From Martinezella tropici (lineage in GTDB: Bacteria; Pseudomonadota; Alphaproteobacteria; Rhizobiales; Rhizobiaceae), in the NCBI RefSeq assembly GCF_008370325.1, contig NZ_VNIP01000017.1:1-64000 (forward strand): DNA of 64,000 bases, written 5' to 3'. Both the position numbers and the translations under genes were made by a program. Within the stretch, counting starts at the first letter, position 1. Each line of letters opens with the position of its first letter. Positions 1-64,000 of this stretch are shown here, piece by piece. The notes under the pieces are model-generated. The model was not told where the DNA came from and did not search any database. It saw only the letters and a list, made by a program, of their open reading frames with translations.

Positions 1-1
1 G

Positions 2-1129
2 GCCCCGCCTTGGCGCTTACAAATCACGAAGTGGACGCAATGGCAGAACGCAGGTGGCCTCGTCGCCTATGATTCTGCCTTTTCAACAGCCATTGGTGGC
101 TATCCCAAGAATGCTCTTCTCTCTGGTACGGCACTTGGGATCATCTGGCTTTGCACTGCCGACAATAATACGAGCAATCCAGATAGTGCTGGGGCTGGTT
201 GGCTGAACGTTCCGACCGCGCTCGATCTTCTGACACAGAAATTCACCTATTATGTCGCCGGAGGCTCAGCGAATGCACTGACGGTCACTACGATCCCGGC
301 GATCACATCCTATACGGCTGGCCTTAGTCTTTCGGTCAAGATTGCTACCACAAACACCAGTACAGCTACAGTCAACGTCGATGGTATCGGCCTTATAGCC
401 ATCACCCGCGCGGATCTTTCTCCAACGCAGCCTGGAGACCTTCAAGCCGGTGCTATCGTAGAATTGAATTGCGATGGTACTCAATTTCAAATCAACGGTT
501 TGATCAGTTCTAACCTACCTTCCACTACTACGGTAACATTTGCCTCAAACACCACATGGACCCCGCCCACCGGCGTGACAAAAATTAAACGCGCCCGCGT
601 ATGGGGTGCCGGCGGCGGAGGCGGTGGTGCAAATGCCAATGCCGGAGCCGCCGGCGCTGGCGGCGGAGGCGGCGGTTATGCCGAGGGCATTAATTATGCG
701 GTTACTCCCGGTACTCCTGTCACAGTCACGGTTGGTACAGGTGGGGCAGGTGGCGCGACTACACCAACATCTGGCGGCAATGGCGGCTCATCATCCTTCG
801 GTGCCCTGATTTCCGCGACAGGCGGAACTGGCGGCGGTGGCGGCAACAGCGGTATTCAACCGGTGGGTTCATCTGGTGGCACTGGTAGCGGTGGGAATGT
901 CCTAAACCTCAGTGGGCAAGCGGGTGGTACTGGCTACGGCGTCACAGGTGGCACGCTATCCGGTATTGGCGGTGGTACTTTCGCAGCACCATCTTCCGGC
1001 CCGAATGCGGGCACGGGTGGATCTCCAGGCGCATATCCTGGAGGAGCTGGAGCCGGCGGCGCGGGAACGGCAGGCAGCGGAAGTATCGGGGGCACAGGTG
1101 CCAACGGCCTCATCATCATCGAATATTAA
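2..1129 (+). CDS. Phage tail protein with glycine-rich C-terminal domain (5' truncated)
   Basis: The reading frame is open from base 2, so the true start lies left of the window; about 375 residues are visible. The first half contains a TADNNTSNPDSAGAGW stretch of the kind seen in tail fibre or tail-tip proteins. From about residue 180 it changes to a WTPPTGVTKIKRARVWGAG lead-in followed by about 170 residues of Gly/Ala/Ser/Thr-rich sequence ending LIIIEY, the architecture of glycine-rich phage tail domains that form the receptor-binding tip. The next gene on the same strand also looks phage-derived. Role in host recognition is inferred from family; the module is low complexity, so homology is weak evidence. 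Confidence 0.75.
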   Translation, partial: APPWRLQITKWTQWQNAGGLVAYDSAFSTAIGGYPKNALLSGTALGIIWLCTADNNTSNPDSAGAGWLNVPTALDLLTQKFTYYVAGGSANALTVTTIPAITSYTAGLSLSVKIATTNTSTATVNVDGIGLIAITRADLSPTQPGDLQAGAIVELNCDGTQFQINGLISSNLPSTTTVTFASNTTWTPPTGVTKIKRARVWGAGGGGGGANANAGAAGAGGGGGGYAEGINYAVTPGTPVTVTVGTGGAGGATTPTSGGNGGSSSFGALISATGGTGGGGGNSGIQPVGSSGGTGSGGNVLNLSGQAGGTGYGVTGGTLSGIGGGTFAAPSSGPNAGTGGSPGAYPGGAGAGGAGTAGSGSIGGTGANGLIIIEY

Positions 1130-1142
1130 GGCTTTGGTAGGC

Positions 1143-1781
1143 ATGAAGCACAACGCCAAAGCCGAAGCGATCGTGCGCGAGATCTGCGCAGAGTACGATA
1201 TCGAGATCATCCCTGGCAACGTCTATCCCATGCCCGGGCAAACCCGCGCCTTGGCGACCATGTGCCAGATCCTCGCGAAATACGGAGAAGGCCATTTCCG
1301 GCTCGTCATGACGACTTTGGGCGAGACGCGGGGAAATAACGCGCTCATCGAGCAAACGAGCCTGTGGGCCGTCTCTGACCTAATACGGGCCTGTCCAGAT
1401 TGGGTGGAGAACAGAACCTCGGAATGGCTGCAGTGGTGGGACGAAATTCCGCTAGGACCGATCATTGCCACGATCAACCAGCTTCGCGGCGTCGTCCACC
1501 AGCGCCATGCCCTAGCCGGTGCTATTTACTGGCGTTTGTGTACCTATGCCCAGCAGCGCATGTCAGTCCAGGACACGGCTTCCACCATCAAGAACAAGGT
1601 TCCGGAAGTCGGCCGAGCTCGCAGCAATGCCAACCGTGAGCAGGCGATCGAGACTGGCCGGAAGCTTATCGAGATCAAAGGACGCCTGCCCCGTGGCGAA
1701 TGGCTGCCGTGGATCGAGCAGCAATCTGGACTGAGCTACGGCACGGTGCACCGGTATATGCGGATGGCGAAAGCGGCTTAA
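1143..1781 (+). CDS. Phage-associated protein with DUF3102-like helix-turn-helix C-terminus
   Basis: This 212-residue protein starts 13 bases after the tail gene. Its last ~50 residues (GRKLIEIKGRLPRGEWLPWI, then LSYGTVHRYMRMAK) match the pattern of DUF3102-type phage or plasmid proteins, with a helix-turn-helix at the end. The first 140 residues are rich in Trp and charged residues and I do not recognise them. An upstream in-frame extension into the tail gene is possible, but ATG at 1143 is the natural start. A DNA-binding or regulatory role on the mobile element is inferred only. Confidence 0.65.
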   Translation: MKHNAKAEAIVREICAEYDIEIIPGNVYPMPGQTRALATMCQILAKYGEGHFRLVMTTLGETRGNNALIEQTSLWAVSDLIRACPDWVENRTSEWLQWWDEIPLGPIIATINQLRGVVHQRHALAGAIYWRLCTYAQQRMSVQDTASTIKNKVPEVGRARSNANREQAIETGRKLIEIKGRLPRGEWLPWIEQQSGLSYGTVHRYMRMAKAA

Positions 1782-1802
1782 AATCGGACGCCACGAGTTG
1801 AC

Positions 1803-2342
1803 TTATCCCTGACGAAGGACCCCGATGATGTTAACTGAGCTGAACAGAAAACATAGACCGGACAGCAAACCAGAAGCGGCCGCCATCCACATCGTCGCGT
1901 TCACTGGATCCCTTGTCGATTGGTCTTGATGCCATTCGTCCGTCTTGAAGACCACAATCGGCTTGACTCTTGCCGAATAGAGCATTTCGGCAAATTGAAA
2001 GTTTAGCCACGCAAAGAAGCCGGCGACCAATGTAAGAAAAATTCCCGCAAGATGCCAACTCGCGCTTGTTATTAGGCCCACGACTTGATGCGGCTGGACC
2101 GCAGTTCGAAGTGCATTTAACGCGTATAGTGAACCGCCATGAACTGCTAGCAAGGAAGCAATGAGCCACTTGCCATATTCAACATGGCCTTGCCGAGCGT
2201 GATCGCGATATTGCTTCAAAAACTCATACCATTCACGGGCATGAAATTGATAGCGCTCGCGCCTTTTCGGATCGCTCCAGAGTTCTACAAATGGCGAATC
2301 ATCGTCGAAGCGAGCCTGCGCTCTTTCTTCTTGTTCGCTCAT
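1803..2342 (-). CDS. Hypothetical multi-pass membrane protein of the island
   Basis: A protein of 179 residues with a charged N-terminus (MSEQEERAQARFDDD), then three or four hydrophobic segments at roughly residues 60-80, 90-125 and 150-178, and a basic patch between the last two. ATG at 2342 overlaps the stop of the upstream small gene as ATGA, so the two are translationally coupled; a longer form starting at 2360 is less likely. No family recognised. Its position between phage genes and an Abi gene makes superinfection exclusion or another accessory membrane role possible, but this is inference. Confidence 0.55.
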   Translation of the reverse strand: MSEQEERAQARFDDDSPFVELWSDPKRRERYQFHAREWYEFLKQYRDHARQGHVEYGKWLIASLLAVHGGSLYALNALRTAVQPHQVVGLITSASWHLAGIFLTLVAGFFAWLNFQFAEMLYSARVKPIVVFKTDEWHQDQSTRDPVNATMWMAAASGLLSGLCFLFSSVNIIGVLRQG

Positions 2343-2557
2343 CCGAATACCTTCTTCCAAACCTCTGGGTCAAATTCTTTGAGCTCATCGCTAATAGCGC
2401 GATCAATAATCTCGATCTGTTGTTGAAGCTCAATCACCACCTTTATTGTACCCAGACTGTCGCTCGTAGCGGCAATAGATGCCTTTTCCCGTCGCCGCTT
2501 TACGAGCGCTTCTCTAACAGCGCGCAAATTTTCGACATTCTTTTGCTGCTCGGACAC
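2339..2557 (-). CDS. Small coiled-coil hypothetical protein
   Basis: A 72-residue, highly charged protein (VENLRAVREALVKRRREKAS, later KVVIELQQQIEIIDRAISDE) with heptad-like spacing that suggests one long helix or coiled coil. It is the first gene of a two-gene unit on the minus strand, and its stop overlaps the start of the membrane protein (ATGA). No family recognised. Coupled production with a membrane protein suggests that the two products work together. Confidence 0.5.
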   Translation of the reverse strand: MSEQQKNVENLRAVREALVKRRREKASIAATSDSLGTIKVVIELQQQIEIIDRAISDELKEFDPEVWKKVFG

Positions 2558-2729
2558 CAGTCGCTCCCGCTTGGTAATTGTCGAATGCAGAAGCTATCAA
2601 AAGGTGCGCGAATGTCGATGGCGATATTTCGCCTAATCCGCGAATCCGATTTGTGGAAACCTTGGAAAACCTAATTTGTGATTCGCCCGTTTCCTTGGCC
2701 TGAGGCCCAATGCCGCCAGGAGATGCGCT

Positions 2730-3323
2730 ATGTCGCTTGCCTATTACGCGCGAAATGCCGCTACGGCGGAACGAAACAGACGTCGGATGCGAAGAGAAGG
2801 TGTGACCATGAACGGATACAAACTCTGGACTGAAGAGGAAAAAGAAATCGTACGGCGGCTTTCGCCAGATTATGACGCGATTTGCAAACTCATCCCTTCA
2901 AGGAAAAGACGGTCCATCCAGCATATGGCATCAGCCATGGGCGTTGCAGGAGAAAAGCACCTTTACACTGCGGCGGAAATTTCGAAACTACGGCGTTTGT
3001 ATTCCACCGCTACATGGCAAGAAATCTTAGAAGCGTTTCCCTTCTCGGACAAAGAGCGCCTAAAAGGCGTCGCAAAATACCATGGTTTCAGGCGCCCGCG
3101 GAAGAAATTCAAACTCACCGGCGATCAGCCGATTGATGCTCTTCTTGAGAAATGCGCGGCTGCCAACCTATCATTGGTAGATCTTGATAAAGAGTGCCGC
3201 ACCAAGAACTATTTCCGTCACTGCAATTGGCGGAGCAAGCCCCCGAATTACACGCGCATCGTAAAAGCTATCAAACTGCTCGAAGGGCAGATGCGGGCTG
3301 AGTGGCCATCTGACGAATTTTGA
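2730..3323 (+). CDS. Putative DNA-binding protein with SANT/Myb-like N-terminus
   Basis: A 197-residue basic protein. Start ATG at 2730 follows an AGGAG ribosome site 8-9 bases upstream; an internal Met27 would lack one. Residues ~31-45 (LWTEEEKEIVRRL) resemble the first helix of a Myb/SANT-type or phage GcrA-like helix-turn-helix, and a second similar helix pair occurs near residues 80-105 (YTAAEISKLRRLYSTATWQE). The rest is Lys/Arg rich. It lies in the phage-derived region and is probably a phage regulator. Exact family not recognised. Confidence 0.6.
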   Translation: MSLAYYARNAATAERNRRRMRREGVTMNGYKLWTEEEKEIVRRLSPDYDAICKLIPSRKRRSIQHMASAMGVAGEKHLYTAAEISKLRRLYSTATWQEILEAFPFSDKERLKGVAKYHGFRRPRKKFKLTGDQPIDALLEKCAAANLSLVDLDKECRTKNYFRHCNWRSKPPNYTRIVKAIKLLEGQMRAEWPSDEF

Positions 3324-3392
3324 TAATGCATGTCGCATCGCATGCGCTCGAATAATTATGTTTTCCGCCGGTCTGGTGAACCTTCGATCGCT

Positions 3393-4292
3393 TTATTTCC
3401 ACGCTGGAAGATTTTTCCAATCTACCGGAAAACCCATGGCTGCGGGATCGGCCAAGGGACACGAATTTACCAATTCGACAAGTTGCTGACGCCAATGGTT
3501 TCCGGGCGCAACGATACTCATCATGTAGCCGAGAACAGCAAGCGTATTATAGATGCGACCTTGACTAGCTTGGTTCATGGCAAGTTTTAAGCTGGCCGGG
3601 GATTTTGGCACGATCATTTTTACGGTGACTTGCTTGTTCCAAAGACGCCCGTGATGCGCGCAGATATTTCGAACGTAGGTCAGATGGTGGGCCAGCGAAA
3701 CGAAAATTGTTTCGTCGAGCCCGTAGGTTTTTGCGACCGCCTGGCGATCAGGGCGATTTTTCAAATTGCTGTACCACATTGAGAGCTGCCCCAATGAGAT
3801 GATCTCTGCGGTCATCCATATCGGCGGATGTTCCGGATCATCGTATTTGCTCTTGTAATGAACGATGAAGGTGTCTTTCGACCTATCCAGATCTTCAATC
3901 AACTTTGCGAACGCTTGGGCGTATCGGTCGGGGCGGTTGTAAAGAGCTGGCTCAAGGTAGCCGTGGGGGCCGTATTTCATTGCAAGGTGGTGGGCCCAAC
4001 TTCCTCGCAGCGAAACCTCTACTCGTTCGATAGCATCCATCACGAGCAGCCGAAGGCGCCTGTCGAAAATATACAGGTCCAACACATTGTCGAAGGTGAT
4101 GCCATCTTTGAATTTGTGCCCGCCGCTTGTCGGTGCGATATCTTCGAACGGCAGCCAGTAAGCGCGCAGACGGTAGTAGCTTATATGCTGGAGACAATGA
4201 GCCGCATGTGCATGATCTGGAACGGCCATTCCTCTCGCTTCAAGCAGAGCAATTTGATCAGCGATCGAGACGGACGGTTTTTCGAACTTCAT
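3393..4292 (-). CDS. abiF: Abi family protein (Abi_2, AbiD/AbiF-like HEPN ribonuclease)
   Basis: A protein of 299 residues. The N-terminal half has the family hallmark [13 protein letters not shown] (residues 37-49) and [20 protein letters not shown] (76-95). The C-terminal half has the HEPN RNase signature R208-N-I-C-A-H213-H. Abi_2 proteins act in abortive infection, where a HEPN domain cleaves RNA after phage attack; this family is regarded as related to the ancestor of Cas13. A structured RNA lies just upstream on the same strand (4321-4387), as expected for HEPN toxin/RNA antitoxin pairs. No clear ribosome site precedes the ATG. Naming within the AbiD/AbiF family is by overall pattern only. 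Confidence 0.85.
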
Positions 4293-4320
4293 GCCATTTC
4301 ATAGGCGGATTCGAAGTCCT

Positions 4321-4387
4321 AGAAAAGGAAAACCCGCCGGGGTGCGCAGTTCCGAAACCAAGGTTTCGTCCGAGGCGTGGCGGGTGT
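4321..4387 (-). ncRNA. Structured RNA upstream of the Abi gene (AbiF-RNA-like candidate)
   Basis: Read on the minus strand, ACCCGCC (4385-4379) pairs perfectly with GGCGGGT (4338-4332). Inside it is a second hairpin, CGAAAC/GTTTCG with a CTTG loop (4368-4353). The outer stem is followed by a T-rich run (4331-4321), so the element looks like a small RNA with its own terminator. It ends 28 bases before the Abi start codon on the same strand. Known biology: a conserved AbiF RNA motif is described next to HEPN Abi genes and can serve as RNA antitoxin. I recognise the pattern from memory; the 5' end is not defined and may extend toward 4440. Confidence 0.6.
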
Positions 4388-4641
4388 TGTTAGGCAGAGA
4401 TATGGCGCATGAGTCCTAAGAAAGCAATAAGAGGTGGCCACAAAAACGCGGCCCACGTGCCAAGCCTTTGATCTAGATTCAGAATTTTTTCATGTCGCGC
4501 TGCATGTTGCATGGATTCGCCGAGCGTGCCGGGAATCCCTCGGAAATGAACGGGAACAGCTCGCAACAACACGCAACACGAAATACCGAAAACTCACAGC
4601 ACGCCACACATCTAAACTGCTGTTCTTATTGAGGTTTATAG

Positions 4642-4717
4642 TGGTGCCCAGAGCCGGAATCGAACCAGCGACACGCGGATTTTCAATCCGCTGCTCTACC
4701 AACTGAGCTATCTGGGC
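4642..4717 (-). tRNA. tRNA-Phe (GAA)
   Basis: A 76-base cloverleaf on the minus strand with acceptor stem GCCCAGA/TCTGGGC and encoded CCA (4644-4642). The anticodon stem GCGGA/TCCGC holds the loop TTGAAAA, giving anticodon GAA. The T-arm is CTGG-TTCGATT-CCGG. Its 3' end points toward the phage and Abi genes at lower coordinates, which suits a tRNA used as an integration site. Confidence 0.97.
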
Positions 4718-4913
4718 ATCCGTGCTTCGCGTCTAAGAAGGAGCCTTGGAAGGCACCGGGCGGTTGGTTCGCCCCGGAAGCGAGCGGGGTTATAGCATCT
4801 TGTTCGGCCATGTCCAGCCGCAAATGACTCTTTTTTGACAGGAAATCGAACTTTGGCAATTCGCGAACAAAATGAAGGAGTTCGTAAGGTCGAGCGACGT
4901 TGGAAAGCGGCAC

Positions 4914-5129
4914 TCAGTCCTGATCGGAGCCGTCCGCCTTCTTGTCGTCCTCGGTCACAGGAATCGCGTAGGAGCCATTGAGCCACCGCGAAAGATCGAC
5001 GGAACGGCAGCGATCCGAGCAGAAGGGATAGTGTTCGCGCGCCGATGGGCGACCGCATTCCGGACAGGGGCGCGTCTTGCGCAGCGGCTCGACCTTCGAA
5101 CCGACCTTGATCTCTTCAGCCTTCGTCAT
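4914..5129 (-). CDS. yacG: DNA gyrase inhibitor YacG (zinc-binding)
   Basis: A 71-residue protein with the four-Cys zinc site CPECG ... CSDRCR and the following VDLSRWLNGSYAIP stretch, diagnostic of YacG. In E. coli YacG binds GyrB and inhibits gyrase. ATG at 5129 was preferred over 5150 because AGGAAGGA sits 8 bases upstream of it. The gene starts 5 bases after the maf stop and ends the core minus-strand cluster, just before tRNA-Phe. The acidic tail (TEDDKKADGSDQD) is typical. Confidence 0.92.
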   Translation of the reverse strand: MTKAEEIKVGSKVEPLRKTRPCPECGRPSAREHYPFCSDRCRSVDLSRWLNGSYAIPVTEDDKKADGSDQD

Positions 5130-5134
5130 CAGCT

Positions 5135-5755
5135 CTATCCTTCCTGCCATCCGGCGTGGACATCGAATCCCTCGCCTGCGAGCAGCAGCATGGTCTCATA
5201 AAGCGGCAATCCGACGACATTGGTGTAGGAGCCGACGAGCTTCTGCACGAAGGAGCCGGCAAGCCCCTGTATGCCGTAGGCTCCAGCCTTGCCGCGCCAC
5301 TGCCCGGAGGCAAGATACATTTCGATATCGCGGCCGGAAAGCCGCTTGAAGCGCACCTTGGTCTCGATCACCTTCTGGCGCAGCTTGCGGTCCGGCGTGA
5401 TCAGGCAGATGCCGGTATAGACGACATGGCCGCGCCCGGAGAGCAGATGCAGCGCCGCGGACGCTTCATCGACGAATTCCGCCTTCGGCAGCATACGCCG
5501 TCCGACGGCGACGACCGTATCGGCTGAGAGAATATAGCTGCCCTGCCAGGCGGCGTCGCTCTTGATCGCGGCATACGCCGCCTCGCCCTTCTCGGTCGAA
5601 AGCCGCCGCGCCAGCGAGCGCGGATGCTCCGACTTCTTCGGCGTTTCGTCGATGTCCATGGGCATGAGGCGCGCGGGCTCGATGCCTGACTGATGCAGGA
5701 GCTCGACGCGACGCGGCGATCCGGAGGCTAGTATCAGCTTGTGTTTCAACGCCAT
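5135..5755 (-). CDS. maf: Maf-like nucleoside triphosphate pyrophosphatase
   Basis: A 206-residue Maf/HAM1-fold protein. It has the N-terminal substrate loop [15 protein letters not shown], the catalytic region [13 protein letters not shown] and the later [16 protein letters not shown] motif. Maf proteins hydrolyse non-canonical or pyrimidine nucleoside triphosphates to monophosphates and pyrophosphate and have been linked to cell-division arrest. ATG at 5755 (MALKHKL) was chosen; in-frame ATGs at 5773 and 5824 extend into a hairpin-rich spacer and are less likely. It lies between infA and yacG, as in many Rhizobiales. Confidence 0.9.
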
Positions 5756-5783
5756 CAGATCTCGACCTGTCATGCGGGAATGA

Positions 5784-5831
5784 GAGCCGGCTCCGGAGCA
5801 TGATGCCGAAAATGTCGGCGGCATCCGGCTC
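5784..5831. repeat. Hairpin between infA and maf (RIME palindrome fragment)
   Basis: GAGCCGG (5784-5790) pairs with CCGGCTC (5825-5831), and inside it GATGCCG (5802-5808) pairs with CGGCATC (5819-5825). The GGAGCATGATGCCGAAAA core resembles the second palindrome of the RIME-like copy at 37.8 kb. It may slow or process transcripts between infA and maf. Confidence 0.5.
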
Positions 5832-5845
5832 CAGCGAGCGGCGGA

Positions 5846-6064
5846 CTACTTGAAACGGTAGGTGATGCGGCCCTTGGTCAGGTCGTAAGGGGTCATTTCC
5901 ACCAGCACCTTGTCGCCGGCCAGAACGCGGATGCGGTTCTTGCGCATGCGGCCCGCGGTGTGGGCAATGATCTCGTGCTCGTTTTCCAGCTTCACGCGAA
6001 AAGTCGCGTTCGGCAGGAGTTCGGTGACGACACCGGGAAATTCGAGGACTTCTTCTTTCGGCAT
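5846..6064 (-). CDS. infA: Translation initiation factor IF-1
   Basis: A 72-residue S1/OB-fold protein. It starts [20 protein letters not shown] and contains [20 protein letters not shown] and the C-terminal [14 protein letters not shown], the standard bacterial IF-1 pattern and length. IF-1 binds the A site of the 30S subunit during initiation. It lies in the conserved hisD-UPF0262-phosphatase-infA-maf-yacG order. Confidence 0.97.
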
Positions 6065-6206
6065 TAAAGCTTCTTTTCCTGTCGGTTGAGGCCGGCGCCC
6101 CGGTTAAAAAGGCTGGGTCGCCGGAAATTTGGGCGGAAACTACACAATCGCCGCGGTTTTGTGAACCACGTTGATAAGGGTTTCTGCATTTGTTTCATTT
6201 GCAGCT

Positions 6207-6689
6207 CTAAAGCGAGCCGCGATGTTCCACAAGCCTGCTCTCGATGAGACCGAGAAGATAGTCCCGCACCCCGCGATAGGCATCCAGAACCTGATCGCGC
6301 GTTCCGTCCGTTGCGGAAGGGTCCATCGTCGGCCAATAGATGACGTCGATCGCGTTGGACCGCGTCAATTCCAGCGCGGCGTGATGCGCCTCGGGAGAGA
6401 GCGTTATGATGACGTCGAAGAAATCATCTTCCAGCTCCTCCATGGTCTGCGGCTGCCGCCGGCCGAGCGAAAGCCCCATCTCGGAAAGCACGACATCGAC
6501 GAAGGGGTTGCGCTCGCCGGCACGCACCCCCGCCGAGGCTACATAGGTGCCTTGCGGCAGCATCTGCCGAGCGATCGCTTCGGCCATGGGCGAACGAATG
6601 GTATTCAGGCCGCACATGAAGAGGATGGCGCCAGGGGATTTGCCCCCGGACGACCTACCATTGTGCTCGATCGCCTGCGGCTCCTCCAT
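6207..6689 (-). CDS. Low-molecular-weight phosphotyrosine phosphatase / ArsC-like protein
   Basis: A 160-residue protein with the CX5R phosphatase loop FMCGLNTIRSPMAE (C26 to R32). A distal MDP motif in YWPTMDPSATDG supplies the probable acid residue. Members of this family dephosphorylate tyrosine or reduce arsenate; the lack of ars neighbours and the conserved housekeeping block favour a phosphatase. ATG at 6689 (5 bases after the UPF0262 stop) was chosen; a longer form from 6719 would overlap that gene. The gene is part of the hisD transcription unit. Confidence 0.85.
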   Translation of the reverse strand: MEEPQAIEHNGRSSGGKSPGAILFMCGLNTIRSPMAEAIARQMLPQGTYVASAGVRAGERNPFVDVVLSEMGLSLGRRQPQTMEELEDDFFDVIITLSPEAHHAALELTRSNAIDVIYWPTMDPSATDGTRDQVLDAYRGVRDYLLGLIESRLVEHRGSL

Positions 6690-6694
6690 CTCAG

Positions 6695-7168
6695 TCACCC
6701 GCGCCAGTAGAGCACGCACACGAGCGTGAACAGCCGCCGCGCCGTGTCGAAATCCACGCTGATCTTGCCGTTCAACCGGTCCATCAGCGTCTGCGAGCCT
6801 TCGTTATGGATGCCGCGCCGGCCCATGTCGATCGCCTCGATACGGCTGGGGGTGGCGGAGCGGATCGCCTCGTAATAGCTCTCGCAGATCATGAAGTAGT
6901 CCTTCACGATCCGGCGAAACGGCGTCAGCGACAGAATATGGGTGGCGACGACGCTGCCATCTTCCATGCGGATGTCGAAGACCAGCTTCTGGTCGACCAG
7001 CGACAGGTTGAGCAAATACGGCCCGCCCTGATGCCCGATCGGCTCGAAGCTGTTTTCCTCGATCAGGTCGAAAATGGCGACGGCGCGCTCATGCTCGACA
7101 TCGGGCGTCGAACGGCCGATCGTGTCGTCCAGGACCACATCGCTCAGCCGGAAGACGCCCTTGGCCAT
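6695..7168 (-). CDS. UPF0262 family protein
   Basis: A 157-residue protein matching UPF0262 of Rhizobiales in length and pattern: it starts [15 protein letters not shown] and has [37 protein letters not shown] and the C-terminal [17 protein letters not shown]. The function is unknown. It begins 3 bases after hisD, so the two are almost certainly co-transcribed, and it is followed 5 bases later by the phosphatase gene. No transmembrane segment or signal peptide is apparent. Confidence 0.92.
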
Positions 7169-7171
7169 GCC

Positions 7172-8470
7172 TTACCCCTCGAGATTGAGGCGGATCGCCA
7201 CCGATCGCGCATGTGCATCCAGCCCCTCGGAATTGGCAAGCGCGATCGCCGCCGGCCCGAGTGCGCGAAGCTGCTCCGACCCAAGCCTGAGGATCGAGGT
7301 GCGCTTGACGAAATCCAGCACGGAAAGTCCGGAAGAGAAGCGCGCGGAGCGGGCCGTCGGCAGCACATGGTTCGAACCACCAACGTAATCGCCGATCACT
7401 TCCGGCGTGTGACGGCCGACGAAGATCGCGCCGGCATTGCGCACGCCTGAAACCAGCGGCTCGGGATCGTCGACCGCGAGTTCCAGATGCTCGGCCGCGA
7501 TTCTATTGGCAAGCGGAACGGCCTGCTTCAGATCGGAGACCAGGATGACCGCGCCGAAATCGCGCCAGCTCGCCGCCGCCGTCTGCGAGCGGCTGAGCCG
7601 CTTCAACTGCCGCTCGACCGCCGCTTCCACCGCTTTGCCGAATTCGGCATCGTCGGTAATCAGGATCGATTGCGCGCTTTCGTCATGCTCGGCCTGCGCC
7701 AGAAGATCGGCGGCGATCCAATCCGGATCGTTGTTCTTGTCGGCGATGACGAGCACTTCCGAAGGGCCGGCGATCATATCGATGCCGACGGTGCCGAACA
7801 CCTGCCGCTTGGCGGCCGCCACATAGGCGTTGCCGGGACCGGTGATCTTATAGACCGGCTTGATCGTCTCCGTGCCATAGGCAAGGGCCGCGATCGCCTG
7901 TGCGCCACCGATGCGGTAGATCTCCTCGACGCCGGCCATGCGGGCCGCGGCAAGCACGGCCGGATTGACGGCGCCGTCCTTGGTCGGCACGGCAATGACG
8001 ACGCGGTCGACGCCGGCAACCTTGGCCGGCACGGCATTCATCAGCACCGAGCTCGGATAGCTCGCCGTGCCGCCGGGTACATAGAGGCCGACGGCCTCGA
8101 TCGCCGTCCAGCGCGACCCCAAGCCGACGCCGAGATCGTCCTCATAGATATCGTCCTTCGGCAGCTGCCGGCGGTGATGCGATTCAATGCGGGTGGCGGC
8201 GACCTTCAGCGCGCCGAGAACCTCGGCCGGAACGGCGGCAACAGCCGCATCGACCTCCGCTTCGCTGACGCGCATCGGCGTCGTGGCGAAATCGATGCCC
8301 TCGAATTTCCTGGAATAGTGAGCAAGGGCCGCATCGCCGCGCGCGCGCACATCATCGATGATGCCGCGCACCACGGCATTCACATCCTCGGACACTTCCC
8401 GCTTGGTCGTCAGGAACGCGGCGAACTGCTGCTCGAACCCTTCCGACGCCTGATCCAGCCAGATAGCCAA
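7172..8470 (-). CDS. hisD: Histidinol dehydrogenase
   Basis: A 432-residue full-length HisD. It catalyses the last two steps of histidine synthesis, the NAD-dependent oxidation of L-histidinol to L-histidine. Recognisable blocks are VPGGTASYPSSVLMNAVPAK, the core MIAGPSEVLVIAD with DLLAQAEHDESAQS, and the zinc and catalytic region FVGRHTPEVIGDYVGGSNHV. It heads the minus-strand unit that continues into UPF0262 and the phosphatase. The upstream spacer holds a RIME element rather than an obvious attenuator. Confidence 0.98.
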   Translation of the reverse strand: MAIWLDQASEGFEQQFAAFLTTKREVSEDVNAVVRGIIDDVRARGDAALAHYSRKFEGIDFATTPMRVSEAEVDAAVAAVPAEVLGALKVAATRIESHHRRQLPKDDIYEDDLGVGLGSRWTAIEAVGLYVPGGTASYPSSVLMNAVPAKVAGVDRVVIAVPTKDGAVNPAVLAAARMAGVEEIYRIGGAQAIAALAYGTETIKPVYKITGPGNAYVAAAKRQVFGTVGIDMIAGPSEVLVIADKNNDPDWIAADLLAQAEHDESAQSILITDDAEFGKAVEAAVERQLKRLSRSQTAAASWRDFGAVILVSDLKQAVPLANRIAAEHLELAVDDPEPLVSGVRNAGAIFVGRHTPEVIGDYVGGSNHVLPTARSARFSSGLSVLDFVKRTSILRLGSEQLRALGPAAIALANSEGLDAHARSVAIRLNLEG

Positions 8471-8527
8471 TGCTGAAATTCCCTTCCATCGAGGCCGCCT
8501 AAGCGGCCGTATCCAACCGTTACAAGC

Positions 8528-8635
8528 CTAAAGCGCGTCGCGATCTCTCAGATTCGCTTCTGGCACTTTAGGTCTTTGATTGTGCGCATGTCGTTGTCGC
8601 AAAACCGCTGCACACTTTTGCGCGACATGCTTTAG
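8528..8635. repeat. RIME1-like intergenic palindromic element
   Basis: An element of about 108 bases with two imperfect palindromes: CTAAAGCGC ... CTTTA (8528-8570), then CGCATGTCGTTGTCGCAAAA ... TTTTGCGCGACATGC (8585-8630). It fills the hisD/DUF2948 spacer, and its end overlaps the DUF2948 stop codon. Related copies occur at 9114-9219, 9330-9382 (inverted, partial), 37831-37943 and 53731-53775. Confidence 0.7.
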
Positions 8636-9075
8636 TTGCCCGCATCCGGATGCCGGGGCTTATGCGCCGTTTCCCACGCGCCGCCGATATCCGCGAGCTG
8701 AGCCTCGATGCATTCGACATCGAGCGCAATCGTGGCCTTGCCGGCAAGGGCAAGCTCGATCGTGCCGTCGGGCCCCTCGCCCCGCTGATCGAAGCGGATG
8801 GCGAGCAGCGACAGCACCTCGTCGCGGTTGCGCCGGTCGATGCCGTTCGAGCGCACGGCCTGCACGCGCTTGAACACCAGCGCGGAACGATGGCGTTCGT
8901 AAGGCTTGCTGCGCTGATCCGATTGCTCCCAGCCGAAACGGTTGGCCGCGAGCGAAAACTGCTCTTGCTTCGGCGCATAGGACATATCGCCGACCTTGAA
9001 GACGCTATCCTGCATATAGGCAGAGATGACATCCAGGTCCTCGGTGTCGAGTGCCATTAGCTTGAGATCGCTCAT
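8632..9075 (-). CDS. DUF2948 family protein
   Basis: A 147-residue protein with the start pattern MSDLKLMALDTEDLDVISAY and the blocks KQEQFSLAANRFGWE and RHRSALVFKRVQAVRSNGID typical of DUF2948, a Rhizobiales family of unknown function that usually sits between murA and hisD, as here. No membrane segment is visible. The last codons abut a RIME-like repeat whose end overlaps the stop, so the C-terminal tail (HPDAGN) may be strain-variable. Confidence 0.9.
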   Translation of the reverse strand: MSDLKLMALDTEDLDVISAYMQDSVFKVGDMSYAPKQEQFSLAANRFGWEQSDQRSKPYERHRSALVFKRVQAVRSNGIDRRNRDEVLSLLAIRFDQRGEGPDGTIELALAGKATIALDVECIEAQLADIGGAWETAHKPRHPDAGN

Positions 9076-9113
9076 TCGTCCTTTATCCCCGATTACGCCA
9101 CCAGAAAAACGCC

Positions 9114-9219
9114 CTAAAGCGGTTCAGCTTTTCACTGAATCTCTGAACCGCTTTGTTCCTTTGCTTTCTCGCAATTCCGGACGGAAAACCGCTACGCACT
9201 TTTCCTGGAATTGCTCTAG
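9114..9219. repeat. RIME1-like element
   Basis: Two palindromes: AAAGCGGTTCAG/CTGAACCGCTTT (9116-9152) and CAATTCC/GGAATTG (9171-9214), with outer ends CTAAAG and CTCTAG. The layout matches the rhizobial RIME1 type of about 106 bases. It lies upstream of DUF2948 and downstream of murA (both minus strand). Confidence 0.75.
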
Positions 9220-9329
9220 CGAAACGCCGTTTCCAGCGTTTCCCTTCTGTGGACATAAGATGCGAGCGCAAAAGACGCAACCGAAGAAAACGGGCTTGCC
9301 CGCTCTCTTGGCGCCATCGGATGGAATTA

Positions 9330-9382
9330 GGGCATGCCGCGCAAATCCGTGTCGCGGTTTTGCGACAGCGACAGGCACGAAA
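9330..9382. repeat. Partial, inverted RIME-like copy
   Basis: The segment GGGCATGCCGCGCAAATCCG followed by GTCGCGGTTTTGCGACAGCG is the reverse complement, with a few changes, of the second palindrome of the copy at 8585-8635. Together with 9114-9219 it makes the 340-base murA/DUF2948 spacer almost entirely repeat-derived; no gene is seen there. Confidence 0.55.
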
Positions 9383-9415
9383 GCGGGAAACTATTCCGCA
9401 GGGTCGCGATAGGGC

Positions 9416-10708
9416 TTAGTCGCTGATGCGCTCGACCACGGCGCCGCAGCGCGTCAGCTTGTCTTCCAGCCGCTCGAAGCCGCGATCGAGGTGATAGATG
9501 CGCGACACCACCGTCTCGCCTTCGGCGGCAAGGCCGGCGATGACGAGCGAGACGGAAGCACGAAGATCGGTCGCCATCACCGGCGCGCCCTTCAGCTTCT
9601 CTACGCCCTCGATACGGGCGGTCTGGCCGGAAAGCGAAATCTTAGCGCCGAGGCGGGCCAGTTCCTGCACATGCATGAAGCGGTTTTCGAAGATGGTCTC
9701 GGTGATGTGCGAAATGCCGCCGGAGCGGGTCATCAGCGCCATGAACTGCGCCTGCAGGTCGGTCGGGAAGCCGGGGAACGGGTCGGTGACGACATCGACC
9801 GGCTTGATGCCGCCGCCGTTGCGCATGACGCGGATGCCGTTATTGGTCGGCGAAATCGTAGCGCCGGCGCGGCGCAGGCTTTCGAGCGCCGTGTCGAGCA
9901 GCGCCATATCGGTATTCTCAAGCGTGACGTCGCCGCCGGCCATGGCAACGGCCATGGCATAGGTGCCGGTCTCGATACGGTCGGGCAGCACGCGATGGCG
10001 GGCGCCGGAGAGCGAGGTGACGCCCTCGATGGTGATGGTGCTGGTGCCAGCGCCGGAAATCTTGGCGCCCATGGCGATCAGGCAGTTGGCAAGATCGACG
10101 ATCTCGGGCTCGCGAGCGGCATTGCCGATGACGGTCGTGCCGCGGGCAAGCGTGGCCGCCATCATCATCACATGCGTCGCGCCGACGGAAACCTTCGGAA
10201 AGACATAGCGGGCGCCGATGAGGCCGCCCTTCGGCGCCGTGGCATTGATATAGCCGGCGTCGATATCCATGGTGGCGCCGAGCGCCTCAAGACCCTCGAT
10301 GAAGAGATCGACCGGACGCGTGCCAATGGCGCAGCCGCCCGGCAGCGACACGCGCGCCTGGCCCTCGCGGGCGAGCAGCGGCCCGATGACCCAGAAGCTC
10401 GCGCGCATCTTGGCGACCAGCTCATAAGGCGCGGTCGTATCGACGATGGTGCGGCAGGTGAAATGGATCGTGCGGGAATAGCCGTCTTCCTGGCGCTCGC
10501 GCCGGCCGTTGACGGCGACATCGACGCCGTGATTGCCGAGGATGCGCATGAGCAGCTCGACATCGGCCAGATGCGGCACGTTTTCGAGCGTCAGGGTATC
10601 GCTGGTCAGAAGCGAGGCGATCATCAGAGGCAGGGCGGCATTCTTGGCGCCGGAGATCGGAATGATACCGTTGAGCTCGTTGCCGCCGACAATCCTGATA
10701 CGATCCAT
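9416..10708 (-). CDS. murA: UDP-N-acetylglucosamine 1-carboxyvinyltransferase
   Basis: A 430-residue MurA of normal length. It transfers enolpyruvate from PEP to UDP-GlcNAc, the first committed step of peptidoglycan synthesis in the cytoplasm. Lys22 lies in [17 protein letters not shown]. The fosfomycin-reactive Cys126 lies in [14 protein letters not shown], so the enzyme should be fosfomycin-sensitive in principle. The C-terminal [16 protein letters not shown] is typical. It is encoded upstream of DUF2948 and hisD on the same strand, but repeats in the spacer make a single transcript uncertain. Confidence 0.98.
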
Positions 10709-10849
10709 ATATGCAATACGGGCGAGGCCCGCCTTTCCTGATAGTTCCGGGCGCCAAGTTCAGGCGCCAGGTTTCGTGCACCTGGTAAAAGGCGCTCTTT
10801 AGACGAAATAGATTAACGCATCAATTCGTTTGATGATGGGCGACATCAA

Positions 10850-11134
10850 TCATTGCGATTCGTCCCTTTTTGCGGCGGCATCCGCACTATCCACAGGCTT
10901 TGCGGCCGGCAGCCCATCCGTCTCGTCGGCCTGACCGGCGCGGCGCGCCCGCACCTGCTGCTTGCGGCGAGACAGATTCTCGCGCAGCTTCTGCGCCGCC
11001 CGCTCCCGCCGCCGATCCGCCTCCGTGACCTGCCTGCCGCCCACGGGCTCGCCCGCCGCATCGCCGACCCCACTGGACGCCGAACCGCCCCGCAAAGCCA
11101 GCTTGTCATCGATTTTCGTCTTGTCCGCACCCAT
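10850..11134 (-). CDS. Small basic hypothetical protein
   Basis: A 94-residue Ala/Arg/Lys-rich protein starting MGADKTKIDDKLALRGGSAS, with a central very basic helix (ADRRRERAAQKLRENLSRRK, then QQVRARRAGQADE). It looks like the short DUF4169-type or otherwise disordered proteins common beside murA in Rhizobium. An upstream ATG at 11200 adds 22 residues that fit less well. No known function. Confidence 0.6.
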   Translation of the reverse strand: MGADKTKIDDKLALRGGSASSGVGDAAGEPVGGRQVTEADRRRERAAQKLRENLSRRKQQVRARRAGQADETDGLPAAKPVDSADAAAKRDESQ

Positions 11135-11290
11135 GTCTTCCTCATAGCGGAAAACCTTAGGCGTCAAAAGACCGACACATTTTTTCCAACGATCTTTCAA
11201 AGAACTTGCAATTTGCGGCTTGCACTCCGCCCCGACCTATGGCAATAGCCGCCTCGCCCAATACGGCGCACTTCAGTGGCGCCACGGAAT

Positions 11291-11365
11291 GCTGCTATAG
11301 CTCAGGGGTAGAGCACTCCCTTGGTAAGGGAGAGGCCGAGAGTTCAAATCTCTCTAGCAGCACCA
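11291..11365 (+). tRNA. tRNA-Thr (GGT)
   Basis: A 75-base cloverleaf: acceptor GCTGCTA/TAGCAGC, D-arm AGCTCAGGGGTAGAGC, anticodon stem CTCCC/GGGAG with loop TTGGTAA (anticodon GGT), T-arm GAGAG-TTCAAAT-CTCTC, encoded CCA. An integrase remnant follows 66 bases downstream on the same strand, which fits use of the tRNA 3' end as an attachment site. Confidence 0.97.
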
Positions 11366-11431
11366 GTTTTCCTTGTTGTTTCGCAAGGACTTACCAGAAA
11401 ATCAACGGGTTACCGCCTCGCTTGCTCCTGC

Positions 11432-11728
11432 GTGCTGCTACAGCGGAGCAATAAACGACATGCCGCTGCCCCCGGCCTCATCAAACGCGGAAATGTCCAT
11501 TGGTTTAGGTGTTCGATCCCGCGCGATATCAAAGATTCTTATCCCAAAACGGACGAAACGTTCTCGCTGAAATCCCGCGACTACCAGGAGGCGCTGAAAA
11601 AGCTTCGGAAAGCCTCTGCGGAGGTTGATGAGTGGTTCGAAGAACACAGGCTACGTCAGATGCAGCCATCGCCGCGCGGACCGGCCCTCGGGGAATGCTG
11701 CGTGATCAATCTTCATGATCCCACCTGA
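11432..11728 (+). pseudogene. Truncated tyrosine-recombinase (integrase) N-terminus
   Basis: The translated segment PGLIKRGNVHWFRCSIPRDI followed by SLKSRDYQEALKKLRKASAE and VDEWFEEHR matches the N-terminal domain (DUF6538-like) of phage or island integrases, which normally run to 350-600 residues. Here the frame continues only to a stop at 11728, with an unrelated tail, and the catalytic Arg-His-Arg-Tyr domain is missing. No ATG precedes it in frame; GTG at 11432 is only a guess. Its place just after tRNA-Thr marks an old integration event. Confidence 0.7.
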
Positions 11729-11998
11729 TATTTTTGCGATGAAAACAATCGCGTAATAAACGCCTCAAATACTTCGCACCGATACTTCTCCAAACAGGGT
11801 TTCGACCGAATGTAACACCGAGAGACATTCAAATGGTCGACGATTGTAGCTTCGCCAAAGAAGAAGGTTGGCCCATTCCCACTGTTCGCGATTTTTCGAA
11901 TTTCACCACCTGTGGACGCGGGTAGTAAAATCAACAACTCCATAGGCAAAAGGCGAGATTGCGGCTACCACTAATATCAAACCGTATTGGGGGGGCGC

Positions 11999-14509
11999 AT
12001 GTTCGAGATTAATGAGCACGATGGTAACCTTCTCCTGAAGGCTATAAACGACGGTAACGCGGTCTTATTGCTTGGAGCAGGGGCATCTGCCACCTCGCTG
12101 AATGCGCAGGGACAGAAGGTTAAGCTGGGAAAAGCTCTTGCGGGTGAACTTGCAGGAATGGCGGGGCTACCTTACGCCGACGAAGATTTACCGGACGTAA
12201 TTCAAGCCGTTCGCCCCAGGGTAAGCGAGCTACAGCTTCATCAGTTATTTCGAAAAGAATTCACTCGGATAGTTCCCGCCGCCGAATTTCGTGAGCTTTT
12301 TCAGTATAGTTGGCGCCGCTTATATACGTGGAACATTGATGACGCGATTGAGAACATTCAGTCTTCTGCGCAGAGTCGGCGTTATTACAATGGACTTATT
12401 GACAGAGTAGCTGTCGATGAAGGAATCGAGTATCTTCACGTAATCCACCTACACGGCGAGGCTTCCAAACCGGAACACGGTTTTATATTTGGACCTTCCG
12501 AATACAACCGACGGCTTAACAGCGATAAGCATGATTGGTATCGACAAGCAGCTTCCGATTATGCAGCGTATGTGCCGATATTCATTGGCAGCACTCTAAA
12601 GGAGCCCATTCTTTCAGCGGAACTCGATCGCGCACGTCCAAATACGGATTCATCTCTGGGCACGGCTTTTCTGATCACGCCGGATGAGTTCACCGCTCTC
12701 CAAAAAGCTGCGTATCAGGCTCGAAATATTGTTGTTGTGCAGGGGACACTTGCTGATTTTACCGACTGGCTTCGCGGAGCCATTAGTGGCGGCTTGAGCC
12801 CGCTGCAAATTAGCAAGAAAAGAAACACATTCACCGAAACCCTCGCATCGAGAATCACGCCTACACGGGCAGAAATTAGCACCGCCAATTTCATTCGGGT
12901 TCAGACTTGGCAAGATGCGAAAAGCAAAGCGGAAGAACTTCAAGGGTTGAAGCGGCAACGTGCGGCCCGAGCTTTCCTCGAAGGAGAACCTCCAAGCTGG
13001 CAAATCGCCGCAAGCGACATACCAGTTTGGCTTACCGCAACCGGTGAGTTGTACGCCGCACTTTCGTCCTCCATTGACGCTGGAGATCGAATATTTCTTG
13101 TATATGGCCAATCCGGCAGTGGCAAAACGACCGCACTTCTCCAGGCACTACTTCGATATGTTCAAGAGCATGACGGAAGGGGTGTCTACGAACTAAAAGG
13201 CGAGGTGAGATCCCTACGTGCATCCCTTGAACTAATCTCTCGGCTTCACAAAGACGATCACGCCATAGTCTACATCGGTGATGCTTTCATTTATGGTGAC
13301 GCGCTTAGCGAGGATGCTTTAGCCCTTCCGCGAGGTAGAATAACCCTCATCACAAGTGCGCGATCACACGAATGGCGTCACCATATTGAGCGGCGCGTTG
13401 GAGATTTTACGACACCGTTCGAATTCCAGCGATTTGTAAAGAAAGACCATCCGCCCCTCATCGAAAGGTTACTTGAATACGTTCCGTCGCCTAGTTTCCT
13501 AAAAATGAGCCCTAACGAGAGAACGCAGAAGCTGGCAACCTCACAAGAGCAACTGCTAATAGCGTTGAAAGAGGCGACATCTTCCGAGAAATTCACGAAG
13601 GTGATCACGGACGAGTATGAGCACCTGCCGGACAACGACACCAAAGCACTATTTCTAATTGTCGGACTCGCAACTATCTCACGGACTGGAATCTCCGCTG
13701 GCGTAGCGCGGGAATCATACAATAGGCTTCGAACGGAATTGTCGTTCGACGGCGCTATGCGTCAGTTGGAAGGTATTGTGAGTACGAACTCAACAGGGCG
13801 TCTGGTCGCACGTCACGAGTTATACGTTCGACATATTCTGGAGAACGTCGCGGACTTTCCAGCCATTATCGACGCCGCTGTCGAGACCCTTCGAACTTAT
13901 ACAAAATATGCCCTACCCATTGTAAAAAACGTAGATCGATTGGATGGCCTGCTTTTCAAATTCATACTCAATCACAATTTCATCGGCGAATTAGCTCGTC
14001 GGCGAAACGAGGTTGAAGAAGCCTTGCGGGTATTCCAGAGTTTTGAGATCGATTTTCAGCTTGATGGTCATTTCTGGCTGCAGTACGGGCAATATCTTGC
14101 GATGTTCGGAGAACTTGAACCGGCTTTGCGTGCCTTGGAGAAGTCAATAGCAGCCTACCCTGAGAATATTTTTGCGGTTCATGCTTTAGCCGACCTCCAA
14201 CTGAGAGTGGCAATCACGCGCGATACTTTTGACGCAACCACCGTTGCTTTAATCGGCGATGCGGTGGAGACATTAGAAGGTCTTCATGCTGCACAAGGTA
14301 TTGAGGCAGATTTCTATCCAATCGTAACGCTTGCCGATAGGCATGTGTCCGCCCTGATCAAGCACGGTCAGCAGAAATCCGCCTTGTCTGCCGCGCAGCG
14401 ATATTTCCGACTAATAGAGTCGATGCGACGTACTGATTTGCAGATAGATCGGGCAAGAGAGCGGCTAGCCCATTACATTACGCATGGCACATGGGAAAAA
14501 GGCCAGTAG
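11999..14509 (+). CDS. SIR2-STAND-TPR antiphage defence protein (Avs5-like architecture)
   Basis: An 836-residue protein with three parts. Residues ~10-290 form a SIR2-like NADase: AVLLLGAGASATS (GAGAS at 26-30), YTWNIDD with N112, and IHLHG with H152. Residues ~350-620 form a STAND-type NTPase: Walker A GQSGSGKTT (K376), Walker B-like VYIGD (D428) and sensor ITSAR (T452). Residues ~640-836 form a helical TPR-like sensor region. ATG at 11999 was chosen over TTG at 11987. Known biology: SIR2-STAND proteins sense phage proteins and deplete NAD+. The gene is AT-richer than the core around it, alone, and next to an integrase scar. The phage trigger cannot be predicted. Confidence 0.85.
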   Translation: MFEINEHDGNLLLKAINDGNAVLLLGAGASATSLNAQGQKVKLGKALAGELAGMAGLPYADEDLPDVIQAVRPRVSELQLHQLFRKEFTRIVPAAEFRELFQYSWRRLYTWNIDDAIENIQSSAQSRRYYNGLIDRVAVDEGIEYLHVIHLHGEASKPEHGFIFGPSEYNRRLNSDKHDWYRQAASDYAAYVPIFIGSTLKEPILSAELDRARPNTDSSLGTAFLITPDEFTALQKAAYQARNIVVVQGTLADFTDWLRGAISGGLSPLQISKKRNTFTETLASRITPTRAEISTANFIRVQTWQDAKSKAEELQGLKRQRAARAFLEGEPPSWQIAASDIPVWLTATGELYAALSSSIDAGDRIFLVYGQSGSGKTTALLQALLRYVQEHDGRGVYELKGEVRSLRASLELISRLHKDDHAIVYIGDAFIYGDALSEDALALPRGRITLITSARSHEWRHHIERRVGDFTTPFEFQRFVKKDHPPLIERLLEYVPSPSFLKMSPNERTQKLATSQEQLLIALKEATSSEKFTKVITDEYEHLPDNDTKALFLIVGLATISRTGISAGVARESYNRLRTELSFDGAMRQLEGIVSTNSTGRLVARHELYVRHILENVADFPAIIDAAVETLRTYTKYALPIVKNVDRLDGLLFKFILNHNFIGELARRRNEVEEALRVFQSFEIDFQLDGHFWLQYGQYLAMFGELEPALRALEKSIAAYPENIFAVHALADLQLRVAITRDTFDATTVALIGDAVETLEGLHAAQGIEADFYPIVTLADRHVSALIKHGQQKSALSAAQRYFRLIESMRRTDLQIDRARERLAHYITHGTWEKGQ

Positions 14510-14812
14510 TCGCAAAATGGCCACTCGCAGCATCACAGGCGCCGAAAGTCCAGGCGCTAGAATTCATGGCTGCAGTTATCCCGTCGATGTTGCTAATATT
14601 GATGTCGCTGATTTTCAACCCAGTAGGCTAAAGGCTTCAACTCAACTCCTCGTCCACTCCGTGCAGACCCGGGGCAAGGGGAACCGTAGGAGGATGGAAC
14701 GCCAACATGTTCTTGTGACAGCACACCTTAAACCCCCACCCCAATTCCGCTGCAATCCCCCGTTTAAAACCTTCTCCCATCACATCCATCCTGCCCCGGG
14801 AGAAACGCCTCA
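14510..14812. other. Gene-free spacer at the right end of the defence island
   Basis: I see no convincing gene, tRNA or strong terminator in these 303 bases. A search by eye for a second copy of the tRNA-Thr 3' end (TCAAATCTCTCTAGCAGCAC) found none, so the right junction of the island cannot be placed exactly. Sequence character returns to core type by about 14.8 kb. Confidence 0.5.
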
Positions 14813-15877
14813 ATGTCGAAACTACGCGTCGCCGTTCTGTTTGGCGGTCAGTCCACGGAGCATGAGGTTTCCGTCATGTCGGCCCGCAATGTCGTCAAGG
14901 CGATCGATGGGGTGCGATACGAGATCGTGCCGATCCTGATCGATCGCGCCGGGCGCTGGCTGCTGGTGGAGGAAAAGGGCGGCGTGCTGCCGGAGCCGAT
15001 TGCCTATGAGGGCACGGAAGTCTGCCTGGTTCCGGGCGGCAACGGGCGGCTGATGGCGCTGGAAGGGTCTGGCGCACGCGCGCTGCCTGCGGTCGACGTG
15101 CTGTTCCCGGTGCTGCATGGGCTGAACGGCGAGGATGGCTCCATTCAGGGCCTTGCCCAGATCGTCGGCCTGCCGCTCGTCGGCTGCGGCATTCTGGGCT
15201 CGGCCAATGCGATCGACAAGGATATGGCAAAGCGCCTGCTGCGCGAAGCCGGCCTGCCAGTGGCCCGCTCTGTCACGCTGACGCGCGGCGAAAAGCCTGA
15301 TTTCGCTGAGATCGCGGGCGCGCTCGGCTCGCCGGTCTTCGTCAAGCCTACCCGCCAGGGATCGTCGGTCGGGGTCAGCAAGGTGCAGGATGCCGCAGGG
15401 TTCGAGAGAGCGCTTGCCGAGGCCTTCCGGCATGACCGCAAGGTGCTGGTGGAAGAATTCGTGCGCGCCCGCGAAATCGAATATGCGGTGCTGGAACAGC
15501 CTGACGGTACGCTCTTCGTCTCCGTGCCGGGCGAGATCACCACGGCTGCGACCCACGGTTTCTATTCCTACGAGGCGAAATATCTCGATCAGCATGGCGC
15601 CGTCGTCACCGTGCCGGCGCATATTCCGGCCGAGACGGCAGAAGTAATGAAGCGCATGGCGGCGGACGGTTTTCGCGCGCTCGGATGCGAGGGGTTGGCG
15701 CGCGTCGATTTCTTTCTGCGGCCGGATGGCAGCGTTGTCATCAACGAGATCAACACCATGCCGGGCTTCACCAATATCAGCATGTATCCCAAGGCCATGG
15801 GCGCTTCGGGCATCCCCTATCCGGAGCTCATCAGCCGCCTGATCGAGCACGGGCTTGCGCGGGCGCGGCAAGCCTAG
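14813..15877 (+). CDS. ddl: D-alanine--D-alanine ligase
   Basis: A 354-residue ATP-grasp enzyme that joins two D-Ala for peptidoglycan. It has the N-terminal VLFGGQSTEHEVSVMSARNV, the ATP-binding loop KPTRQGSSVGVSKV, the metal-binding VVINEINTMPGFTNISMYPK and the conserved GIPYPELI. The length and the TEHEVS motif resemble the DdlA/DdlB-long type. It is outside the mur-fts cluster, so it is probably a second ligase copy; rhizobia often carry two. No operon partner is visible; the next gene is convergent. Confidence 0.96.
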   Translation: MSKLRVAVLFGGQSTEHEVSVMSARNVVKAIDGVRYEIVPILIDRAGRWLLVEEKGGVLPEPIAYEGTEVCLVPGGNGRLMALEGSGARALPAVDVLFPVLHGLNGEDGSIQGLAQIVGLPLVGCGILGSANAIDKDMAKRLLREAGLPVARSVTLTRGEKPDFAEIAGALGSPVFVKPTRQGSSVGVSKVQDAAGFERALAEAFRHDRKVLVEEFVRAREIEYAVLEQPDGTLFVSVPGEITTAATHGFYSYEAKYLDQHGAVVTVPAHIPAETAEVMKRMAADGFRALGCEGLARVDFFLRPDGSVVINEINTMPGFTNISMYPKAMGASGIPYPELISRLIEHGLARARQA

Positions 15878-15896
15878 CTCGCCATGCCCTCCAGCG

Positions 15897-16244
15897 TCAG
15901 ACCTTTTCCTTTTTCCTGGTCTTGACCTTGGGCTCGACAGGCGCATCCGGCATCGGCGCGAGCAGCTTTCTGAGCGAGGCGATCTTGTCCTTCACCAGCG
16001 GACGGAAGCGGCTGGCGCGATAGGGCATGTCGGCGGCGCCATAGCCTTCCGGGCCGTCGTCGTTGCCGCGATGGATCTCCTCCAGCTTCACGCCGATGAA
16101 GGTACCGTCGACATAATGCGTGTATTCGCCGACCCAGCGGATGGTGTAGATCGTGCCCTTGCGGATCAATTGATCGATGCTGACATGCTTGAATTTGTCA
16201 TCGATGCAGACGACCTTCTGCCCCACATGGAAATCGTAGCTCAC
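15897..16244 (-). CDS. Hypothetical protein with SH3-like core
   Basis: A 115-residue protein. GTG at 16244 was chosen because AAGGAGG lies 5 bases upstream; longer in-frame starts up to 16493 run through repeat-like sequence. VSYDFHVGQKVVCIDDKF followed by KGTIYTIRWVGEY and FIGVKLEEIHRG suggests a small beta-barrel (SH3/KOW-like) domain seen in several rhizobial proteins of unknown function. The C-terminus is Lys-rich (KVKTRKKEKV). No partners are evident. Confidence 0.7.
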   Translation of the reverse strand: MSYDFHVGQKVVCIDDKFKHVSIDQLIRKGTIYTIRWVGEYTHYVDGTFIGVKLEEIHRGNDDGPEGYGAADMPYRASRFRPLVKDKIASLRKLLAPMPDAPVEPKVKTRKKEKV

Positions 16245-16400
16245 CCTGCCCTCCTTGAAGCGGCCGAAACAACCGCCGTGTCGTTCAGATACAAGCATAG
16301 CCGCATATGCACAGCCGAGTAAACGCGGGCTGAGGTCGCAGCCGCGATCGATGAAACGGTGGGGCAGTCGCATATGAGGTGAGATCGTTGCCGCGCAACC

Positions 16401-16422
16401 CCTTCTCCCCTGGGGGAGAAGG
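16401..16422. repeat. Short intergenic palindrome
   Basis: CCTTCTCCCC directly followed by TGGGGGAGAAGG forms a near-perfect hairpin. It has the same core as the palindromes at 41586-41613, a common rhizobial intergenic motif. Confidence 0.6.
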
Positions 16423-16594
16423 TACATGCGGCACCGGCCCGCTCCATATCCGGTAGCCCTACATGAATCGGTGACAAAGCAACCCGTTGACATCCCTCAT
16501 GGAAGGCTGAAGATTGCGCTTCGTACGAGCCCGCAAGGCCTCACCTCCATTCCCATATCCGATACCCGCAAGGCCGCTGAAGGCTTCTCCGCCA

Positions 16595-17794
16595 ATGCCC
16601 ACCCTCCGCCTCATTGCCGACGACTTGACCGGCGCGCTCGACACCGCAGTCGAATTCGTCGGCGTCTATGGGCCGATCGCAGTGGAACGCAGCGATGCGC
16701 TTGCCGCAAGCCTGCCGGATTGCCTTGCGATCGACAGCGGCACCCGCGAGAAGACCGCTGCTGAAGCGGAAGCGATCGTCCGCAGCATTGCGCCACTGCT
16801 GGAGGGTGCCGATCTCGCCTTCAAGAAGGTGGACAGCCTGTTTCGCGGCCCCTGGGCGGCGGAATTGGCCGCCTGCTTCCGGCTCGGCTACTGGCGGCAC
16901 TGCATTCTCGCGCCGGCTTTTCCACATCACGGCCGGTATACAAGGGGCGGACGGCAGGTGCTTTATGCCGGCAAGGACGCCTGGCGCGATGTCAGCGGCG
17001 ATCTGGTCGCGCATTTGAGGGCAGAGGGATTGCCGGCCTTCAACACGGCGCTTGACCAGACCTCCGTCGATGGCGCAGAAAACCAGCCCATTCCCGATGG
17101 CATCCATGTTTTCGATGCCCATACGGACGACGATCTGGATGCCATCATCGCATGGGGATCGTCACAGCTGGAAGGGCCGGTTCTCTGGAGCGGCACCGGC
17201 GGTCTCGCCCGCGCTTTGGCACGCAATATCGACCGGGCAACGCATTATCTGCCCCGCGCCGAAAAAGACGCAAACGAAAGGCGGCCTGCCCCAGCCGTCC
17301 CCATCTCGCGCAGGCTGCAAAGGCCGGTGCTCGGCCTGTTCGGCTCCGATCAGCCGATCACGCTCGCGCAACTCCAGGCTTGCGGTCCCAATTGGCTGAA
17401 GCTTGCGGAAGGCGCCGATGCCGATGCCGTCGATCATCAAATCCGGCAAAGCGGTGTCGCCATGGTCAGCCTCGACCTGCCGACAGGGCTTGAACGCGAT
17501 GATGCGGCAAGACGCATTGCGGCGAGCTTCGGCGGCATGGCCAAGGCGCTGTCGGCTCCAGGCACATTGATCGTCGCCGGCGGCGAGACCCTGCGCAATC
17601 TCTGCTCGGCGCTCGACGTGTCAGCCCTCAGCATCACCGGTCAGGCAGCGCCGGGCCTGCCCCGCTCGACGATTGTCGGCGGACCCTGGCAGGGGACCAC
17701 AGTGATCTCCAAGTCAGGCGCATTCGGCGGCCCGACCCTGTGGCGCGACCTCTTGAGTGAAAACGGGCTGATTGCCGGAGGAGAAGAACCATGA
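16595..17794 (+). CDS. Four-carbon acid sugar kinase (DUF1537; DtnK/OtnK/YgbK family)
   Basis: A 399-residue kinase starting MPTLRLIADDLTGALDTAVE, the family N-terminal motif. Further family features are LAFKKVDSLFRGPWAAE and a C-terminal nucleotide-binding part with LIVAGGETLRNLC and KSGAFGGPTLWRDL. Family members phosphorylate D-threonate, L-threonate or D-erythronate at the 4-hydroxyl. Its stop overlaps the start of the PdxA2 gene (ATGA), so kinase and dehydrogenase are made together. Substrate stereochemistry cannot be read from sequence. An upstream start at 16514 is unlikely. Confidence 0.9.
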   Translation: MPTLRLIADDLTGALDTAVEFVGVYGPIAVERSDALAASLPDCLAIDSGTREKTAAEAEAIVRSIAPLLEGADLAFKKVDSLFRGPWAAELAACFRLGYWRHCILAPAFPHHGRYTRGGRQVLYAGKDAWRDVSGDLVAHLRAEGLPAFNTALDQTSVDGAENQPIPDGIHVFDAHTDDDLDAIIAWGSSQLEGPVLWSGTGGLARALARNIDRATHYLPRAEKDANERRPAPAVPISRRLQRPVLGLFGSDQPITLAQLQACGPNWLKLAEGADADAVDHQIRQSGVAMVSLDLPTGLERDDAARRIAASFGGMAKALSAPGTLIVAGGETLRNLCSALDVSALSITGQAAPGLPRSTIVGGPWQGTTVISKSGAFGGPTLWRDLLSENGLIAGGEEP

Positions 17795-18807
17795 CGCGGC
17801 ATCTGGCAATCACCATGGGTGACCCCGCCGGCATCGGCCCGGAAATCATCGTCAAGGCTGCAGCGCGACTCAGAGATAGGCTTGATGACGGTAAGCTGAA
17901 ACTGACGATCATCGGCAGCGGCCCTGCCCTGCGGCTCGCCGAGCAACAGCTTGGCCTCGATATCGAGATTCCGGAAGCTGAGATGGAGGGCGACTGGCCG
18001 AACCTCTGCTTCATCCAGGCCGATGCCGAGGGAGAGCCGATCCTGCCGGGCCGGCTTTCCGCCGATGGCGGCCGCATGGCCTTCAAGGCGATCGAAAAGG
18101 GCGTTCAGCTCGCAATATCAGGCAAGGTCGGCGGCATCGTCACGGCACCGCTCAACAAGGAAGCGCTGAACAAGGCAGGCTTCCATTATGCCGGCCATAC
18201 CGAGCTTTTGGCCGAACTCACCGGCGCCCGCGGCTCTGTCATGATGCTGGCCCACGGCAATATGCGCGTCAGCCACGTCACCACCCATGTCGCGCTGGAG
18301 GATGTGCCGAAGCGCCTGACGCCCGAACGGCTGCGGCTCGTCATCGACCTCACGCACAAGGCTCTCAAAAACCTTGGCATCGCCAGCCCGAAGATCGCGG
18401 TGGCGGCGCTCAATCCGCATGCCGGCGAAGGCGGTCTCTTCGGCCGGCAGGATATCGATATCTCCGCGCCAACCATCGCCAGGGCCGTGTCCGATGGGCT
18501 TGATATCGTCGGCCCCGTTCCTGGTGATACCGTTTTCGTCAAGCTGCGCGCCGGCCAATACGACGCCGTCATCGCCATGTATCACGATCAGGGGCATATC
18601 CCGGTCAAGCTGCTCGGTTTCGAGATTGACCCGGCGACGGGCAAGTGGATGGATCTTTCCGGCGTCAACATCACGCTCGGCCTGCCGATCGTGCGCACCT
18701 CCGTCGACCACGGCACGGCTTTCGACATCGCCGGCAAGGGCATCGCCAACGAACGCAGCCTGATCGAGGCGATCGAATTCGCGGAGAGATTGGCGACGAG
18801 CGATTGA
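17791..18807 (+). CDS. pdxA2: PdxA2-type 4-phosphate dehydrogenase (threonate/erythronate pathway)
   Basis: A 338-residue PdxA-family oxidoreductase: ITMGDPAGIGPEIIVKAA at the start, VTAPLNKEALNKAGFHYAGH with a metal-binding His, ALNPHAGEGGLFG, and YHDQGHIPVKLLGF. PdxA itself oxidises 4-phosphohydroxy-L-threonine for vitamin B6. When coupled to a DUF1537 kinase, as here by an ATGA overlap, PdxA2 proteins instead oxidise and decarboxylate threonate or erythronate 4-phosphate to dihydroxyacetone phosphate. The pair therefore suggests catabolism. No transporter or other pathway gene is next to it. Confidence 0.88.
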   Translation: MTRHLAITMGDPAGIGPEIIVKAAARLRDRLDDGKLKLTIIGSGPALRLAEQQLGLDIEIPEAEMEGDWPNLCFIQADAEGEPILPGRLSADGGRMAFKAIEKGVQLAISGKVGGIVTAPLNKEALNKAGFHYAGHTELLAELTGARGSVMMLAHGNMRVSHVTTHVALEDVPKRLTPERLRLVIDLTHKALKNLGIASPKIAVAALNPHAGEGGLFGRQDIDISAPTIARAVSDGLDIVGPVPGDTVFVKLRAGQYDAVIAMYHDQGHIPVKLLGFEIDPATGKWMDLSGVNITLGLPIVRTSVDHGTAFDIAGKGIANERSLIEAIEFAERLATSD

Positions 18808-18857
18808 GCTTGGTGTTGCATCGGCCAAATACCTCTCTCGCTTATCGCACCCCTGAT

Positions 18858-19049
18858 ACCCCCCTCTGTCCCTTTCGGGACATCTCCCCCACATGGGGGA
18901 GATCGTTGGGAGTATGTCGCCCGTTTCAGCTAAAAGAACAAGAACACAGGAATAGGCAAATTTAATGCTTGCTTGAGGCAGGAAGGTGCCGCGAGTTACC
19001 AATCTCCCCCCATGTGGGGGAGATGTCCCGAGAGGGACAGAAGGGGGTA
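18858..19049. repeat. REPIN-like inverted pair of palindromic repeats
   Basis: Two copies of a ~47-base repeat lie in opposite orientation, at 18858-18904 and 19001-19049, separated by 96 bases. Each copy carries the palindromes TGTCCCTTTCGGGACA (or its GAGAGGGACA variant) and CTCCCCCACATGGGGGAG. The copies match after reverse complementation with about three differences. The pair lies in the 403-base spacer between pdxA2 and the VOC gene, which holds no visible gene. Confidence 0.75.
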
Positions 19050-19210
19050 GCGCGCCCTCCACGAGTTCACAATCGATATCTAAAAGACAATTCTACCCGC
19101 CTGCATCGCGTTGAAAGGCATTTTTCAAAGCTCGATGTCGGCATCTCGCTTTTTCAAACGTCCTCTGGCCGCCCAGCTACGAAGAGAGCTATCCGAGAGA
19201 GGAGTACCAA

Positions 19211-19642
19211 ATGTCCAAGATTGCCCCATGCCTGTGGTTTGCACGCGAAGCCGAGGAAGCAGCGAATTTCTACGTTTCGCTCTTCCCGGATTCCAGAATT
19301 GATCATGTTCAGAAGAATGTCGTCGACACGCCGGCCGGAAAGTCCGATCAGGTTCTGGTCGTCGGCTTTACGCTTGCCGGCCAGCGCTTCATGGCGATAA
19401 ACGGCGGCAGCCGCGTCGAGTTCACCCATGCGATCTCGCTGGAGGTCGATTGCGCCGACCAAGCTGAAGTCGACCGGCTCTGGAACGGGTTGACTGACGG
19501 GGGAGCGGCCGTTCAATGCGGCTGGCTCAAGGATCGCTACGGCATTTCCTGGCAGATCGTGCCGACCGTGCTCGGCAAATATATCGCCGATCCGGATCCG
19601 GCCAAGGCCGCTCGCGTCATGCAGGCCATGATGGAGTGGTGA
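19211..19642 (+). CDS. VOC family protein (PhnB / 3-demethylubiquinone methyltransferase-like), probably frameshifted at its C-terminus
   Basis: A 143-residue glyoxalase-fold protein: MSKIAPCLWFAREAEEAANF, FRSR-type strand FYVSLFPDSRIDHV, LVVGFTLAGQRFMAINGG, and the second repeat HAISLEVDCADQAEVDRLW. The frame stops at TGA 19640 in GAG-TGG-TGA. Restoring one base (GAGATGGTGAAG) would continue the protein as MVKLDIAELEAAYRG and stop at TGA 19681, the usual C-terminus of this family. So a one-base deletion, or a sequence error, has probably removed 14-15 residues. The enzymatic role of this subfamily is not established. Confidence 0.8.
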   Translation: MSKIAPCLWFAREAEEAANFYVSLFPDSRIDHVQKNVVDTPAGKSDQVLVVGFTLAGQRFMAINGGSRVEFTHAISLEVDCADQAEVDRLWNGLTDGGAAVQCGWLKDRYGISWQIVPTVLGKYIADPDPAKAARVMQAMMEW

Positions 19643-19909
19643 AGCTCGATATTGCCGAGCTCGAGGCCGCCTATCGCGGCTGAGCGACCATTCAGGGGAT
19701 TGCGTCATGGGCGTGATCCCCGAAGGCGTCCTGAAATTCCCTGCAATTTCAGCGGTTCAGACCAATGCCGCTGCCCGTAAGACTTGCGGCAGGACGATGC
19801 GTGGAATACCGTCCAATAAAGACTCGTCAAAGTCGGGTTTCGATACCATTTCAAGCAATTGGACTGCCGCGGCCATTCAGGCACGACCCGGCGGGAAACG
19901 GTCGATTTC

Positions 19910-20653
19910 ATGCAGCAGCAACGGGACCGCATCGATCTCACCGGACGCGATTATACCGCGATCTATGCACTGAGCGATATTCATGGCTGCCACGACGAGA
20001 TGGCGGAGGCTGAAAGGCGCATCGTTGCCGATGCCCGCTCCCTTCCCGGCCGAAAGCTTTTGATGTTTCTCGGCGACTATGTCGATCGCGGCCCGCGCTC
20101 CAGCGACGTGCTGGCGCATCTCAGCGCGCCGCCGCCGGAAGGCTTCGACCGCTACGCGCTTTGCGGCAATCACGACGATGTCTTCCTGCATTTTCTCGAT
20201 GATCCCGACACCAATGTCCATTGGCTCGAATTCGGCGCGCTGCCGACGCTCGCCTCCTATGGTATCGATGCCAGACACGTTCTCTTCGACCTTGGCTATA
20301 GCATCCAGCAATTGCGCGACATGACGCTGAAGGCAATGCCGCCAGCGCATGTCGATCTGCTGCGGTCGCTCGCCGCGGCCGTCACGTTCGGCTCGACGCT
20401 CTTTGTTCATGCCGGCATCAGGCCCGGCATTCCCTTCAGGGATCAGACGGACGAGGATTTAATGTGGATCCGTGAGCCCTTCCTGTCGGAAGGGCCGCGA
20501 CTGCCGCTTCTGGTGGTCCACGGCCATACGCCTGGCTCCCATCCGACTTTCGGCATAGGCCGCATCGGCATCGATACGGCCGTTTCGATGGGCGGAAGCC
20601 TGACGATCCTCAAGATCGCCGATGGTAGGCAGACGACCCTGCCGCCGATCTGA
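19910..20653 (+). CDS. Metallophosphoesterase (PrpA/PrpE-like Ser/Thr protein phosphatase)
   Basis: A 247-residue calcineurin-type phosphatase with the ordered metal motifs ALSDIHGC, LGDYVDRGPRSSDV, CGNHDD, VHAGI and VHGHTP. This set and the short length match bacterial PPP-type protein phosphatases or diadenosine tetraphosphatases. ATG at 19910 was preferred; the in-frame TTG at 19859 has an unconserved extension. The gene stands alone and ends 13 bases before a strong hairpin terminator shared with the convergent RND operon. Confidence 0.85.
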   Translation: MQQQRDRIDLTGRDYTAIYALSDIHGCHDEMAEAERRIVADARSLPGRKLLMFLGDYVDRGPRSSDVLAHLSAPPPEGFDRYALCGNHDDVFLHFLDDPDTNVHWLEFGALPTLASYGIDARHVLFDLGYSIQQLRDMTLKAMPPAHVDLLRSLAAAVTFGSTLFVHAGIRPGIPFRDQTDEDLMWIREPFLSEGPRLPLLVVHGHTPGSHPTFGIGRIGIDTAVSMGGSLTILKIADGRQTTLPPI

Positions 20654-20666
20654 ACAACCCGAACGA

Positions 20667-20697
20667 AAATCCCGGCCTGAAGCCGGGATTTATTTTT
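20667..20697. terminator. Bidirectional Rho-independent terminator
   Basis: AAATCCCGGC (20667-20676), loop CTGAA, GCCGGGATTT (20682-20691), then TATTTTT. The perfect 10-bp stem has an A-run on one side and a T-run on the other, between the convergent phosphatase and RND genes, so it can serve both. Confidence 0.88.
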
Positions 20698-20705
20698 CAG
20701 GTATC

Positions 20706-23700
20706 CTACTCCGCCGCCACGGCCGGTGGCAGCCGGATCGTATTCTGCTCTTCTTCGTCGATCTGCTCCTTGGCCTGCGGCTCTGCCGACTTGTGCTTCG
20801 GCTCGCGGCCGAAGAACAGGGCGTAGCCGGCGGGTAGAACGAAGATCGTCAGCACGGTGGCGACCAGAATGCCGCCCATCATGGCGTAGGCGAGCGGCCC
20901 CCAGAAGACGCCGCGCGAGATCGGGATCAGCGCCAGCACGGCCGTCAGCGCCGTCAGCATGATCGGCCGGAAACGACGCACGGCCGAGCCGATGATCGCT
21001 TCCTTCCGGTCCATGCCCGCCGCGATATCCTGGTCGATCTGGTCGACGAGGATGATCGAGTTGCGGATGATGATGCCGAGCAACGCGATGACGCCGAGGA
21101 TCGCGACGAAGCCGAAGGGCGCGCCGCTGATCAGCAGGGCACCGGCCGCACCGATGATGCCGAGCGGGCCGGTGGCGAGCACCAGCATCGCCTTGCCGAA
21201 ATGCTGCAGCTGCGCCATCAGGAGCACGACGATGATGACGAGCATGATCGGCGCCTTGGCGGCGATCGAGGCCTGGCTTTCGGCGCTGTCCTCGGCGCCG
21301 CCCTGGATCTCGATCTTGTAGCCGGCCGGCAGGCTGTTCCTGAGATCGGCCATGTCGTTATAGAGCTTGGCCGTCACATCGTTCGACTGCACATTGTCGG
21401 GCAAGGTCGCCCGCACGCTGATGGTCGGCAGACGGTCACGGCGCCATTCTATGCCCTGCTCCATCACGGGCACGATCTTGGCAACCTGCGACAGCGGCAC
21501 GAACCCGCCGCTATCGGTTGGAATGTAGACCGAATTGACCGAGGTCAGCAGATGACGGCTCGCGTCCGGCTCACGGGCGACGATCCCGACGGTTTCCTCG
21601 CCTTCGCGATAATTGTCGAGCGTGAAGCCGGACATCGAGGCCTGCAGCATCTGGCGGATGCGCTGCGAGGTAACACCGAGGGCGCGGGCACGATCCTGAT
21701 CGATCACCAGCTTCATGGCCGGCACCGGCTCGAGCCAGTCGTCATGGATGGCGCCGAGCAGCGGGTTCTGGGTAAAGCGCTGCTTCACCTCGTCGGCAAT
21801 ATGGCGAACCTCTTGCCGGTCGGGACCCATGACGCGCAGCTGCACGGGCCAGCCTGTCGGCGGACCGAGGAACAGGCGGTCGACCTTGCCGCGGACCGAC
21901 GGGAAATCCGCCGCCAGGATGCCGCGCATCTTGGTGATCAGACGCTCGCGGGCCGGCTCATCCTTTGCCATGACCAGCATCTGGGCATAGTTCGGGTTGG
22001 TAAGCTGCTGATCGAGCGGCAGGAAGAAGCGCGGCGCGCCCTGCCCGACATAGGTGGCGATGAAGCGCTTGTCCGGATCGTCGGCCATGCGGGCTTCCAA
22101 AGCCTGGGCCTGGCGCTCGACTTCCTTGATGCTGGTGCCCTCGGGCAGCCACAGGTCAACGAGAATTTCCGGACGCGACGACTGCGGGAAGAAATTCTGC
22201 GGAATGAACTGGAAGGACCACAGGCTACCGACGAAGGCGGCGAGCGTCAGGAGCAGTACGATGACGCGGTGGCGCACGGCCCAGGTGACCGACGACCGCA
22301 GGCGGCGATAGAAGCGCGTGTCGAACACGTCATGATGCTCGCCGGCATGGTGGCGCTGCTTGAGGATCATGTAGCCGAGCCATGGCGTGAAATAGACGGC
22401 CACGAACCAGGAGACCACGAGCGCGATGCCGACCACATAGAACAGCGTGCGGACATATTCGCCTGCTGTCGACGCCGCAAAGCCCACCGGAATGAAGCCG
22501 GCTGTGGTGATCAGCGTGCCCGTCAGCATCGGGAAGGCGGTCGAGGAATAGGCGAAGCTCGCGGCATCGAGCTTCACCAGCCCCTCCTCCAGCTTGCGCT
22601 CCATGAGCTCGACCACGATCATGGCGTCGTCGACAAGCAGGCCGAGCGCGATGATGAGCGCGCCGAGCGAAATGCGCTGCAGGTCGATGCCGAACTCATA
22701 CATGATGGCGAAGGTCGCGGCCAGCACCAGCGGAATGGCAATGGCGATCACGAGGCCGGAACGCCAGCCGATCGACAGGAACGAGACGATCAGCACGATA
22801 ATGAGAGCTTCGCCGAGCGCATGCATGAATTCGCTGATCGCGTCGGTGACGACATCAGGCTGGTTGGCGATCTGATCGACCTGAACGCCGACCGGCAGCG
22901 AGGCCTCGAAGCGCTTGTAGGTTTCCTCTACCGACGTACCGACATCGGTCACCTTATAGCCGTTGGCCATGACGACGCCGAGCTGCACGCTTGGATGGCC
23001 GTTATAGAGGAACTTGGCTGTATAAGGGTCCTGCAGCCCGGCGGTGACGGTGGCGATATCGCCGAGACGAGTCACCTGGCCGCCGGCGTTGAGCCGCAGG
23101 TTCTTGATATCCTCGATCTTGTTGACATCGCCTTCGACCGAGATGCGCACGGAGCGCGTGCTGGTATCGACGGTGCCGGCCGGATCGACATTGTTCTGGC
23201 CGACGATGGCATTCTTCAGGTCGTTGAGCGTCAACCCACGCTCGGCCAGAACCTTGGAGGAGACGTCGATATAGATCTGCTCCGCCTGGTCGCCGATGAT
23301 GGTGGCCTTCTCGACACCGGGCGTCGAAAGCAGCATGTCGCGGGCCTGGATGGCGAATTTCTTCAGCTCCGGATAGGTGTAGCCGTCGCCGCTGATCGAA
23401 TGCAGCGTGATGAAAGTATCGCCGAATTCATCGTTGAAATAGGGACCGAGCAGGCCGGACGGCAGCTCGTTGCCGATATCGCCCACTTTCTTGCGGATCT
23501 GGTAGAAGGCGTCCTTCACCTGAGCGGTGTTGGTGTCGCCCTTGATCTGGATGGTGGTGATGGCAAAGCCGGCGCGGGTGTAGGATTTGACCCAATCGAG
23601 ATGCGGCGTTTCCTGCAGCTTTCGCTCGATCTTGTTGACCACCTGGTCTTCCATGTCCTGCAGCGAGGCGCCGGGCCACACGGTCTGCACAACCATGACG

Positions 23701-23864
23701 CGGAAGGTAAAATCCGGATCTTCCTTCTGGCCCATATGGGTCAGGCCGAGCGCGCCGGCGATGATGATGAGCCCGAACAGGAACCGCGCAATGCTCGGAT
23801 GGGCAATCGCCCAGCGCGACAGGTTGAAACGCTTCCTCTCGCCGGAGGTGCTATTGATGGACAT
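20706..23864 (-). CDS. RND efflux pump inner-membrane permease (AcrB-like)
   Basis: A 1052-residue RND transporter with the expected two halves. TM1 follows NLSRWAIAHPSIARFLFG. A large periplasmic loop comes next, then TM2-6 with the proton-relay Asp pair in LGLLVDDAMIVVELMERK. The second half repeats the layout, ending in FVAILGVIALLGIIIRNSII, VRRFRPIMLTALTAVLALIP and a final TM. The C-terminal tail is charged and cytoplasmic. It is encoded downstream of the adaptor gene (gap 22 bases) and a TetR gene; no outer-membrane factor is adjacent, so the pump probably borrows a TolC. Substrate unknown. Confidence 0.95.
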   Translation of the reverse strand: MSINSTSGERKRFNLSRWAIAHPSIARFLFGLIIIAGALGLTHMGQKEDPDFTFRVMVVQTVWPGASLQDMEDQVVNKIERKLQETPHLDWVKSYTRAGFAITTIQIKGDTNTAQVKDAFYQIRKKVGDIGNELPSGLLGPYFNDEFGDTFITLHSISGDGYTYPELKKFAIQARDMLLSTPGVEKATIIGDQAEQIYIDVSSKVLAERGLTLNDLKNAIVGQNNVDPAGTVDTSTRSVRISVEGDVNKIEDIKNLRLNAGGQVTRLGDIATVTAGLQDPYTAKFLYNGHPSVQLGVVMANGYKVTDVGTSVEETYKRFEASLPVGVQVDQIANQPDVVTDAISEFMHALGEALIIVLIVSFLSIGWRSGLVIAIAIPLVLAATFAIMYEFGIDLQRISLGALIIALGLLVDDAMIVVELMERKLEEGLVKLDAASFAYSSTAFPMLTGTLITTAGFIPVGFAASTAGEYVRTLFYVVGIALVVSWFVAVYFTPWLGYMILKQRHHAGEHHDVFDTRFYRRLRSSVTWAVRHRVIVLLLTLAAFVGSLWSFQFIPQNFFPQSSRPEILVDLWLPEGTSIKEVERQAQALEARMADDPDKRFIATYVGQGAPRFFLPLDQQLTNPNYAQMLVMAKDEPARERLITKMRGILAADFPSVRGKVDRLFLGPPTGWPVQLRVMGPDRQEVRHIADEVKQRFTQNPLLGAIHDDWLEPVPAMKLVIDQDRARALGVTSQRIRQMLQASMSGFTLDNYREGEETVGIVAREPDASRHLLTSVNSVYIPTDSGGFVPLSQVAKIVPVMEQGIEWRRDRLPTISVRATLPDNVQSNDVTAKLYNDMADLRNSLPAGYKIEIQGGAEDSAESQASIAAKAPIMLVIIVVLLMAQLQHFGKAMLVLATGPLGIIGAAGALLISGAPFGFVAILGVIALLGIIIRNSIILVDQIDQDIAAGMDRKEAIIGSAVRRFRPIMLTALTAVLALIPISRGVFWGPLAYAMMGGILVATVLTIFVLPAGYALFFGREPKHKSAEPQAKEQIDEEEQNTIRLPPAVAAE

Positions 23865-23886
23865 GATCTCGTCCCCTCGATCCGGG

Positions 23887-25035
23887 TCAGCGTACGATAT
23901 CCGCCGAGGCGGCTTTGGTGTCTGCGGAGGCTTGCTGAGCGCCAGCGCTCGGAAGCTTGACCTTCATGTTCTCGGTCATGAATTGCGTGCCGGCGGCAAT
24001 GACGACATCGCCGGTTTTCAGGCCATCGGCGACGCGCACGCCGTCATCGGCGAAATCGGCGATCTTGACGGCGCGGGAATGGACGGTGCCGGCATTGCGG
24101 TCGACGAGCCAGACGATCTGCTGCCCATCCTTCTGCGCAATAGCGCTAAGCGGAATGGAAACGTAGGGTTCCGTATTGTCGGCCAGCGCTTCGATCGTCG
24201 CGGTCATGCCGAGCAACACGCGCGGATCGTTCGGCAGGCTCACGCGCACCGCAAACGTGCGCGACTGATCGGCGCTGCCGGATACTTCCCGCACCTTTCC
24301 ATCGAGCACGAGAGCCGAGTCGGACCAGAAGCGTGCCTTGACGTCCTTGCCGACCTTGAATTGGGCGATGTCCATTTCCGGCACGGCGACCTGCACCTCC
24401 TTCTCGCCATCGACCGCAACGGTAATGACGGGCGTGCCGGAGCTGACCACCTGGCCGACATCGGCATTGATAGCAGTCACGATGCCGTTCATGTCTGAGG
24501 TCAAGCCGGCATAGGCGACCTGGTTCTTGGCCTCGGTCAGTGCCGATGCCGCGGAATCGCGCGTCGAAACGGCCTGTTCATAGGAGAGTTCGGCCTGTTC
24601 GAGCTGCGATTTGGAGGTGACGTTCTTGTCGAAGAGCGTCTGCGCACGCGTGCGGGCAAGCTCGGTCGTCTGTACCTGCTTTTCCGCCGAATCCAGATCG
24701 GCCTGCGAACGGCGCACCGAAAGGACATAATCGGTCGCGTCCATGCGGGCGAGGACGTCGCCGGGCTTTACCCTCTGGCCGATATCCACCTTACGTTCGA
24801 CGATCTTGCCGTTGACGCGGAAGCCGAGGTTCATCTCGGTCCGGGCGCGCACGACGCCGGAATAATCAAGCTTGCGCGTCGTGTCGGCTTGAGCGATTTC
24901 AACGACCTTGACCGGCCGGACCACCTCCGCCGTCTCCTCTTTCTTCTCATTGCAGCCCGTAAGCCCAAGCCCGAAAGCGGCAAAGAGAGCCGCGCCGGCA
25001 ATGGTCCGTAAAGTGTTGGTCGTCAGCGAAACCAT
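23887..25035 (-). CDS. RND efflux periplasmic adaptor (membrane fusion) lipoprotein
   Basis: A 382-residue AcrA/MexA-type adaptor. The N-terminal signal with lipobox GLGLTGC predicts lipidation at Cys28. Then come RARTEMNLGFRVNGKIVERK (lipoyl half), a long alpha-hairpin (SQADLDSAEKQVQTTELART), YAGLTSDMNGIVTAINADVG (second lipoyl half) and beta-barrel regions, ending in VVIAAGTQFMTENMKVKLPS. It bridges the RND permease and an outer-membrane channel. It sits between the TetR gene (59 bases) and the permease gene (22 bases) on the same strand. Confidence 0.95.
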   Translation of the reverse strand: MVSLTTNTLRTIAGAALFAAFGLGLTGCNEKKEETAEVVRPVKVVEIAQADTTRKLDYSGVVRARTEMNLGFRVNGKIVERKVDIGQRVKPGDVLARMDATDYVLSVRRSQADLDSAEKQVQTTELARTRAQTLFDKNVTSKSQLEQAELSYEQAVSTRDSAASALTEAKNQVAYAGLTSDMNGIVTAINADVGQVVSSGTPVITVAVDGEKEVQVAVPEMDIAQFKVGKDVKARFWSDSALVLDGKVREVSGSADQSRTFAVRVSLPNDPRVLLGMTATIEALADNTEPYVSIPLSAIAQKDGQQIVWLVDRNAGTVHSRAVKIADFADDGVRVADGLKTGDVVIAAGTQFMTENMKVKLPSAGAQQASADTKAASADIVR

Positions 25036-25094
25036 GTCGCTCTCCTAAAGTCGAACAAAGAGTACGAGCACGCCGGCCATCCGGATGCACATTG

Positions 25095-25703
25095 TTATTT
25101 CTTCAAAGCCCTGATGACGAACTCGATGATATCCTCGGGCTTGGCCTGGTATGTCTTGCCAAGGCACTGCGCCACCATTTGCGGATGACAGAGATCGACG
25201 GTCGCCGCACCGAAGCACTTGGCTGCAATGCCCGGATCCTGTTCGGCGAACTCGCCAGCGGCAATCCCCTCAGCGATGATCTCGGCGACCAGATCCTGGA
25301 TACGTTCGATATGTTTTTCGATGACATGCCAGTCGCGCTCTATGGCGACAATGACCATCTCGTGAACCTTCTGCTCGTCGAGCATGGCCTCCAGCGTCAT
25401 CCTATATTGGGCCATGAGATAGGCCCGCAGCCGATCGGTGGCACTGATGGGCTGATTGCGGATGGCGAGAGCCATCTGGTAGCTCTGGCCGAGCATACGC
25501 CCACAGATAGCCTGATGGATTTCCGTCTTGGAACCGAAGAAACGATAGATATTCGCTGTCGACATGCCGAGATCGCGCGCAATATCGGCTACGTTCGTCT
25601 TGCTGTAGCCATAGTGGCGAAACAGCCTTTCGGCGGCGTCGAGAATGCGCGTGATGTTTTCCTGGCGGGCAGGATCGGCGCTAACGTCGGAAAGATCGAG
25701 CAT
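25095..25703 (-). CDS. TetR family repressor of the RND operon
   Basis: A 202-residue TetR regulator. The helix-turn-helix is in ILDAAERLFRHYGYSKTNVA and DLGMSTANIYRFFGSKTEIH (residues ~20-60), followed by a helical ligand domain that resembles the TetR_C AcrR-type of rhizobial efflux regulators. It is the first gene of the minus-strand tetR-adaptor-permease unit. A 53-base inverted repeat lies 8 bases upstream of its start codon, so it very probably represses its own operon and is released by a pump substrate. Confidence 0.93.
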   Translation of the reverse strand: MLDLSDVSADPARQENITRILDAAERLFRHYGYSKTNVADIARDLGMSTANIYRFFGSKTEIHQAICGRMLGQSYQMALAIRNQPISATDRLRAYLMAQYRMTLEAMLDEQKVHEMVIVAIERDWHVIEKHIERIQDLVAEIIAEGIAAGEFAEQDPGIAAKCFGAATVDLCHPQMVAQCLGKTYQAKPEDIIEFVIRALKK

Positions 25704-25711
25704 GAGCAGGC

Positions 25712-25764
25712 CTAATGGTTTTACGAGTGACGATTTTCAATTTTCGTCACTCGTAAACCATTAG
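25712..25764. promoter_or_regulatory. TetR operator: long near-perfect palindrome
   Basis: CTAATGGTTTTACGAGTGAC (25712-25731 region) and its mirror GTCACTCGTAAACCATTAG (25746-25764) form an inverted repeat of about 21 bp per arm with a one-base length difference, around an AT-rich centre. It lies directly in front of the tetR start codon, where a repressor would block transcription of the efflux operon. Confidence 0.8.
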
Positions 25765-25935
25765 AGCGCCGATGTCAAGAAACCCGCCTACAACCACAGG
25801 CGGTTTTTCAGATGCTATACAATAAACCGAGAATGCGCCGAACAACTTGAAACAAGAGTTAAATCATCGACAACGCTCCTCGCGGAACGCAGCGAAAGTG
25901 TCCGGCATTTTGTCGCAGCAGCGAAAGTCGCCTGC

Positions 25936-26415
25936 TCAGGCGCTCATAAGCGTCGGATGAAAGCGGCGAAGGCTGAAAAAGCCGACGAACACAATCACCA
26001 CCAGCAGCGCCACCTGCGCAGCCAATATCGACGGCTCGTTGCCATTCGGCGCCAGCGCATTAAGCACCGATATCTTCTGGAACGACTGGACGATCAGGAC
26101 CAGACAGTTGAAGAACAGCAGAACCAGGGCCCCGATCACGAAGACGGGACGCCAGATGCCGGCAAGATGAAACACGTAGCGCGCCAGCGCCGTTGGAATG
26201 AAGATGAGAAGACAGATAGTACCGACGATGATCGCCGGCGTGACACCGTGAAACGGAAACAGAAAGCCCGTCAAGCTGGTGAGAACAGTGGTCAGCATAT
26301 AGACGAGCGTCGATCGATTATGACGGTTGCCCGTGAGAAACCCCTGGGCCACGACAATGCCGCTGATGATGGCAATCAAGCTTATGACAACATGAATTAA
26401 GAGAATTCCAGACAT
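25936..26415 (-). CDS. Hypothetical four-helix membrane protein
   Basis: A 159-residue, very hydrophobic protein with four predicted membrane segments at about residues 3-25, 38-56, 62-85 and 92-112, plus one more at 128-150. Start MSGILLIHVVISLIAII. A short charged end (RRFHPTLMSA) follows the last segment. The layout recalls small DUF2306-like or cytochrome-associated membrane proteins, but no heme ligand pattern is clear and I do not assign a family. It stands between the TetR promoter region and osmC, with no visible partner. Confidence 0.7.
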   Translation of the reverse strand: MSGILLIHVVISLIAIISGIVVAQGFLTGNRHNRSTLVYMLTTVLTSLTGFLFPFHGVTPAIIVGTICLLIFIPTALARYVFHLAGIWRPVFVIGALVLLFFNCLVLIVQSFQKISVLNALAPNGNEPSILAAQVALLVVIVFVGFFSLRRFHPTLMSA

Positions 26416-26532
26416 TCGCCTCTCTCCTTGAGCACCGCATTTCGTTGGAAATGACAGCCCAATGCCCGAGTGCGGAATATATACGAAACGCGCCGCGCCA
26501 GCCAGCGCGACGCGAAAACCTGAAATTGCGGC

Positions 26533-26964
26533 CTAGGCGGCGTGAACTTCCAGGGAAATCGGAACGGAAGCCAGCGCCTTGGAAACCGGGCAACCCGCCT
26601 TCGCCTTGTTGGCAAGCTCGGTGAAGGTCGCCTCGTCGGCGCCGGGGACCTTGCCTGTCAGCGTCAGATGGATCGCGGTGATGGCAAATCCGCCTTCGAC
26701 GCTTTCAAGCGTGACCTTGGCCGTCGTCTCCATGCTTTCGGCGGTGAAGCCCGCCTCATTCAGGATCAGCGACAGGGCCATGGTGAAGCAGCCGGCATGC
26801 GCAGCGCCGATCAGCTCTTCCGGATTGGTGCCGGCAACGCCTTCGAAACGGCTGGCAAAGCCGTAAGGGTAATGATTGAGCGCGCCGCTTTGCGTCGAGA
26901 TCTGACCCTTGCCGTCCTTCAAACCGCCGGACCATTGGGCCGAACCTGTACGATTGATCTGCAT
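26533..26964 (-). CDS. osmC: OsmC family peroxiredoxin
   Basis: A 143-residue OsmC-type hydroperoxide reductase. ATG at 26964 was chosen because AAGGAGG lies 8 bases before it. The two redox Cys are in AAHAGCFTMALSLIL and KAKAGCPVSKAL, with the conserved GTNPEELIGAAHAGC block. The enzyme reduces organic hydroperoxides, typically with lipoylated or dithiol reductants. Expression in rhizobia is usually stress-linked; no OhrR gene is nearby. The gene is single. Confidence 0.93.
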   Translation of the reverse strand: MQINRTGSAQWSGGLKDGKGQISTQSGALNHYPYGFASRFEGVAGTNPEELIGAAHAGCFTMALSLILNEAGFTAESMETTAKVTLESVEGGFAITAIHLTLTGKVPGADEATFTELANKAKAGCPVSKALASVPISLEVHAA

Positions 26965-27130
26965 GTCGTCCTCCTTGTCGTTGAATGAATTGGAAAGCGG
27001 AAGCCGCCTCCCGTGATGATCGACGGCAAGCGGCTTGGCCACCTGCACCGACACCATAATCCTTCTATCCGCCGAAGACGACGCCGCGGTAACAGAAGCG
27101 GCGTCGATCCGGGCAATTGCGGACTCCTAA

Positions 27131-27180
27131 AATCATCATACAAGAATATTGCCAATGTATGATGATTATCGTATCATGAT
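27131..27180. promoter_or_regulatory. Operator upstream of the GntR-dgoD unit
   Basis: AATCATCATACA (27131-27142) and TGTATGATGATT (27156-27167) form a perfect 12-bp inverted repeat with a 13-base centre. A second, overlapping palindrome, ATGATTATCGTATCAT (27162-27177), follows. Both have the ATCATAC/GTATGAT half-sites typical of FadR-group GntR regulators. The site lies between divergent osmC and the GntR gene. Confidence 0.72.
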
Positions 27181-27290
27181 TTCAGCATGGCCGTGAAAGA
27201 TGGCCGGGCATCGCCTGCATGAAAGACCCGCCTGCCTCTGACCGAGGGAGATATTCGGGAAAGCATGCGAAACGGTGTGGAGGAGATAGG

Positions 27291-28100
27291 GTGGAATCGC
27301 TCGAAAGACAGGGGCTTGCAAAACAAGGACATGGCTCCTCAACGCGGCCGGCGCGCCGTCCGCGCGTGCGCAAAAACGTGACCGCCGCGATCGCCGAAGA
27401 CATCTGCGCCGAACGCTATCTCTCCGGCTCGACCCTGCCGCGCGAAAACGACCTCTGCGAAATGTACGGCGTCAGCCGCACCGTTATCCGCGAATCCCTC
27501 AAGGTGCTGGAATCCAAAGGCCTCGTACGCGGCAAGCCGCGAATCGGCACCACGGTCTGCGACAAGGACGACTGGAACATTCTCGACCAAGATGTGCTGG
27601 GATGGATGGGTCCCTTTATCGCCGATTTCGACATTCTCGGCTCCATTCTGGAGGCGCGCCGCACCATCGAACCCGCCGCCGCCGAATATGCGGCCGAGCG
27701 CGCCACCGCCCGCGAAATTGCCGATCTGGAGAATGCATGGCAGCAGATGCGCAACAGCGGCGATGATCCGGAAGGCTTTACGGAGGCCGACGTGACCTTC
27801 CACAACGTACTCCTGAGCGCCAGCCACAATCAGGTCTTCCGGCGCCTGTCCAGCGCCATGCATGCCGGTCTCAAATATGCACTCCACGCCTCCAACGTCG
27901 CCGCCCATAGCCGCGACGAGGCGATCGCGGTTCATGGCGAACTGGTGGAAGCGCTGCGCCTGCGCGACCGCGCCGCCGCACGCGACTGCGCTCACCGCAT
28001 GCTCGATCTTGCCGCTCGCGATCTCGCCGTCGAACGACGGCCGGACGAAGGCCGGAAAACAAATCCCGAAACCCCGAGATCTGCGGCCTCGCGCCGCTGA
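27291..28100 (+). CDS. dgoR: GntR (FadR-group) regulator, probable DgoR
   Basis: A 269-residue regulator. GTG at 27291 has GGAGGAGA 6-8 bases upstream and was preferred over 27219. The winged helix is in [20 protein letters not shown], then [20 protein letters not shown]. The C-terminal FCD domain has the metal and ligand motifs [29 protein letters not shown] and [12 protein letters not shown]. It lies 31 bases upstream of a galactonate dehydratase on the same strand and very likely controls it in response to galactonate. A perfect operator-like repeat precedes the gene. Confidence 0.88.
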
Positions 28101-28131
28101 CGCAACCCAAAGCCCAAACGGAATCATTCCC

Positions 28132-29280
28132 ATGAAAATCACCAAGCTGACGACCTATATCGTTCCCCCGCGCTGGCTGTTCCTGAAGATCGAGACCGAC
28201 GAAGGCATCGTCGGCTGGGGCGAGCCGGTGGTCGAGGGGCGCGCGCTCACCGTTCAGGCGGCCGTGCACGAGCTGGAAGACTATCTGATCGGTAAGGATC
28301 CGTTCCTGATCGAGGATCACTGGAACGTCATGTACCGCGCCGGCTTCTATCGCGGCGGCGCTGTTCACATGTCGGCGCTTGCCGGCATCGACCAGGCGCT
28401 GTGGGACATCAAGGGCAAGGCGCTCGGCCAGCCGATCCATTCGCTGCTCGGCGGCCAGGTACGCGACAAGATCAAGGTCTACTCCTGGATCGGCGGCGAC
28501 CGTCCCTCCGATGTCGCCAACAATGCCAAGGACGTGGTTGCCCGCGGCTTCAAGGCGATCAAGCTCAACGGCTGCGAGGAAATGCAGATCGTCGACACCT
28601 ACGACAAGGTAGAGAAGGCTGTCGAAACCATCGCCACCATCCGCGAGGCGATTGGTCCCTATATCGGCATCGGCGTCGATTTCCACGGCCGCGTCCATCG
28701 GCCGATGGCCAAGGTGCTCGCCAAGGAGCTGGAGCCCTACAAGCTGCTCTTCATCGAAGAGCCGGTGCTTTCGGAAAATCGCGAAGCGCTGAAGGAAATC
28801 GCCAATCATTGCTCGACACCGATCGCGCTCGGCGAACGCCTCTATTCGCGCTGGGATTTCAAGTCGGTCCTGTCGGACGGCTATGTCGACATTCTGCAGC
28901 CCGACCTCAGCCACGCCGGCGGCATCACCGAATGCCGCAAGATCGCCGCCATGGCCGAAGCCTATGATGTGGCGCTCGCCCCGCATTGCCCGCTCGGCCC
29001 CATCGCGCTTGCCGCCTGCCTGCAGGTCGACGCCGTCAGCTACAATGCCTTCATCCAGGAACAGAGCCTCGGCATCCACTACAACAAGGGTAACGACATC
29101 CTCGACTACATCTCCAACAAGGAGGTGTTCCAATATGCCGATGGCTTCGTCTCGATCCCGCAGGGTCCCGGCCTCGGCATCGAAGTTGACGAAGCCTATG
29201 TCATCGAGCGCGCCAAGGAAGGCCATCGCTGGCGCAACCCCGTATGGCGTCACGAGGACGGCAGCGTCGCCGAATGGTAA
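28132..29280 (+). CDS. dgoD: D-galactonate dehydratase
   Basis: A 382-residue enolase-superfamily enzyme converting D-galactonate to 2-keto-3-deoxygalactonate (De Ley-Doudoroff pathway, cytoplasm). The metal and catalytic residues fall where they do in E. coli DgoD: D183 and H185 (VDFHGR), E209 (FIEEP), E235 (ALGERL) and H285 (APHCPLGP). It follows the GntR gene by 31 bases. Kinase and aldolase genes are not adjacent, so they must lie elsewhere. A hairpin terminator follows at 29330. Confidence 0.95.
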
Positions 29281-29329
29281 GACCACCCCCCTCTTCTGAC
29301 GGACGGGAAACCGCATATCTCCAATGATG

Positions 29330-29374
29330 AAAGGCCCGATGGCAGCAGATTTGCGCTATCGGGCCTTTTCTTTA
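29330..29374 (+). terminator. Rho-independent terminator after dgoD
   Basis: AAAGGCCCGAT (29330-29340) pairs perfectly with ATCGGGCCTTT (29358-29368), extended by a few inner pairs, followed by TCTTTAG. It lies 50 bases after the dgoD stop. Confidence 0.82.
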
Positions 29375-29465
29375 GATGGTGCTCTCTTAGTCCGGCACCT
29401 TCCCCTTTGCCGCCTGGCGGCGAATAACGCTGCACATCCGGTGTGCGGCTCTCCCAAAAAAGGTT

Positions 29466-29589
29466 GCGCCTGCAGTATCGGCGCAGATACTGCAGGCGCG
29501 TCATGCGTCTCAACAAGCCCCCAGGGAGACGCATTCCTGGAGCATGATCACCGAAGGCGTGGAGTGCCCTTCAGCTCAGACCATGCTCA
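29466..29589. repeat. Three consecutive hairpins in the dgoD/BI-1 spacer
   Basis: GCGCCTGCAGTATC (29466-29479) pairs perfectly with GATACTGCAGGCGC (29486-29499). ATGCGTCTC (29503-29511) pairs with GAGACGCAT (29526-29534). GAGCATG ... CATGCTC (about 29540-29589) encloses CGAAGG/CCTTCAG. The last resembles the RIME second palindrome; the first two are unexplained. No coding frame is evident in this spacer. Confidence 0.65.
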
Positions 29590-29605
29590 AGCAGACAATT
29601 TCGAA

Positions 29606-30322
29606 TTACTCCCGTTCACCCGTGAAGTTCAGCAGCAGCTGGAAGATGTTGACGAAGTTCAGGTAGAGCGACAGGGCACCGAAGACGGCGAGCTTCTGCT
29701 GCGATTCCTGATCATGGTTTTCGGCATACTGTTCCTTGATGTTCTGCGTATCCCAAGCGGTCAGGCCGACGAAGACGACGATACCGATCACCGAGATGGC
29801 GAACTGCAGGGCGCTCGAGCCCAAGAAGATATTGACGATGCTGGCAATGATCACGCCGAACAGACCCATCATCAGGAAGGAGCCCATGTTGGAAAGGTCA
29901 CGCTTCGTCGTATAGCCATAAAGGCTGGTCGCTCCGAACATGGTCGCGGCGATGAAGAAGGTGCGGGCGATGCTCGTTCCGGTGAAGACCAGGAAGACCG
30001 AGGCCAGCGACAGGCCCATGACCGCGCAGAACGCCCAGAACATCATCTGTGCCGTGCTGGCCGACATCGACTGGATGCGGAACGAGAAGAAGAACACGAA
30101 GGCGAGCGGCGCCAGCATGACGACCCACTTCAGCGGGCTCTGGAAGATCGGCACGTAGAGCGCCGGCGTCGTGCCGACGATCAGCGCGACGATTCCCGTC
30201 ACGACAAGGCCGATACCCATGTAGTTGTAGACGCGCAGCATGTGCCGGCGCAGCCCTTCGTCGAAGAGCGCCTGAGAGCCGGCGGCGGCTCCGTAGCCGT
30301 ATCGCGGATTGGTCGGGTTCAT
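29606..30322 (-). CDS. Bax inhibitor-1 family membrane protein
   Basis: A 238-residue protein with about seven membrane segments, ending SLYLNFVNIFQLLLNFTG, the conserved C-terminal signature of the family; the AWDTQNIKEQ motif lies before the last helix. Bacterial members (YbhL/YccA/BsYetJ) are linked to pH-gated calcium leak or FtsH control. Start MNPTNPRYGYGAAAGSQALF is typical of the rhizobial subgroup. It is transcribed alone, 22 bases downstream of the anti-sigma gene on the same strand, so read-through is possible. Confidence 0.93.
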   Translation of the reverse strand: MNPTNPRYGYGAAAGSQALFDEGLRRHMLRVYNYMGIGLVVTGIVALIVGTTPALYVPIFQSPLKWVVMLAPLAFVFFFSFRIQSMSASTAQMMFWAFCAVMGLSLASVFLVFTGTSIARTFFIAATMFGATSLYGYTTKRDLSNMGSFLMMGLFGVIIASIVNIFLGSSALQFAISVIGIVVFVGLTAWDTQNIKEQYAENHDQESQQKLAVFGALSLYLNFVNIFQLLLNFTGERE

Positions 30323-30344
30323 GGTCGTTCTCCTTTAATCCAAA

Positions 30345-31112
30345 CTAGTAGAGGCTGCGGGCAAGCTTTTCGGCATCGCCGTCAAGCTGACCCGCCTGGC
30401 CATTGCCGATCAGCGCATAGGCGACTTCGCCGATCTGCCAGTAGGCAGCCTGGACATCGTCACGCTTGATGTGACTGACATCCTGGACGGCGAATGTGCC
30501 CGGGCGGACGGCGAAAAGTGATAAATGCCCGTCCTTGCCAGCATCAACCATCATTTCGACGCTTGGACCGAACTCGGACGGATAGATCTGGGCGTCGGTG
30601 ACGCGCCAGCCACCCGGCAGCTCCGGCAGGACGATCGCCGTCGAAGCGCGGATTTCCTCGGGATTGTAATTCACGACCGACTGCTGCTTGATCTCTTCGC
30701 GCACGGCCGTTGTCTTGTAGGCGCGCACCGCATCGTCGACAAAAGCCGGCGGCCGTGTGGACGCGCTGACCTCGCTTGCCGTGAAAGCGCCGAAGGATGT
30801 ATGCGCGACCCAGCCGGTCGTCACCAGCACGGCGATGGCGGCAACCCGCTGGAAGGAGCCCAGCATGCGCCCGTAGACCAGCCCGCGCTCCAGCCGCCGG
30901 GCGGCTTCGCGCGTTTCAGCCCGGACTACATGGCCTTCTCCGGCCAGCGCCATGCGCAGTTCGCCGCGGATGCTCATATCAGCCATCACCTTGGCCGCGA
31001 TCTCGGGGTGCTCAGAGAGGTAGGACTCCACCTCGACGCGGCGCGCGAGCGTCAGCTCGCCATCGACATAGGCATCGAGATCGGTATCGATGATCGGATC
31101 AACGATTTTCAT
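30345..31112 (-). CDS. Anti-sigma factor (transmembrane)
   Basis: A 255-residue protein. The cytoplasmic N-terminal domain (DTDLDAYVDGELTLARRVEV, EHPEIAAKVMADMSIRGEL) is the anti-sigma type seen beside ECF factors. A single membrane helix lies at about residues 88-105 (VAAIAVLVTTGWVAHTSFGA). The large periplasmic part includes LPELPGGWRVTDAQIYPSEF and is a likely signal sensor. No zinc-binding HxxxCxxC motif is seen. Its start overlaps the end of the sigma gene by 14 bases, so it is coupled and should hold the sigma factor inactive. Confidence 0.88.
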   Translation of the reverse strand: MKIVDPIIDTDLDAYVDGELTLARRVEVESYLSEHPEIAAKVMADMSIRGELRMALAGEGHVVRAETREAARRLERGLVYGRMLGSFQRVAAIAVLVTTGWVAHTSFGAFTASEVSASTRPPAFVDDAVRAYKTTAVREEIKQQSVVNYNPEEIRASTAIVLPELPGGWRVTDAQIYPSEFGPSVEMMVDAGKDGHLSLFAVRPGTFAVQDVSHIKRDDVQAAYWQIGEVAYALIGNGQAGQLDGDAEKLARSLY

Positions 31113-31638
31113 TGCCGCCCCCCTCGATAAGCCTGAGATGGGAAACCTTGGAGGTAGCCTCCTCGAAATGGCGCAGCGTCGCGCGAGCCCGCGCGATACG
31201 GGACATCAGCGTACCGACAGGAATGCCGAGCGCGGATGCCGCCTCCTGATAGGAGAGATCCTCGATCGCCACGAGATGCAGCGCCTCGCGCTGCTCCTCG
31301 GGCAGGTTGAAGAAGGCTTCGCGGACCTGGCTCAAACGCACCGTATGATCCTGCGATGCTGGCAACATCGGCTCGAGCTCGGCCGCAGCCTCCTCGTGAC
31401 GGCGGTTCTGCGATTTCGTCTGGCGCAGACGATCGATATGCACATTGTGCAGGATCGACAACAACCAGGTGCGCAGATTGCCGTCACGCCTGAAGGATGC
31501 CTTGCGCTCATAAGCCTTGACCAGCGCGTCATGCACCAGATCTTCGGCCTCGTCCGCATTGCGCACGAGCGAGCGGGCGTAACGTCTCAGCGAACCGAGC
31601 TGCCCCAAAACATCGAATGTGCGTCCTTTGCGTTCCAT
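31099..31638 (-). CDS. ECF RNA polymerase sigma factor
   Basis: A 179-residue sigma-70 ECF protein. Region 2 is in RYARSLVRNADEAEDLVHDA and LRTWLLSILHNVHIDRLR. Region 4 is in LPEEQREALHLVAIEDLSYQ and ASALGIPVGTLMSRIARAR. It lacks region 1 and 3. Start ATG at 31638 gives MERKGRTFDVLGQLGSLRRY. The start is preceded at 31646-31673 by a GGAATA-N16-CGTATA element, the shape of an ECF promoter, suggesting autoregulation. It overlaps its anti-sigma gene. Confidence 0.93.
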   Translation of the reverse strand: MERKGRTFDVLGQLGSLRRYARSLVRNADEAEDLVHDALVKAYERKASFRRDGNLRTWLLSILHNVHIDRLRQTKSQNRRHEEAAAELEPMLPASQDHTVRLSQVREAFFNLPEEQREALHLVAIEDLSYQEAASALGIPVGTLMSRIARARATLRHFEEATSKVSHLRLIEGGGNENR

Positions 31639-31645
31639 ACCCCTA

Positions 31646-31673
31646 TATACGGAAGCACTCCGGATTCTATTCC
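31646..31673 (-). promoter_or_regulatory. Putative ECF-type autoregulatory promoter
   Basis: On the minus strand, -35 GGAATA (31673-31668), a 16-base spacer and -10 CGTATA (31651-31646). The -10 box ends 7 bases before the ATG at 31638, so the transcript would be nearly leaderless. Pattern only; no experimental support. Confidence 0.45.
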
Positions 31674-31703
31674 ATCGCCCGACGAATATTTTTCGCTGAT
31701 TTT

Positions 31704-32627
31704 TTACATCAGCACGAAATCCTTGGGCTGCGGCAGCGGCGGCAGGTCGGTTTCGCCAAGCGCTTCGCGCAGGTTGATCTCGATCGTATCGGCAAGGGCG
31801 CCGATGGCGAGAGCATTGGGTCGATGGCCGAAAGGATCTTCCAATTCGTCGCCCAAAGCATCGAGACCGAAAAAGGTATAGGCGATCAGCGCCGTCACGA
31901 AGGGCGAACCCCAGCCGAGCGTGTCGACATAGCCGAAGGGAAGCAGGAAGCAAAAGAGATAGGCGGTGCGATGCAAAAGCAGCGTATAGCCGAAAGGCAG
32001 CGGCGTGTTGCGCAGCCGCTCGCAAGCCGCCTGAGCCGCACCCATCTGGCCGATCGTGATATCCAGCATCTGATATTGGATATCCGAAATCGCACCCTCT
32101 GCCTTCAGCCGCGCGAGATCGGCGGACATCAGGCGCAGGATAAGGTCGGGCCGATTTTGGGCCGCATGATAGAATTCCGCCTCGCTTGGGGTCAGCAGGC
32201 GCAGCACCTTGCCCTCGTCGCTGCCTTCACGCAGAAGACAGACCAGCGCCTGCGCAAACGCCATCGTCAGGCGCAGCAGGTTCTTGCGCGCTTCGATGCC
32301 AGCCTCCCCTGCACTCTCCAGCACCAGCGTCTGCCGGGCGAAGCCGCGCGCGAGATGGACGAGCTGCCCCCAGTCGCGCCTTCCCTCCCACCAGCGGTCG
32401 TAGCAGGCATTGTTGCGGAAGCCGAGGAAGATCGAAAGGGCGATGCCGAGCAGCGAAAGCGCCGAACCGTTGAAAGAAATGATGAGGTTCGGCCGCTCCT
32501 CATGGCCCCAGACGATCAGCATCGACAGCAGAAAGATGGCAACGATCTGCGGTAGGATACGCCGGATGATCGAGCCGCGAAGGATAAAGAAAAGCTGAAA
32601 AAGATTCGGCCGGTCGCGGACGATCAT
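31704..32627 (-). CDS. Bestrophin family anion channel
   Basis: A 307-residue member of the bestrophin/UPF0187 (YneE) family. ATG at 32627 (MIVRDRPNLF) was chosen. Typical features are SALSLLGIALSIFLGFRNNA, CYDRWWEGRRDWGQLVHLAR and LPFGYTLLLHRTAYLFCFLLPF. A later PFG-rich region includes EDPFGHRPNALAIGAL. Bacterial bestrophins form pentameric channels, some carrying cations or anions, in the inner membrane. It lies next to the ECF sigma gene on the same strand but without clear coupling. Confidence 0.9.
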   Translation of the reverse strand: MIVRDRPNLFQLFFILRGSIIRRILPQIVAIFLLSMLIVWGHEERPNLIISFNGSALSLLGIALSIFLGFRNNACYDRWWEGRRDWGQLVHLARGFARQTLVLESAGEAGIEARKNLLRLTMAFAQALVCLLREGSDEGKVLRLLTPSEAEFYHAAQNRPDLILRLMSADLARLKAEGAISDIQYQMLDITIGQMGAAQAACERLRNTPLPFGYTLLLHRTAYLFCFLLPFGYVDTLGWGSPFVTALIAYTFFGLDALGDELEDPFGHRPNALAIGALADTIEINLREALGETDLPPLPQPKDFVLM

Positions 32628-32757
32628 GACGAAACGCACTCTCGATGAATGTCTGATGGCGCAGCAATACACCAGGCGAGCCGCGAGTAACGAGCATTTC
32701 TTGCAAGGCGGCCGTGACCGGCGGACATCGCTCGCCGGTCAGCCCATCAGCTATCGC

Positions 32758-33510
32758 TCAGTTCGCACCGGCGCTCGCCGTCACCAGAACCGGATCGGCG
32801 CGATAATCCCTAGGAAAGAGATGCTCAAGATTCTTGATCTTCGGCAGATCGTTGATGACGATGTACGGATAAGTCGGATGCGTCGTCAGGAAATCCTGAT
32901 GATAGTTTTCCGCAGCATAGAATTGCCGCGCCGGCTCGATCTTGGTGACAACAGCGGCATCGAAGGCCTTGGCGTGGTTGAGCTGATCGATATAGGCCTT
33001 GGCAACGTCGGCCTGCGACTGGCTGGTCGGGAAGATCGCCGAACGATATTGCGTGCCGCTGTCCGGCCCCTGATAGTTCAGTTCCGTCGGATCATGGGCG
33101 ACCGAAAAATAGATCTGCAGCAGGTGGCCATAGCTGATCTTGTGGGGATCGAAGACGATGCGCACGGATTCGGCATGGCCGGTATCGCCCGCACTCACCG
33201 TTTCGTAATGGGCCGCATCCTTGCTGCCGCCAGTATAGCCCGAAGTCGCGCTGATGACGCCGTTGACGTGCTGGAAGACGCCCTGGACGCCCCAGAAGCA
33301 GCCGCCGGCGAGCACCGCTGTCTCCGTGCCCGATGAACCTGCCTTTTCATCCATGCTCGGCGCGGGAACGATGCGTGCATCCTCGGCCGAAGCGCGGCCG
33401 ACAAATTGCAGCGCAACGCCGCCAAGCAAGACGGTCACCGCAGTCAGGCCGGCAAAACGAGCAACGCGCGCTGAACAGCTTCGAATCATGTCCGTCGATA
33501 GAGTCTTCAT
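32758..33510 (-). CDS. msrA: Peptide methionine sulfoxide reductase MsrA, exported form
   Basis: A 250-residue MsrA. The catalytic motif GGCFWGVQGVF and the family blocks GHAESVRIVFDPHKISYGHL, QYRSAIF and FYAAENYHQDFL are all present. A ~60-residue N-terminal extension has a hydrophobic stretch (FAGLTAVTVLLGGVALQF) that acts as signal peptide or anchor, so the enzyme should repair methionine sulfoxide in the periplasm. ATG at 33510 with AGAGGT upstream was chosen. No msrB is nearby. Confidence 0.93.
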   Translation of the reverse strand: MKTLSTDMIRSCSARVARFAGLTAVTVLLGGVALQFVGRASAEDARIVPAPSMDEKAGSSGTETAVLAGGCFWGVQGVFQHVNGVISATSGYTGGSKDAAHYETVSAGDTGHAESVRIVFDPHKISYGHLLQIYFSVAHDPTELNYQGPDSGTQYRSAIFPTSQSQADVAKAYIDQLNHAKAFDAAVVTKIEPARQFYAAENYHQDFLTTHPTYPYIVINDLPKIKNLEHLFPRDYRADPVLVTASAGAN

Positions 33511-33633
33511 GGTGATTACCTCTCGACCGCGATTGTAAATGCTCCGGTCACAAGGGAATACGGGAAGACAGACACTTTTGTTACACACGCCCGCGTGTAA
33601 CACTGAAACGTGAACGCGGTGGCCGAGCGGCCC

Positions 33634-33843
33634 TCAGTAGTGCGGCGGCTTGGTGATACCAGGCGCGTCGAGCGATTGCTCCTCCAGCGTCAGAAAGCGC
33701 TCGGTCAGCCGGTCAAGTTTCTGCCGCGTCTGCTCCACCACCTTCCATTGCTCGGCAATTTGGTCGGAAAGCTCCTCGATCGTGTTCGCCTGGTGGGCGA
33801 CCGTTTCCTCGAGTTTGGTGATGCGGCTCTGTTCGTCTGACAT
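33634..33843 (-). CDS. slyX: SlyX family protein
   Basis: A 69-residue coiled-coil protein: ITKLEETVAHQANTIEELSD, then IAEQWKVVEQTRQKLDRLTE, ending in the family tail PGITKPPHY. The function is unknown; SlyX was first described beside slyD in E. coli. It stands alone here between msrA and the phosphoesterase-transporter operon, which runs the opposite way. Confidence 0.9.
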   Translation of the reverse strand: MSDEQSRITKLEETVAHQANTIEELSDQIAEQWKVVEQTRQKLDRLTERFLTLEEQSLDAPGITKPPHY

Positions 33844-34078
33844 GTCTGATCCCTTTCACAACGATCTATAACATCGAGGCAGCTGCGTACAGTCCTGGAA
33901 GTCGGCGTGAAGCGGACGACGGCGCCGTTTGACGGCGATGTGACAAAACTGAAAAACAGCTGAAAAGACCCGTTACCTAACTGACATGGGGGCCTTCTAA
34001 AGAGAGCGCATAGACGCGCCCATTTGAAAGCAATCCATTCGACAGGCGCACCATTCTAAAAGACTGCGGAGAAGCGCC

Positions 34079-34912
34079 TTGAAGATCATTCAGATCACCG
34101 ACACCCATTTGAGCCCCAACAAGCCGCATTTCAACGGCAATTGGGAGCCGCTGGCAAAATGGATCAAGGCAAGCGGCGCCGATCTCGTCGTTCACACCGG
34201 CGATCTCAGCGTCGATGGCGCCGACAAGGATGAAGATCTCATCTTCTCCATGGAGCTGATGCGGCAGGTCTCCGTGCCGATGCTGATCGTGCCCGGCAAC
34301 CACGATGTCGGTCACCTGCCCGGCTCCTATCAGCCCGTCAATCCCGAGCGCCTGGAGCGCTGGCGCCGCCTCGTCGGCCCGGACTACTGGGCGAAGGACG
34401 TCGACAACTGGCGGCTGATCGGCCTCAACAGCCTGCTGATGGGCTTCGAAGATGCCGAGGAGCAGAAGCAGTTCGACTGGCTGCAGGATATGCTCGAAAG
34501 CCGTGGCGATCGCCGCGTTGCCCTTTTCGCCCACAAGCCGCTCTTCGTCGATGCGCCCGATGAGGGCGATACCGGCTATTGGAGCGTACGCCCGGCCCAA
34601 CGCCGCCGGCTCTATGATCTGATTGCCGCGCATGACGTCGCTCTCTTCGGCAGCGGCCACCTGCACTGGACCTGGGAAGGCCGCTTCAACGACACGAACC
34701 TCGTCTGGGCACCGCCCGGCGCCTTCATCCTCGACAAGATGGAACGCGAAATGCCGGGCGAACGCCTGATCGGCGCCGCAATCCATGAGCTTGGCGAGAC
34801 GGTATCGACCGAGCTCGTCGCCGTACCCGGCATGACCGCCTACTTCCTCGATGACGTCCTTATGGAAGTCTATCCGCAGGCCGCCCCCAAGACAAAGGAG
34901 CCGACCGAATGA
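34079..34912 (+). CDS. Metallophosphodiesterase of the calcineurin superfamily (CpdA/GpdQ class III)
   Basis: A 277-residue phosphodiesterase with the class III metal motifs: ITDTHLSP, VHTGDLSVDG, VPGNHDVG, FAHKPLF and GSGHLHWTW. The start codon is TTG at 34079 with GGAG 8-10 bases before it. The stop overlaps the next gene, an ABC ATPase, as ATGA, so the enzyme is built into the transporter operon. Class III members cleave cyclic nucleotides or glycerophosphodiesters; the Ugp-like transporter partner makes a phosphodiester substrate plausible. That is inference from context. Confidence 0.88.
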   Translation: MKIIQITDTHLSPNKPHFNGNWEPLAKWIKASGADLVVHTGDLSVDGADKDEDLIFSMELMRQVSVPMLIVPGNHDVGHLPGSYQPVNPERLERWRRLVGPDYWAKDVDNWRLIGLNSLLMGFEDAEEQKQFDWLQDMLESRGDRRVALFAHKPLFVDAPDEGDTGYWSVRPAQRRRLYDLIAAHDVALFGSGHLHWTWEGRFNDTNLVWAPPGAFILDKMEREMPGERLIGAAIHELGETVSTELVAVPGMTAYFLDDVLMEVYPQAAPKTKEPTE

Positions 34913-36072
34913 GCGCGCTTTCGCTTCGCGGCATCGCCAAATCCTTCGGCGGCAACGCCATCCTCAAGGGCGTCAATCTCGACGTCCAACCCGGCGAGTT
35001 CATCGCCCTTGTTGGCCCGTCCGGTTGCGGTAAGAGCACGCTGCTGCGCATCCTCGCGGGCCTTGACCATGCCGATAGCGGCGAGATCATCCTTGGAGGC
35101 AGCGACGTATCAAGCGTTGCGGCGGCCGACCGCAACATCGCCATGGTCTTCCAGTCCTACGCGCTCTATCCGCACCTGACGGCATCGGAAAACATCGCCG
35201 TGCCGCTCGCCATGCGCCGTCTGTCGCGCGTCCAGCGCCTGCCCTTCGTCGGCTCGCTGATCCCCGGCCAGCGCGCCACCCGCACGGGCATCATCCGCGA
35301 TGTCCGTGAAATGGCTGTTTCTCTGAAGATCGATCACCTGCTCGACCGCAAGCCCGGACAGATGTCCGGCGGCCAGCGTCAGCGCGTGGCGCTCGCTCGC
35401 GCCATGGTGCGCCGCCCCGCCGTCTTCCTCATGGATGAGCCGCTTTCCAATCTCGATGCCAACCTGCGCGTCCACGCCCGCGGCGAGATCGTCGACCTGC
35501 ATCGCCGCGCCGGCGTTCCCACCGTCTATGTCACGCACGACCAGGCCGAGGCGCTGTCGATGGCCGATCGCGTTGCCGTCATGATCGGCGGGCAGCTGCT
35601 GCAGCTCGCCTCCCCTCAGACAATCTATGACGATCCGGCCCATGTCGAGGTTGCCCGCTTCGTCGGCCAGCCGCGCATCAACCTGCTGCCGGCGCTGGCG
35701 GAAAACGGCATCGTCGCCTTCGGCGGCATCCGTCTTGCGCTGGAAGACGGCAGCATCGCCGGCAACAATGTCACGCTCGGCATTCGCCCGGAATTCGTGC
35801 GCCTCGCCCAAAATCGGCAGGATGCGCTGGCCGCCCATGTCGAGCGCATGGAGTTCCTCGGCTCCGAAGTCATCCTCTATGCCAAGCTGGACGCCATCGG
35901 CGAAACCATGGTCGTCAAGCTCGCACCATCGGATGTCGCCGGCCTTTCCGCCGGCATGCCCGTTTCACTGACGCTCACGGCCGAACAAGCAATGGTCTTC
36001 GCCGAAGACGGCCACCGTTTGCGGGCTGCACCGACGACCGTCGACGCCGCGCGGGAGAAGGCGCATGGCTAG
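34909..36072 (+). CDS. ABC transporter ATP-binding protein (UgpC/MalK type)
   Basis: A 387-residue ATPase. Walker A VGPSGCGKSTLLRILAG, Q-loop VFQSYALYPHLTASENIAVP, signature MSGGQRQRVALARAMVRRP, Walker B VFLMDEPLSNLDAN and the H-loop VYVTHDQAEALSM. The C-terminal TOBE/OB domain (IRPEFVRLAQNR, then MEFLGSEVILYAKLD) is of the carbohydrate-import group. An insertion near residues 105-140 (RVQRLPFVGSLIPGQRATRT) lengthens the helical domain. It overlaps both neighbours and energises the permease pair downstream. Confidence 0.95.
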   Translation: MSALSLRGIAKSFGGNAILKGVNLDVQPGEFIALVGPSGCGKSTLLRILAGLDHADSGEIILGGSDVSSVAAADRNIAMVFQSYALYPHLTASENIAVPLAMRRLSRVQRLPFVGSLIPGQRATRTGIIRDVREMAVSLKIDHLLDRKPGQMSGGQRQRVALARAMVRRPAVFLMDEPLSNLDANLRVHARGEIVDLHRRAGVPTVYVTHDQAEALSMADRVAVMIGGQLLQLASPQTIYDDPAHVEVARFVGQPRINLLPALAENGIVAFGGIRLALEDGSIAGNNVTLGIRPEFVRLAQNRQDALAAHVERMEFLGSEVILYAKLDAIGETMVVKLAPSDVAGLSAGMPVSLTLTAEQAMVFAEDGHRLRAAPTTVDAAREKAHG

Positions 36073-36988
36073 CATTGCCGCCACCTCCCTGCCGATGCAG
36101 GCGGCCGCGGCGCGCGAACGCAGCGAGGCCCGCACGGCTCTCCTCTTCGCTCTGCCTGCCATCATCCTGATCGTGCTTTTCATCATTGTGCCGATCGTCG
36201 CCGTCGTCGTGCTCGGCTTCACGGATTTCCAGCTCGGCGACAAGAGCCTGCGCTTCGTCGCCTTTGAGAACTATGCGCATCTGTTGCGTGACCGCGCCTT
36301 CATAAAGTCGCTCTGGAACACGGCGACCTATACCGCCATCGTCGCACCCGTCTCGATCGCGCTCGGTCTCGGCGTCGCTCTGCTCATCGAAAGCGAAGGT
36401 ATCGGCCGCAGCTTCTTCCGCACCGCCTATTTCCTGCCCGTCGCCTCGCTGATCGTCGCGATGGCGACCGTCTGGCAGTATCTCTTCCACCCGACGATCG
36501 GCCCGATCAATGCGCTTCTGGCCGAGATCGGCGTGCGCGGCCCGAACTGGCTCGGCTCGTCGGGAACGGCGCTCTACAGCCTGTCGATCATCGGCGTCTG
36601 GCAGTCGGTCGGCTTCAACATGGTGCTGTTTCTGGCCGGCCTCACCGCCATCCCGCGCGAACTTTATGCCGCGGCCGAAGTTGACGGCGCGAAATCGGCC
36701 TGGGACCGCTTCTGGCTCGTCACCTGGCCGATGCTCGGACCGACGACGCTGTTCGTCACGACAATCAGCATCATCAATGCGGTGAAGGTGTTCGACACTG
36801 TGAAGGCCCTGACCGACGGCGGCCCGAACCATGCCTCGGAAGTCCTGCTCTTCTCGATCTACCAGGAAGGCTTCGTCTATCTCCGTGTCGGCTATGCCTC
36901 GGCGATGACCACGGTCTTCCTCGCCATCCTCGTGGTGCTGACCTTCCTGCAATATCGCGTCCAAGACCGGCAGGTGCACTACACATGA
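36065..36988 (+). CDS. ABC transporter permease (UgpA/MalF-like)
   Basis: A 307-residue permease with six predicted membrane helices, the first from about residue 24 (RTALLFALPAIILIVLFIIV). The EAA loop is ELYAAAEVDGAKSAWDRFWL, followed by VTWPMLGPTTLFVTTISIIN. It overlaps the ATPase gene by 8 bases and the second permease by 4, so the three are coupled. It resembles glycerol-3-phosphate or sugar importers; the substrate is not fixed by sequence. Confidence 0.94.
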   Translation: MASIAATSLPMQAAAARERSEARTALLFALPAIILIVLFIIVPIVAVVVLGFTDFQLGDKSLRFVAFENYAHLLRDRAFIKSLWNTATYTAIVAPVSIALGLGVALLIESEGIGRSFFRTAYFLPVASLIVAMATVWQYLFHPTIGPINALLAEIGVRGPNWLGSSGTALYSLSIIGVWQSVGFNMVLFLAGLTAIPRELYAAAEVDGAKSAWDRFWLVTWPMLGPTTLFVTTISIINAVKVFDTVKALTDGGPNHASEVLLFSIYQEGFVYLRVGYASAMTTVFLAILVVLTFLQYRVQDRQVHYT

Positions 36989-37821
36989 CCTCGACAGGCT
37001 TCACTCCCGGCCGCATCCTGCGCCTCTCGCTGCTGATATCAGGCGCGCTCATCTTCCTCGCGCCCTACATCTTCATGATCTCGACCGCCGGCAAGGCGCA
37101 GGACGATATCTTCACCTCCGCCCTGAAGCTGATCCCGACGCATTTCTATTACGTCGAGAACATCGCCAAGGCGCTGAGCAAGGTTGACATGGGCACGCTG
37201 CTCTTCAACGGCGTCCTCGTCTGCGGCCTGATCTTCTTCTTCCAGGTGCTGATCGCCATACCCTGTGCTTATGCCATGGCGAAACTAAAGTTCCCTGCTG
37301 CGCGCATGATGATGGTGCTGGTTATGCTCGGCCTGCTGGTCCCGATCCATGCGACGGCGCTGCCGCTCTATGTCGGCTTCAACAGCCTGTCGCTCTTGAA
37401 CAGCTATACGGCCCTGGTCGCGCCCTTCTCGATCTCGGTCTTCGCGATCTTCATGTTCCTGCAGTTCTTCCGCGCCATGCCTGATGACCTGATCCACGCC
37501 GCCCGTCTCGATGGCATGTCGGAAATCGGCATCGTCGCTCGCGTCATCGTGCCGAATGCCTGGCCGGCGGTCACCGCCTTCGCGATCTTCTCGGTCGTCG
37601 CACACTGGAACGACCTCTACTGGCCGCTGATCGTCATCACCAAGCAGGATTATTTTACGCCGCCGCTCGGCCTCATGTATTTCCGCGCCGCCGAAGCCGG
37701 CGACGACTACGGCGCGCTCATGGCGGCAACCCTGATCATTACCCTTCCCCTCGTCTTCGCATTCCTTCTCGCGCAGAAGCGCTTCGTCGAGGGCATCACC
37801 ATGACCGGTCTCAAAGGCTGA
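36985..37821 (+). CDS. ABC transporter permease (UgpE/MalG-like)
   Basis: A 278-residue permease with six helices. The EAA loop is DLIHAARLDGMSEIGIVARV, followed by IVPNAWPAVTAFAIFSVVAH. The C-terminus FAFLLAQKRFVEGITMTGLK is the standard MalG-type ending. It pairs with the upstream permease (ATGA overlap). A RIME-like palindrome follows before the binding-protein gene, which may separate or stabilise mRNA segments. Confidence 0.94.
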   Translation: MTSTGFTPGRILRLSLLISGALIFLAPYIFMISTAGKAQDDIFTSALKLIPTHFYYVENIAKALSKVDMGTLLFNGVLVCGLIFFFQVLIAIPCAYAMAKLKFPAARMMMVLVMLGLLVPIHATALPLYVGFNSLSLLNSYTALVAPFSISVFAIFMFLQFFRAMPDDLIHAARLDGMSEIGIVARVIVPNAWPAVTAFAIFSVVAHWNDLYWPLIVITKQDYFTPPLGLMYFRAAEAGDDYGALMAATLIITLPLVFAFLLAQKRFVEGITMTGLKG

Positions 37822-37830
37822 CCGGTTCGC

Positions 37831-37943
37831 CTAGAGCGGATGATCTTAGATCGAAGCGATCTAAAATCTGAATCCGCTCTAGAATCAAAGAAGTAGAGCA
37901 TGATGTCGTCCGAAAACCGCAAGCACTTTTCGGCATCATGCTC
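37831..37943. repeat. RIME1-like element inside the transporter operon
   Basis: The first palindrome is AGAGCGGAT ... ATCCGCTCT (about 37833-37880), with an inner GATCTTAGATC. The second is GAGCATGATG ... CATCATGCTC (37896-37943), enclosing CGAAAA/TTTTCG. It is the most regular of the copies in this window and sits between the permease and binding-protein genes. Confidence 0.8.
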
Positions 37944-37959
37944 GACAGGAGAACGAGCG

Positions 37960-39225
37960 ATGAAGCATATCACCCAGATTCTCGCCGCCGCGGCCATTTC
38001 GATGGTCGTGACGGTCCCGGCCTATGCCGAAACGACCCTGACGGTTCATTATCCCATGCCCGGCTTCTTCAAGAACGTGATGGACACGATCTCGAAGAAG
38101 TTCATGGAAGAAAACCCGGACATCAAGATCCAGTTCGCCGCTCCCTCGGCCACCTATGAGGAAGGCATTCAAACCATCCTGCGTCAGGTCGGCACCAGCG
38201 AGATGCCCGATGTCACCTTCATCGGCCTCAACCGCCTGTGCATGATGGATGAGCGCAACGTCGCCGTCGACCTCGGCCCCCTCGTCAAGAAAGAGGGCAA
38301 TATGGCTGAAAAGGGCTTCTCGGACACGATCCTGAAGCTCGCCCAGGTCAAGGGCAAGCAGGTCGGCCTCGCTTTTGCGACGTCCAACCCGATCATGTAC
38401 TACAATGCCGATCTGGTGAAGGCGGCCGGCGGCAATCCGGACAACCCGCCGAAGACCTGGGATGAAGTCATCGCGCTCGCCGGCAAGATCAAGGCGCTCG
38501 GCAACGGTGTCGACGGCATGGACTTCCGTTGGCAGGGTGACGACTGGATGTTCTCCGCCCTCCTCTTCGGCGCCGGCGGCAAGATGCTGAGCGACGACGA
38601 GACGAAGGTCGCCTTCAACGGTCCCGAGGGCCAGAAGGCCGTCGAGATGATCCAGCGCTTCGTCAAGGAAGGCGGCATGCCGGTCTTCACTAAGGCTGCC
38701 GGCGAACAGGCCTTCGCTGCCGGCAAGGTCGGCTTCGAATTCCAGACGACCGGCGCGCTCGTCAATACCATCAAGAATGTCGGCACCAAGTTCGACCTGC
38801 GCACCGCCAAACTGCCACTGATCGACCCGGTCAATGGCCGCCTGCCGACGGGCGGCAACGCCGTCGTTATCCTGACCCATGACCCGGTCAAGGAAGAAGC
38901 TGCCTGGAAGTTCGCCAAGTTCGCCGCCGGCCCCTATGGTGCCTCGGTCGTCGTTCCCGGCACCGGCTATGTTCCGAACAACGAGCTTGCTGCTAAGTCC
39001 GCTGAATATCTCGGCGACTTCTACAAGAAGAACCCGCTGTTCCAGGCCGGCCTCAGCCAGATGTCGATCATGGTTCCCTGGTACGCCTTCCCGGGCGCCA
39101 ACGGCGTCAAGGTCACGCAGACCATCGTCGACAACCTCTCGCGCATCGTCGACGGCTCGGCCACGCCGAAGGAAGCGCTCGACGACGCCGCTTCCGACGT
39201 CGAAGGCCTGCTGCCGCGCAGCTGA
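37960..39225 (+). CDS. Extracellular solute-binding protein (UgpB-like, family 1)
   Basis: A 421-residue periplasmic binding protein. Signal peptide of about 24 residues with the cleavage site PAYA|ET. Family-1 features are IQTILRQVGTSEMPDVTFIG, YYNADLVKAAGG, AFAAGKVGFEFQTTGAL and LPTGGNAVVILTHDP. The last gene of the MPE-ATPase-permease-permease unit, separated by a RIME-like hairpin. The pattern is closest to UgpB-type proteins (glycerol-3-phosphate or glycerophosphodiester), but the ligand cannot be proved. A perfect terminator follows. Confidence 0.93.
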   Translation: MKHITQILAAAAISMVVTVPAYAETTLTVHYPMPGFFKNVMDTISKKFMEENPDIKIQFAAPSATYEEGIQTILRQVGTSEMPDVTFIGLNRLCMMDERNVAVDLGPLVKKEGNMAEKGFSDTILKLAQVKGKQVGLAFATSNPIMYYNADLVKAAGGNPDNPPKTWDEVIALAGKIKALGNGVDGMDFRWQGDDWMFSALLFGAGGKMLSDDETKVAFNGPEGQKAVEMIQRFVKEGGMPVFTKAAGEQAFAAGKVGFEFQTTGALVNTIKNVGTKFDLRTAKLPLIDPVNGRLPTGGNAVVILTHDPVKEEAAWKFAKFAAGPYGASVVVPGTGYVPNNELAAKSAEYLGDFYKKNPLFQAGLSQMSIMVPWYAFPGANGVKVTQTIVDNLSRIVDGSATPKEALDDAASDVEGLLPRS

Positions 39226-39251
39226 TCTTTCAAACGGCACTGAAGATACCG

Positions 39252-39280
39252 CGCCGCCTCTCCCGAAGAGGCGGCGTTCT
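39252..39280. terminator. Rho-independent terminator between binding protein and LacI gene
   Basis: CGCCGCCTCT (39252-39261), loop CCCGA, AGAGGCGGCG (39267-39276), then TTCTT. Perfect 10-bp stem, placed between convergent genes. Confidence 0.85.
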
Positions 39281-39296
39281 TATATGCAAAGGGATG

Positions 39297-40280
39297 TCAG
39301 GGTTGAATGGCGAGATTGCGCACCGTTCCACCCGCGCGCATTCGATAGGGCACGCTCAGATGACGCGGCGGCGCGGCGTTTTCCGCCATATCGAGCAGCA
39401 GCGAGGCGGCCGCAGCCCCCATCGTCCCGTCCGGAATTTCGACCGTCGTCAGTGAAACCTCCCCGAGAAAGCCAAGGGAAATCCCGTCGAAGCCGGCGAC
39501 CGAAATATCGCGCGGGATCGAAAAACCCTGGCGCCGAAGCGCGCCCATGACGCCGAGCGCCAGAAGATCGTTGGAGGCGATGATCGCCGTCGGGCCGAAA
39601 CGTGAAATAGCATCAGAGAGATCGAGCTGTTCCAGGCTGTTCACGAAGGAAATTTCGAGCGCATCAAGGGGCTGTTGCCGCGCCGCCTCCATCGCCCTGA
39701 CATAGCCGTGATAGCGCAGTCTTGCCCGATCCGATGCCGAGAAGTGGCCTGATATGAACAGGATGCGGCGATGCCCCATTTGCAGGAGGTGCTCGGTCAG
39801 ATCACGGCCGGCACCGAAATTGTCTGTCGCGACGGCGGCGGTGAAGCGGGCAGTCGGCAGATTGCCGAGCAATACGGTCGGCGGCAGAGCGGATGGCAGA
39901 ACTAGGCTGCGTTCGGGATCGCAGAGCGTCAGGATGAGGCCGGTCGGCTGCTGCTGCAGCAGCGAGGCGACAGCATCAGCCTCTTGCGCCGGATCATAAT
40001 TCGATTGCGCGATCAGCACGCTATGCCCGGCATGAAGGGCTCGGTTCTGAATGCTGGAAAGCGAAGCCGCGAAAACCGGATTGGTAATGCTCGGAATGAG
40101 CACGCCGATCGCCGGCCGGCCATTGCCGCTGCGGCTGCCGGCGCGATAGCCGAGCTCCGCCGCCGCCCGGCGCACGCGCCGCACCATCTCGTCGCTGACC
40201 GGACCGGTGCGATTCATCACCCGGCTGGCGGTCGCAACCGAACAACCGGCGCGAAAGGCGATCTGCTGGAGCGTCGACAT
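39297..40280 (-). CDS. LacI family transcriptional regulator
   Basis: A 327-residue regulator. The N-terminal HTH is in TLQQIAFRAGCSVATASRVM followed by RTGPVSDEMVRRVRRAAAEL and GYR, with a sugar-binding-protein-like ligand domain (IGVLIPSITNPVFAASLSSI; TAIIASNDLLALGVMGAL; VAGFDGISLG). ATG at 40280 was chosen; the in-frame ATG at 40331 adds an unconserved stretch. Encoded divergently from the YWTD-propeller gene, 252 bases apart, so it may control that gene; the transporter operon lies convergent on the other side and is also a candidate. Confidence 0.92.
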   Translation of the reverse strand: MSTLQQIAFRAGCSVATASRVMNRTGPVSDEMVRRVRRAAAELGYRAGSRSGNGRPAIGVLIPSITNPVFAASLSSIQNRALHAGHSVLIAQSNYDPAQEADAVASLLQQQPTGLILTLCDPERSLVLPSALPPTVLLGNLPTARFTAAVATDNFGAGRDLTEHLLQMGHRRILFISGHFSASDRARLRYHGYVRAMEAARQQPLDALEISFVNSLEQLDLSDAISRFGPTAIIASNDLLALGVMGALRRQGFSIPRDISVAGFDGISLGFLGEVSLTTVEIPDGTMGAAAASLLLDMAENAAPPRHLSVPYRMRAGGTVRNLAIQP

Positions 40281-40532
40281 GATATCAATCACCTCCGGCT
40301 TCGGTTTCAGCCTTCGACTGGTGCAGTCCATGGGAATGACGGGGATTTATATCAGACCGATGACACTTATTTGACAACCCTTCATCCGCGCCGCGACAAT
40401 CCGGCCCTTGATATTTGTTGCGGTGCAGCAGATGGTCATCGTGATCGCAGCGGCGAATGATGCTGTCATCAACCGATGCCATGATTGCCGCGCTGTGATC
40501 CGCAGATCCGCTCCCTTTGAAAGGATGCTCTC

Positions 40533-41453
40533 ATGTCAGAAGCAGAAGCACGGACGCCTGCCACCTCCGCCGACCAGACCGAACGATTGTTCTTCCTCGA
40601 TATCAACGACGGACGAATCCTCTCCTCCGCCATCGACGGCACCGATCTCAAGCTCATCGTCCAGCGGCCGGGCCGCAGCCCGGACGGCATTCTCGTCGAC
40701 AGCGAGAACGGCTGGATCTACTGGACGGAGATGGGCACGGACTACAACGCCCATGACGGCTCCATCGAGCGCATGGATCTCGACGGCGGCAATCACGTCA
40801 CGCTGATCCCGCCGGGCAATACATTGGTCACGCCGAAGCAGATCCAGCTCGATCGCGACAACGGCAAGCTCTATTGGTGCGACCGCGAAGGCATGCGCGT
40901 CATGCGAGCCAATATCGACGGCAGCGACATCGAAACCCTGGTGCAGAACGGCGATAGCCCGGAAGAGAGCGCCGATATCGAACGCTGGTGCGTCGGCATC
41001 GCGCTCGATCTGCCGCTCGGCCAGATCTACTGGACCCAGAAGGGACCGCCGGATGCCGGCCTCGGCCGCATCTTCCGCGCCGGCATCAATATACCGGCCG
41101 GCGAAACCGCGACAAGCCGCAGCGACATCGAGACACTGCTGGACAAGCTGCCGGAACCGATCGATCTCGAACTGGATCTCGCCACCCGCACGATCTACTG
41201 GACCGATCGCGGCAATCTTCCACGCGGCAATACCGTCAACCGCGCCCAGATGGACGATATCGCCGCAACCTCCGAAGTCGTCCTCGAAGGGCTCGACGAA
41301 GGCATCGGCCTCTCGCTCGACCTACCGAACAACCGCATGTTCTTCACCGACATCGGCGGCAATCTCTACTCCGCAAGCCTCGACGGCTCGGGCGAGCGCG
41401 AACTACTGCACCATGCCGGCTCGTTCACGGGGATTGTTTACGCTGTGGTTTGA
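40533..41453 (+). CDS. YWTD-type beta-propeller protein (copy 1)
   Basis: A 306-residue soluble protein without signal peptide, built from about six YWTD (LDL-receptor class B) repeats: IYWTEMG, LYWCDREG, IYWTQKG, IYWTDRG and the shared lead PDGILVDSENGW. A closely related copy lies at 58728-59648, sharing PKQIQLD/PKQIHLD, DREGMRVMR, WCVGI, LPEPIDLELDLATRT and RGNTVNR. Bacterial members have no settled function; the propeller resembles SMP-30 or lactonase folds, so a role on sugar lactones or other acids is possible. Divergent from a LacI regulator. Confidence 0.85.
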   Translation: MSEAEARTPATSADQTERLFFLDINDGRILSSAIDGTDLKLIVQRPGRSPDGILVDSENGWIYWTEMGTDYNAHDGSIERMDLDGGNHVTLIPPGNTLVTPKQIQLDRDNGKLYWCDREGMRVMRANIDGSDIETLVQNGDSPEESADIERWCVGIALDLPLGQIYWTQKGPPDAGLGRIFRAGINIPAGETATSRSDIETLLDKLPEPIDLELDLATRTIYWTDRGNLPRGNTVNRAQMDDIAATSEVVLEGLDEGIGLSLDLPNNRMFFTDIGGNLYSASLDGSGERELLHHAGSFTGIVYAVV

Positions 41454-41497
41454 GGTTTCCAATCGACTTCAAGTCGTGGAATTGCCCCTCACCCTAG

Positions 41498-41613
41498 CCC
41501 TCTCCCCGTTTTGACGGGGAGAGGGAACGACCTCATACCCTCGCCCAATAGGTAGTTGAAGGGAAGGCTGTGGGTGCGTCTATCCCCTTCTCCCCGTCAG
41601 AACGGGGAGAAGG
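41498..41613. repeat. Two palindromes between copy-1 propeller and dehydrogenase
   Basis: CCCTCTCCCCGT (41498-41509)/ACGGGGAGAGGG (41514-41525), loop TTTG, and CCTTCTCCCCGT (41586-41597)/ACGGGGAGAAGG (41602-41613), loop CAGA. Both have perfect 12-bp stems. They lie between convergent genes; the same core occurs at 16401-16422. Confidence 0.8.
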
Positions 41614-41647
41614 TGGCCGACAGGCCGGATGAGGGGCACTTCGCCAC

Positions 41648-43234
41648 TCAATTGCCCTTGCGCACACCATCCAGCAGATGCGGCAACGACCTAACGCCAC
41701 CATCGCGCAATTCCACCGGCAGCAACCCTTCCGGCAGATCCTGATAGGAAACTGGACGCAGGAAGCGGCGGATGGCCAGCGTGCCGACCGAGGTGGTGCG
41801 GCTGTCCGAGGTCGCCGGGAAAGGCCCGCCATGCACCATGGCGTGAGAGACTTCGACGCCGGTCGGCCAGCCATTGGCGAGAATGCGCCCAACTTTGCGT
41901 TCCAGCACCGGCACCAGCTTGGCGGCCGTGGTGTAGTCATCCGCTTCGATCTGCAGCGTCGCGGTCAGCTGGCCCTCGAGCTTTTCCGCAACCGCGATCA
42001 TCTGGTCGACATTCTTGCAGCGCACGAGAAGGCTTGCCGCGCCGAAAACTTCGTGGCCTAAGCGCTCGTCGGCCAGGAACTGCTCCGCTTCTGTCTCGAA
42101 GAAGATGCCGGGGCTGCGATTGACGCCTTCAGCCGGCGCACCATGAGCGACGGTCTTGACCGCCTCATGCTCTGCCAATGCGGCAACACCTTTGTCGAAG
42201 GCGGCATGAATGCCCGGCGTCAGCATCGGTGCCGGCGCACGGCCGGTCAGGGCACCGCTGGCAGCCTGGACGAACCGGTCGAGATCGGGGCTCTCGATCG
42301 CAAAAAGCAGGCCGGGGTTGGTGCAGAACTGGCCGGCGCCGAGCGTCAGGGAATCGATGAAGCCCGTACCGATCGCCTCGGCGCGCGCGGCAAGGGCGGC
42401 CGGGAAGAGGAAGACGGGATTGACGCTGCTCATTTCGGCATAGACCGGGATCGGCTCGGGCCTGGCTGCGGCAATGGCACCAAGCGCCAGGCCGCCGCCA
42501 CGCGAGCCGGTGAAGCCGACGGCCTTGATGCGGGGATTGCGCACCAGCGCAGCACCGGTTTCATTGGCACCGGTCAGCAGCGAGAACGTCCCTTCCGGCA
42601 GGCCGCATTGGGCAACGGCGGCGCGGATGGCGCGGCCGACAAGCTCGCCCGTGCCCGGATGGGCAAGATGGCCCTTGACGACGACCGGGCAGCCGGCGGC
42701 AAGTGCCGAAGCCGTATCACCACCAGCAACCGAGAAGGCGAGCGGGAAATTGCTGGCACCGAAGACGGCAACCGGGCCGAGCGGAATCTGGCGCAGGCGC
42801 AGGTCTGGCCGCGGCAGCGGCTTGCGCTCCGGCAAGGCCGGATCGACGCGCAGATCGAGCCACTCGCCCGAGCGGACGACCTGGGCAAATAGCCGCAGCT
42901 GGCCGACGGTGCGCGCGCGTTCGCCCTGCAGGCGCGCGACAGGCAGGCCGGTCTCTTCCGTTGCCCGCTCGATCAGCGCGTCGCCGATGCCAATGATGTT
43001 GTCGGCAATCTTTTCAAGGAAGGCCGCGCGCTGCTCCGGGCTTGTCGCGCGGTAGATATCGAATGCCTGGGCCGCCAATTCGCACGCTTTGGCAACGTCG
43101 CTTTCGCTGGCGATCGCAAAGGCCGGTTCCAGGTTTGCGCCGGTTGCCGGGTTGATGGCACGCGCGGTTCTGTTGTCGCCGGTGGAATCCGAGCCGATCA
43201 GCAGATCGCCGCGAATCTCGAAAGACTGTGTCAT
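41648..43234 (-). CDS. 2,5-dioxovalerate (alpha-ketoglutaric semialdehyde) dehydrogenase
   Basis: A 528-residue NAD(P)-dependent aldehyde dehydrogenase. The cofactor region has [20 protein letters not shown] and [20 protein letters not shown]. The catalytic region has [13 protein letters not shown] (Glu), and [11 protein letters not shown] with the nucleophile Cys. The GSR-type loop is [14 protein letters not shown]. The length and pattern fit type III KGSA dehydrogenases, the last step of pentose or hydroxyproline/galactarate oxidation to 2-oxoglutarate. An ATGATAATCGTCAT palindrome lies upstream, similar to the dgoR operator. Substrate breadth of the family is wide. Confidence 0.9.
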
Positions 43235-43307
43235 GGGTATTCCTTGATGATGTCGGAGCGCTGGGAGATGCGCTTCGAGAGCAGATAGCAGGATGGAATG
43301 ACAGATG

Positions 43308-43330
43308 TAAGATGATAATCGTCATCTAAT
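43308..43330 (-). promoter_or_regulatory. GntR-like operator upstream of the dioxovalerate dehydrogenase
   Basis: AGATGA (43310-43315) and TCATCT (43322-43327) flank TAATCG. The core GATGATAATCG resembles GATGATTATCG at the dgoR operator (27161-27171). Its place 75-95 bases before the start codon suits a promoter-proximal operator. Confidence 0.45.
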
Positions 43331-43458
43331 TATCAAGGTGCAAGCCCTGAGATCAAGGCGTCAGCGTCAATTAATCATACTTTATCTGCATATGGCGCTG
43401 CGGCCTCTTTCATGCCAATTTAGCGCCCATCCGAAAGACCGAGTGCGACCACGTCCCC

Positions 43459-44970
43459 ATGTCCATTGCGCTTCTTGACGATCCGATCGTCCAGTTCTTC
43501 ATTCTGGTTGTCGTCGGCACATTCGTCAGCCGCGTCATACTGCGTCGTCAGCGGGCCGGCCGTCTGATCGGCCAGATCGCCTTCTTCGTCTGCCTGACGG
43601 CACTTTTGTTCTATCATGGCATCGTCCCCTATGAGCCGAGCCCGCCTCAGGAGTCGGTGACGCTGCGCACCTTCACGGGCTTTGCCAAGATCGTCTGGTG
43701 GGTCAATGGCGCCTGGGTGCTGATTGCCTGCGTGCGGCTGTTCCTGATTTTCGAGCGCAAGCCTCGCGAAGGCCGGCTGCTGCAGGATCTGATCGTCGGC
43801 GTCATCTATCTCGGCGCCATTCTTTCCATTATCGGTAATGTCTTCAGCGTCCCGATCGGTACACTAATCGCAACATCGGGCGTCTTCGCCATCATTCTCG
43901 GTCTTGCCTTGCAGAGCACGTTGAGCGACGTCTTTTCCGGCATCGCGCTCAATCTCGGCCGCCCCTATACCGTCGGCGACTGGATCGTTGTTGACGATGA
44001 TATCCAGGGCCGCGTCGTCGAAACGAACTGGCGGGCGACGCATCTCTTGAGCGGCACCAACGATCTGGTCGTTATTCCCAATAGCGTCCTTGCAAAGACA
44101 CGGCTCACCAACCTTTCGTCGCCAGACGAGAGCCACGGCGCCACCGTCACCGTGAGAATCCAGCCGACCACCCAGCCGAACGTCGTCGCTGACGTGATGC
44201 AGAAAGTGCTGATCAGCTGCAATTCCATCCAGAAAACGCCCGAACCTTCCGTCGCCATCAGCTCGATCGACGAACAGGCGATCGAATTGCAGCTTTCCTT
44301 CCGCGTGCGCGAGATATCCCTGGCGACAACCGCCAAGAACGAGATCTACGATCTCCTTTACCGGCATGCGAAGGCAGCAGGCCTGAAGCTCGCCGGCCCT
44401 CCCGGCACGATCACCATTGCGGCGGAACACAAGACGGACACGGCCGGGGGACAGCAGAGCCCCGGCACGCCATGGCGGTTGCTCAACAACATCCCACTGT
44501 TCGCTTCGTTGACCGAGGACGAAAAGGAGCATCTGGCGACAAACATGCAGCGCCGCACCTATCACAAGGACGCCGTGATTGCCGAACAGGATGCTCGCCT
44601 GCGCTCGCTCACCATCGTCCGCTCGGGCGTGGTCAGCGTCACCCGTCGCGAAGGACATCGGCAGATCGAGCTGACGCGGCTCGCTCCGGGCGACTATTTC
44701 GGCGAAAACGGCTTGCTGATGGGCACGGGGGAAGTCGGAACGGTCCGAGCCCTGACCTTCGTCGTCACCTACGAAATCGGCGAGGATTGCCTGGCGCCCT
44801 TGCTGCATGACAGGCCCGCGCTCGCCGAGGAGCTCGGCGCAATCATGGCCAAGCGCATCGACGCCGAGCGTCACCTATTTGCCAATGCCGACATGCTGGT
44901 CCATGGCGCTCCCGTCAACTCGCTGAGCTCACGCATCAAGCATCTCTTTCAGCTGCAGCAGCATGACTAA
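43459..44970 (+). CDS. Mechanosensitive MscS channel fused to cyclic-nucleotide-binding domain
   Basis: A 503-residue inner-membrane channel. About four membrane helices lie in residues 10-160, then the MscS core ATSGVFAIILGLALQSTLSD and VFSGIALNLGRPYTVGDWI. From about residue 340, after a short linker, comes a CNBD: IPLFASLTEDEKEHLATNMQ, VIAEQD, then PGDYFGENGLL and TVRALTFVVTYEI (phosphate-binding cassette with Glu and Arg). The layout is that of bCNG channels, gated mainly by ligand rather than tension. Ligand (cAMP or cGMP) cannot be told. Its 3' end overlaps a convergent peptidase gene. Confidence 0.93.
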   Translation: MSIALLDDPIVQFFILVVVGTFVSRVILRRQRAGRLIGQIAFFVCLTALLFYHGIVPYEPSPPQESVTLRTFTGFAKIVWWVNGAWVLIACVRLFLIFERKPREGRLLQDLIVGVIYLGAILSIIGNVFSVPIGTLIATSGVFAIILGLALQSTLSDVFSGIALNLGRPYTVGDWIVVDDDIQGRVVETNWRATHLLSGTNDLVVIPNSVLAKTRLTNLSSPDESHGATVTVRIQPTTQPNVVADVMQKVLISCNSIQKTPEPSVAISSIDEQAIELQLSFRVREISLATTAKNEIYDLLYRHAKAAGLKLAGPPGTITIAAEHKTDTAGGQQSPGTPWRLLNNIPLFASLTEDEKEHLATNMQRRTYHKDAVIAEQDARLRSLTIVRSGVVSVTRREGHRQIELTRLAPGDYFGENGLLMGTGEVGTVRALTFVVTYEIGEDCLAPLLHDRPALAEELGAIMAKRIDAERHLFANADMLVHGAPVNSLSSRIKHLFQLQQHD

Positions 44971-46490
44971 TTCGACTTTGCCGACGGCGCTGCCTGAACC
45001 TGCCCGGCATAAAAGGCCTTGGCATCCGTCGTGAACTGTTCGCGTGACGCCGGTCGTGTGTAGAACATATGGCCGCCCCGATAGAGCTTCAGCGCCACGC
45101 GATCGGCAAGGGCCTGCGGCAGGTGGTCGAGCACATATTTGTTGACGCCGAAGGGAATGACGAGATCGCTATATCCCTGCCCCACCATAATCCGGAAGGA
45201 TGGCGACAGCGACAGCAGTTCCTTGAGATCGTCGGTGGCACCGGTGGTTGCTCGAGAGCCGCCGTTCCGCCCGCCCCATTTCCACTCGCTGTTCACGGCT
45301 CCCGATAGCAGCGTGTAGGTCATGTCCGTATGGAAGCCAAGCTCATCGCGGGCATAGCTCGAAAAGGCGCCGCCATAGGCACGGACGAAGCCATCGAGAA
45401 CCGGATCGCCGCCATGCTCAGCCTCCAATTGCGGATAGGGATCCGGTGCCAGAAAGGAGGCGTCATAGGCACTCGCTATAGCCGCGCCGTTCCCATCGGA
45501 ATGCTTGCGGTAGGCCCTACTGAGAAAACCCTGGTTCCTGGCGACGACATCTTCGGGAATGCCCGTCAGCTTCGCCACGCGGCCATAGAAGGCCCGGGCG
45601 GCATCGCCCGCCGGCGGCGGCCCGGCAAGAACGGGCAGATAGTCATTCAAGGCGAAGGTCTGGGCATCCTGGACCGCTTTCTCGCTGAAGGCATTTTGCC
45701 GTTCCAGCTCGGCCGCTGCCAGCGAAGGCAGCTCCAGAGCCGCACTGAGTGCATCTCCACCCTCACCGAAGACGAACCGGCCCTCCAGCAGGGGCGAAAG
45801 CATGACGATGCCGGAAATCAGAATGCCCTGATCCTCGCGCAGGCTGTTGGCAACCTTGACCGAGCGAAACCCGCCATAGCTTTCACCAAGAATATATTTC
45901 GGCGATGTGGCGCGGCCATTATGGCTAATGTAGAGCGCGATCGCTTTAGCCAGGCTTTCGGCATCGCCGCCCACACTATAGAAATCATTCTGATCATCGG
46001 GCTTCGCCGTTCGGCTCCAGCCGGTGCCGATCGGATCGATCAGCACGAGATCAGTGAACTCGAGCCAGCTTTGCGGATTGTCGACCAGCTTGGCATTGGC
46101 GCCATCGCGGCCATCCGGACCAAAGTCGACGATGCGCGGGCCGACCAACCCGAGATTGAGGAAGGCTGAAGCCGCGCCCGGCCCACCGTTGAAGACAAAG
46201 GTCACGGGCCGGTTCGCATCCCGGTTCTTCGCGACATAGGCGGTGTAAAAGATCGCCGCGCTGCGCTGGCCATCCTGGCCGAAGAGATCGAGCGTACCCG
46301 CCGTTGCCGTATAGGGGACGGTCTTGCCATCCGTAGCGAGCACGTGGTCGCTCACGGCATCCGGCGGCAGGAGCGAAAGCACGCCACCGCCGCCGGCAGT
46401 ATGTCCCGGCTCGGGCGGTGCGGCGGATGCGGTAACAGATATCAGCGAAAAAGCCAGCACCAGGCCGGGAACCATCTGGCGAAAAGACAT
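44967..46490 (-). CDS. S10 family serine carboxypeptidase-like peptidase, exported
   Basis: A 507-residue protein with signal peptide (FRQMVPGLVLAFSLISVTAS, cleavage after ASA). S10 hallmarks are VFNGGPGAASAFLNLGLVGP, DLVLIDPIGTGWSR, LGESYGGFRSVKVAN with the nucleophile Ser, then the Asp region GYSDLVIPFGVNK and the C-terminal His in LYRGGHMFY. Bacterial S10 proteins are periplasmic exopeptidases of unclear physiology. ATG at 46490 was chosen. Its stop codon overlaps that of the convergent channel gene by 4 bases. Confidence 0.9.
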   Translation of the reverse strand: MSFRQMVPGLVLAFSLISVTASAAPPEPGHTAGGGGVLSLLPPDAVSDHVLATDGKTVPYTATAGTLDLFGQDGQRSAAIFYTAYVAKNRDANRPVTFVFNGGPGAASAFLNLGLVGPRIVDFGPDGRDGANAKLVDNPQSWLEFTDLVLIDPIGTGWSRTAKPDDQNDFYSVGGDAESLAKAIALYISHNGRATSPKYILGESYGGFRSVKVANSLREDQGILISGIVMLSPLLEGRFVFGEGGDALSAALELPSLAAAELERQNAFSEKAVQDAQTFALNDYLPVLAGPPPAGDAARAFYGRVAKLTGIPEDVVARNQGFLSRAYRKHSDGNGAAIASAYDASFLAPDPYPQLEAEHGGDPVLDGFVRAYGGAFSSYARDELGFHTDMTYTLLSGAVNSEWKWGGRNGGSRATTGATDDLKELLSLSPSFRIMVGQGYSDLVIPFGVNKYVLDHLPQALADRVALKLYRGGHMFYTRPASREQFTTDAKAFYAGQVQAAPSAKSN

Positions 46491-46669
46491 GAAATCGTAT
46501 CCTCCAAAGGTTCGCCGCATAGAGGTTATTGCCGGCGATACTATGTCACAGACGACAACCACCGAAACTCAAGAGATGTTGATCGATGGATCGTCGAGCG
46601 CGGCACTTTTGGAGAAAGGAGCTCTCGAGGCCCCAGAGGCCGGCCGGCTGCAGGTCAGGCCGCGGCGGA

Positions 46670-47386
46670 TCAGAACTTGATCCGGTCGATGCTGGTCAGC
46701 GTCGTCTTCTGCGAGACGCCGGGCGCATTGACCATGTGCCAGGCCACATATTGCTCGCCGTAAAGCTCGGTAGACGACATGCCGTCGATGGGAAGCACGA
46801 TATTCATGCCGTTGAGCGCTGCGTCCGTTGCGGTGTCGAGCACCGCGCCCTCCGAGCCGGTGCCTGTCACGATCACAGTCTTGATGCCCTTGTCGGAGAG
46901 AATGCTGCGCAGGTTGGTGCCGATGAACTTGTCCGGCCCGGATTTGACGACCGGCTCGCTTGCCAAGGGTGCCAGCGCGGTCGCGATATCCTCCGCCTGC
47001 CCAACGCCCGCCAGACTGAAAACGACGAGCATCTCCTTGGCGCGGGCCTGATCGAGCAGGGTTTTCACCTTGGGCACGGAGGCGAGGCAGCGCGGCTTTG
47101 TATTCTTGTTGCAAGGTCCCTTGGTCGGGTCCTGCGCGCCGTTGAAATCGAGGATCAGCAGCGCCGTCGTCTTCGGATCGACGGTGACCTGCTTCAGTTC
47201 CGGCGGCGCCGGCGGCTTTACATTCTGCCAATCGTCGATGATCGTCTGCGCTGCTGCCGGTGATGGGAAGGCGGCGCTGAGGCCTGCACAAAGAACTGCA
47301 AAACCGGCGCATAAGGCAAAACCTGCTCTGCCTATCGCGCCGCCTCCGTATCGAAGTCCATTGCTCTTGTGCATCAGCGTCCTCAT
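46670..47386 (-). CDS. Isochorismatase-like protein, exported, lacking the usual nucleophile Cys
   Basis: A 238-residue protein of the isochorismatase/nicotinamidase fold with a signal peptide (GFAVLCAGLSAAFPSPAAA, cleavage near AQ). Catalytic Asp is in TALLILDFNGAQ and Lys in GPDKFIGTNL. The position that carries Cys in cysteine hydrolases reads TGTGSEGAVLDTATDA, with Ala instead. True isochorismatases also lack this Cys, so activity is possible, but the periplasmic location is unusual. Two Cys (GPCNKNTKPRC) may form a disulfide. It lies between the S10 peptidase and marR on the same strand. Confidence 0.82.
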   Translation of the reverse strand: MRTLMHKSNGLRYGGGAIGRAGFALCAGFAVLCAGLSAAFPSPAAAQTIIDDWQNVKPPAPPELKQVTVDPKTTALLILDFNGAQDPTKGPCNKNTKPRCLASVPKVKTLLDQARAKEMLVVFSLAGVGQAEDIATALAPLASEPVVKSGPDKFIGTNLRSILSDKGIKTVIVTGTGSEGAVLDTATDAALNGMNIVLPIDGMSSTELYGEQYVAWHMVNAPGVSQKTTLTSIDRIKF

Positions 47387-47497
47387 GGGTTTGACGATGG
47401 TGCAAGATTGATAGGCGAGAAACTGCGAGAGGGTAACGAAACTCTTCGTGATGGTCTTGCGGCGCGTTCAGCTGACGCCATGAGTGGCGGGAGCCAT

Positions 47498-47980
47498 TTA
47501 TGAGCCTCCATCGCCCATCGGGTCTCCGTCATTCTTATCGCCGCCGCGCAGCTTTCCCAGCAGGCTCTGCAGGGCTTGTTTGAGCGCATCGATCTCTTCC
47601 GAACCGGCAATATCAGACCAGCGCTGATCCACGAGACGGCCAGTTGCCACCGCAACCGGTCGCACGCCTTTGCCACGCTCGGTCAGGAAGACCAGCCTTG
47701 CCCGCCGATCGTTGGGATCCGGCCGGCGCTCCACATAACCAAGGCGCTCAAGCTCCTCCACCGCCTGCGTCATGGTTTGTTTGCGGACGTGGGCGAGCCG
47801 GGTGAGTTCGCTTACCTGAATTCCCTCGGGATGGATGAAGGTGAACACATTGGCATGCGGCGGCCGGATATCGCCGAAGCCGGCCTCTTCCAGAGCGGCT
47901 TCGACATCCTGTGTCCAATGTTGGTGCACGAGCCGCAGCAGCAAGCCCAGGGATAGATGGGTGGGAACGCAGTTTTCCAT
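47498..47980 (-). CDS. MarR family regulator
   Basis: A 160-residue winged-helix regulator. ATG at 47980 (MENCVPTHLSLGLLLRLV) was chosen; helix-turn-helix and wing are in GIQVSELTRLAHVRKQTMTQ, ELERLGYVERRPDPNDRRAR and LVFLTERG. It is divergent from a haloalkane-dehalogenase-like gene, and two identical ATAGACAGGTACCT boxes lie in the 76-base space between them, so it should control that gene and itself. The inducer is unknown. Confidence 0.92.
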   Translation of the reverse strand: MENCVPTHLSLGLLLRLVHQHWTQDVEAALEEAGFGDIRPPHANVFTFIHPEGIQVSELTRLAHVRKQTMTQAVEELERLGYVERRPDPNDRRARLVFLTERGKGVRPVAVATGRLVDQRWSDIAGSEEIDALKQALQSLLGKLRGGDKNDGDPMGDGGS

Positions 47981-47984
47981 GGAT

Positions 47985-48030
47985 ATAGACAGGTACCTGA
48001 CCAATATGATAGATAGACAGGTACCTTACC
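47985..48030. promoter_or_regulatory. Two tandem MarR-type operator boxes
   Basis: ATAGACAGGTACCTGACC (47985-48002) and ATAGACAGGTACCTTACC (48013-48030) are direct repeats 28 bases apart, differing at one base. Each has the palindromic core AGGTACCT. They fill the marR/dehalogenase intergenic space and lie on one helix face roughly every 2.7 turns. Confidence 0.78.
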
Positions 48031-48056
48031 ATTTCTTCCCAAGAGAGGATACCCAT

Positions 48057-48920
48057 ATGTCTTCGCTCGATGTGCTGGACTCGACTATCTTCTACGAGGA
48101 TGCGGGGAGCGGAACGCCGTTCGTTTTCCTGCATGGCAATCCGACCTCATCCTATCTTTGGCGGCATATCGCCCCTGCCATTGCTGCACAGGCCCGCCGC
48201 CTTGCCCCCGATCTCATTGGCATGGGTCGCTCAGGCAAACCCGATATCGCCTACAGTTTTGACGATCACGCCCGTTATCTCGACGCATGGTTCGACGGGC
48301 TAGCCCTCGATGATGTCGTCCTGATCGGCCATGACTGGGGCGGCGCCCTCGCTTTCGACTGGGCCGCCCGCCATCCGGAACGTGTGCGCGGTATCGCCTT
48401 CATGGAAACGATCGTTAGACCATTGACCTGGGACGATCTCCCGAATGCGCGTCCTCGCTATGAGGTGCTGCGTTCGCCAGGCTCTGGCGAAGCGAAGGTT
48501 CTGGATGAGAATTTCTTTATCGAGCAGGCGCTGAAGGCCACGATCCTAAATGGGCTGAGCGCCGAGGACCATGCCATCTACCGCGCCCCTTACCTTACGC
48601 GCGAAAGCCGCCGGCCGCTGCTGGCCTGGCCACGTGCGATGCCGATCGAAGGTGAACCCGCGGAGGTGGTCGCGCGGATAGAAGCGTATGACGCCTGGCT
48701 TTCTCTGAGCCAGGATATCCCGAAGCTACTGCTGACTTTCGATGGTCCGCCTGAGACGCTGCTGATCGGTGACATGATGACAGGCTGGTGCCGGGCAAAT
48801 ATCGCCGCGCTGGAAATCGAAAACTGCGGGCCGGCAAGGCATGTCGCACCGGAAGATCAGCCGGAAGCGATCGCAGCAGCGATTTCTCACTGGGCCGAGC
48901 GTCACGGTCTACCGCGTTAA
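48057..48920 (+). CDS. dhaA: Haloalkane dehalogenase (alpha/beta hydrolase)
   Basis: A 287-residue alpha/beta hydrolase with the catalytic set of subfamily-II haloalkane dehalogenases: N28 in FLHGNPTSSYLW and W94 as halide-stabilising pair, nucleophile D93 in LIGHDWGG, acid E117 in AFMETIVRP and base H262 in GPARHVAPEDQPEAI. It hydrolyses a carbon-halogen bond of haloalkanes to an alcohol. ATG at 48057 has GAGAGGA 7 bases upstream. Divergent MarR gene and tandem operators suggest inducible expression. The gene symbol is by family; the actual substrate is unknown. Confidence 0.88.
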   Translation: MSSLDVLDSTIFYEDAGSGTPFVFLHGNPTSSYLWRHIAPAIAAQARRLAPDLIGMGRSGKPDIAYSFDDHARYLDAWFDGLALDDVVLIGHDWGGALAFDWAARHPERVRGIAFMETIVRPLTWDDLPNARPRYEVLRSPGSGEAKVLDENFFIEQALKATILNGLSAEDHAIYRAPYLTRESRRPLLAWPRAMPIEGEPAEVVARIEAYDAWLSLSQDIPKLLLTFDGPPETLLIGDMMTGWCRANIAALEIENCGPARHVAPEDQPEAIAAAISHWAERHGLPR

Positions 48921-48989
48921 CACGCGACCTTCGGGCAAGACGGTTTCCGCCACCCCTGCTCGACCTGACATATCGAGGACAATCCGCCG

Positions 48990-49017
48990 TTGACAAAAAC
49001 CTGTCAGACCATAATCT
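48990..49017 (+). promoter_or_regulatory. Sigma-70-like promoter for the binding-protein gene
   Basis: TTGACA (48990-48995), 16-base spacer, TAATCT (49012-49017). Transcription would start near 49024 and leave a ~40-base leader before the ATG at 49064, with GGAG in it. Confidence 0.4.
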
Positions 49018-49063
49018 GCGCCTAAGCCTTTGCGATTGCCCATTTTCTTTGGAGATCAGGATC

Positions 49064-49951
49064 ATGCCGGCGAATTGCATGAGACGACTGGTTCTGGCAG
49101 GCATTATCCTCGGCATATCCATTTGCACGGCCGCTGCCGCACAGACGCTCGACCTCATCGCCCAAAAAGGCACGATCCGTATCGGCTATATCAACGACGA
49201 AGAACCATTCTCCTTCAAGAAGAAGGATGGCAACCCGACAGGCTATGCCATCGACCTCTGCGGCAAGATTGCCGATGCTGTCGGACGCAAGGTCGCCAAT
49301 CTGAAGCGCGACTATGTGGAAATCGCGCTCGCCGATGGCTTCGACGCGGTGAAGAGCGGCCAGATCGACCTTCTCTGCGGCGCCCTCACCATCAATCTCG
49401 GCAGGCGGCAAAACGTCGATTTCTCGCAACCCATCTTCCTGACCGGCGCGAGTGCCTTGCTGCGCAAGGATTCGCCCGATTATCTGATGGTGCTCTTCCT
49501 CGACAAAATGCCGGCGCGGACCGTCAAGCAGGCGCCCGCGAGGAGCACGATCGGCGTCCGCGCCGACACGACCACGGGAGCGACGCTGCGCGAGGCGTTG
49601 GGTTCCGACGTGCCCAAGACGCGGATTGCGAATTTCGCGACTCACCAGGACGGTCTGAATGCGCTGGAAGATCACAAGATCGACGCCTATTTCGCCGATC
49701 GCGCCCTACTCTTCGATCTGGCATCGCATGCCCGCAACCCTTCCGCGCTTGCCATCGGCAACCGCCTGTTCACGCACGAGCCCTATGGCATCGCGCTCCG
49801 GCAAGACGATTCCGCCTTCCGTCTCCTCGTCGATCAGGCGCTGACCGAGACCTATCAGTCGGGCGATTTCGCGAAGCTGCTGGCGACCTATTTCGGCGAA
49901 GAAGGCCCGATCCTGCGTCGCGAGATCATGATGCAATCCATCCCGCAATAA
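49064..49951 (+). CDS. Amino-acid-type ABC substrate-binding protein (family 3), orphan
   Basis: A 295-residue periplasmic binding protein with signal peptide (RRLVLAGIILGISICTAAAA, cleavage near AQ). Family-3 features are KGTIRIGYINDEEPFSFK, GYAIDLCGKIADAV, VEIALADGFDAVKSGQIDLL and FSQPIFLTGASAL. The amino-acid ligand motif is modified (IDLLCGALTINLGRR, where many have an Arg two residues later). Start ATG 49064 follows TTTGGAG; ATG 49079 is the alternative. No permease or ATPase gene is adjacent, so it is an orphan or feeds a distant transporter. Confidence 0.88.
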   Translation: MPANCMRRLVLAGIILGISICTAAAAQTLDLIAQKGTIRIGYINDEEPFSFKKKDGNPTGYAIDLCGKIADAVGRKVANLKRDYVEIALADGFDAVKSGQIDLLCGALTINLGRRQNVDFSQPIFLTGASALLRKDSPDYLMVLFLDKMPARTVKQAPARSTIGVRADTTTGATLREALGSDVPKTRIANFATHQDGLNALEDHKIDAYFADRALLFDLASHARNPSALAIGNRLFTHEPYGIALRQDDSAFRLLVDQALTETYQSGDFAKLLATYFGEEGPILRREIMMQSIPQ

Positions 49952-50133
49952 ACGCAACCGGCGCGATGCCATCGCCTTTGCGACATGACCACCTGCGACT
50001 ACCGGCGCGATGTCTCGATGGGAAACGGCCTTGCAGTCGTCGTGCAAGCATCTTGAATATGTCGTAGACAGGCTCTGGTCGGCGTCGCACACATCATAAA
50101 ATCCGTCTCCAGTATCAATCAGGGTCGCACGAA

Positions 50134-52695
50134 ATGGCAGTATTTCCTCAAAAGGCGAAGGTCGTAATCATCGGGCTTGGCGGCATCGTCGGCGCATCGA
50201 TCGCCCACCATCTGATCGAGCGCGGCTGGGACGATATTGTCGGCATCGACAAGTCCGGTATCCCGACCGATATCGGCTCGACTGCCCATGCCTCCGACTT
50301 CTGCTACACGACCAGCCATGATTTCCTCTCCTGCTGGACGACCCTCTATTCCATCGATTTCTACGATAAGCTCGGCCACTATGCCCGCGTCGGCGGCCTG
50401 GAAGTCGCCCGCGTCGGTGATGACGACCGCATGGCGGAAATCAAGCGCAAGGTCACCTCGGGCAAGGCCTTCGGCACCCGCGTGAGCCTGGTCGACCCCG
50501 CCGAGATCAAGGAGAAATTCCCGCTGATCGAGGAAAGCATGGTTCAGGGCGGCATGTGGGACCCGGATGCCGGCCTCGTCATTCCCCGTTCGCAGACGGT
50601 TGCCGGCAAGCTGATCGACCAGGGCGAAAAGAGCGGCAAGCTCCTTTCCTTCGCCAATACGCCGGCCCAGTCCCTCATTGTCAAGGACGGTCGCATCACC
50701 GGCGTCGTCACCCATCGCGGCACGATCGAAGCCGAATATGTCATCATCTGCGCCGGCCTCTGGGGCCGCCTGATCGCCGAGATGGTCGGCGAAGACCTGC
50801 CGGTCATGCCGGTCGACCACCCGCTGACCTTCTTCGGCCCCTACAATGAGTTTGCCAACACAGGCAAGGAAATCGGCTTCCCGCTGATGCGCGACCAGGG
50901 CAACTCAGCCTATATGCGCGACACAGGCGACCCGAAGACCGCCGAAGGCGGCCAGATCGAATGGGGTTATTACGAAGAAAAGAACCCGCGCCTCTGCCAT
51001 CCCCGCGATCTCCTCGAAAAGCATGAGGCCCGGCTTTCGCCTTCGCAGCGCGATCTCGACATGGAACAGATCATCGAGCCGCTCGAACGCGCCATGGAAC
51101 TGACGCCGATCCTCGGCGAGCTCGGCTACAATGAAGGCCATTCCTTCAACGGCCTGCTGCAGGTCACGACCGATGGCGGCCCCTCGGTCGGCGAAAGCCA
51201 GAAGGTTCGCGGTCTTTGGTACTGCGTCGCCATCTGGGTGAAGGATGGCCCCGGCTTCGGCAAGCTGGTCGCCGACTGGATGACCGATGGCCGCACGCCA
51301 ATCGACCACAACAAGATCGACTATTCCCGTTTCTACCCGCATATGCTGGAAGAAAAATTCATCGAGGGCCGCTGCACCGAGGCGGCCCAGAAGATCTATA
51401 ACCCCGCCGTCCACCCGCGCGAACCCTATGCCACCGGCCGCAACATCCGCCGCTCGCCCTTCTATGAGCGAGAAAAAGAACTCGGCGGCTATTTCATGGA
51501 GCTCGGCGGCTGGGAGCGTGCTCATGGCTATGCCGCCAACGAGCACCTGCTCGAGAAATACGGCGACCGCATCCCCGTGCGTGAGAACGAATGGGACAAC
51601 CGCCATTTCTGGCGCGTCTCCAATGCCGAGCACCTGGCACTGAGCGAAGATTGCGGCATCATCAACCTCTCGCATTTCGCCATGTACGACATCGAAGGCC
51701 CCGATCATGTCGAACTGCTGGAATGGCTCTGCGCGGCCAAGATCGGCGGCGACGCCAATATCGGCAAGGGCATCTACACCCACTTCCTCGACGACGAGGG
51801 CATGGTGCGGGCCGACTTCACCGTGATCCGCATGGCCGACCGCTGCCGCCTCATCGACGGCGCCGACGCCGGCCCGCGCGATTTCCACTACATGCGCCGC
51901 GTTGCCGAGGACAAGGGCTTCGATGTCACCATCACCGATGTCACCGAACGCTATGTCACGATCGGCATCTGGGGACCGAATGCCCGCACCAATCTGCAGA
52001 AGGTGGTCGAAAGCCCGGAAAACCTCACGCACGAAAACTTCCCCTTCGCGGCGATCAAGCAGATCCGCATCGCTGGCAAGAACGTCACGGCATTCCGCAT
52101 CTCCTATGTCGGCGAACAGGGCTGGGAACTCCACATGGCCTATGGCGACGCGCTGGTCGTCTGGGATGCGCTGCGTTCGACGGGCGCTATCGCCGTCGGC
52201 GTCGAGACCTATGCCAACAGCCGCCGCATGGAAAAGAGCCTGCGCCTGCAGAATGCCGACCTGCTGACGGAATATAATCTGCTGGAAGCCGATCTCGCCC
52301 GCCCGAAGGTCAAGGACGCCGATTTCCGCGGCAAGGCCAAGCATCTCGAATATCGTGCACGCGAACACCAGCCGGCCATGCTCTGCACGCTCGTGATAAC
52401 TGACAATGTGGATTCCAACGGCGTTGCCCGCTACCCGGTCGGCATCCTGCCGGTCATGGATCCCGAAACCGGCGAAACCCTCGTCGACGAGCTCGGCCGC
52501 CGCTCCTTCACCACTTCGATCGCCTACGGCCCGACCATCGGCAAGAACATCGCTCTCGCCTACCTTCCCTGGTCCTTTGCCCAGGAGGGCCGGAAGCTGA
52601 CGGTCGAATATTTTGGCGAAACCTACCCGGTCGAAGTCGCCGGCGTCGGCTACAAGCCGCTCTACGATGCGGCGAACCTGAAGCCGAGAAGCTGA
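50134..52695 (+). CDS. Dimethylglycine/sarcosine dehydrogenase-like FAD enzyme with GcvT domain
   Basis: An 853-residue two-part enzyme. Residues ~8-420 form a DAO-type FAD domain: VVIIGLGGIVGASIAHHL, then GSTAHASDFCYTTSHD, whose His sits where flavin is covalently bound in DMGDH. Residues ~440-850 are GcvT plus GcvT_C (folate-binding), e.g. CGIINLSHFAMYDIEGPDHV, YVGEQGWELHMAYGDALVVW, MEKSLRLQNADLL and IGKNIALAYLPW. Such enzymes oxidatively demethylate N-methyl glycines and pass the one-carbon unit to tetrahydrofolate. The first nucleotide loop (GLGGIVG) has one extra residue compared with GxGxxG. Substrate could be dimethylglycine, sarcosine or another methylated amine. Confidence 0.88.
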   Translation: MAVFPQKAKVVIIGLGGIVGASIAHHLIERGWDDIVGIDKSGIPTDIGSTAHASDFCYTTSHDFLSCWTTLYSIDFYDKLGHYARVGGLEVARVGDDDRMAEIKRKVTSGKAFGTRVSLVDPAEIKEKFPLIEESMVQGGMWDPDAGLVIPRSQTVAGKLIDQGEKSGKLLSFANTPAQSLIVKDGRITGVVTHRGTIEAEYVIICAGLWGRLIAEMVGEDLPVMPVDHPLTFFGPYNEFANTGKEIGFPLMRDQGNSAYMRDTGDPKTAEGGQIEWGYYEEKNPRLCHPRDLLEKHEARLSPSQRDLDMEQIIEPLERAMELTPILGELGYNEGHSFNGLLQVTTDGGPSVGESQKVRGLWYCVAIWVKDGPGFGKLVADWMTDGRTPIDHNKIDYSRFYPHMLEEKFIEGRCTEAAQKIYNPAVHPREPYATGRNIRRSPFYEREKELGGYFMELGGWERAHGYAANEHLLEKYGDRIPVRENEWDNRHFWRVSNAEHLALSEDCGIINLSHFAMYDIEGPDHVELLEWLCAAKIGGDANIGKGIYTHFLDDEGMVRADFTVIRMADRCRLIDGADAGPRDFHYMRRVAEDKGFDVTITDVTERYVTIGIWGPNARTNLQKVVESPENLTHENFPFAAIKQIRIAGKNVTAFRISYVGEQGWELHMAYGDALVVWDALRSTGAIAVGVETYANSRRMEKSLRLQNADLLTEYNLLEADLARPKVKDADFRGKAKHLEYRAREHQPAMLCTLVITDNVDSNGVARYPVGILPVMDPETGETLVDELGRRSFTTSIAYGPTIGKNIALAYLPWSFAQEGRKLTVEYFGETYPVEVAGVGYKPLYDAANLKPRS

Positions 52696-52760
52696 TTTCT
52701 AACGAACCGGAAAGCGAGGTCATGCCTTGCTTTCCGATTGTCTGTCGGGCCGGTCATCTG

Positions 52761-53624
52761 TCAGGCTGTATGATCGATGATGGCCTGCGCGATCTCGTCA
52801 ATGTCGCGCTCGTGGATTTCGTGCCCTCCACCTTCGACCCGGTGCAGCCGCGCATCTTGCACGACCTTGATGAAGGCCTCACCGTGCTCTATGGGAAACA
52901 GCGGATCGGCTGTGCCGTGGAGCGCGAGGACCGGCAGCTTGATATCAGAGGCGTGAAGCCTGGCAGGCCCTTCCTCACTCACCAGCGTGAAATGGTTCGT
53001 AGCACTGGCAAATGAAGGCGCCCGCGCCATGTCGCGGGCGATCAATGTACTTGCAGCGTCAGGATCATGCGGATGCCGGGTGCCGGCAAGCATGGCCGTC
53101 TCGCGACGCAGGAAATCGGCGATTGCCTCGAGGCTCGACCAGTCGATTGCTTCGGCCGATCTGGAATACTCCCGATAGGCCGTTGTCGAGGAGGGCAAGC
53201 CCTCGACGCCGAGCGGTGATGTGCTGATTAGCGTAAGCGTCCGAACACGCCGGGGATGGCGCAACGCGACGTCTTGCGCAACGACGCCGCCCATCGACAT
53301 GCCCGCCACATGCGCCGTTTCCAATCCGTGGCCGTCGAGAATGGCGATGGCATCGTCGGCAAGGTCGCTGAACGAATAACGCGGCTTGCCTTGCGGATAG
53401 TGTGTCGAGAGGCCGGTGTCGCGCTGGTCGTATCGGATCACATAGCGCTGGCGGGCGGCAAGCGCCTCACAGAACCTGTCCGGCCACCACAGCATCGAAG
53501 CCATCATCCCCATGATCAATATGATGGGCGAGCTGGAGGGATCACCGAAAGCCTGGGTCTGCAGTCTCGCTCCCTTGGCCTCGACCGACGTTTCGGTGAC
53601 GACGAATGATCCCGTCCGTTCCAT
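52761..53624 (-). CDS. Alpha/beta hydrolase
   Basis: A 287-residue hydrolase. The nucleophile elbow is VAGMSMGGVVAQDVA (Ser), an oxyanion-type strand is ILIMGMMASMLWWPDRFCEA, the acid is in LALHGTADPLFP and the base is His in EGGGHEIHERDIDEI. ATG at 53624 has GGATGGA upstream; an ATG at 53663 directly abuts a palindrome, so it is less likely. Similar proteins include esterases and epoxide-hydrolase-like enzymes; the substrate is not predictable. It is divergent from a methyltransferase gene. Confidence 0.85.
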   Translation of the reverse strand: MERTGSFVVTETSVEAKGARLQTQAFGDPSSSPIILIMGMMASMLWWPDRFCEALAARQRYVIRYDQRDTGLSTHYPQGKPRYSFSDLADDAIAILDGHGLETAHVAGMSMGGVVAQDVALRHPRRVRTLTLISTSPLGVEGLPSSTTAYREYSRSAEAIDWSSLEAIADFLRRETAMLAGTRHPHDPDAASTLIARDMARAPSFASATNHFTLVSEEGPARLHASDIKLPVLALHGTADPLFPIEHGEAFIKVVQDARLHRVEGGGHEIHERDIDEIAQAIIDHTA

Positions 53625-53663
53625 GACAAATCCATCCGATTGCAAATTGCAATTGGAATCCAT

Positions 53664-53690
53664 ATTGCATAACTGATCCTATTATGCAAT
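53664..53690. promoter_or_regulatory. Palindromic operator-like site upstream of the hydrolase
   Basis: ATTGCATAA (53664-53672) and TTATGCAAT (53682-53690) form a perfect 9-bp inverted repeat with 9-base spacer. Further ATTGCAA half-sites lie at 53639-53652 inside the leader. A regulator is not encoded next to it. Confidence 0.5.
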
Positions 53691-53730
53691 CAGTTTATCA
53701 GGAAGGCGCACACGGGAACCGACTTCCGTT

Positions 53731-53775
53731 AGAGCAAATCCAGAAAAAGCACCTAGCGGCTTTCCAACCGAATTG
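53731..53775. repeat. Partial RIME-like element, inverted
   Basis: AGAGCAAATCCAGAAAAAGC then ACCTAGCGGCTTTCCAACCG matches the reverse complement of the second half of the copy at 9171-9219 with several changes. It lies in the spacer between hydrolase and methyltransferase genes. Confidence 0.55.
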
Positions 53776-53852
53776 TGCAAGAACAATGCGTTAGCTGTTC
53801 GGAGGTATCGCGAGAACTGATCGCGATTAAGACGAGATGAGGGAGGCTTGTT

Positions 53853-54629
53853 GTGTTGCAATGTGCCGATTTTTACGACGCTGAACTCTCACGGCATAAC
53901 CAGCATTTGCAGGCCGCCGCCAGCGTCAGGAGGCGCGACCGGGTGCTCGATATCGGCTGCGGCGCTGGACAAACCACCCGGGAAGCAGCCCTTGCCGCAA
54001 TAGAAGGCGGCGCGGTCGGCGTGGATACTTCCGCCGAGATGCTTGAGATTGCGCGGCGACGTTGCGCTGAAGCGGGATTACGCAATGTCGGCTTCGAACT
54101 GGGCGACGCACAAAGCCACAATTTTCCAGCTGCCGGTTTCGATCTATGTATCAGCCGGTTCGGCGTTATGTTCTTTGCCGATCCGTCGGCGGCATTTGCC
54201 AATATCGCCCATGCAATACGCCCGGGCGGGCGCCTCGCCTGGATGGTATGGCAGAGCCAGGAGCGCAACACATGGTCTGGCGCCATCAGGGATGCCCTGG
54301 CTCCGGGAAGCGCAATTCCGGAAAATGCCGGCAAGCCGTTTTCGCTTGGCGATCCCACTATAGCCAAAGAGCTGTTAAGCGCCGCCGGTTTCACCTCGAT
54401 CGACTTCATCGAAGTGGAGGAGCCGGTGTTTTACGGGGCGAATGTCGACGCCGCCCTTGATGCTCTTGGTGGCCTCTATATGGTCAAGGACGCGCTTACG
54501 CACACCGATGAGACGCCCGATCAACCACTGCAGCGGCTGCGTGATTTGCTGGAAGCGCATATGACCCCCGAAGGCGTGCTCTTCGACTCCCGCGCATGGA
54601 TCATCACCGCTGATCGGGCCAGTGCCTGA
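53853..54629 (+). CDS. SAM-dependent class I methyltransferase
   Basis: A 258-residue Rossmann methyltransferase. The SAM-binding motif I is RVLDIGCGAGQTTREAALAA, the acidic motif II is VGVDTSAEMLEIARRR, and motif IV is FDLCISRFGVMFFADPSAAF. It resembles the UbiE/arsenite-type group in general form but no thiol pattern for arsenite is seen. GTG at 53853 follows GAGGGAGG by 6-7 bases. Substrate unknown. The gene stands alone; a hairpin with a T-run lies about 110 bases downstream. Confidence 0.83.
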   Translation: MLQCADFYDAELSRHNQHLQAAASVRRRDRVLDIGCGAGQTTREAALAAIEGGAVGVDTSAEMLEIARRRCAEAGLRNVGFELGDAQSHNFPAAGFDLCISRFGVMFFADPSAAFANIAHAIRPGGRLAWMVWQSQERNTWSGAIRDALAPGSAIPENAGKPFSLGDPTIAKELLSAAGFTSIDFIEVEEPVFYGANVDAALDALGGLYMVKDALTHTDETPDQPLQRLRDLLEAHMTPEGVLFDSRAWIITADRASA

Positions 54630-54742
54630 GAAGGCTTGGTCCGACGGTGTTGGGGCATCGCAATAGCTCAGAGCCTGGCCTTATGTGTTTGGGCTGGCGC
54701 GTGCGGCTGCTTTCGAATTTCTTTTCTCGGTTCGGAAACGCC

Positions 54743-54767
54743 AAAAGGCCCTTTGGGGGGCTTTTTT
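54743..54767. terminator. Terminator-like hairpin downstream of the methyltransferase / pseudo-tRNA
   Basis: AAAAGGCCC (54743-54751) and GGGGGGCTTTTTT (54755-54767) form an imperfect stem with a T-run on the plus strand and an A-run turned into T on the minus strand. It could end the methyltransferase gene and also lies just after the 3' side of the decayed tRNA on the minus strand, as natural tRNA terminators do. Confidence 0.55.
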
Positions 54768-54787
54768 GGTTGGGGGGAGGTGTGTTG

Positions 54788-54861
54788 GTTTTGGGGCAGG
54801 ATTTGAACCGTTCGCTGCGCTCAGCCTTCAGGTTATGGTCCTGAGGCACGACGAGCTACCG
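54788..54861 (-). pseudogene. Decayed tRNA-fMet-like sequence
   Basis: On the minus strand, GGTAGCTCGTC, CATAACCTGAAGG and GGTTCAAATCCTGCCCC are preserved in order and match the D-arm, anticodon region (CAT) and T-arm of bacterial initiator tRNA. The anticodon stem is disturbed and about 12-15 extra bases (within 54810-54824) split the variable region, and the acceptor stem is lost, so it cannot fold as a working tRNA. A further TGGTTGCGGGGGC, the reverse complement of the usual tRNA-fMet 3' end, lies at about 54923-54936. Confidence 0.55.
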
Positions 54862-55295
54862 ATCGCCAGCGAAGATGAAGTCTTCGCGCCGGCGATAGCT
54901 GATCTTGGTGATTGGGAAAGATTGGTTGCGGGGGCCTGATCGCACCGAGACTTGCAACAATCCTCTAATTTCCCGCCACGCTGTAAAATAGCGCAATCGC
55001 CTTCGAGGGCAGACACCAACAATTGCTCATTTCAAAGCGGCGAAACGCAAACATAAGCCAGACAAGCCGCTTTCGGACCCAGATAGCGGGCGGGATGTGG
55101 GAGAGCATCTCCCAAGCTTGAAGAACTGCGCATGCCTGCGCGCTTTTGACCCGTTTAAACAAACACCGGCTGATCCGTTACATACGGGAAAGGCCGCGGA
55201 AAGCTACTTGCGGATAAGAGGAGGCCTTAGGTGGGGTGATCGCGCGGTGCGTCTCCTTCGCGAAGGAACCTGCTCGGACATCATGGGGGAGAATA
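54862..55295. other. Gene-poor junction before the acyl-CoA operon
   Basis: I see no convincing protein gene in this stretch. It holds the short fMet-end-like sequence near 54923-54936, which may be an attachment scar. A GGGGGAGA ribosome site near 55285 belongs to the acyl-CoA dehydrogenase start. Confidence 0.45.
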
Positions 55296-56516
55296 ATGTC
55301 AACCCAGCCGTCACCGACTGCCAGCACCGAAGGCAAGCAGCTACCACTACCCAACAGCGACTTCTACGATCTTGCCGAAACCCTGGACCCCAGCGAGCTT
55401 GCGCTCGTAAGGCAGGTACGCACCTTCATGGAGAGCAAGGTCGCGCCGGTCATCAATAAATACTGGGCCGAAGACGCGTTTCCGTTTGAACTGATCCCCG
55501 CGTTGAAAGAGCTCAACATCGGTGGCCTTGGTCTCAACGGCTATGGCTGCAAAGGCGGCAGTGCGAAACTGTTCGGGTTCGTCGCAATGGAAATGGCGCG
55601 CGTCGACGCTTCGTTTTGCACCTTCTTCGGCGTTCACGACGGCCTTGCAATGGGTTCGATCTACCTCGACGGCTCGGAGGAGCAGAAGCAGAAATGGCTG
55701 CCGCCGATGGCGCGATTTGAAAAGATCGGCTGCTTTGGGTTGACCGAACCTTTGGTCGGCTCCGGTGCCGGCGGTGGCTTGACGACCACAGCGAAGCGAG
55801 AGGGCGACGTCTGGATCCTCAACGGCCAGAAGAAGTGGATCGGAAACTCCCCTTGGTGCGACCTTTCGATCATCTGGGCACGTGATGTGAGCGACAATCA
55901 AGTCAAGGGCTTCATCATCGAGAACAAGACCACAGACGGTTTCAGTGTCGAGAAGATCGAAAACAAGATCGCGCTCCGAGTCGTCCAAAATGGCCTGATC
56001 ACCATGAAGGACTGCCGCGTATCAGAAGAAAACCGCCTCCAAGCATCCAATTCGTTCCGCGACACAGCGAAAGTGCTGCGGATGACACGCTACATGGTCG
56101 GCTGGTCAGCAACCGGCTGTCAAATGGGTGCTTATGAGCATGCTCTGGCCTACGCCCAATCGAGGATGCAGTTCGGTAAGCCGATCGGCTCCTTTCAGAT
56201 GGTACAAGACCTCCTCGCCAAGATGCTCGGCAATGTCACCGCCTGCCAATGCCTGATGCTTCGCCTGGCTGCAATGGGCGATGAAGGCAAGCTCCTCGAT
56301 CATCACGCCTCGCTCGCAAAGTCCTTCTGCACCGTGAAAATGCGGGAAACCGTCGGCTGGGCACGCGAACTATTCGGCGCGAATGGAATCGTTGTCGATT
56401 ACAATGTCGCCCGTTTCTTTGCCGACGCCGAAGCACTCTACTCCTACGAAGGCACACGAGAGATGCAAAATCTCATCGTCGGCAAGGCGATAACCGGCTT
56501 CAGCGCCTTTGTTTAG
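55296..56516 (+). CDS. Acyl-CoA dehydrogenase (GcdH/ACX4-like clade)
   Basis: A 406-residue flavoprotein. Middle-domain motifs are IGCFGLTEPLVGSGAGGGLT and NGQKKWIGNSPWCDL. The C-terminal helical domain has QSRMQFGKPIGSFQMVQDLL, and the catalytic Glu is in SYEGTREMQNLIVGKAITG. The overall form is closest to the glutaryl-CoA dehydrogenase / plant ACX4 group, but the Arg region that binds the glutaryl carboxylate is not evident (VDASFCTFFGVHDGLAMG), so glutaryl-CoA is not a safe substrate. First gene of a five-gene operon with GGGGGAGA before the ATG. Confidence 0.9.
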   Translation: MSTQPSPTASTEGKQLPLPNSDFYDLAETLDPSELALVRQVRTFMESKVAPVINKYWAEDAFPFELIPALKELNIGGLGLNGYGCKGGSAKLFGFVAMEMARVDASFCTFFGVHDGLAMGSIYLDGSEEQKQKWLPPMARFEKIGCFGLTEPLVGSGAGGGLTTTAKREGDVWILNGQKKWIGNSPWCDLSIIWARDVSDNQVKGFIIENKTTDGFSVEKIENKIALRVVQNGLITMKDCRVSEENRLQASNSFRDTAKVLRMTRYMVGWSATGCQMGAYEHALAYAQSRMQFGKPIGSFQMVQDLLAKMLGNVTACQCLMLRLAAMGDEGKLLDHHASLAKSFCTVKMRETVGWARELFGANGIVVDYNVARFFADAEALYSYEGTREMQNLIVGKAITGFSAFV

Positions 56517-56547
56517 CCCCTCCCGTTCGAAGCTCGGAGCCAATCGA

Positions 56548-57345
56548 ATGCCAGTCGCTTCCCGTTCCTTTGACAATATACTTTACGAAAAAAGGGCGTC
56601 GATTGCCTACATCACCCTCAATCGCCCCGATGTCCTGAATGCCCTGAATTCGAAAACCTGGGAGGAACTCGCCCTCGCCTTCAAGGATGCCAAGGACGAT
56701 CTCGCCGTACGTGGCATCATTCTGACCGGCGCCGGCGATCGGGCGTTCATTGCCGGTGCGGACATTGGGGAGCTTGCGGAGGTCGGCGCCGTCGAGGCTG
56801 AGCGATCGAGCCGCTTTGGGCAAGAGGTTCTGGACTTTATCGAAAACATCGGCAAACCGGTTATCGCTGCCGTCAACGGCTTTGCCCTAGGCGGCGGGTG
56901 TGAGACAGCGATGGCTTGCACGATGAGGATAGCGTCTGAAAATGCGAAATTCGGGCAACCGGAAGTCAAACTCGGCCTTCTTCCGGGCGGCGGCGGCACT
57001 CAACGCCTGCCACGGTTGGTTGGCAAGGGTCGCGCGCTGCAGCTCATTCTTTCGGGAGAGACAATAGATGCGCAGGAAGCCTATCGGATTGGTCTGATCA
57101 ACGATATCGCGCCGGCAGCCGACCTGCTTACCCGCGCGGAACGGCTTCTAACGGAGATCGCCGCGAATGCTCCGATCGCCGTCAAATTTGCAATCGCTGC
57201 GATAAACAGCGGACTGGAGACGAGCCAGCGCCAGGGATTGCTGTTGGAAGCATCCTATTTCGGAATCTGTGCCGGAACCGAAGACAAGAAGGAAGGTACC
57301 TCGGCCTTTCTGGAAAAGCGTACGCCCAATTTCGGCGGACGGTGA
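56548..57345 (+). CDS. Enoyl-CoA hydratase/isomerase
   Basis: A 265-residue crotonase-fold enzyme. The oxyanion-hole strands are DRAFIAGADIGELAE and VNGFALGGGCETAMACTMRI. The catalytic Glu positions are filled in the family way: GGGCE and KFGQPEVKLGLLPGGGGTQR (second Glu), so normal hydratase activity is expected. ATG at 56548 follows CGGAG; an in-frame TTG at 56509 would overlap the upstream stop. It follows the dehydrogenase by 31 bases and should hydrate the enoyl-CoA it makes. Confidence 0.92.
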   Translation: MPVASRSFDNILYEKRASIAYITLNRPDVLNALNSKTWEELALAFKDAKDDLAVRGIILTGAGDRAFIAGADIGELAEVGAVEAERSSRFGQEVLDFIENIGKPVIAAVNGFALGGGCETAMACTMRIASENAKFGQPEVKLGLLPGGGGTQRLPRLVGKGRALQLILSGETIDAQEAYRIGLINDIAPAADLLTRAERLLTEIAANAPIAVKFAIAAINSGLETSQRQGLLLEASYFGICAGTEDKKEGTSAFLEKRTPNFGGR

Positions 57346-57391
57346 AACAAAGTGCCGAGCGCGTCAGCATAATTAGTATGGGAGGTGACGA

Positions 57392-58633
57392 ATGGCCGAC
57401 GGTAGCGTCTTTTCAGGGTTGAAAGTGGTGGACCTTGCGAGCTTCATCGCTGGCCCCGCGGCAACAACCGTGCTTTCTGACTTTGGTGCCGATGTCATCA
57501 AGGTCGAACCACCGGGCATTGGCGATCCCTATCGGTATTTTTATCGGACACCGCCCAATCCGTCCCTTGCCGAGAACTATTCGTGGCAACTTACCAATCG
57601 CAACAAACGCAGTCTCGTTGTTGATCTCAAGAACCCGCAATCGGCGGAGATTCTGGTCTCCCTAGTCAAATGGGCCGATGTCTTTGTAACGAATTTTCCT
57701 CCGCGTGTGAGAAAGAGTCTCAAGATAAACTTTGAAGATCTCGCACCGCTAAACTCGAGATTAATTTATGCCGATCTTACAGGGTACGGTGAACAAGGTC
57801 CGGAAGCTGACAAGCCTGGTTTCGACATAACGGCCTATTGGGCTCGATCAGGGCTCATGGAATACACCCGAAACCTTGGCAGTCCGCCAGCCATACCAGT
57901 ACCGGGCATCGGCGACCATGCCACCGCTATCTCGCTCTACGCTGGTATCGTCACGGGCCTCTATCGCCGCGAACGCACCGGCAAGGGATGCAATGTAATG
58001 ACTTCATTGATTGCCGAAGGGGCCTGGGCAACAGCAGCTTGGCTCCAGGCCGCGCTATTTGGCGCGGAATTCGCACTTAACGATCGTGCCCGACCGCAAA
58101 ATCCGCTTGCCGGCGGCACCTATCAGACATCCGATCAGCGCTGGCTGCTGCTTGCATTCGTTGAAACGGAAAAGAACTGGCCCGTTTTTGCAAATGCGAT
58201 CAATCGCGCCGACCTGCTGTCGGACGCCCGTTTTGCCGGCGTCGAAAATCGCGCTGCAAATGCTGACGCCCTCGTCGCGGAACTCGATGGCACCCTGGGC
58301 GCGCAGCCGCTGGCACATTGGAAGGAAGTGCTCGATAAGGTAAGATTACCTTATGGCGTTGCTCAGATTCCTGAGGAGATCATTAGCGATCCACAACTCA
58401 TCGCCAATGAGATCATTGTTCCGATCGCCGATGGAAGCCCCTCGCCCCGGTACACCGTCAACAGTCCTGTCACGATCAGAGAAGTGTCAAAGGTCGCGCC
58501 AAAGACCGCGCCCGCCCTCGGCGAACATACTGAACAGATTCTGCTGGAGCTTGGCTTCACGGTCGAGCAAGTCGACAGCATGCTCGCAGCCGAAGTTGTT
58601 TCGAACGCACCACGTGGCAAGACGGCACCATAA
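57392..58633 (+). CDS. CaiB/BaiF-type family III CoA transferase
   Basis: A 413-residue CoA transferase: LKVVDLASFIAGPAATTVLS, DFGADVIKVEPPGIGDPYR, SWQLTNRNKRSLVVDLKNPQ. The catalytic Asp is in the ADLTGYGEQGPEADKPGFDI region. Family III enzymes move CoA from a donor acyl-CoA to a free acid. In this operon it would activate the substrate acid, which the dehydrogenase, hydratase and 3-hydroxyacyl dehydrogenase then process. ATG follows GGGAGGTGA. It lies 46 bases after the hydratase gene. Confidence 0.92.
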   Translation: MADGSVFSGLKVVDLASFIAGPAATTVLSDFGADVIKVEPPGIGDPYRYFYRTPPNPSLAENYSWQLTNRNKRSLVVDLKNPQSAEILVSLVKWADVFVTNFPPRVRKSLKINFEDLAPLNSRLIYADLTGYGEQGPEADKPGFDITAYWARSGLMEYTRNLGSPPAIPVPGIGDHATAISLYAGIVTGLYRRERTGKGCNVMTSLIAEGAWATAAWLQAALFGAEFALNDRARPQNPLAGGTYQTSDQRWLLLAFVETEKNWPVFANAINRADLLSDARFAGVENRAANADALVAELDGTLGAQPLAHWKEVLDKVRLPYGVAQIPEEIISDPQLIANEIIVPIADGSPSPRYTVNSPVTIREVSKVAPKTAPALGEHTEQILLELGFTVEQVDSMLAAEVVSNAPRGKTAP

Positions 58634-58727
58634 ACGGGACGGATAAAACGACTGGATTGCGAATGGGACAGAGCTAGGACGCCGAATAACGCGGCGGCAC
58701 CTCCCGTTCCATTAGGAGGAGGATTCG

Positions 58728-59648
58728 ATGACAGAACAAGACCGCGTGACGTCAGCCATAACGGATGAGAAAGGAATGCGATGCCTCTTGTTCTTCCTGG
58801 ACCTTAGCGGCGGCCGGATTCTTTCGCTTAATCCCGATGGCACCGACCGTAAGGTCATCATAGCGGGATGCCGAAGTCCAGATGGCATCGTCGTCGACAG
58901 TCGGGCGGGTCACATCTACTGGACCAACATGGGTGTCCCCAACCTTCAGGACGGCTCGATCGAACGTGCCGACATCCATGGACAGAACCGCCGCACGATC
59001 ATTCCAGAAGGCACCACCTTCACTCCGAAGCAGATTCACTTGGATAAGGACGGCGGCAAGCTTTATTGGTCAGACCGGGAGGGGATGCGCGTCATGCGAT
59101 CAAATCTCGACGGCTCTCAGATCGAAACCCTGGTGATCGCTGGTCAAGGCGATGTCGACCGCCGTGACGCAACAAAATGGTGTGTCGGCATCACGATCGA
59201 TCCCGAGGCGAGACAAATCTACTGGACGCAGAAAGGCCCCGACAATGCCGAGCAAGGGCGCATCTTCCGCGCGGGAATGGAAATTCCGACAGGCGAGGAC
59301 GCGGCAACGCGCAGCGATATCGAACTATTTCTGGATGGCCTGCCTGAGCCAATCGACCTTGAGTTAGATCTTGCCACTCGCACCCTCTACTGGACGGATC
59401 GGGGCGATCCTCCGCGCGGCAATACAGTCAATCGCATCCGCATCGATGGCGAGCGCAACACACCCGAAATCATCTTTACCCATTTAATGGAGGGGATTGG
59501 CATCGCCCTCGACTGTCGCAACGATCGCATGTTCATGACAGACCTCGCCGGATCGGTCTATGCGGCGCGGCTTGATGGATCGGAACCGCGAGCGCTGCTC
59601 CAGGTTCAGGGCAATCTGACCGGCATTGCATATGTTGACTTTGCATAG
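58728..59648 (+). CDS. YWTD-type beta-propeller protein (copy 2), inside the acyl-CoA operon
   Basis: A 306-residue cytoplasmic protein with the same repeat layout as the copy at 40533-41453: IYWTNMG, LYWSDREG, IYWTQKG, LYWTDRG, and shared RSPDGIVVDS, TPKQIHLDKDG and LPEPIDLELDLATRTLYWTD. The two are clearly paralogues, similar along their whole length. Strong AGGAGGAGG ribosome site. Its close packing with genes of acyl-CoA metabolism (14 bases before the next start) says that it has a metabolic, not adhesive, role: possibly an isomerase, lactonase or scaffold. No catalytic residue can be named. Confidence 0.85.
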   Translation: MTEQDRVTSAITDEKGMRCLLFFLDLSGGRILSLNPDGTDRKVIIAGCRSPDGIVVDSRAGHIYWTNMGVPNLQDGSIERADIHGQNRRTIIPEGTTFTPKQIHLDKDGGKLYWSDREGMRVMRSNLDGSQIETLVIAGQGDVDRRDATKWCVGITIDPEARQIYWTQKGPDNAEQGRIFRAGMEIPTGEDAATRSDIELFLDGLPEPIDLELDLATRTLYWTDRGDPPRGNTVNRIRIDGERNTPEIIFTHLMEGIGIALDCRNDRMFMTDLAGSVYAARLDGSEPRALLQVQGNLTGIAYVDFA

Positions 59649-59662
59649 GAGGAGAAGTGACC

Positions 59663-60622
59663 ATGTCTACCGACAAATCTATTCGCCGCATTGCTATCGT
59701 CGGCACCGGTGTCATTGGAGCGAGCTGGGCGGCGCTGTATTTGGCGCGGGGATTCGACGTGGTGGCGACCGATCCTGCGCCTGACGCCGAGAGCAATTTG
59801 CGGAAATACGTTGATGAGGCATGGGAGCTGCTGACCAAAGTCGGTCTTTCGCCGGGCGCAACGCCAGATCGTCTAAGCTTTACCAGCGATATGCGCTCGG
59901 CATTGTCGGCGGCCGATTTTGTTCAGGAGAACGGTCCTGAGCGCCCGGATTTCAAGATCGGCCTATTCGCAGACATGGATGACATTGCCCCGGCTCACGC
60001 AATCCTCGCCTCTAGCTCGTCAAGCCTGACCATGAGCGTCATTCAATCGCGCTGCAAGCATCCCGAACGTTGCGTCATCGGACATCCATTCAATCCTCCC
60101 CATATCATTCCGCTGGTCGAAGTTGTCGGGGGCGCCAAAACGTCGCCTGCTGTCATCGAGCAGGCGATGAAATTCTACACATCCATCGGCAAGCGGCCCA
60201 TCTTGCTTCGAAAGGAAATTCCCGGACATGTTGCAAATCGCCTCCAGGTCGCCTTGTACAAGGAAGTCATGTATCTGATCGAACAGGGTGTCTTGAGTGT
60301 CGCGGACGCCGATGACGCGGTCTGCTGGGGGCCAGGGCTCAGATGGGGAATTATGGGCCCCAATCTTCAGTTCCACCTAGGCGGTGGCACGGGCGGCATC
60401 AAGCACTTCATGGAGCATATTATTGCCGGCCTATCTCCCCTGTTCGACGCACTTGGCAATCCGAATATCACAGCCGACCTCAAACAACAGATCATCGACG
60501 GCGTGTTGAGAGAAGCCGGACCGCGGTCGGTGGAGCAACTGGCCAAAGAAGAAAACGAGATGTTGTTGGCTCTTCTTCGTTTGCGCGAGCAGCGTGCTGA
60601 AGCAAAGCCAGCCCCAAAATAA
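59663..60622 (+). CDS. 3-hydroxyacyl-CoA dehydrogenase superfamily protein (L-carnitine / L-gulonate dehydrogenase-like)
   Basis: A 319-residue short member of the 3HCDH superfamily. NAD-binding loop IAIVGTGVIGASWAALYLAR; the catalytic His is in CVIGHPFNPPHIIPLVEVVG, followed by KEIPGHVANRLQVALYKEVM. The length and PFNPPH motif fit L-carnitine dehydrogenase, L-gulonate 3-dehydrogenase (lambda-crystallin) and relatives, which act on free hydroxy acids, as well as on CoA esters. ATG at 59663 was chosen over GTG at 59657. Last gene of the operon. Confidence 0.88.
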   Translation: MSTDKSIRRIAIVGTGVIGASWAALYLARGFDVVATDPAPDAESNLRKYVDEAWELLTKVGLSPGATPDRLSFTSDMRSALSAADFVQENGPERPDFKIGLFADMDDIAPAHAILASSSSSLTMSVIQSRCKHPERCVIGHPFNPPHIIPLVEVVGGAKTSPAVIEQAMKFYTSIGKRPILLRKEIPGHVANRLQVALYKEVMYLIEQGVLSVADADDAVCWGPGLRWGIMGPNLQFHLGGGTGGIKHFMEHIIAGLSPLFDALGNPNITADLKQQIIDGVLREAGPRSVEQLAKEENEMLLALLRLREQRAEAKPAPK

Positions 60623-60806
60623 CGAAACAGAATCCGCCGGTGAGGTGCCTGTACTGCAGCAACGTCGAACGGTGGCATAGGCTAGGCGGACGTGTCGCGA
60701 TTTCGTCTTGGTGCATTTGTGATTTTCGTCTGCTACGCTCTAAGAGGTGACCGGCAGCTAGTCATCAGCGGATTGCATTTGGTCGTGTTTTGGGAGAACG
60801 AATTGA

Positions 60807-61787
60807 ATGTGGCGATTGGCTCGTGTCCTGATTGGCTTAGCGGTTCTGATTGGTCTTGGCGCGCTTCTTTGGATTGCAACAAGGCCACCACCGCTCATCG
60901 TTCAAGGCGAAGTTTCGGCCAACCGCGTCGACATAAGCCCGCGCGTTTCGGGCAGAATTGCGAAATTGAATGCCGACGTCGGCGATAATGTCAAAACCGG
61001 TACAGTGATTGCCGAGCTGGAAAGTCCTCAGCTCGTCGCCGGGTTGCATATGACCGAGGCGGCTCTTGCCGTTGCCGAGGCGGATCTGGTTCGAGTGAAC
61101 AGCACCCGGCCGGAGACGATCGCCGCACGCAAGGCAGAATTGGCAGCCGCCGCCGCCGACGTCACGCTTTATCAGGAAGATTCCGACCGCCAAGCGAAAC
61201 TGATCGCGACCGGAGCGTCGACGCAATCACGCGTCGATGAAACGACACGAAACCTCGAGGCGGCGATCCGCAAGCGCGAATCGGCCGAGGCCAATCTCGC
61301 GCTGGCAATCGCCGGAGCCAGCAAGGAGGAGAAGGCGCTCGCCGCAACACAAGTCGAACGAGCAAAGTCTACCCTCAATCAGCAGCAGGTCGACATCGCC
61401 GAATTGACCATCCGCGCTCCGATCTCCGGTCAGGTCACGACACGTGTGGCGGAGCTTGGCGAAAATTTCTCGGCCGGAGCCCCATTGTTTTCCCTTATCG
61501 ATATGCAGAATCCATGGTTCACCTTCAACCTGCGTGAAGATCTTCTGAAAGGCCTGAAAGTCGGCGACAGCTTCGATATCACCGTCCCAGCACTGCGAAA
61601 CGCCAAGATCACGGTGAAGGTCACGACGATCAATGCACAGGGGCAATACGCCACTTGGCGGGCCACGCGGGCGACTGGAGACTTCGATCTCCGTACTTTT
61701 GAGGTGCGGGCGAACCCCACAAGTCCGATTGAAGGCCTGCGTCCCGGAATGAGCGCCATCGCGTCATGGCCGCCGGCGGAGCGCTGA
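60807..61787 (+). CDS. HlyD/EmrA-type membrane fusion protein
   Basis: A 326-residue periplasmic adaptor with one N-terminal membrane anchor (RVLIGLAVLIGLGALLWIAT). The first lipoyl half is VDISPRVSGRIAKLNADVGD, a long alpha-hairpin spans about residues 80-190, and the second lipoyl half is IRAPISGQVTTRVAELGENF. It is followed two bases later by an ABC-2 permease gene, so it belongs to an ABC-type drug or metabolite exporter (YhiI-RbbA-YhhJ-like). It starts 184 bases after the acyl-CoA operon. Confidence 0.9.
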   Translation: MWRLARVLIGLAVLIGLGALLWIATRPPPLIVQGEVSANRVDISPRVSGRIAKLNADVGDNVKTGTVIAELESPQLVAGLHMTEAALAVAEADLVRVNSTRPETIAARKAELAAAAADVTLYQEDSDRQAKLIATGASTQSRVDETTRNLEAAIRKRESAEANLALAIAGASKEEKALAATQVERAKSTLNQQQVDIAELTIRAPISGQVTTRVAELGENFSAGAPLFSLIDMQNPWFTFNLREDLLKGLKVGDSFDITVPALRNAKITVKVTTINAQGQYATWRATRATGDFDLRTFEVRANPTSPIEGLRPGMSAIASWPPAER

Positions 61788-61788
61788 C

Positions 61789-63006
61789 ATGATGGCGAAG
61801 GGGCGGCTACGCCCCGGTTTCCTTATGGTATTCAGGAGGGAATTCGACCGTTTTTCACGCCGGCGGCTCCTTCTGTTTCTCACAACCGTTCTACCACTTC
61901 TGCTGATGGCGTCGCTCGCGGCCGTTTTCAGTGCGGGTCTTGCGACGCGGCTGCCGATCGCAATACTCGATCTCGACGGCACCGATCTGTCGAGAACGAT
62001 CATCCGCACAGTTGATGCGACACCGGACACTGCCGTCGTACGCCATGTCGGCGATCTTGCCGAAGGCAGGCAATTGATCTTATCGGGCGAGGTCCGCGGT
62101 CTTTTGATGCTGCCGCGAAACCTCGAGCGCGACGTCTATGGCGGCCGGCGCCCTGAGGTCGTTTTCTTCTATAACACTCAAACAATGACATCCGGCAATC
62201 TGGTACTGCGCGGCGTCAATGCCGCGGTGCCTGCTGTTGCGGCCGGTATTCGCCTGTCATTGCGAACGGCTGAGGGGCAACCACTGGAAGTGGCCGAGGC
62301 CGCGCTGGCACCTATTCCAGTCCAGATCAACCCCCTGTTCAACCCGACGCTCAACTATGCGCATTTTCTCCTCGCCGCTCTGCTTCCAAGTGTCCTGCAA
62401 GTCATTGTCGTCACGACAATGGCCTATGCTGTAGGACTTGATGTGGAGACCCCTCATCGTCTTCGCGTCTTAAGACGCCTGGGCGGTGGATTGTGGCCGG
62501 CAATAGCTGGAAAGGTACTGCCCTATACCCTCCTCTTTCTAGTGGTGCTTGGCATTGCTGATTGGGTTCTTTTTGGCGTCTTGGACATGCCGTTACGCGG
62601 CAACCGCTATCTGCTTATTCTTTCGGGTGTTCTGTTCATCCTTGCCGACCAGTTCATTGGCGTGTTGCTTGCGCTGCTGCTTCGGCCGATGGCAACTGCC
62701 ATCAGCATCGGAACGTTGCTAATGGCGCCAGCCTTCGGCTTCATGGGCATAGGCTTCCCGAGGATCGGCATGAATGCGTTCGCATATTACTGGGGGCAGA
62801 TGATTCCCGGCACGTGGTACCTTATGGCGCGGATCGATCAAACCATCCGCGGCACGCCGCTCTACCTCTCCTGGCGGCCGATCTCCGTGCTTCTTTTCAT
62901 GGTCCTTCTACTTGCAGGCCTAACGGCAGTGCGGCTGGAAATTATTCGGGCACGCGTCCGGCGTGAACCGCTCCAGCAAGCGATAGTCGGAGGAGCCGCG
63001 CAATGA
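61789..63006 (+). CDS. ABC-2 type export permease, first copy
   Basis: A 405-residue membrane protein with one N-terminal helix, a ~140-residue extracytoplasmic domain (LPIAILDLDGTDLSRTIIRT, RGLLMLPRNLERDVYGG) and five C-terminal helices of the YhhJ/ABC2_membrane_3 type. Start ATG-ATG at 61789, 2 bases after the adaptor stop. The stop overlaps the second permease as ATGA. No nucleotide-binding domain is present in the protein or adjacent in the window. Confidence 0.9.
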   Translation: MMAKGRLRPGFLMVFRREFDRFSRRRLLLFLTTVLPLLLMASLAAVFSAGLATRLPIAILDLDGTDLSRTIIRTVDATPDTAVVRHVGDLAEGRQLILSGEVRGLLMLPRNLERDVYGGRRPEVVFFYNTQTMTSGNLVLRGVNAAVPAVAAGIRLSLRTAEGQPLEVAEAALAPIPVQINPLFNPTLNYAHFLLAALLPSVLQVIVVTTMAYAVGLDVETPHRLRVLRRLGGGLWPAIAGKVLPYTLLFLVVLGIADWVLFGVLDMPLRGNRYLLILSGVLFILADQFIGVLLALLLRPMATAISIGTLLMAPAFGFMGIGFPRIGMNAFAYYWGQMIPGTWYLMARIDQTIRGTPLYLSWRPISVLLFMVLLLAGLTAVRLEIIRARVRREPLQQAIVGGAAQ

Positions 63007-64000
63007 AGGCAATCTTGACAATTTGTCGTATCGAACTGGGGCGCATCCTCTCTTTGAAGCCAGCTTTCGCAGTACTGGTGATTGCATCGATTATTTATGC
63101 CGCTTTCTACCCGCAGCCCTATCGCACCGAAGCCCTACGGAACGTGCCAATCGCTGTCGTCGACCTCGACGGCACCGACAGCAGTCGCGAGTTGGCCCGA
63201 CGTGTGGACGCGTCGGCAGATGTTGCCGTTAGCGCAGTCTTTCCAGACGAAGTGAGTGCAAGGCAAGAAGTCTACAGCCGCAATCTCTATGGTCTCCTTA
63301 TCATCCCGCAATATTTCGAGCGTGATTTGCTGCACCATCGCCAATCGCCGGTCGCGCTCTATGCTGACGCGAGCTATTTTCTTGTCTATCAACGCATATC
63401 CGGCGGCGTCACGGCGGTTGCGAAGGCCATGGGAGCGGAAGTCGAGACAGCGAGGCTAATTGCGGCCAAGGTGGATCCCGTGCTTGCCGCAGCAGCCGCC
63501 GACCCCATGCCTTTGACGGCCGTGCCGCTGTTCAATCCTCAGGGTGGCTATGCAACGTATATCCTTCCCGCCGCCTTCGTTTTGATCCTGCAGCAGACGC
63601 TGTTGATTGGCGTCGGTCTGCTCGGCACTTACAGAAATGACGAAATCCACGGCGAGCTGGCAGCATCGGCCGGACCGGCCGCAGTCGTTGCCGGGAAGCT
63701 GCTGGCCTACCTTATCCTCGAAGCCTTCATCGTGGCGTTTTATTTGATCGCGCTTCCCTACCTCTACAATATCCCACGCTTGGGAACGCCGCTTTCGATA
63801 TTCACCTTCGCCCTACCTTTCGTGCTTGCCGTAGGCGCCTTGGGGCTTATTCTAGCCGACCTTTTTCGCGATCCCTTAACGGTTCAGTTGGTGTCCGCTG
63901 CACTCGGCATCCCTTTTCTCTTTTTGGCTGGTTTTTCCTGGCCGACGGAGGCAATACCGCCTTTCCTGCACGCCTTGGCAACGCTGTTGCCAAGCACCTC
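63003..64000 (+). CDS. ABC-2 type export permease, second copy (3' truncated by window end)
   Basis: ATG at 63003 overlaps the previous stop. 332 codons are visible without a stop. It is a paralogue of the first permease: VPIAVVDLDGTDSSRELARR corresponds to the LDLDGTD block there, and YGLLIIPQYFERDLLHH to its LLMLPRNLERD. Several C-terminal helices follow (LPAAFVLILQQTLLIGVGLL). The two probably form a heterodimer. The needed ATPase must lie beyond the window or elsewhere. Confidence 0.88.
   Translation, partial: MKAILTICRIELGRILSLKPAFAVLVIASIIYAAFYPQPYRTEALRNVPIAVVDLDGTDSSRELARRVDASADVAVSAVFPDEVSARQEVYSRNLYGLLIIPQYFERDLLHHRQSPVALYADASYFLVYQRISGGVTAVAKAMGAEVETARLIAAKVDPVLAAAAADPMPLTAVPLFNPQGGYATYILPAAFVLILQQTLLIGVGLLGTYRNDEIHGELAASAGPAAVVAGKLLAYLILEAFIVAFYLIALPYLYNIPRLGTPLSIFTFALPFVLAVGALGLILADLFRDPLTVQLVSAALGIPFLFLAGFSWPTEAIPPFLHALATLLPST

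Follow-up and report, generated by a model that had tools for sequence, protein, structure and literature searches.

Near the start of contig NZ_VNIP01000017.1 of Martinezella tropici (assembly GCF_008370325.1), a gene for an abortive-infection protein lies close to a tRNA-Phe gene and is preceded by a sequence that can fold into a nested hairpin. The questions raised by this locus are whether gene and hairpin form an RNA-regulated toxin-antitoxin pair carried by a prophage, as the initial annotation had proposed, and whether such RNAs also occur apart from a toxin. Here, the window means the whole stretch of DNA that was analysed, 64,000 nucleotides in length (positions 1 to 64,000 of the forward strand of the contig). 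Judged from its sequence, the window locus is very probably a prophage-borne AbiF/abiF-RNA toxin-antitoxin pair.

AbiF toxin gene and its upstream RNA

The gene at 3393..4292 (minus strand) encodes an AbiF/Abi_2 HEPN ribonuclease toxin of 299 aa, as identified by Pfam, PADLOC, PHROG and PDB sequence and fold matches. Its Abi_2 domain covers residues 32-219 (Pfam, E 5.8e-59, 199.9 bits against a curated cut-off of 25.6), PADLOC assigns the protein to AbiD (E 2.3e-73), and PHROG 2158 (abortive infection protein) matches it with an E value of 3e-63. The HEPN active-site motif R208-N-I-C-A-H213 (RxxxxH), located by ORF translation and alignment, is encoded at 3654..3671 (minus strand), and R208, N209 and H213 are unchanged in 17 of 17 aligned sequences, the window's included. 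The only clear PDB relative by sequence is 8vz6 (E 1.7e-53). An AlphaFold2 model (monomer, 17-sequence alignment, pLDDT 92.0, pTM 0.88) was compared with PDB by Foldseek, and among 143 matches at E<=10 only 8vz6 (‘PbAbiF dimer bound to ncRNA’) reaches E<=1e-3 (TM 0.91, 32% identity, E 7.9e-20). The reading frame, the invariant residues, the Pfam match and the 8vz6 fold bear out the initial description of a full-length Abi_2 gene with an intact R208-x4-H213 HEPN site.

The upstream abiF-type RNA (4324..4390, minus strand), identified by an Rfam RF03085 match, alignment and covariation, consists of a leader ACAACA, a structured part and a 3' T-rich tract, and it ends about 28-40 bases ahead of the AbiF start codon on the same strand. 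Its MFE fold shows all three stems: the outer stem P1 (4332..4385, minus strand; 7 bp, 4379-4385 paired with 4332-4338), followed by the T-rich tract; P2 (4345..4377, minus strand; 3 bp, CGC at 4375-4377 paired with GCG at 4345-4347); and the inner hairpin P3 (4353..4368, minus strand; 6 bp, 4363-4368 paired with 4353-4358), which has a CUUG tetraloop and is also supported by covariation. The fold thereby confirms the nested hairpin first seen by eye upstream of AbiF on the same strand, with its 7-bp outer stem, 6-bp inner stem and T-rich end. About 14 nt before P1 there is a candidate promoter, TTGCTT-N17-CATATC (4399..4427, minus strand), largely kept in an alignment of close relatives; a sigma-70 consensus scan gave no match at this site. 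The folding energy of the RNA alone is unremarkable (z -0.99; 35 of 200 shuffles equally stable), so the case for the RNA rests on homology, linkage and covariation.

Regarding homology, the consensus stems of RF03085 (abiF) and its conserved CCUC and GGCGGGU segments are present in the window RNA in the Rfam alignment. The Infernal check proposed in the initial annotation gave a positive score at 4332-4384 (minus strand; 32.1 bits; E 5.8e-4 for a searched stretch of 501 bases), but one below the curated cut-off of 37, and a whole-window Rfam scan at curated cut-offs listed two tRNAs without the abiF RNA. Therefore, we name it an abiF-type RNA and not an RF03085 hit. Other RNAs of the window type behave alike: L043-L045 score 32.1-32.2 bits, and L002, L003, L004, L006, L008, L009, L037 and L039 have no RF03085 match at cut-off 37, indicating a sub-type that slips below the Rfam cut-off.

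Covariation was measured in an alignment of 16 distinct window-type RNAs, 11 bacterial (including the window's) and 5 from viral contigs, in which 43 of 67 columns are invariant. Two pairs of P3 carry compensatory changes, and 96.1% of P3 cells are paired, against at most 43.4% when slid. There are 9 doubly changed P3 cells (shuffled mean 4.1; 1 of 500 shuffles as high), and the covariation score of the alignment was reached by 0 of 500 shuffles. Two of the five covariation measures are about the same as in shuffles (double-change pairs, 2 vs 1.6; further pair types, 6 vs 5.7), and the triloop rows L008 and L014 are misaligned in P3, which lowers the P3 count. The P1 and P2 columns never vary in these 16 close RNAs, so covariation there is uninformative for both stems. 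RNAalifold recovers P1 and P3 on the close set with P2, whose columns are invariant, slightly shifted, and one P2 pair covaries in the wider abiF RNA family. A covarying structure upstream of Abi_2 homologues is therefore present in the form of the P3 inner hairpin.

P1 together with the T-rich tract may double as a Rho-independent terminator. This resemblance, and the observation that C. difficile transcripts mostly stop before the gene (PMC12373285), would also fit a hairpin that is a transcription attenuator or terminator in the toxin leader only, without an antitoxin role in trans. We consider this unlikely, since the RNA alignment and the Rfam match show conservation in loops and bulges whose sequence would not matter for a terminator, solitary viral copies (see below) keep fold and core with no adjacent toxin gene to attenuate, and RCd22 is described as neutralising in trans (PMC12373285). 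That AbiF uses the RNA as a guide to target particular RNAs, in the manner of a proto-Cas13, is extremely unlikely. AbiF has been proposed as the Cas13 ancestor (PMC12165695, PMC12737573), but the RNA lacks a variable stretch of the kind a guide would have, since 43 of its 67 columns are invariant and most others belong to the self-paired hairpin or the flanks, and reviews describe AbiF as lacking RNA-targeting specificity (PMC12948488, PMC12737573).

Gene-RNA linkage and the prophage

A protein scan of genome contigs gave 25 Abi_2 loci, 14 of which (L002-L014 and L023) are close to the window's, at 65-84% identity. All 10 close loci with an uninterrupted toxin possess an abiF-type RNA. The toxin is interrupted in the other four: by an internal stop in L007, a frameshift in L014, a lost start and truncation in L023, and a split over contig ends in L010. 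In L007 and L014 the RNA is intact, in line with loss of the toxin being tolerated, but not loss of the RNA before it; the L010 RNA is found on a different contig, apparently from the same assembly, and that of L023 is decayed (64 bits on the relatives' model). The window-type RNA pattern was found in five stretches of viral contigs, one of them also recovered by protein, and an AbiF gene (60-69% identity) follows immediately downstream in all five. Four distant Abi_2 loci have an abiF RNA at the Rfam cut-off (L019, L020, L050 and L049, with 57.8, 48, 52.3 and 43.9 bits), and most of the remaining distant loci have none at that cut-off. In the window, the RNA gene adjoins the toxin gene upstream on the same strand, which is the type III toxin-antitoxin arrangement.

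Other hairpins were seen upstream of distant Abi_2 genes (L051-L053 and L055-L058), e.g. GGGTCACCACACG...GTGCAACAGGGTGGCCC, with a similar P1-A-P2-P3 plan by eye and no RF03085 match; from these, the abiF RNA family seems wider than Rfam's model. The close relatives L007, L008 and L014 adjoin tRNA-Ala(GGC), so the location of AbiF at tRNA genes recurs.

The tRNA-Phe (GAA) gene of the window, found by tRNA scan at 4642..4717 (minus strand), is the integration site of the prophage. The 3' 47 bases of this tRNA (4642..4688, minus strand) form an attachment-site repeat identical to positions 7182-7228 of C31, a contig of the same genome; one prophage end occupies 1..4641 of the window, and the other is at C31:7228. 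C31 carries a phage integrase of 416 aa (C31:5874-7124; Pfam E 1.3e-14), whose gene stops 57 bases short of the repeat. Among 13 genomes, the window's included, an empty site was found in the congeners G297 and G1126, where tRNA-Phe joins directly the sequence that follows the C31 repeat; in the remaining genomes the flank was matched partly or not at all. Repeat, integrase and empty site indicate that the element inserts at tRNA-Phe, AbiF marking one of its ends and the integrase the opposite one. To the left of AbiF there are a glycine-rich phage tail-fibre-type protein (464..1129, plus strand; PHROG 863 E 1.1e-30, Pfam Gly_rich_2) and further genes with phage-family matches. The AbiF/RNA pair is cargo of an integrated prophage, read from its two ends, and lies between the attachment repeats. 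The prophage-borne position between phage genes and tRNA-Phe, suspected at first, is thus supported by the repeat, the integrase, the empty site and the tail-fibre gene, and the HEPN toxin, its cognate structured RNA and this phage/tRNA junction together support the reading as an RNA-regulated HEPN toxin-antitoxin pair.

The interrupted toxins of 4 of the 14 close loci, and the splitting of the prophage over contigs in the window's assembly, could mean that the prophage is defective and the pair a relic in decay. For the window pair this is very improbable: the ORF is full length, the active site is intact, and the RNA scores 90.5 bits on the relatives' model, which includes the window RNA by construction.

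Several further features were observed on this contig. Window positions 1-20 equal L042:2-21: contigs C9 and C31 share their first 20 bases, with an offset of one, which suggests that the assembly broke at a repeat within the prophage. Of two phage-end genes, that at 2730-3323 has a D5-like regulator match (PHROG 323, E 3.6e-7) and that at 1803-2360 only weak matches. The region 11291-14509 holds, after tRNA-Thr, a DUF6538 fragment and a protein of 840 aa in which SIR2_2, nSTAND_NTPase5 and TPR domains are recognised; this protein has a weak PADLOC Avs5 match (E 0.0056) and may represent a second tRNA-associated defence gene.

For the toxin-antitoxin pair, the following mechanism can be envisaged. 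The candidate promoter upstream would drive a short RNA of about 60-70 nt, and P1 with the T tract would end most transcripts, occasional read-through yielding the toxin mRNA, by analogy with C. difficile RCd22. The folded RNA would bind the AbiF dimer and keep the HEPN ribonuclease off, as for PbAbiF and AbiFCd. When phage infection or prophage loss halts the RNA supply, the freed toxin would cut RNA and arrest the cell; kin of the lysogen would thereby be spared, and the prophage would be kept more stably. The window pair is thus a putative defence system.

Solitary abiF RNAs in viral and bacterial sequences

We searched 394 genomes of the window's family with the window-type RNA model. A match at E<=0.05 was present in 118 of them, and only the ten best places (at least 34.8 bits) were taken as abiF RNAs; six loci at 29.1-31.6 bits look like plain terminators, and several other weak matches fall on the two strands of a single place. 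Among the ten best, five RNAs are beside AbiF genes (the window's included; that of G148 has an internal stop), one belongs to a toxin split over contig ends, and four have no Abi_2 within about 3-8 kb; one of these four has a terminase 1.7 kb away.

A general abiF RNA pattern, in which P1 is fixed while P3 and one P2 pair are free, was then used to scan viral contigs, and neighbouring toxins were searched with an Abi_2 profile from 20 relatives. The scan gave at least 120 stretches, of which 119 were analysed; those listed represent 101 distinct contexts and 77 distinct cores. Among the matches listed, a toxin adjoins the RNA in only 5 of 119 (L037, L142, L154, L155 and L210), and 114 have no adjacent Abi_2; for 102 of these, 700 bases or more of downstream sequence were available. 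In two overlapping sets of 398 and 397 bacterial genomes, the same pattern gave 15 distinct matches, 8 of them with a toxin. Five bacterial matches (L217, L226, L227, L229, L230) and three of the viral ones listed (L160, L181, L208) are, by eye, likely chance matches in GC-rich coding DNA. Because they were judged after the toxin result was known, we give both counts: toxin linkage is 8 of 15 in bacteria vs 5 of 119 among the viral matches listed in the raw data (Fisher p 3e-6), and 8 of 10 vs 5 of 116 after removal of the chance matches (p 4e-8). These p values are indicative, since the bacterial sample is small and limited to the window's phylum, and the viral one consists of the matches listed, with related contigs included.

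Rfam abiF was found at its cut-off in 17 of 20 picked viral loci, and in 16 of the 18 that are solitary (L142 and L154 being toxin-linked). Among the 114 solitary copies listed, six ambiguous parses were taken at their first reading. The free P2 pair is standard in 105 of these copies (shuffled mean 56.7), as C-G, U-A, G-C, A-U or G-U, and the second P3 pair is likewise standard in 105 (shuffled mean 68.0); counted over the distinct solitary cores listed, the figures are 63 of 72 and 64 of 72, respectively. The first P3 pair is nearly invariant and adds little (107 vs shuffled 104.4 in the 114 copies listed). By the evidence of these sequences, the solitary viral copies are real abiF RNAs, with a fold kept by compensatory changes.

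The surroundings of the solitary copies are diverse. Of 19 viral loci sampled, 12 gave a PHROG match of known phage function for the ORF tested, among them portal, terminase, major head protein, polymerase and integrase. The 101 proteins downstream of the solitary RNAs listed fall into 72 clusters, which argues against one partner gene. A tRNA lies within 300 nt of 7 of the 114 solitary metagenomic copies listed, a weak excess over the 2.4 expected. An ORF of at least 70 aa on either strand, by a crude ORF caller, overlaps 53 of 111 solitary viral RNAs listed, so we do not claim that they are intergenic.

By blastn, abiF-type RNAs were also found in isolated phages of Rhizobium, Brevundimonas, Aeromonas, Salicola, Acinetobacter, Synechococcus, Arthrobacter and Mycobacterium, with 39 Mycobacterium phage records carrying a solitary RNA in one search. 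The window RNA itself had no blastn match in ‘phages’, an RNA query had none in E. coli genomes, and the Acinetobacter phage RNA had one match in plasmids, from Phocaeicola. We inspected 13 isolated phages, picked by the author and partly related. Rfam was run on 11 of them (PZL-Ah8 and Baka left out): 8 score at or above the cut-off, those of Mimi (33.0) and Pasto (30.3) fall below it, and Bajun has no abiF match at E<=2. In the 13 phages, P1 stems differ and yet each of six positions has a standard pair in 11-13 of them, and positions 3 to 6 show compensatory changes; the parse selected the frame giving the largest number of pairs and is thus biased towards such an outcome. The T7-like phage Pasto shares the identical 19-nt core ACGCCUCUCAACGAUGCGC with nine solitary viral stretches listed and with the toxin-linked RNA of L050, from a genome of the window's own family, and its outer stem differs from that of L050 but is still paired. 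The RNA lies within 300 nt of a tRNA in 7 of 13 (Bajun, Mimi, S-CREM1, S-SZBM1, RHEph21, Baka and Thibault), inside tRNA arrays in the first four, and between the head-to-tail connector and capsid assembly genes in three Aeromonas phages.

A protein search of the same collection found relatives of the window AbiF in 65 phage records, of Streptococcus, Clostridioides, Lactococcus, Listeria, Enterococcus, Lactobacillus, Staphylococcus and unnamed ‘Bacteriophage sp.’. No AbiF record appeared under the host names of the RNA-bearing phages, although a very divergent AbiF could escape at the E value used. AbiF genes are present on plasmids of several host genera of solitary-RNA phages, including Acinetobacter, Arthrobacter and Rhizobium, and, by eye, an abiF-like hairpin precedes the gene on an Acinetobacter pittii plasmid.

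The solitary abiF RNAs of many phages (T7-like, T4-like, very large and actinobacterial) may be ready-made antitoxins or decoys against AbiF, a proposal to which we give an even chance. On infection, such an RNA, often placed in a tRNA array or beside structural genes, would keep the AbiF of the host or a resident prophage bound and silent, and the AbiF of the window's prophage would be one target. It is also possible, if on balance doubtful, that the solitary viral copies are relics or re-used terminators. At least 4 T follow P1 within a 6-base window in 89 of the 114 solitary copies listed, some copies lie between structural genes, where terminators are expected, two of the four toxin-less copies from the window's family look degenerate by eye, and phage sk1 has no abiF RNA. 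Relics or terminators would not readily account for the compensatory changes that keep P2 and P3 (105 of the 114 listed, each at one pair) and P1 (13 isolated phages), for the unpaired core common to solitary copies and a toxin-linked RNA, or for the varied neighbours of the copies listed (101 downstream proteins in 72 clusters).

Phage sk1 deserves mention since, by a title in the reference list of PMC12737573, a DNA region of this lactococcal phage protects phage 712 from AbiF. An abiF RNA was therefore expected in sk1, but Rfam, with E values of up to 10 allowed, finds none in this phage or in 712. The result counts against a simple decoy there, or else the lactococcal RNA is too divergent for RF03085.

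Comparison with known systems

Two toxin-antitoxin pairs of AbiF and an RNA have been published, C. difficile AbiF/RCd22 (PMC12373285) and PbAbiF/AbiFr (PMC12737573), so the window pair is an added example, not a new type of system. For the C. difficile relative, toxicity without the RNA and neutralisation by direct RNA-protein binding are reported (PMC12373285). The window pair resembles the type III system AbiF/AbiFr (PbAbiF, 8vz6) in fold (TM 0.91), HEPN R-x4-H motif and RNA partner (PMC12737573), and differs from it in that the window RNA is below the Rfam cut-off. The inner hairpin of the window RNA has 6 bp and a tetraloop, and that of the Rfam consensus is of the short CUCUCAACGAUGC type. 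AbiFCd/RCd22 of prophage phi027 is likewise prophage-borne, with a HEPN site and with the RNA directly upstream and a terminator-like hairpin ahead of the gene (PMC12373285). However, RCd22 has two abiF motifs and lies in the lysis module (PMC12373285), whereas the window RNA has a single motif, with its own P1 apparently serving as terminator, and lies at the attachment-site end of the prophage. Window-type members share motif and stems with RF03085 and score below its cut-off, so the AbiF RNA family is probably under-counted in Alphaproteobacteria.

A phage abiF RNA has been discussed for cyanophage S-CREM1 (PMC9964418; PMC12197685), three phage genomes with abiF RNA in Rfam are mentioned (PMC9964418), and abiF RNAs with a toxin are discussed for C. 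difficile phages (PMC12373285); in the accessible parts of the literature searched, which was mainly openly available, no decoy role for phage abiF RNAs is proposed. The solitary abiF RNAs may work like two known phage RNA mimics directed against RNA-binding defence proteins, pseudo-ToxI of phage TE (PMC5086642) and the solitary CRISPR repeats called Racr (PMC10651486). Pseudo-ToxI arose in escape mutants (PMC5086642) and the Racrs concern CRISPR-Cas (PMC10651486), whereas the function of the solitary abiF RNAs is putative. If the decoy proposal is true, AbiF, the proposed Cas13 ancestor, is opposed in nature by phage-made RNA antitoxins, and the solitary abiF RNAs would be a natural RNA-only counter-defence, parallel to RNA anti-CRISPRs.
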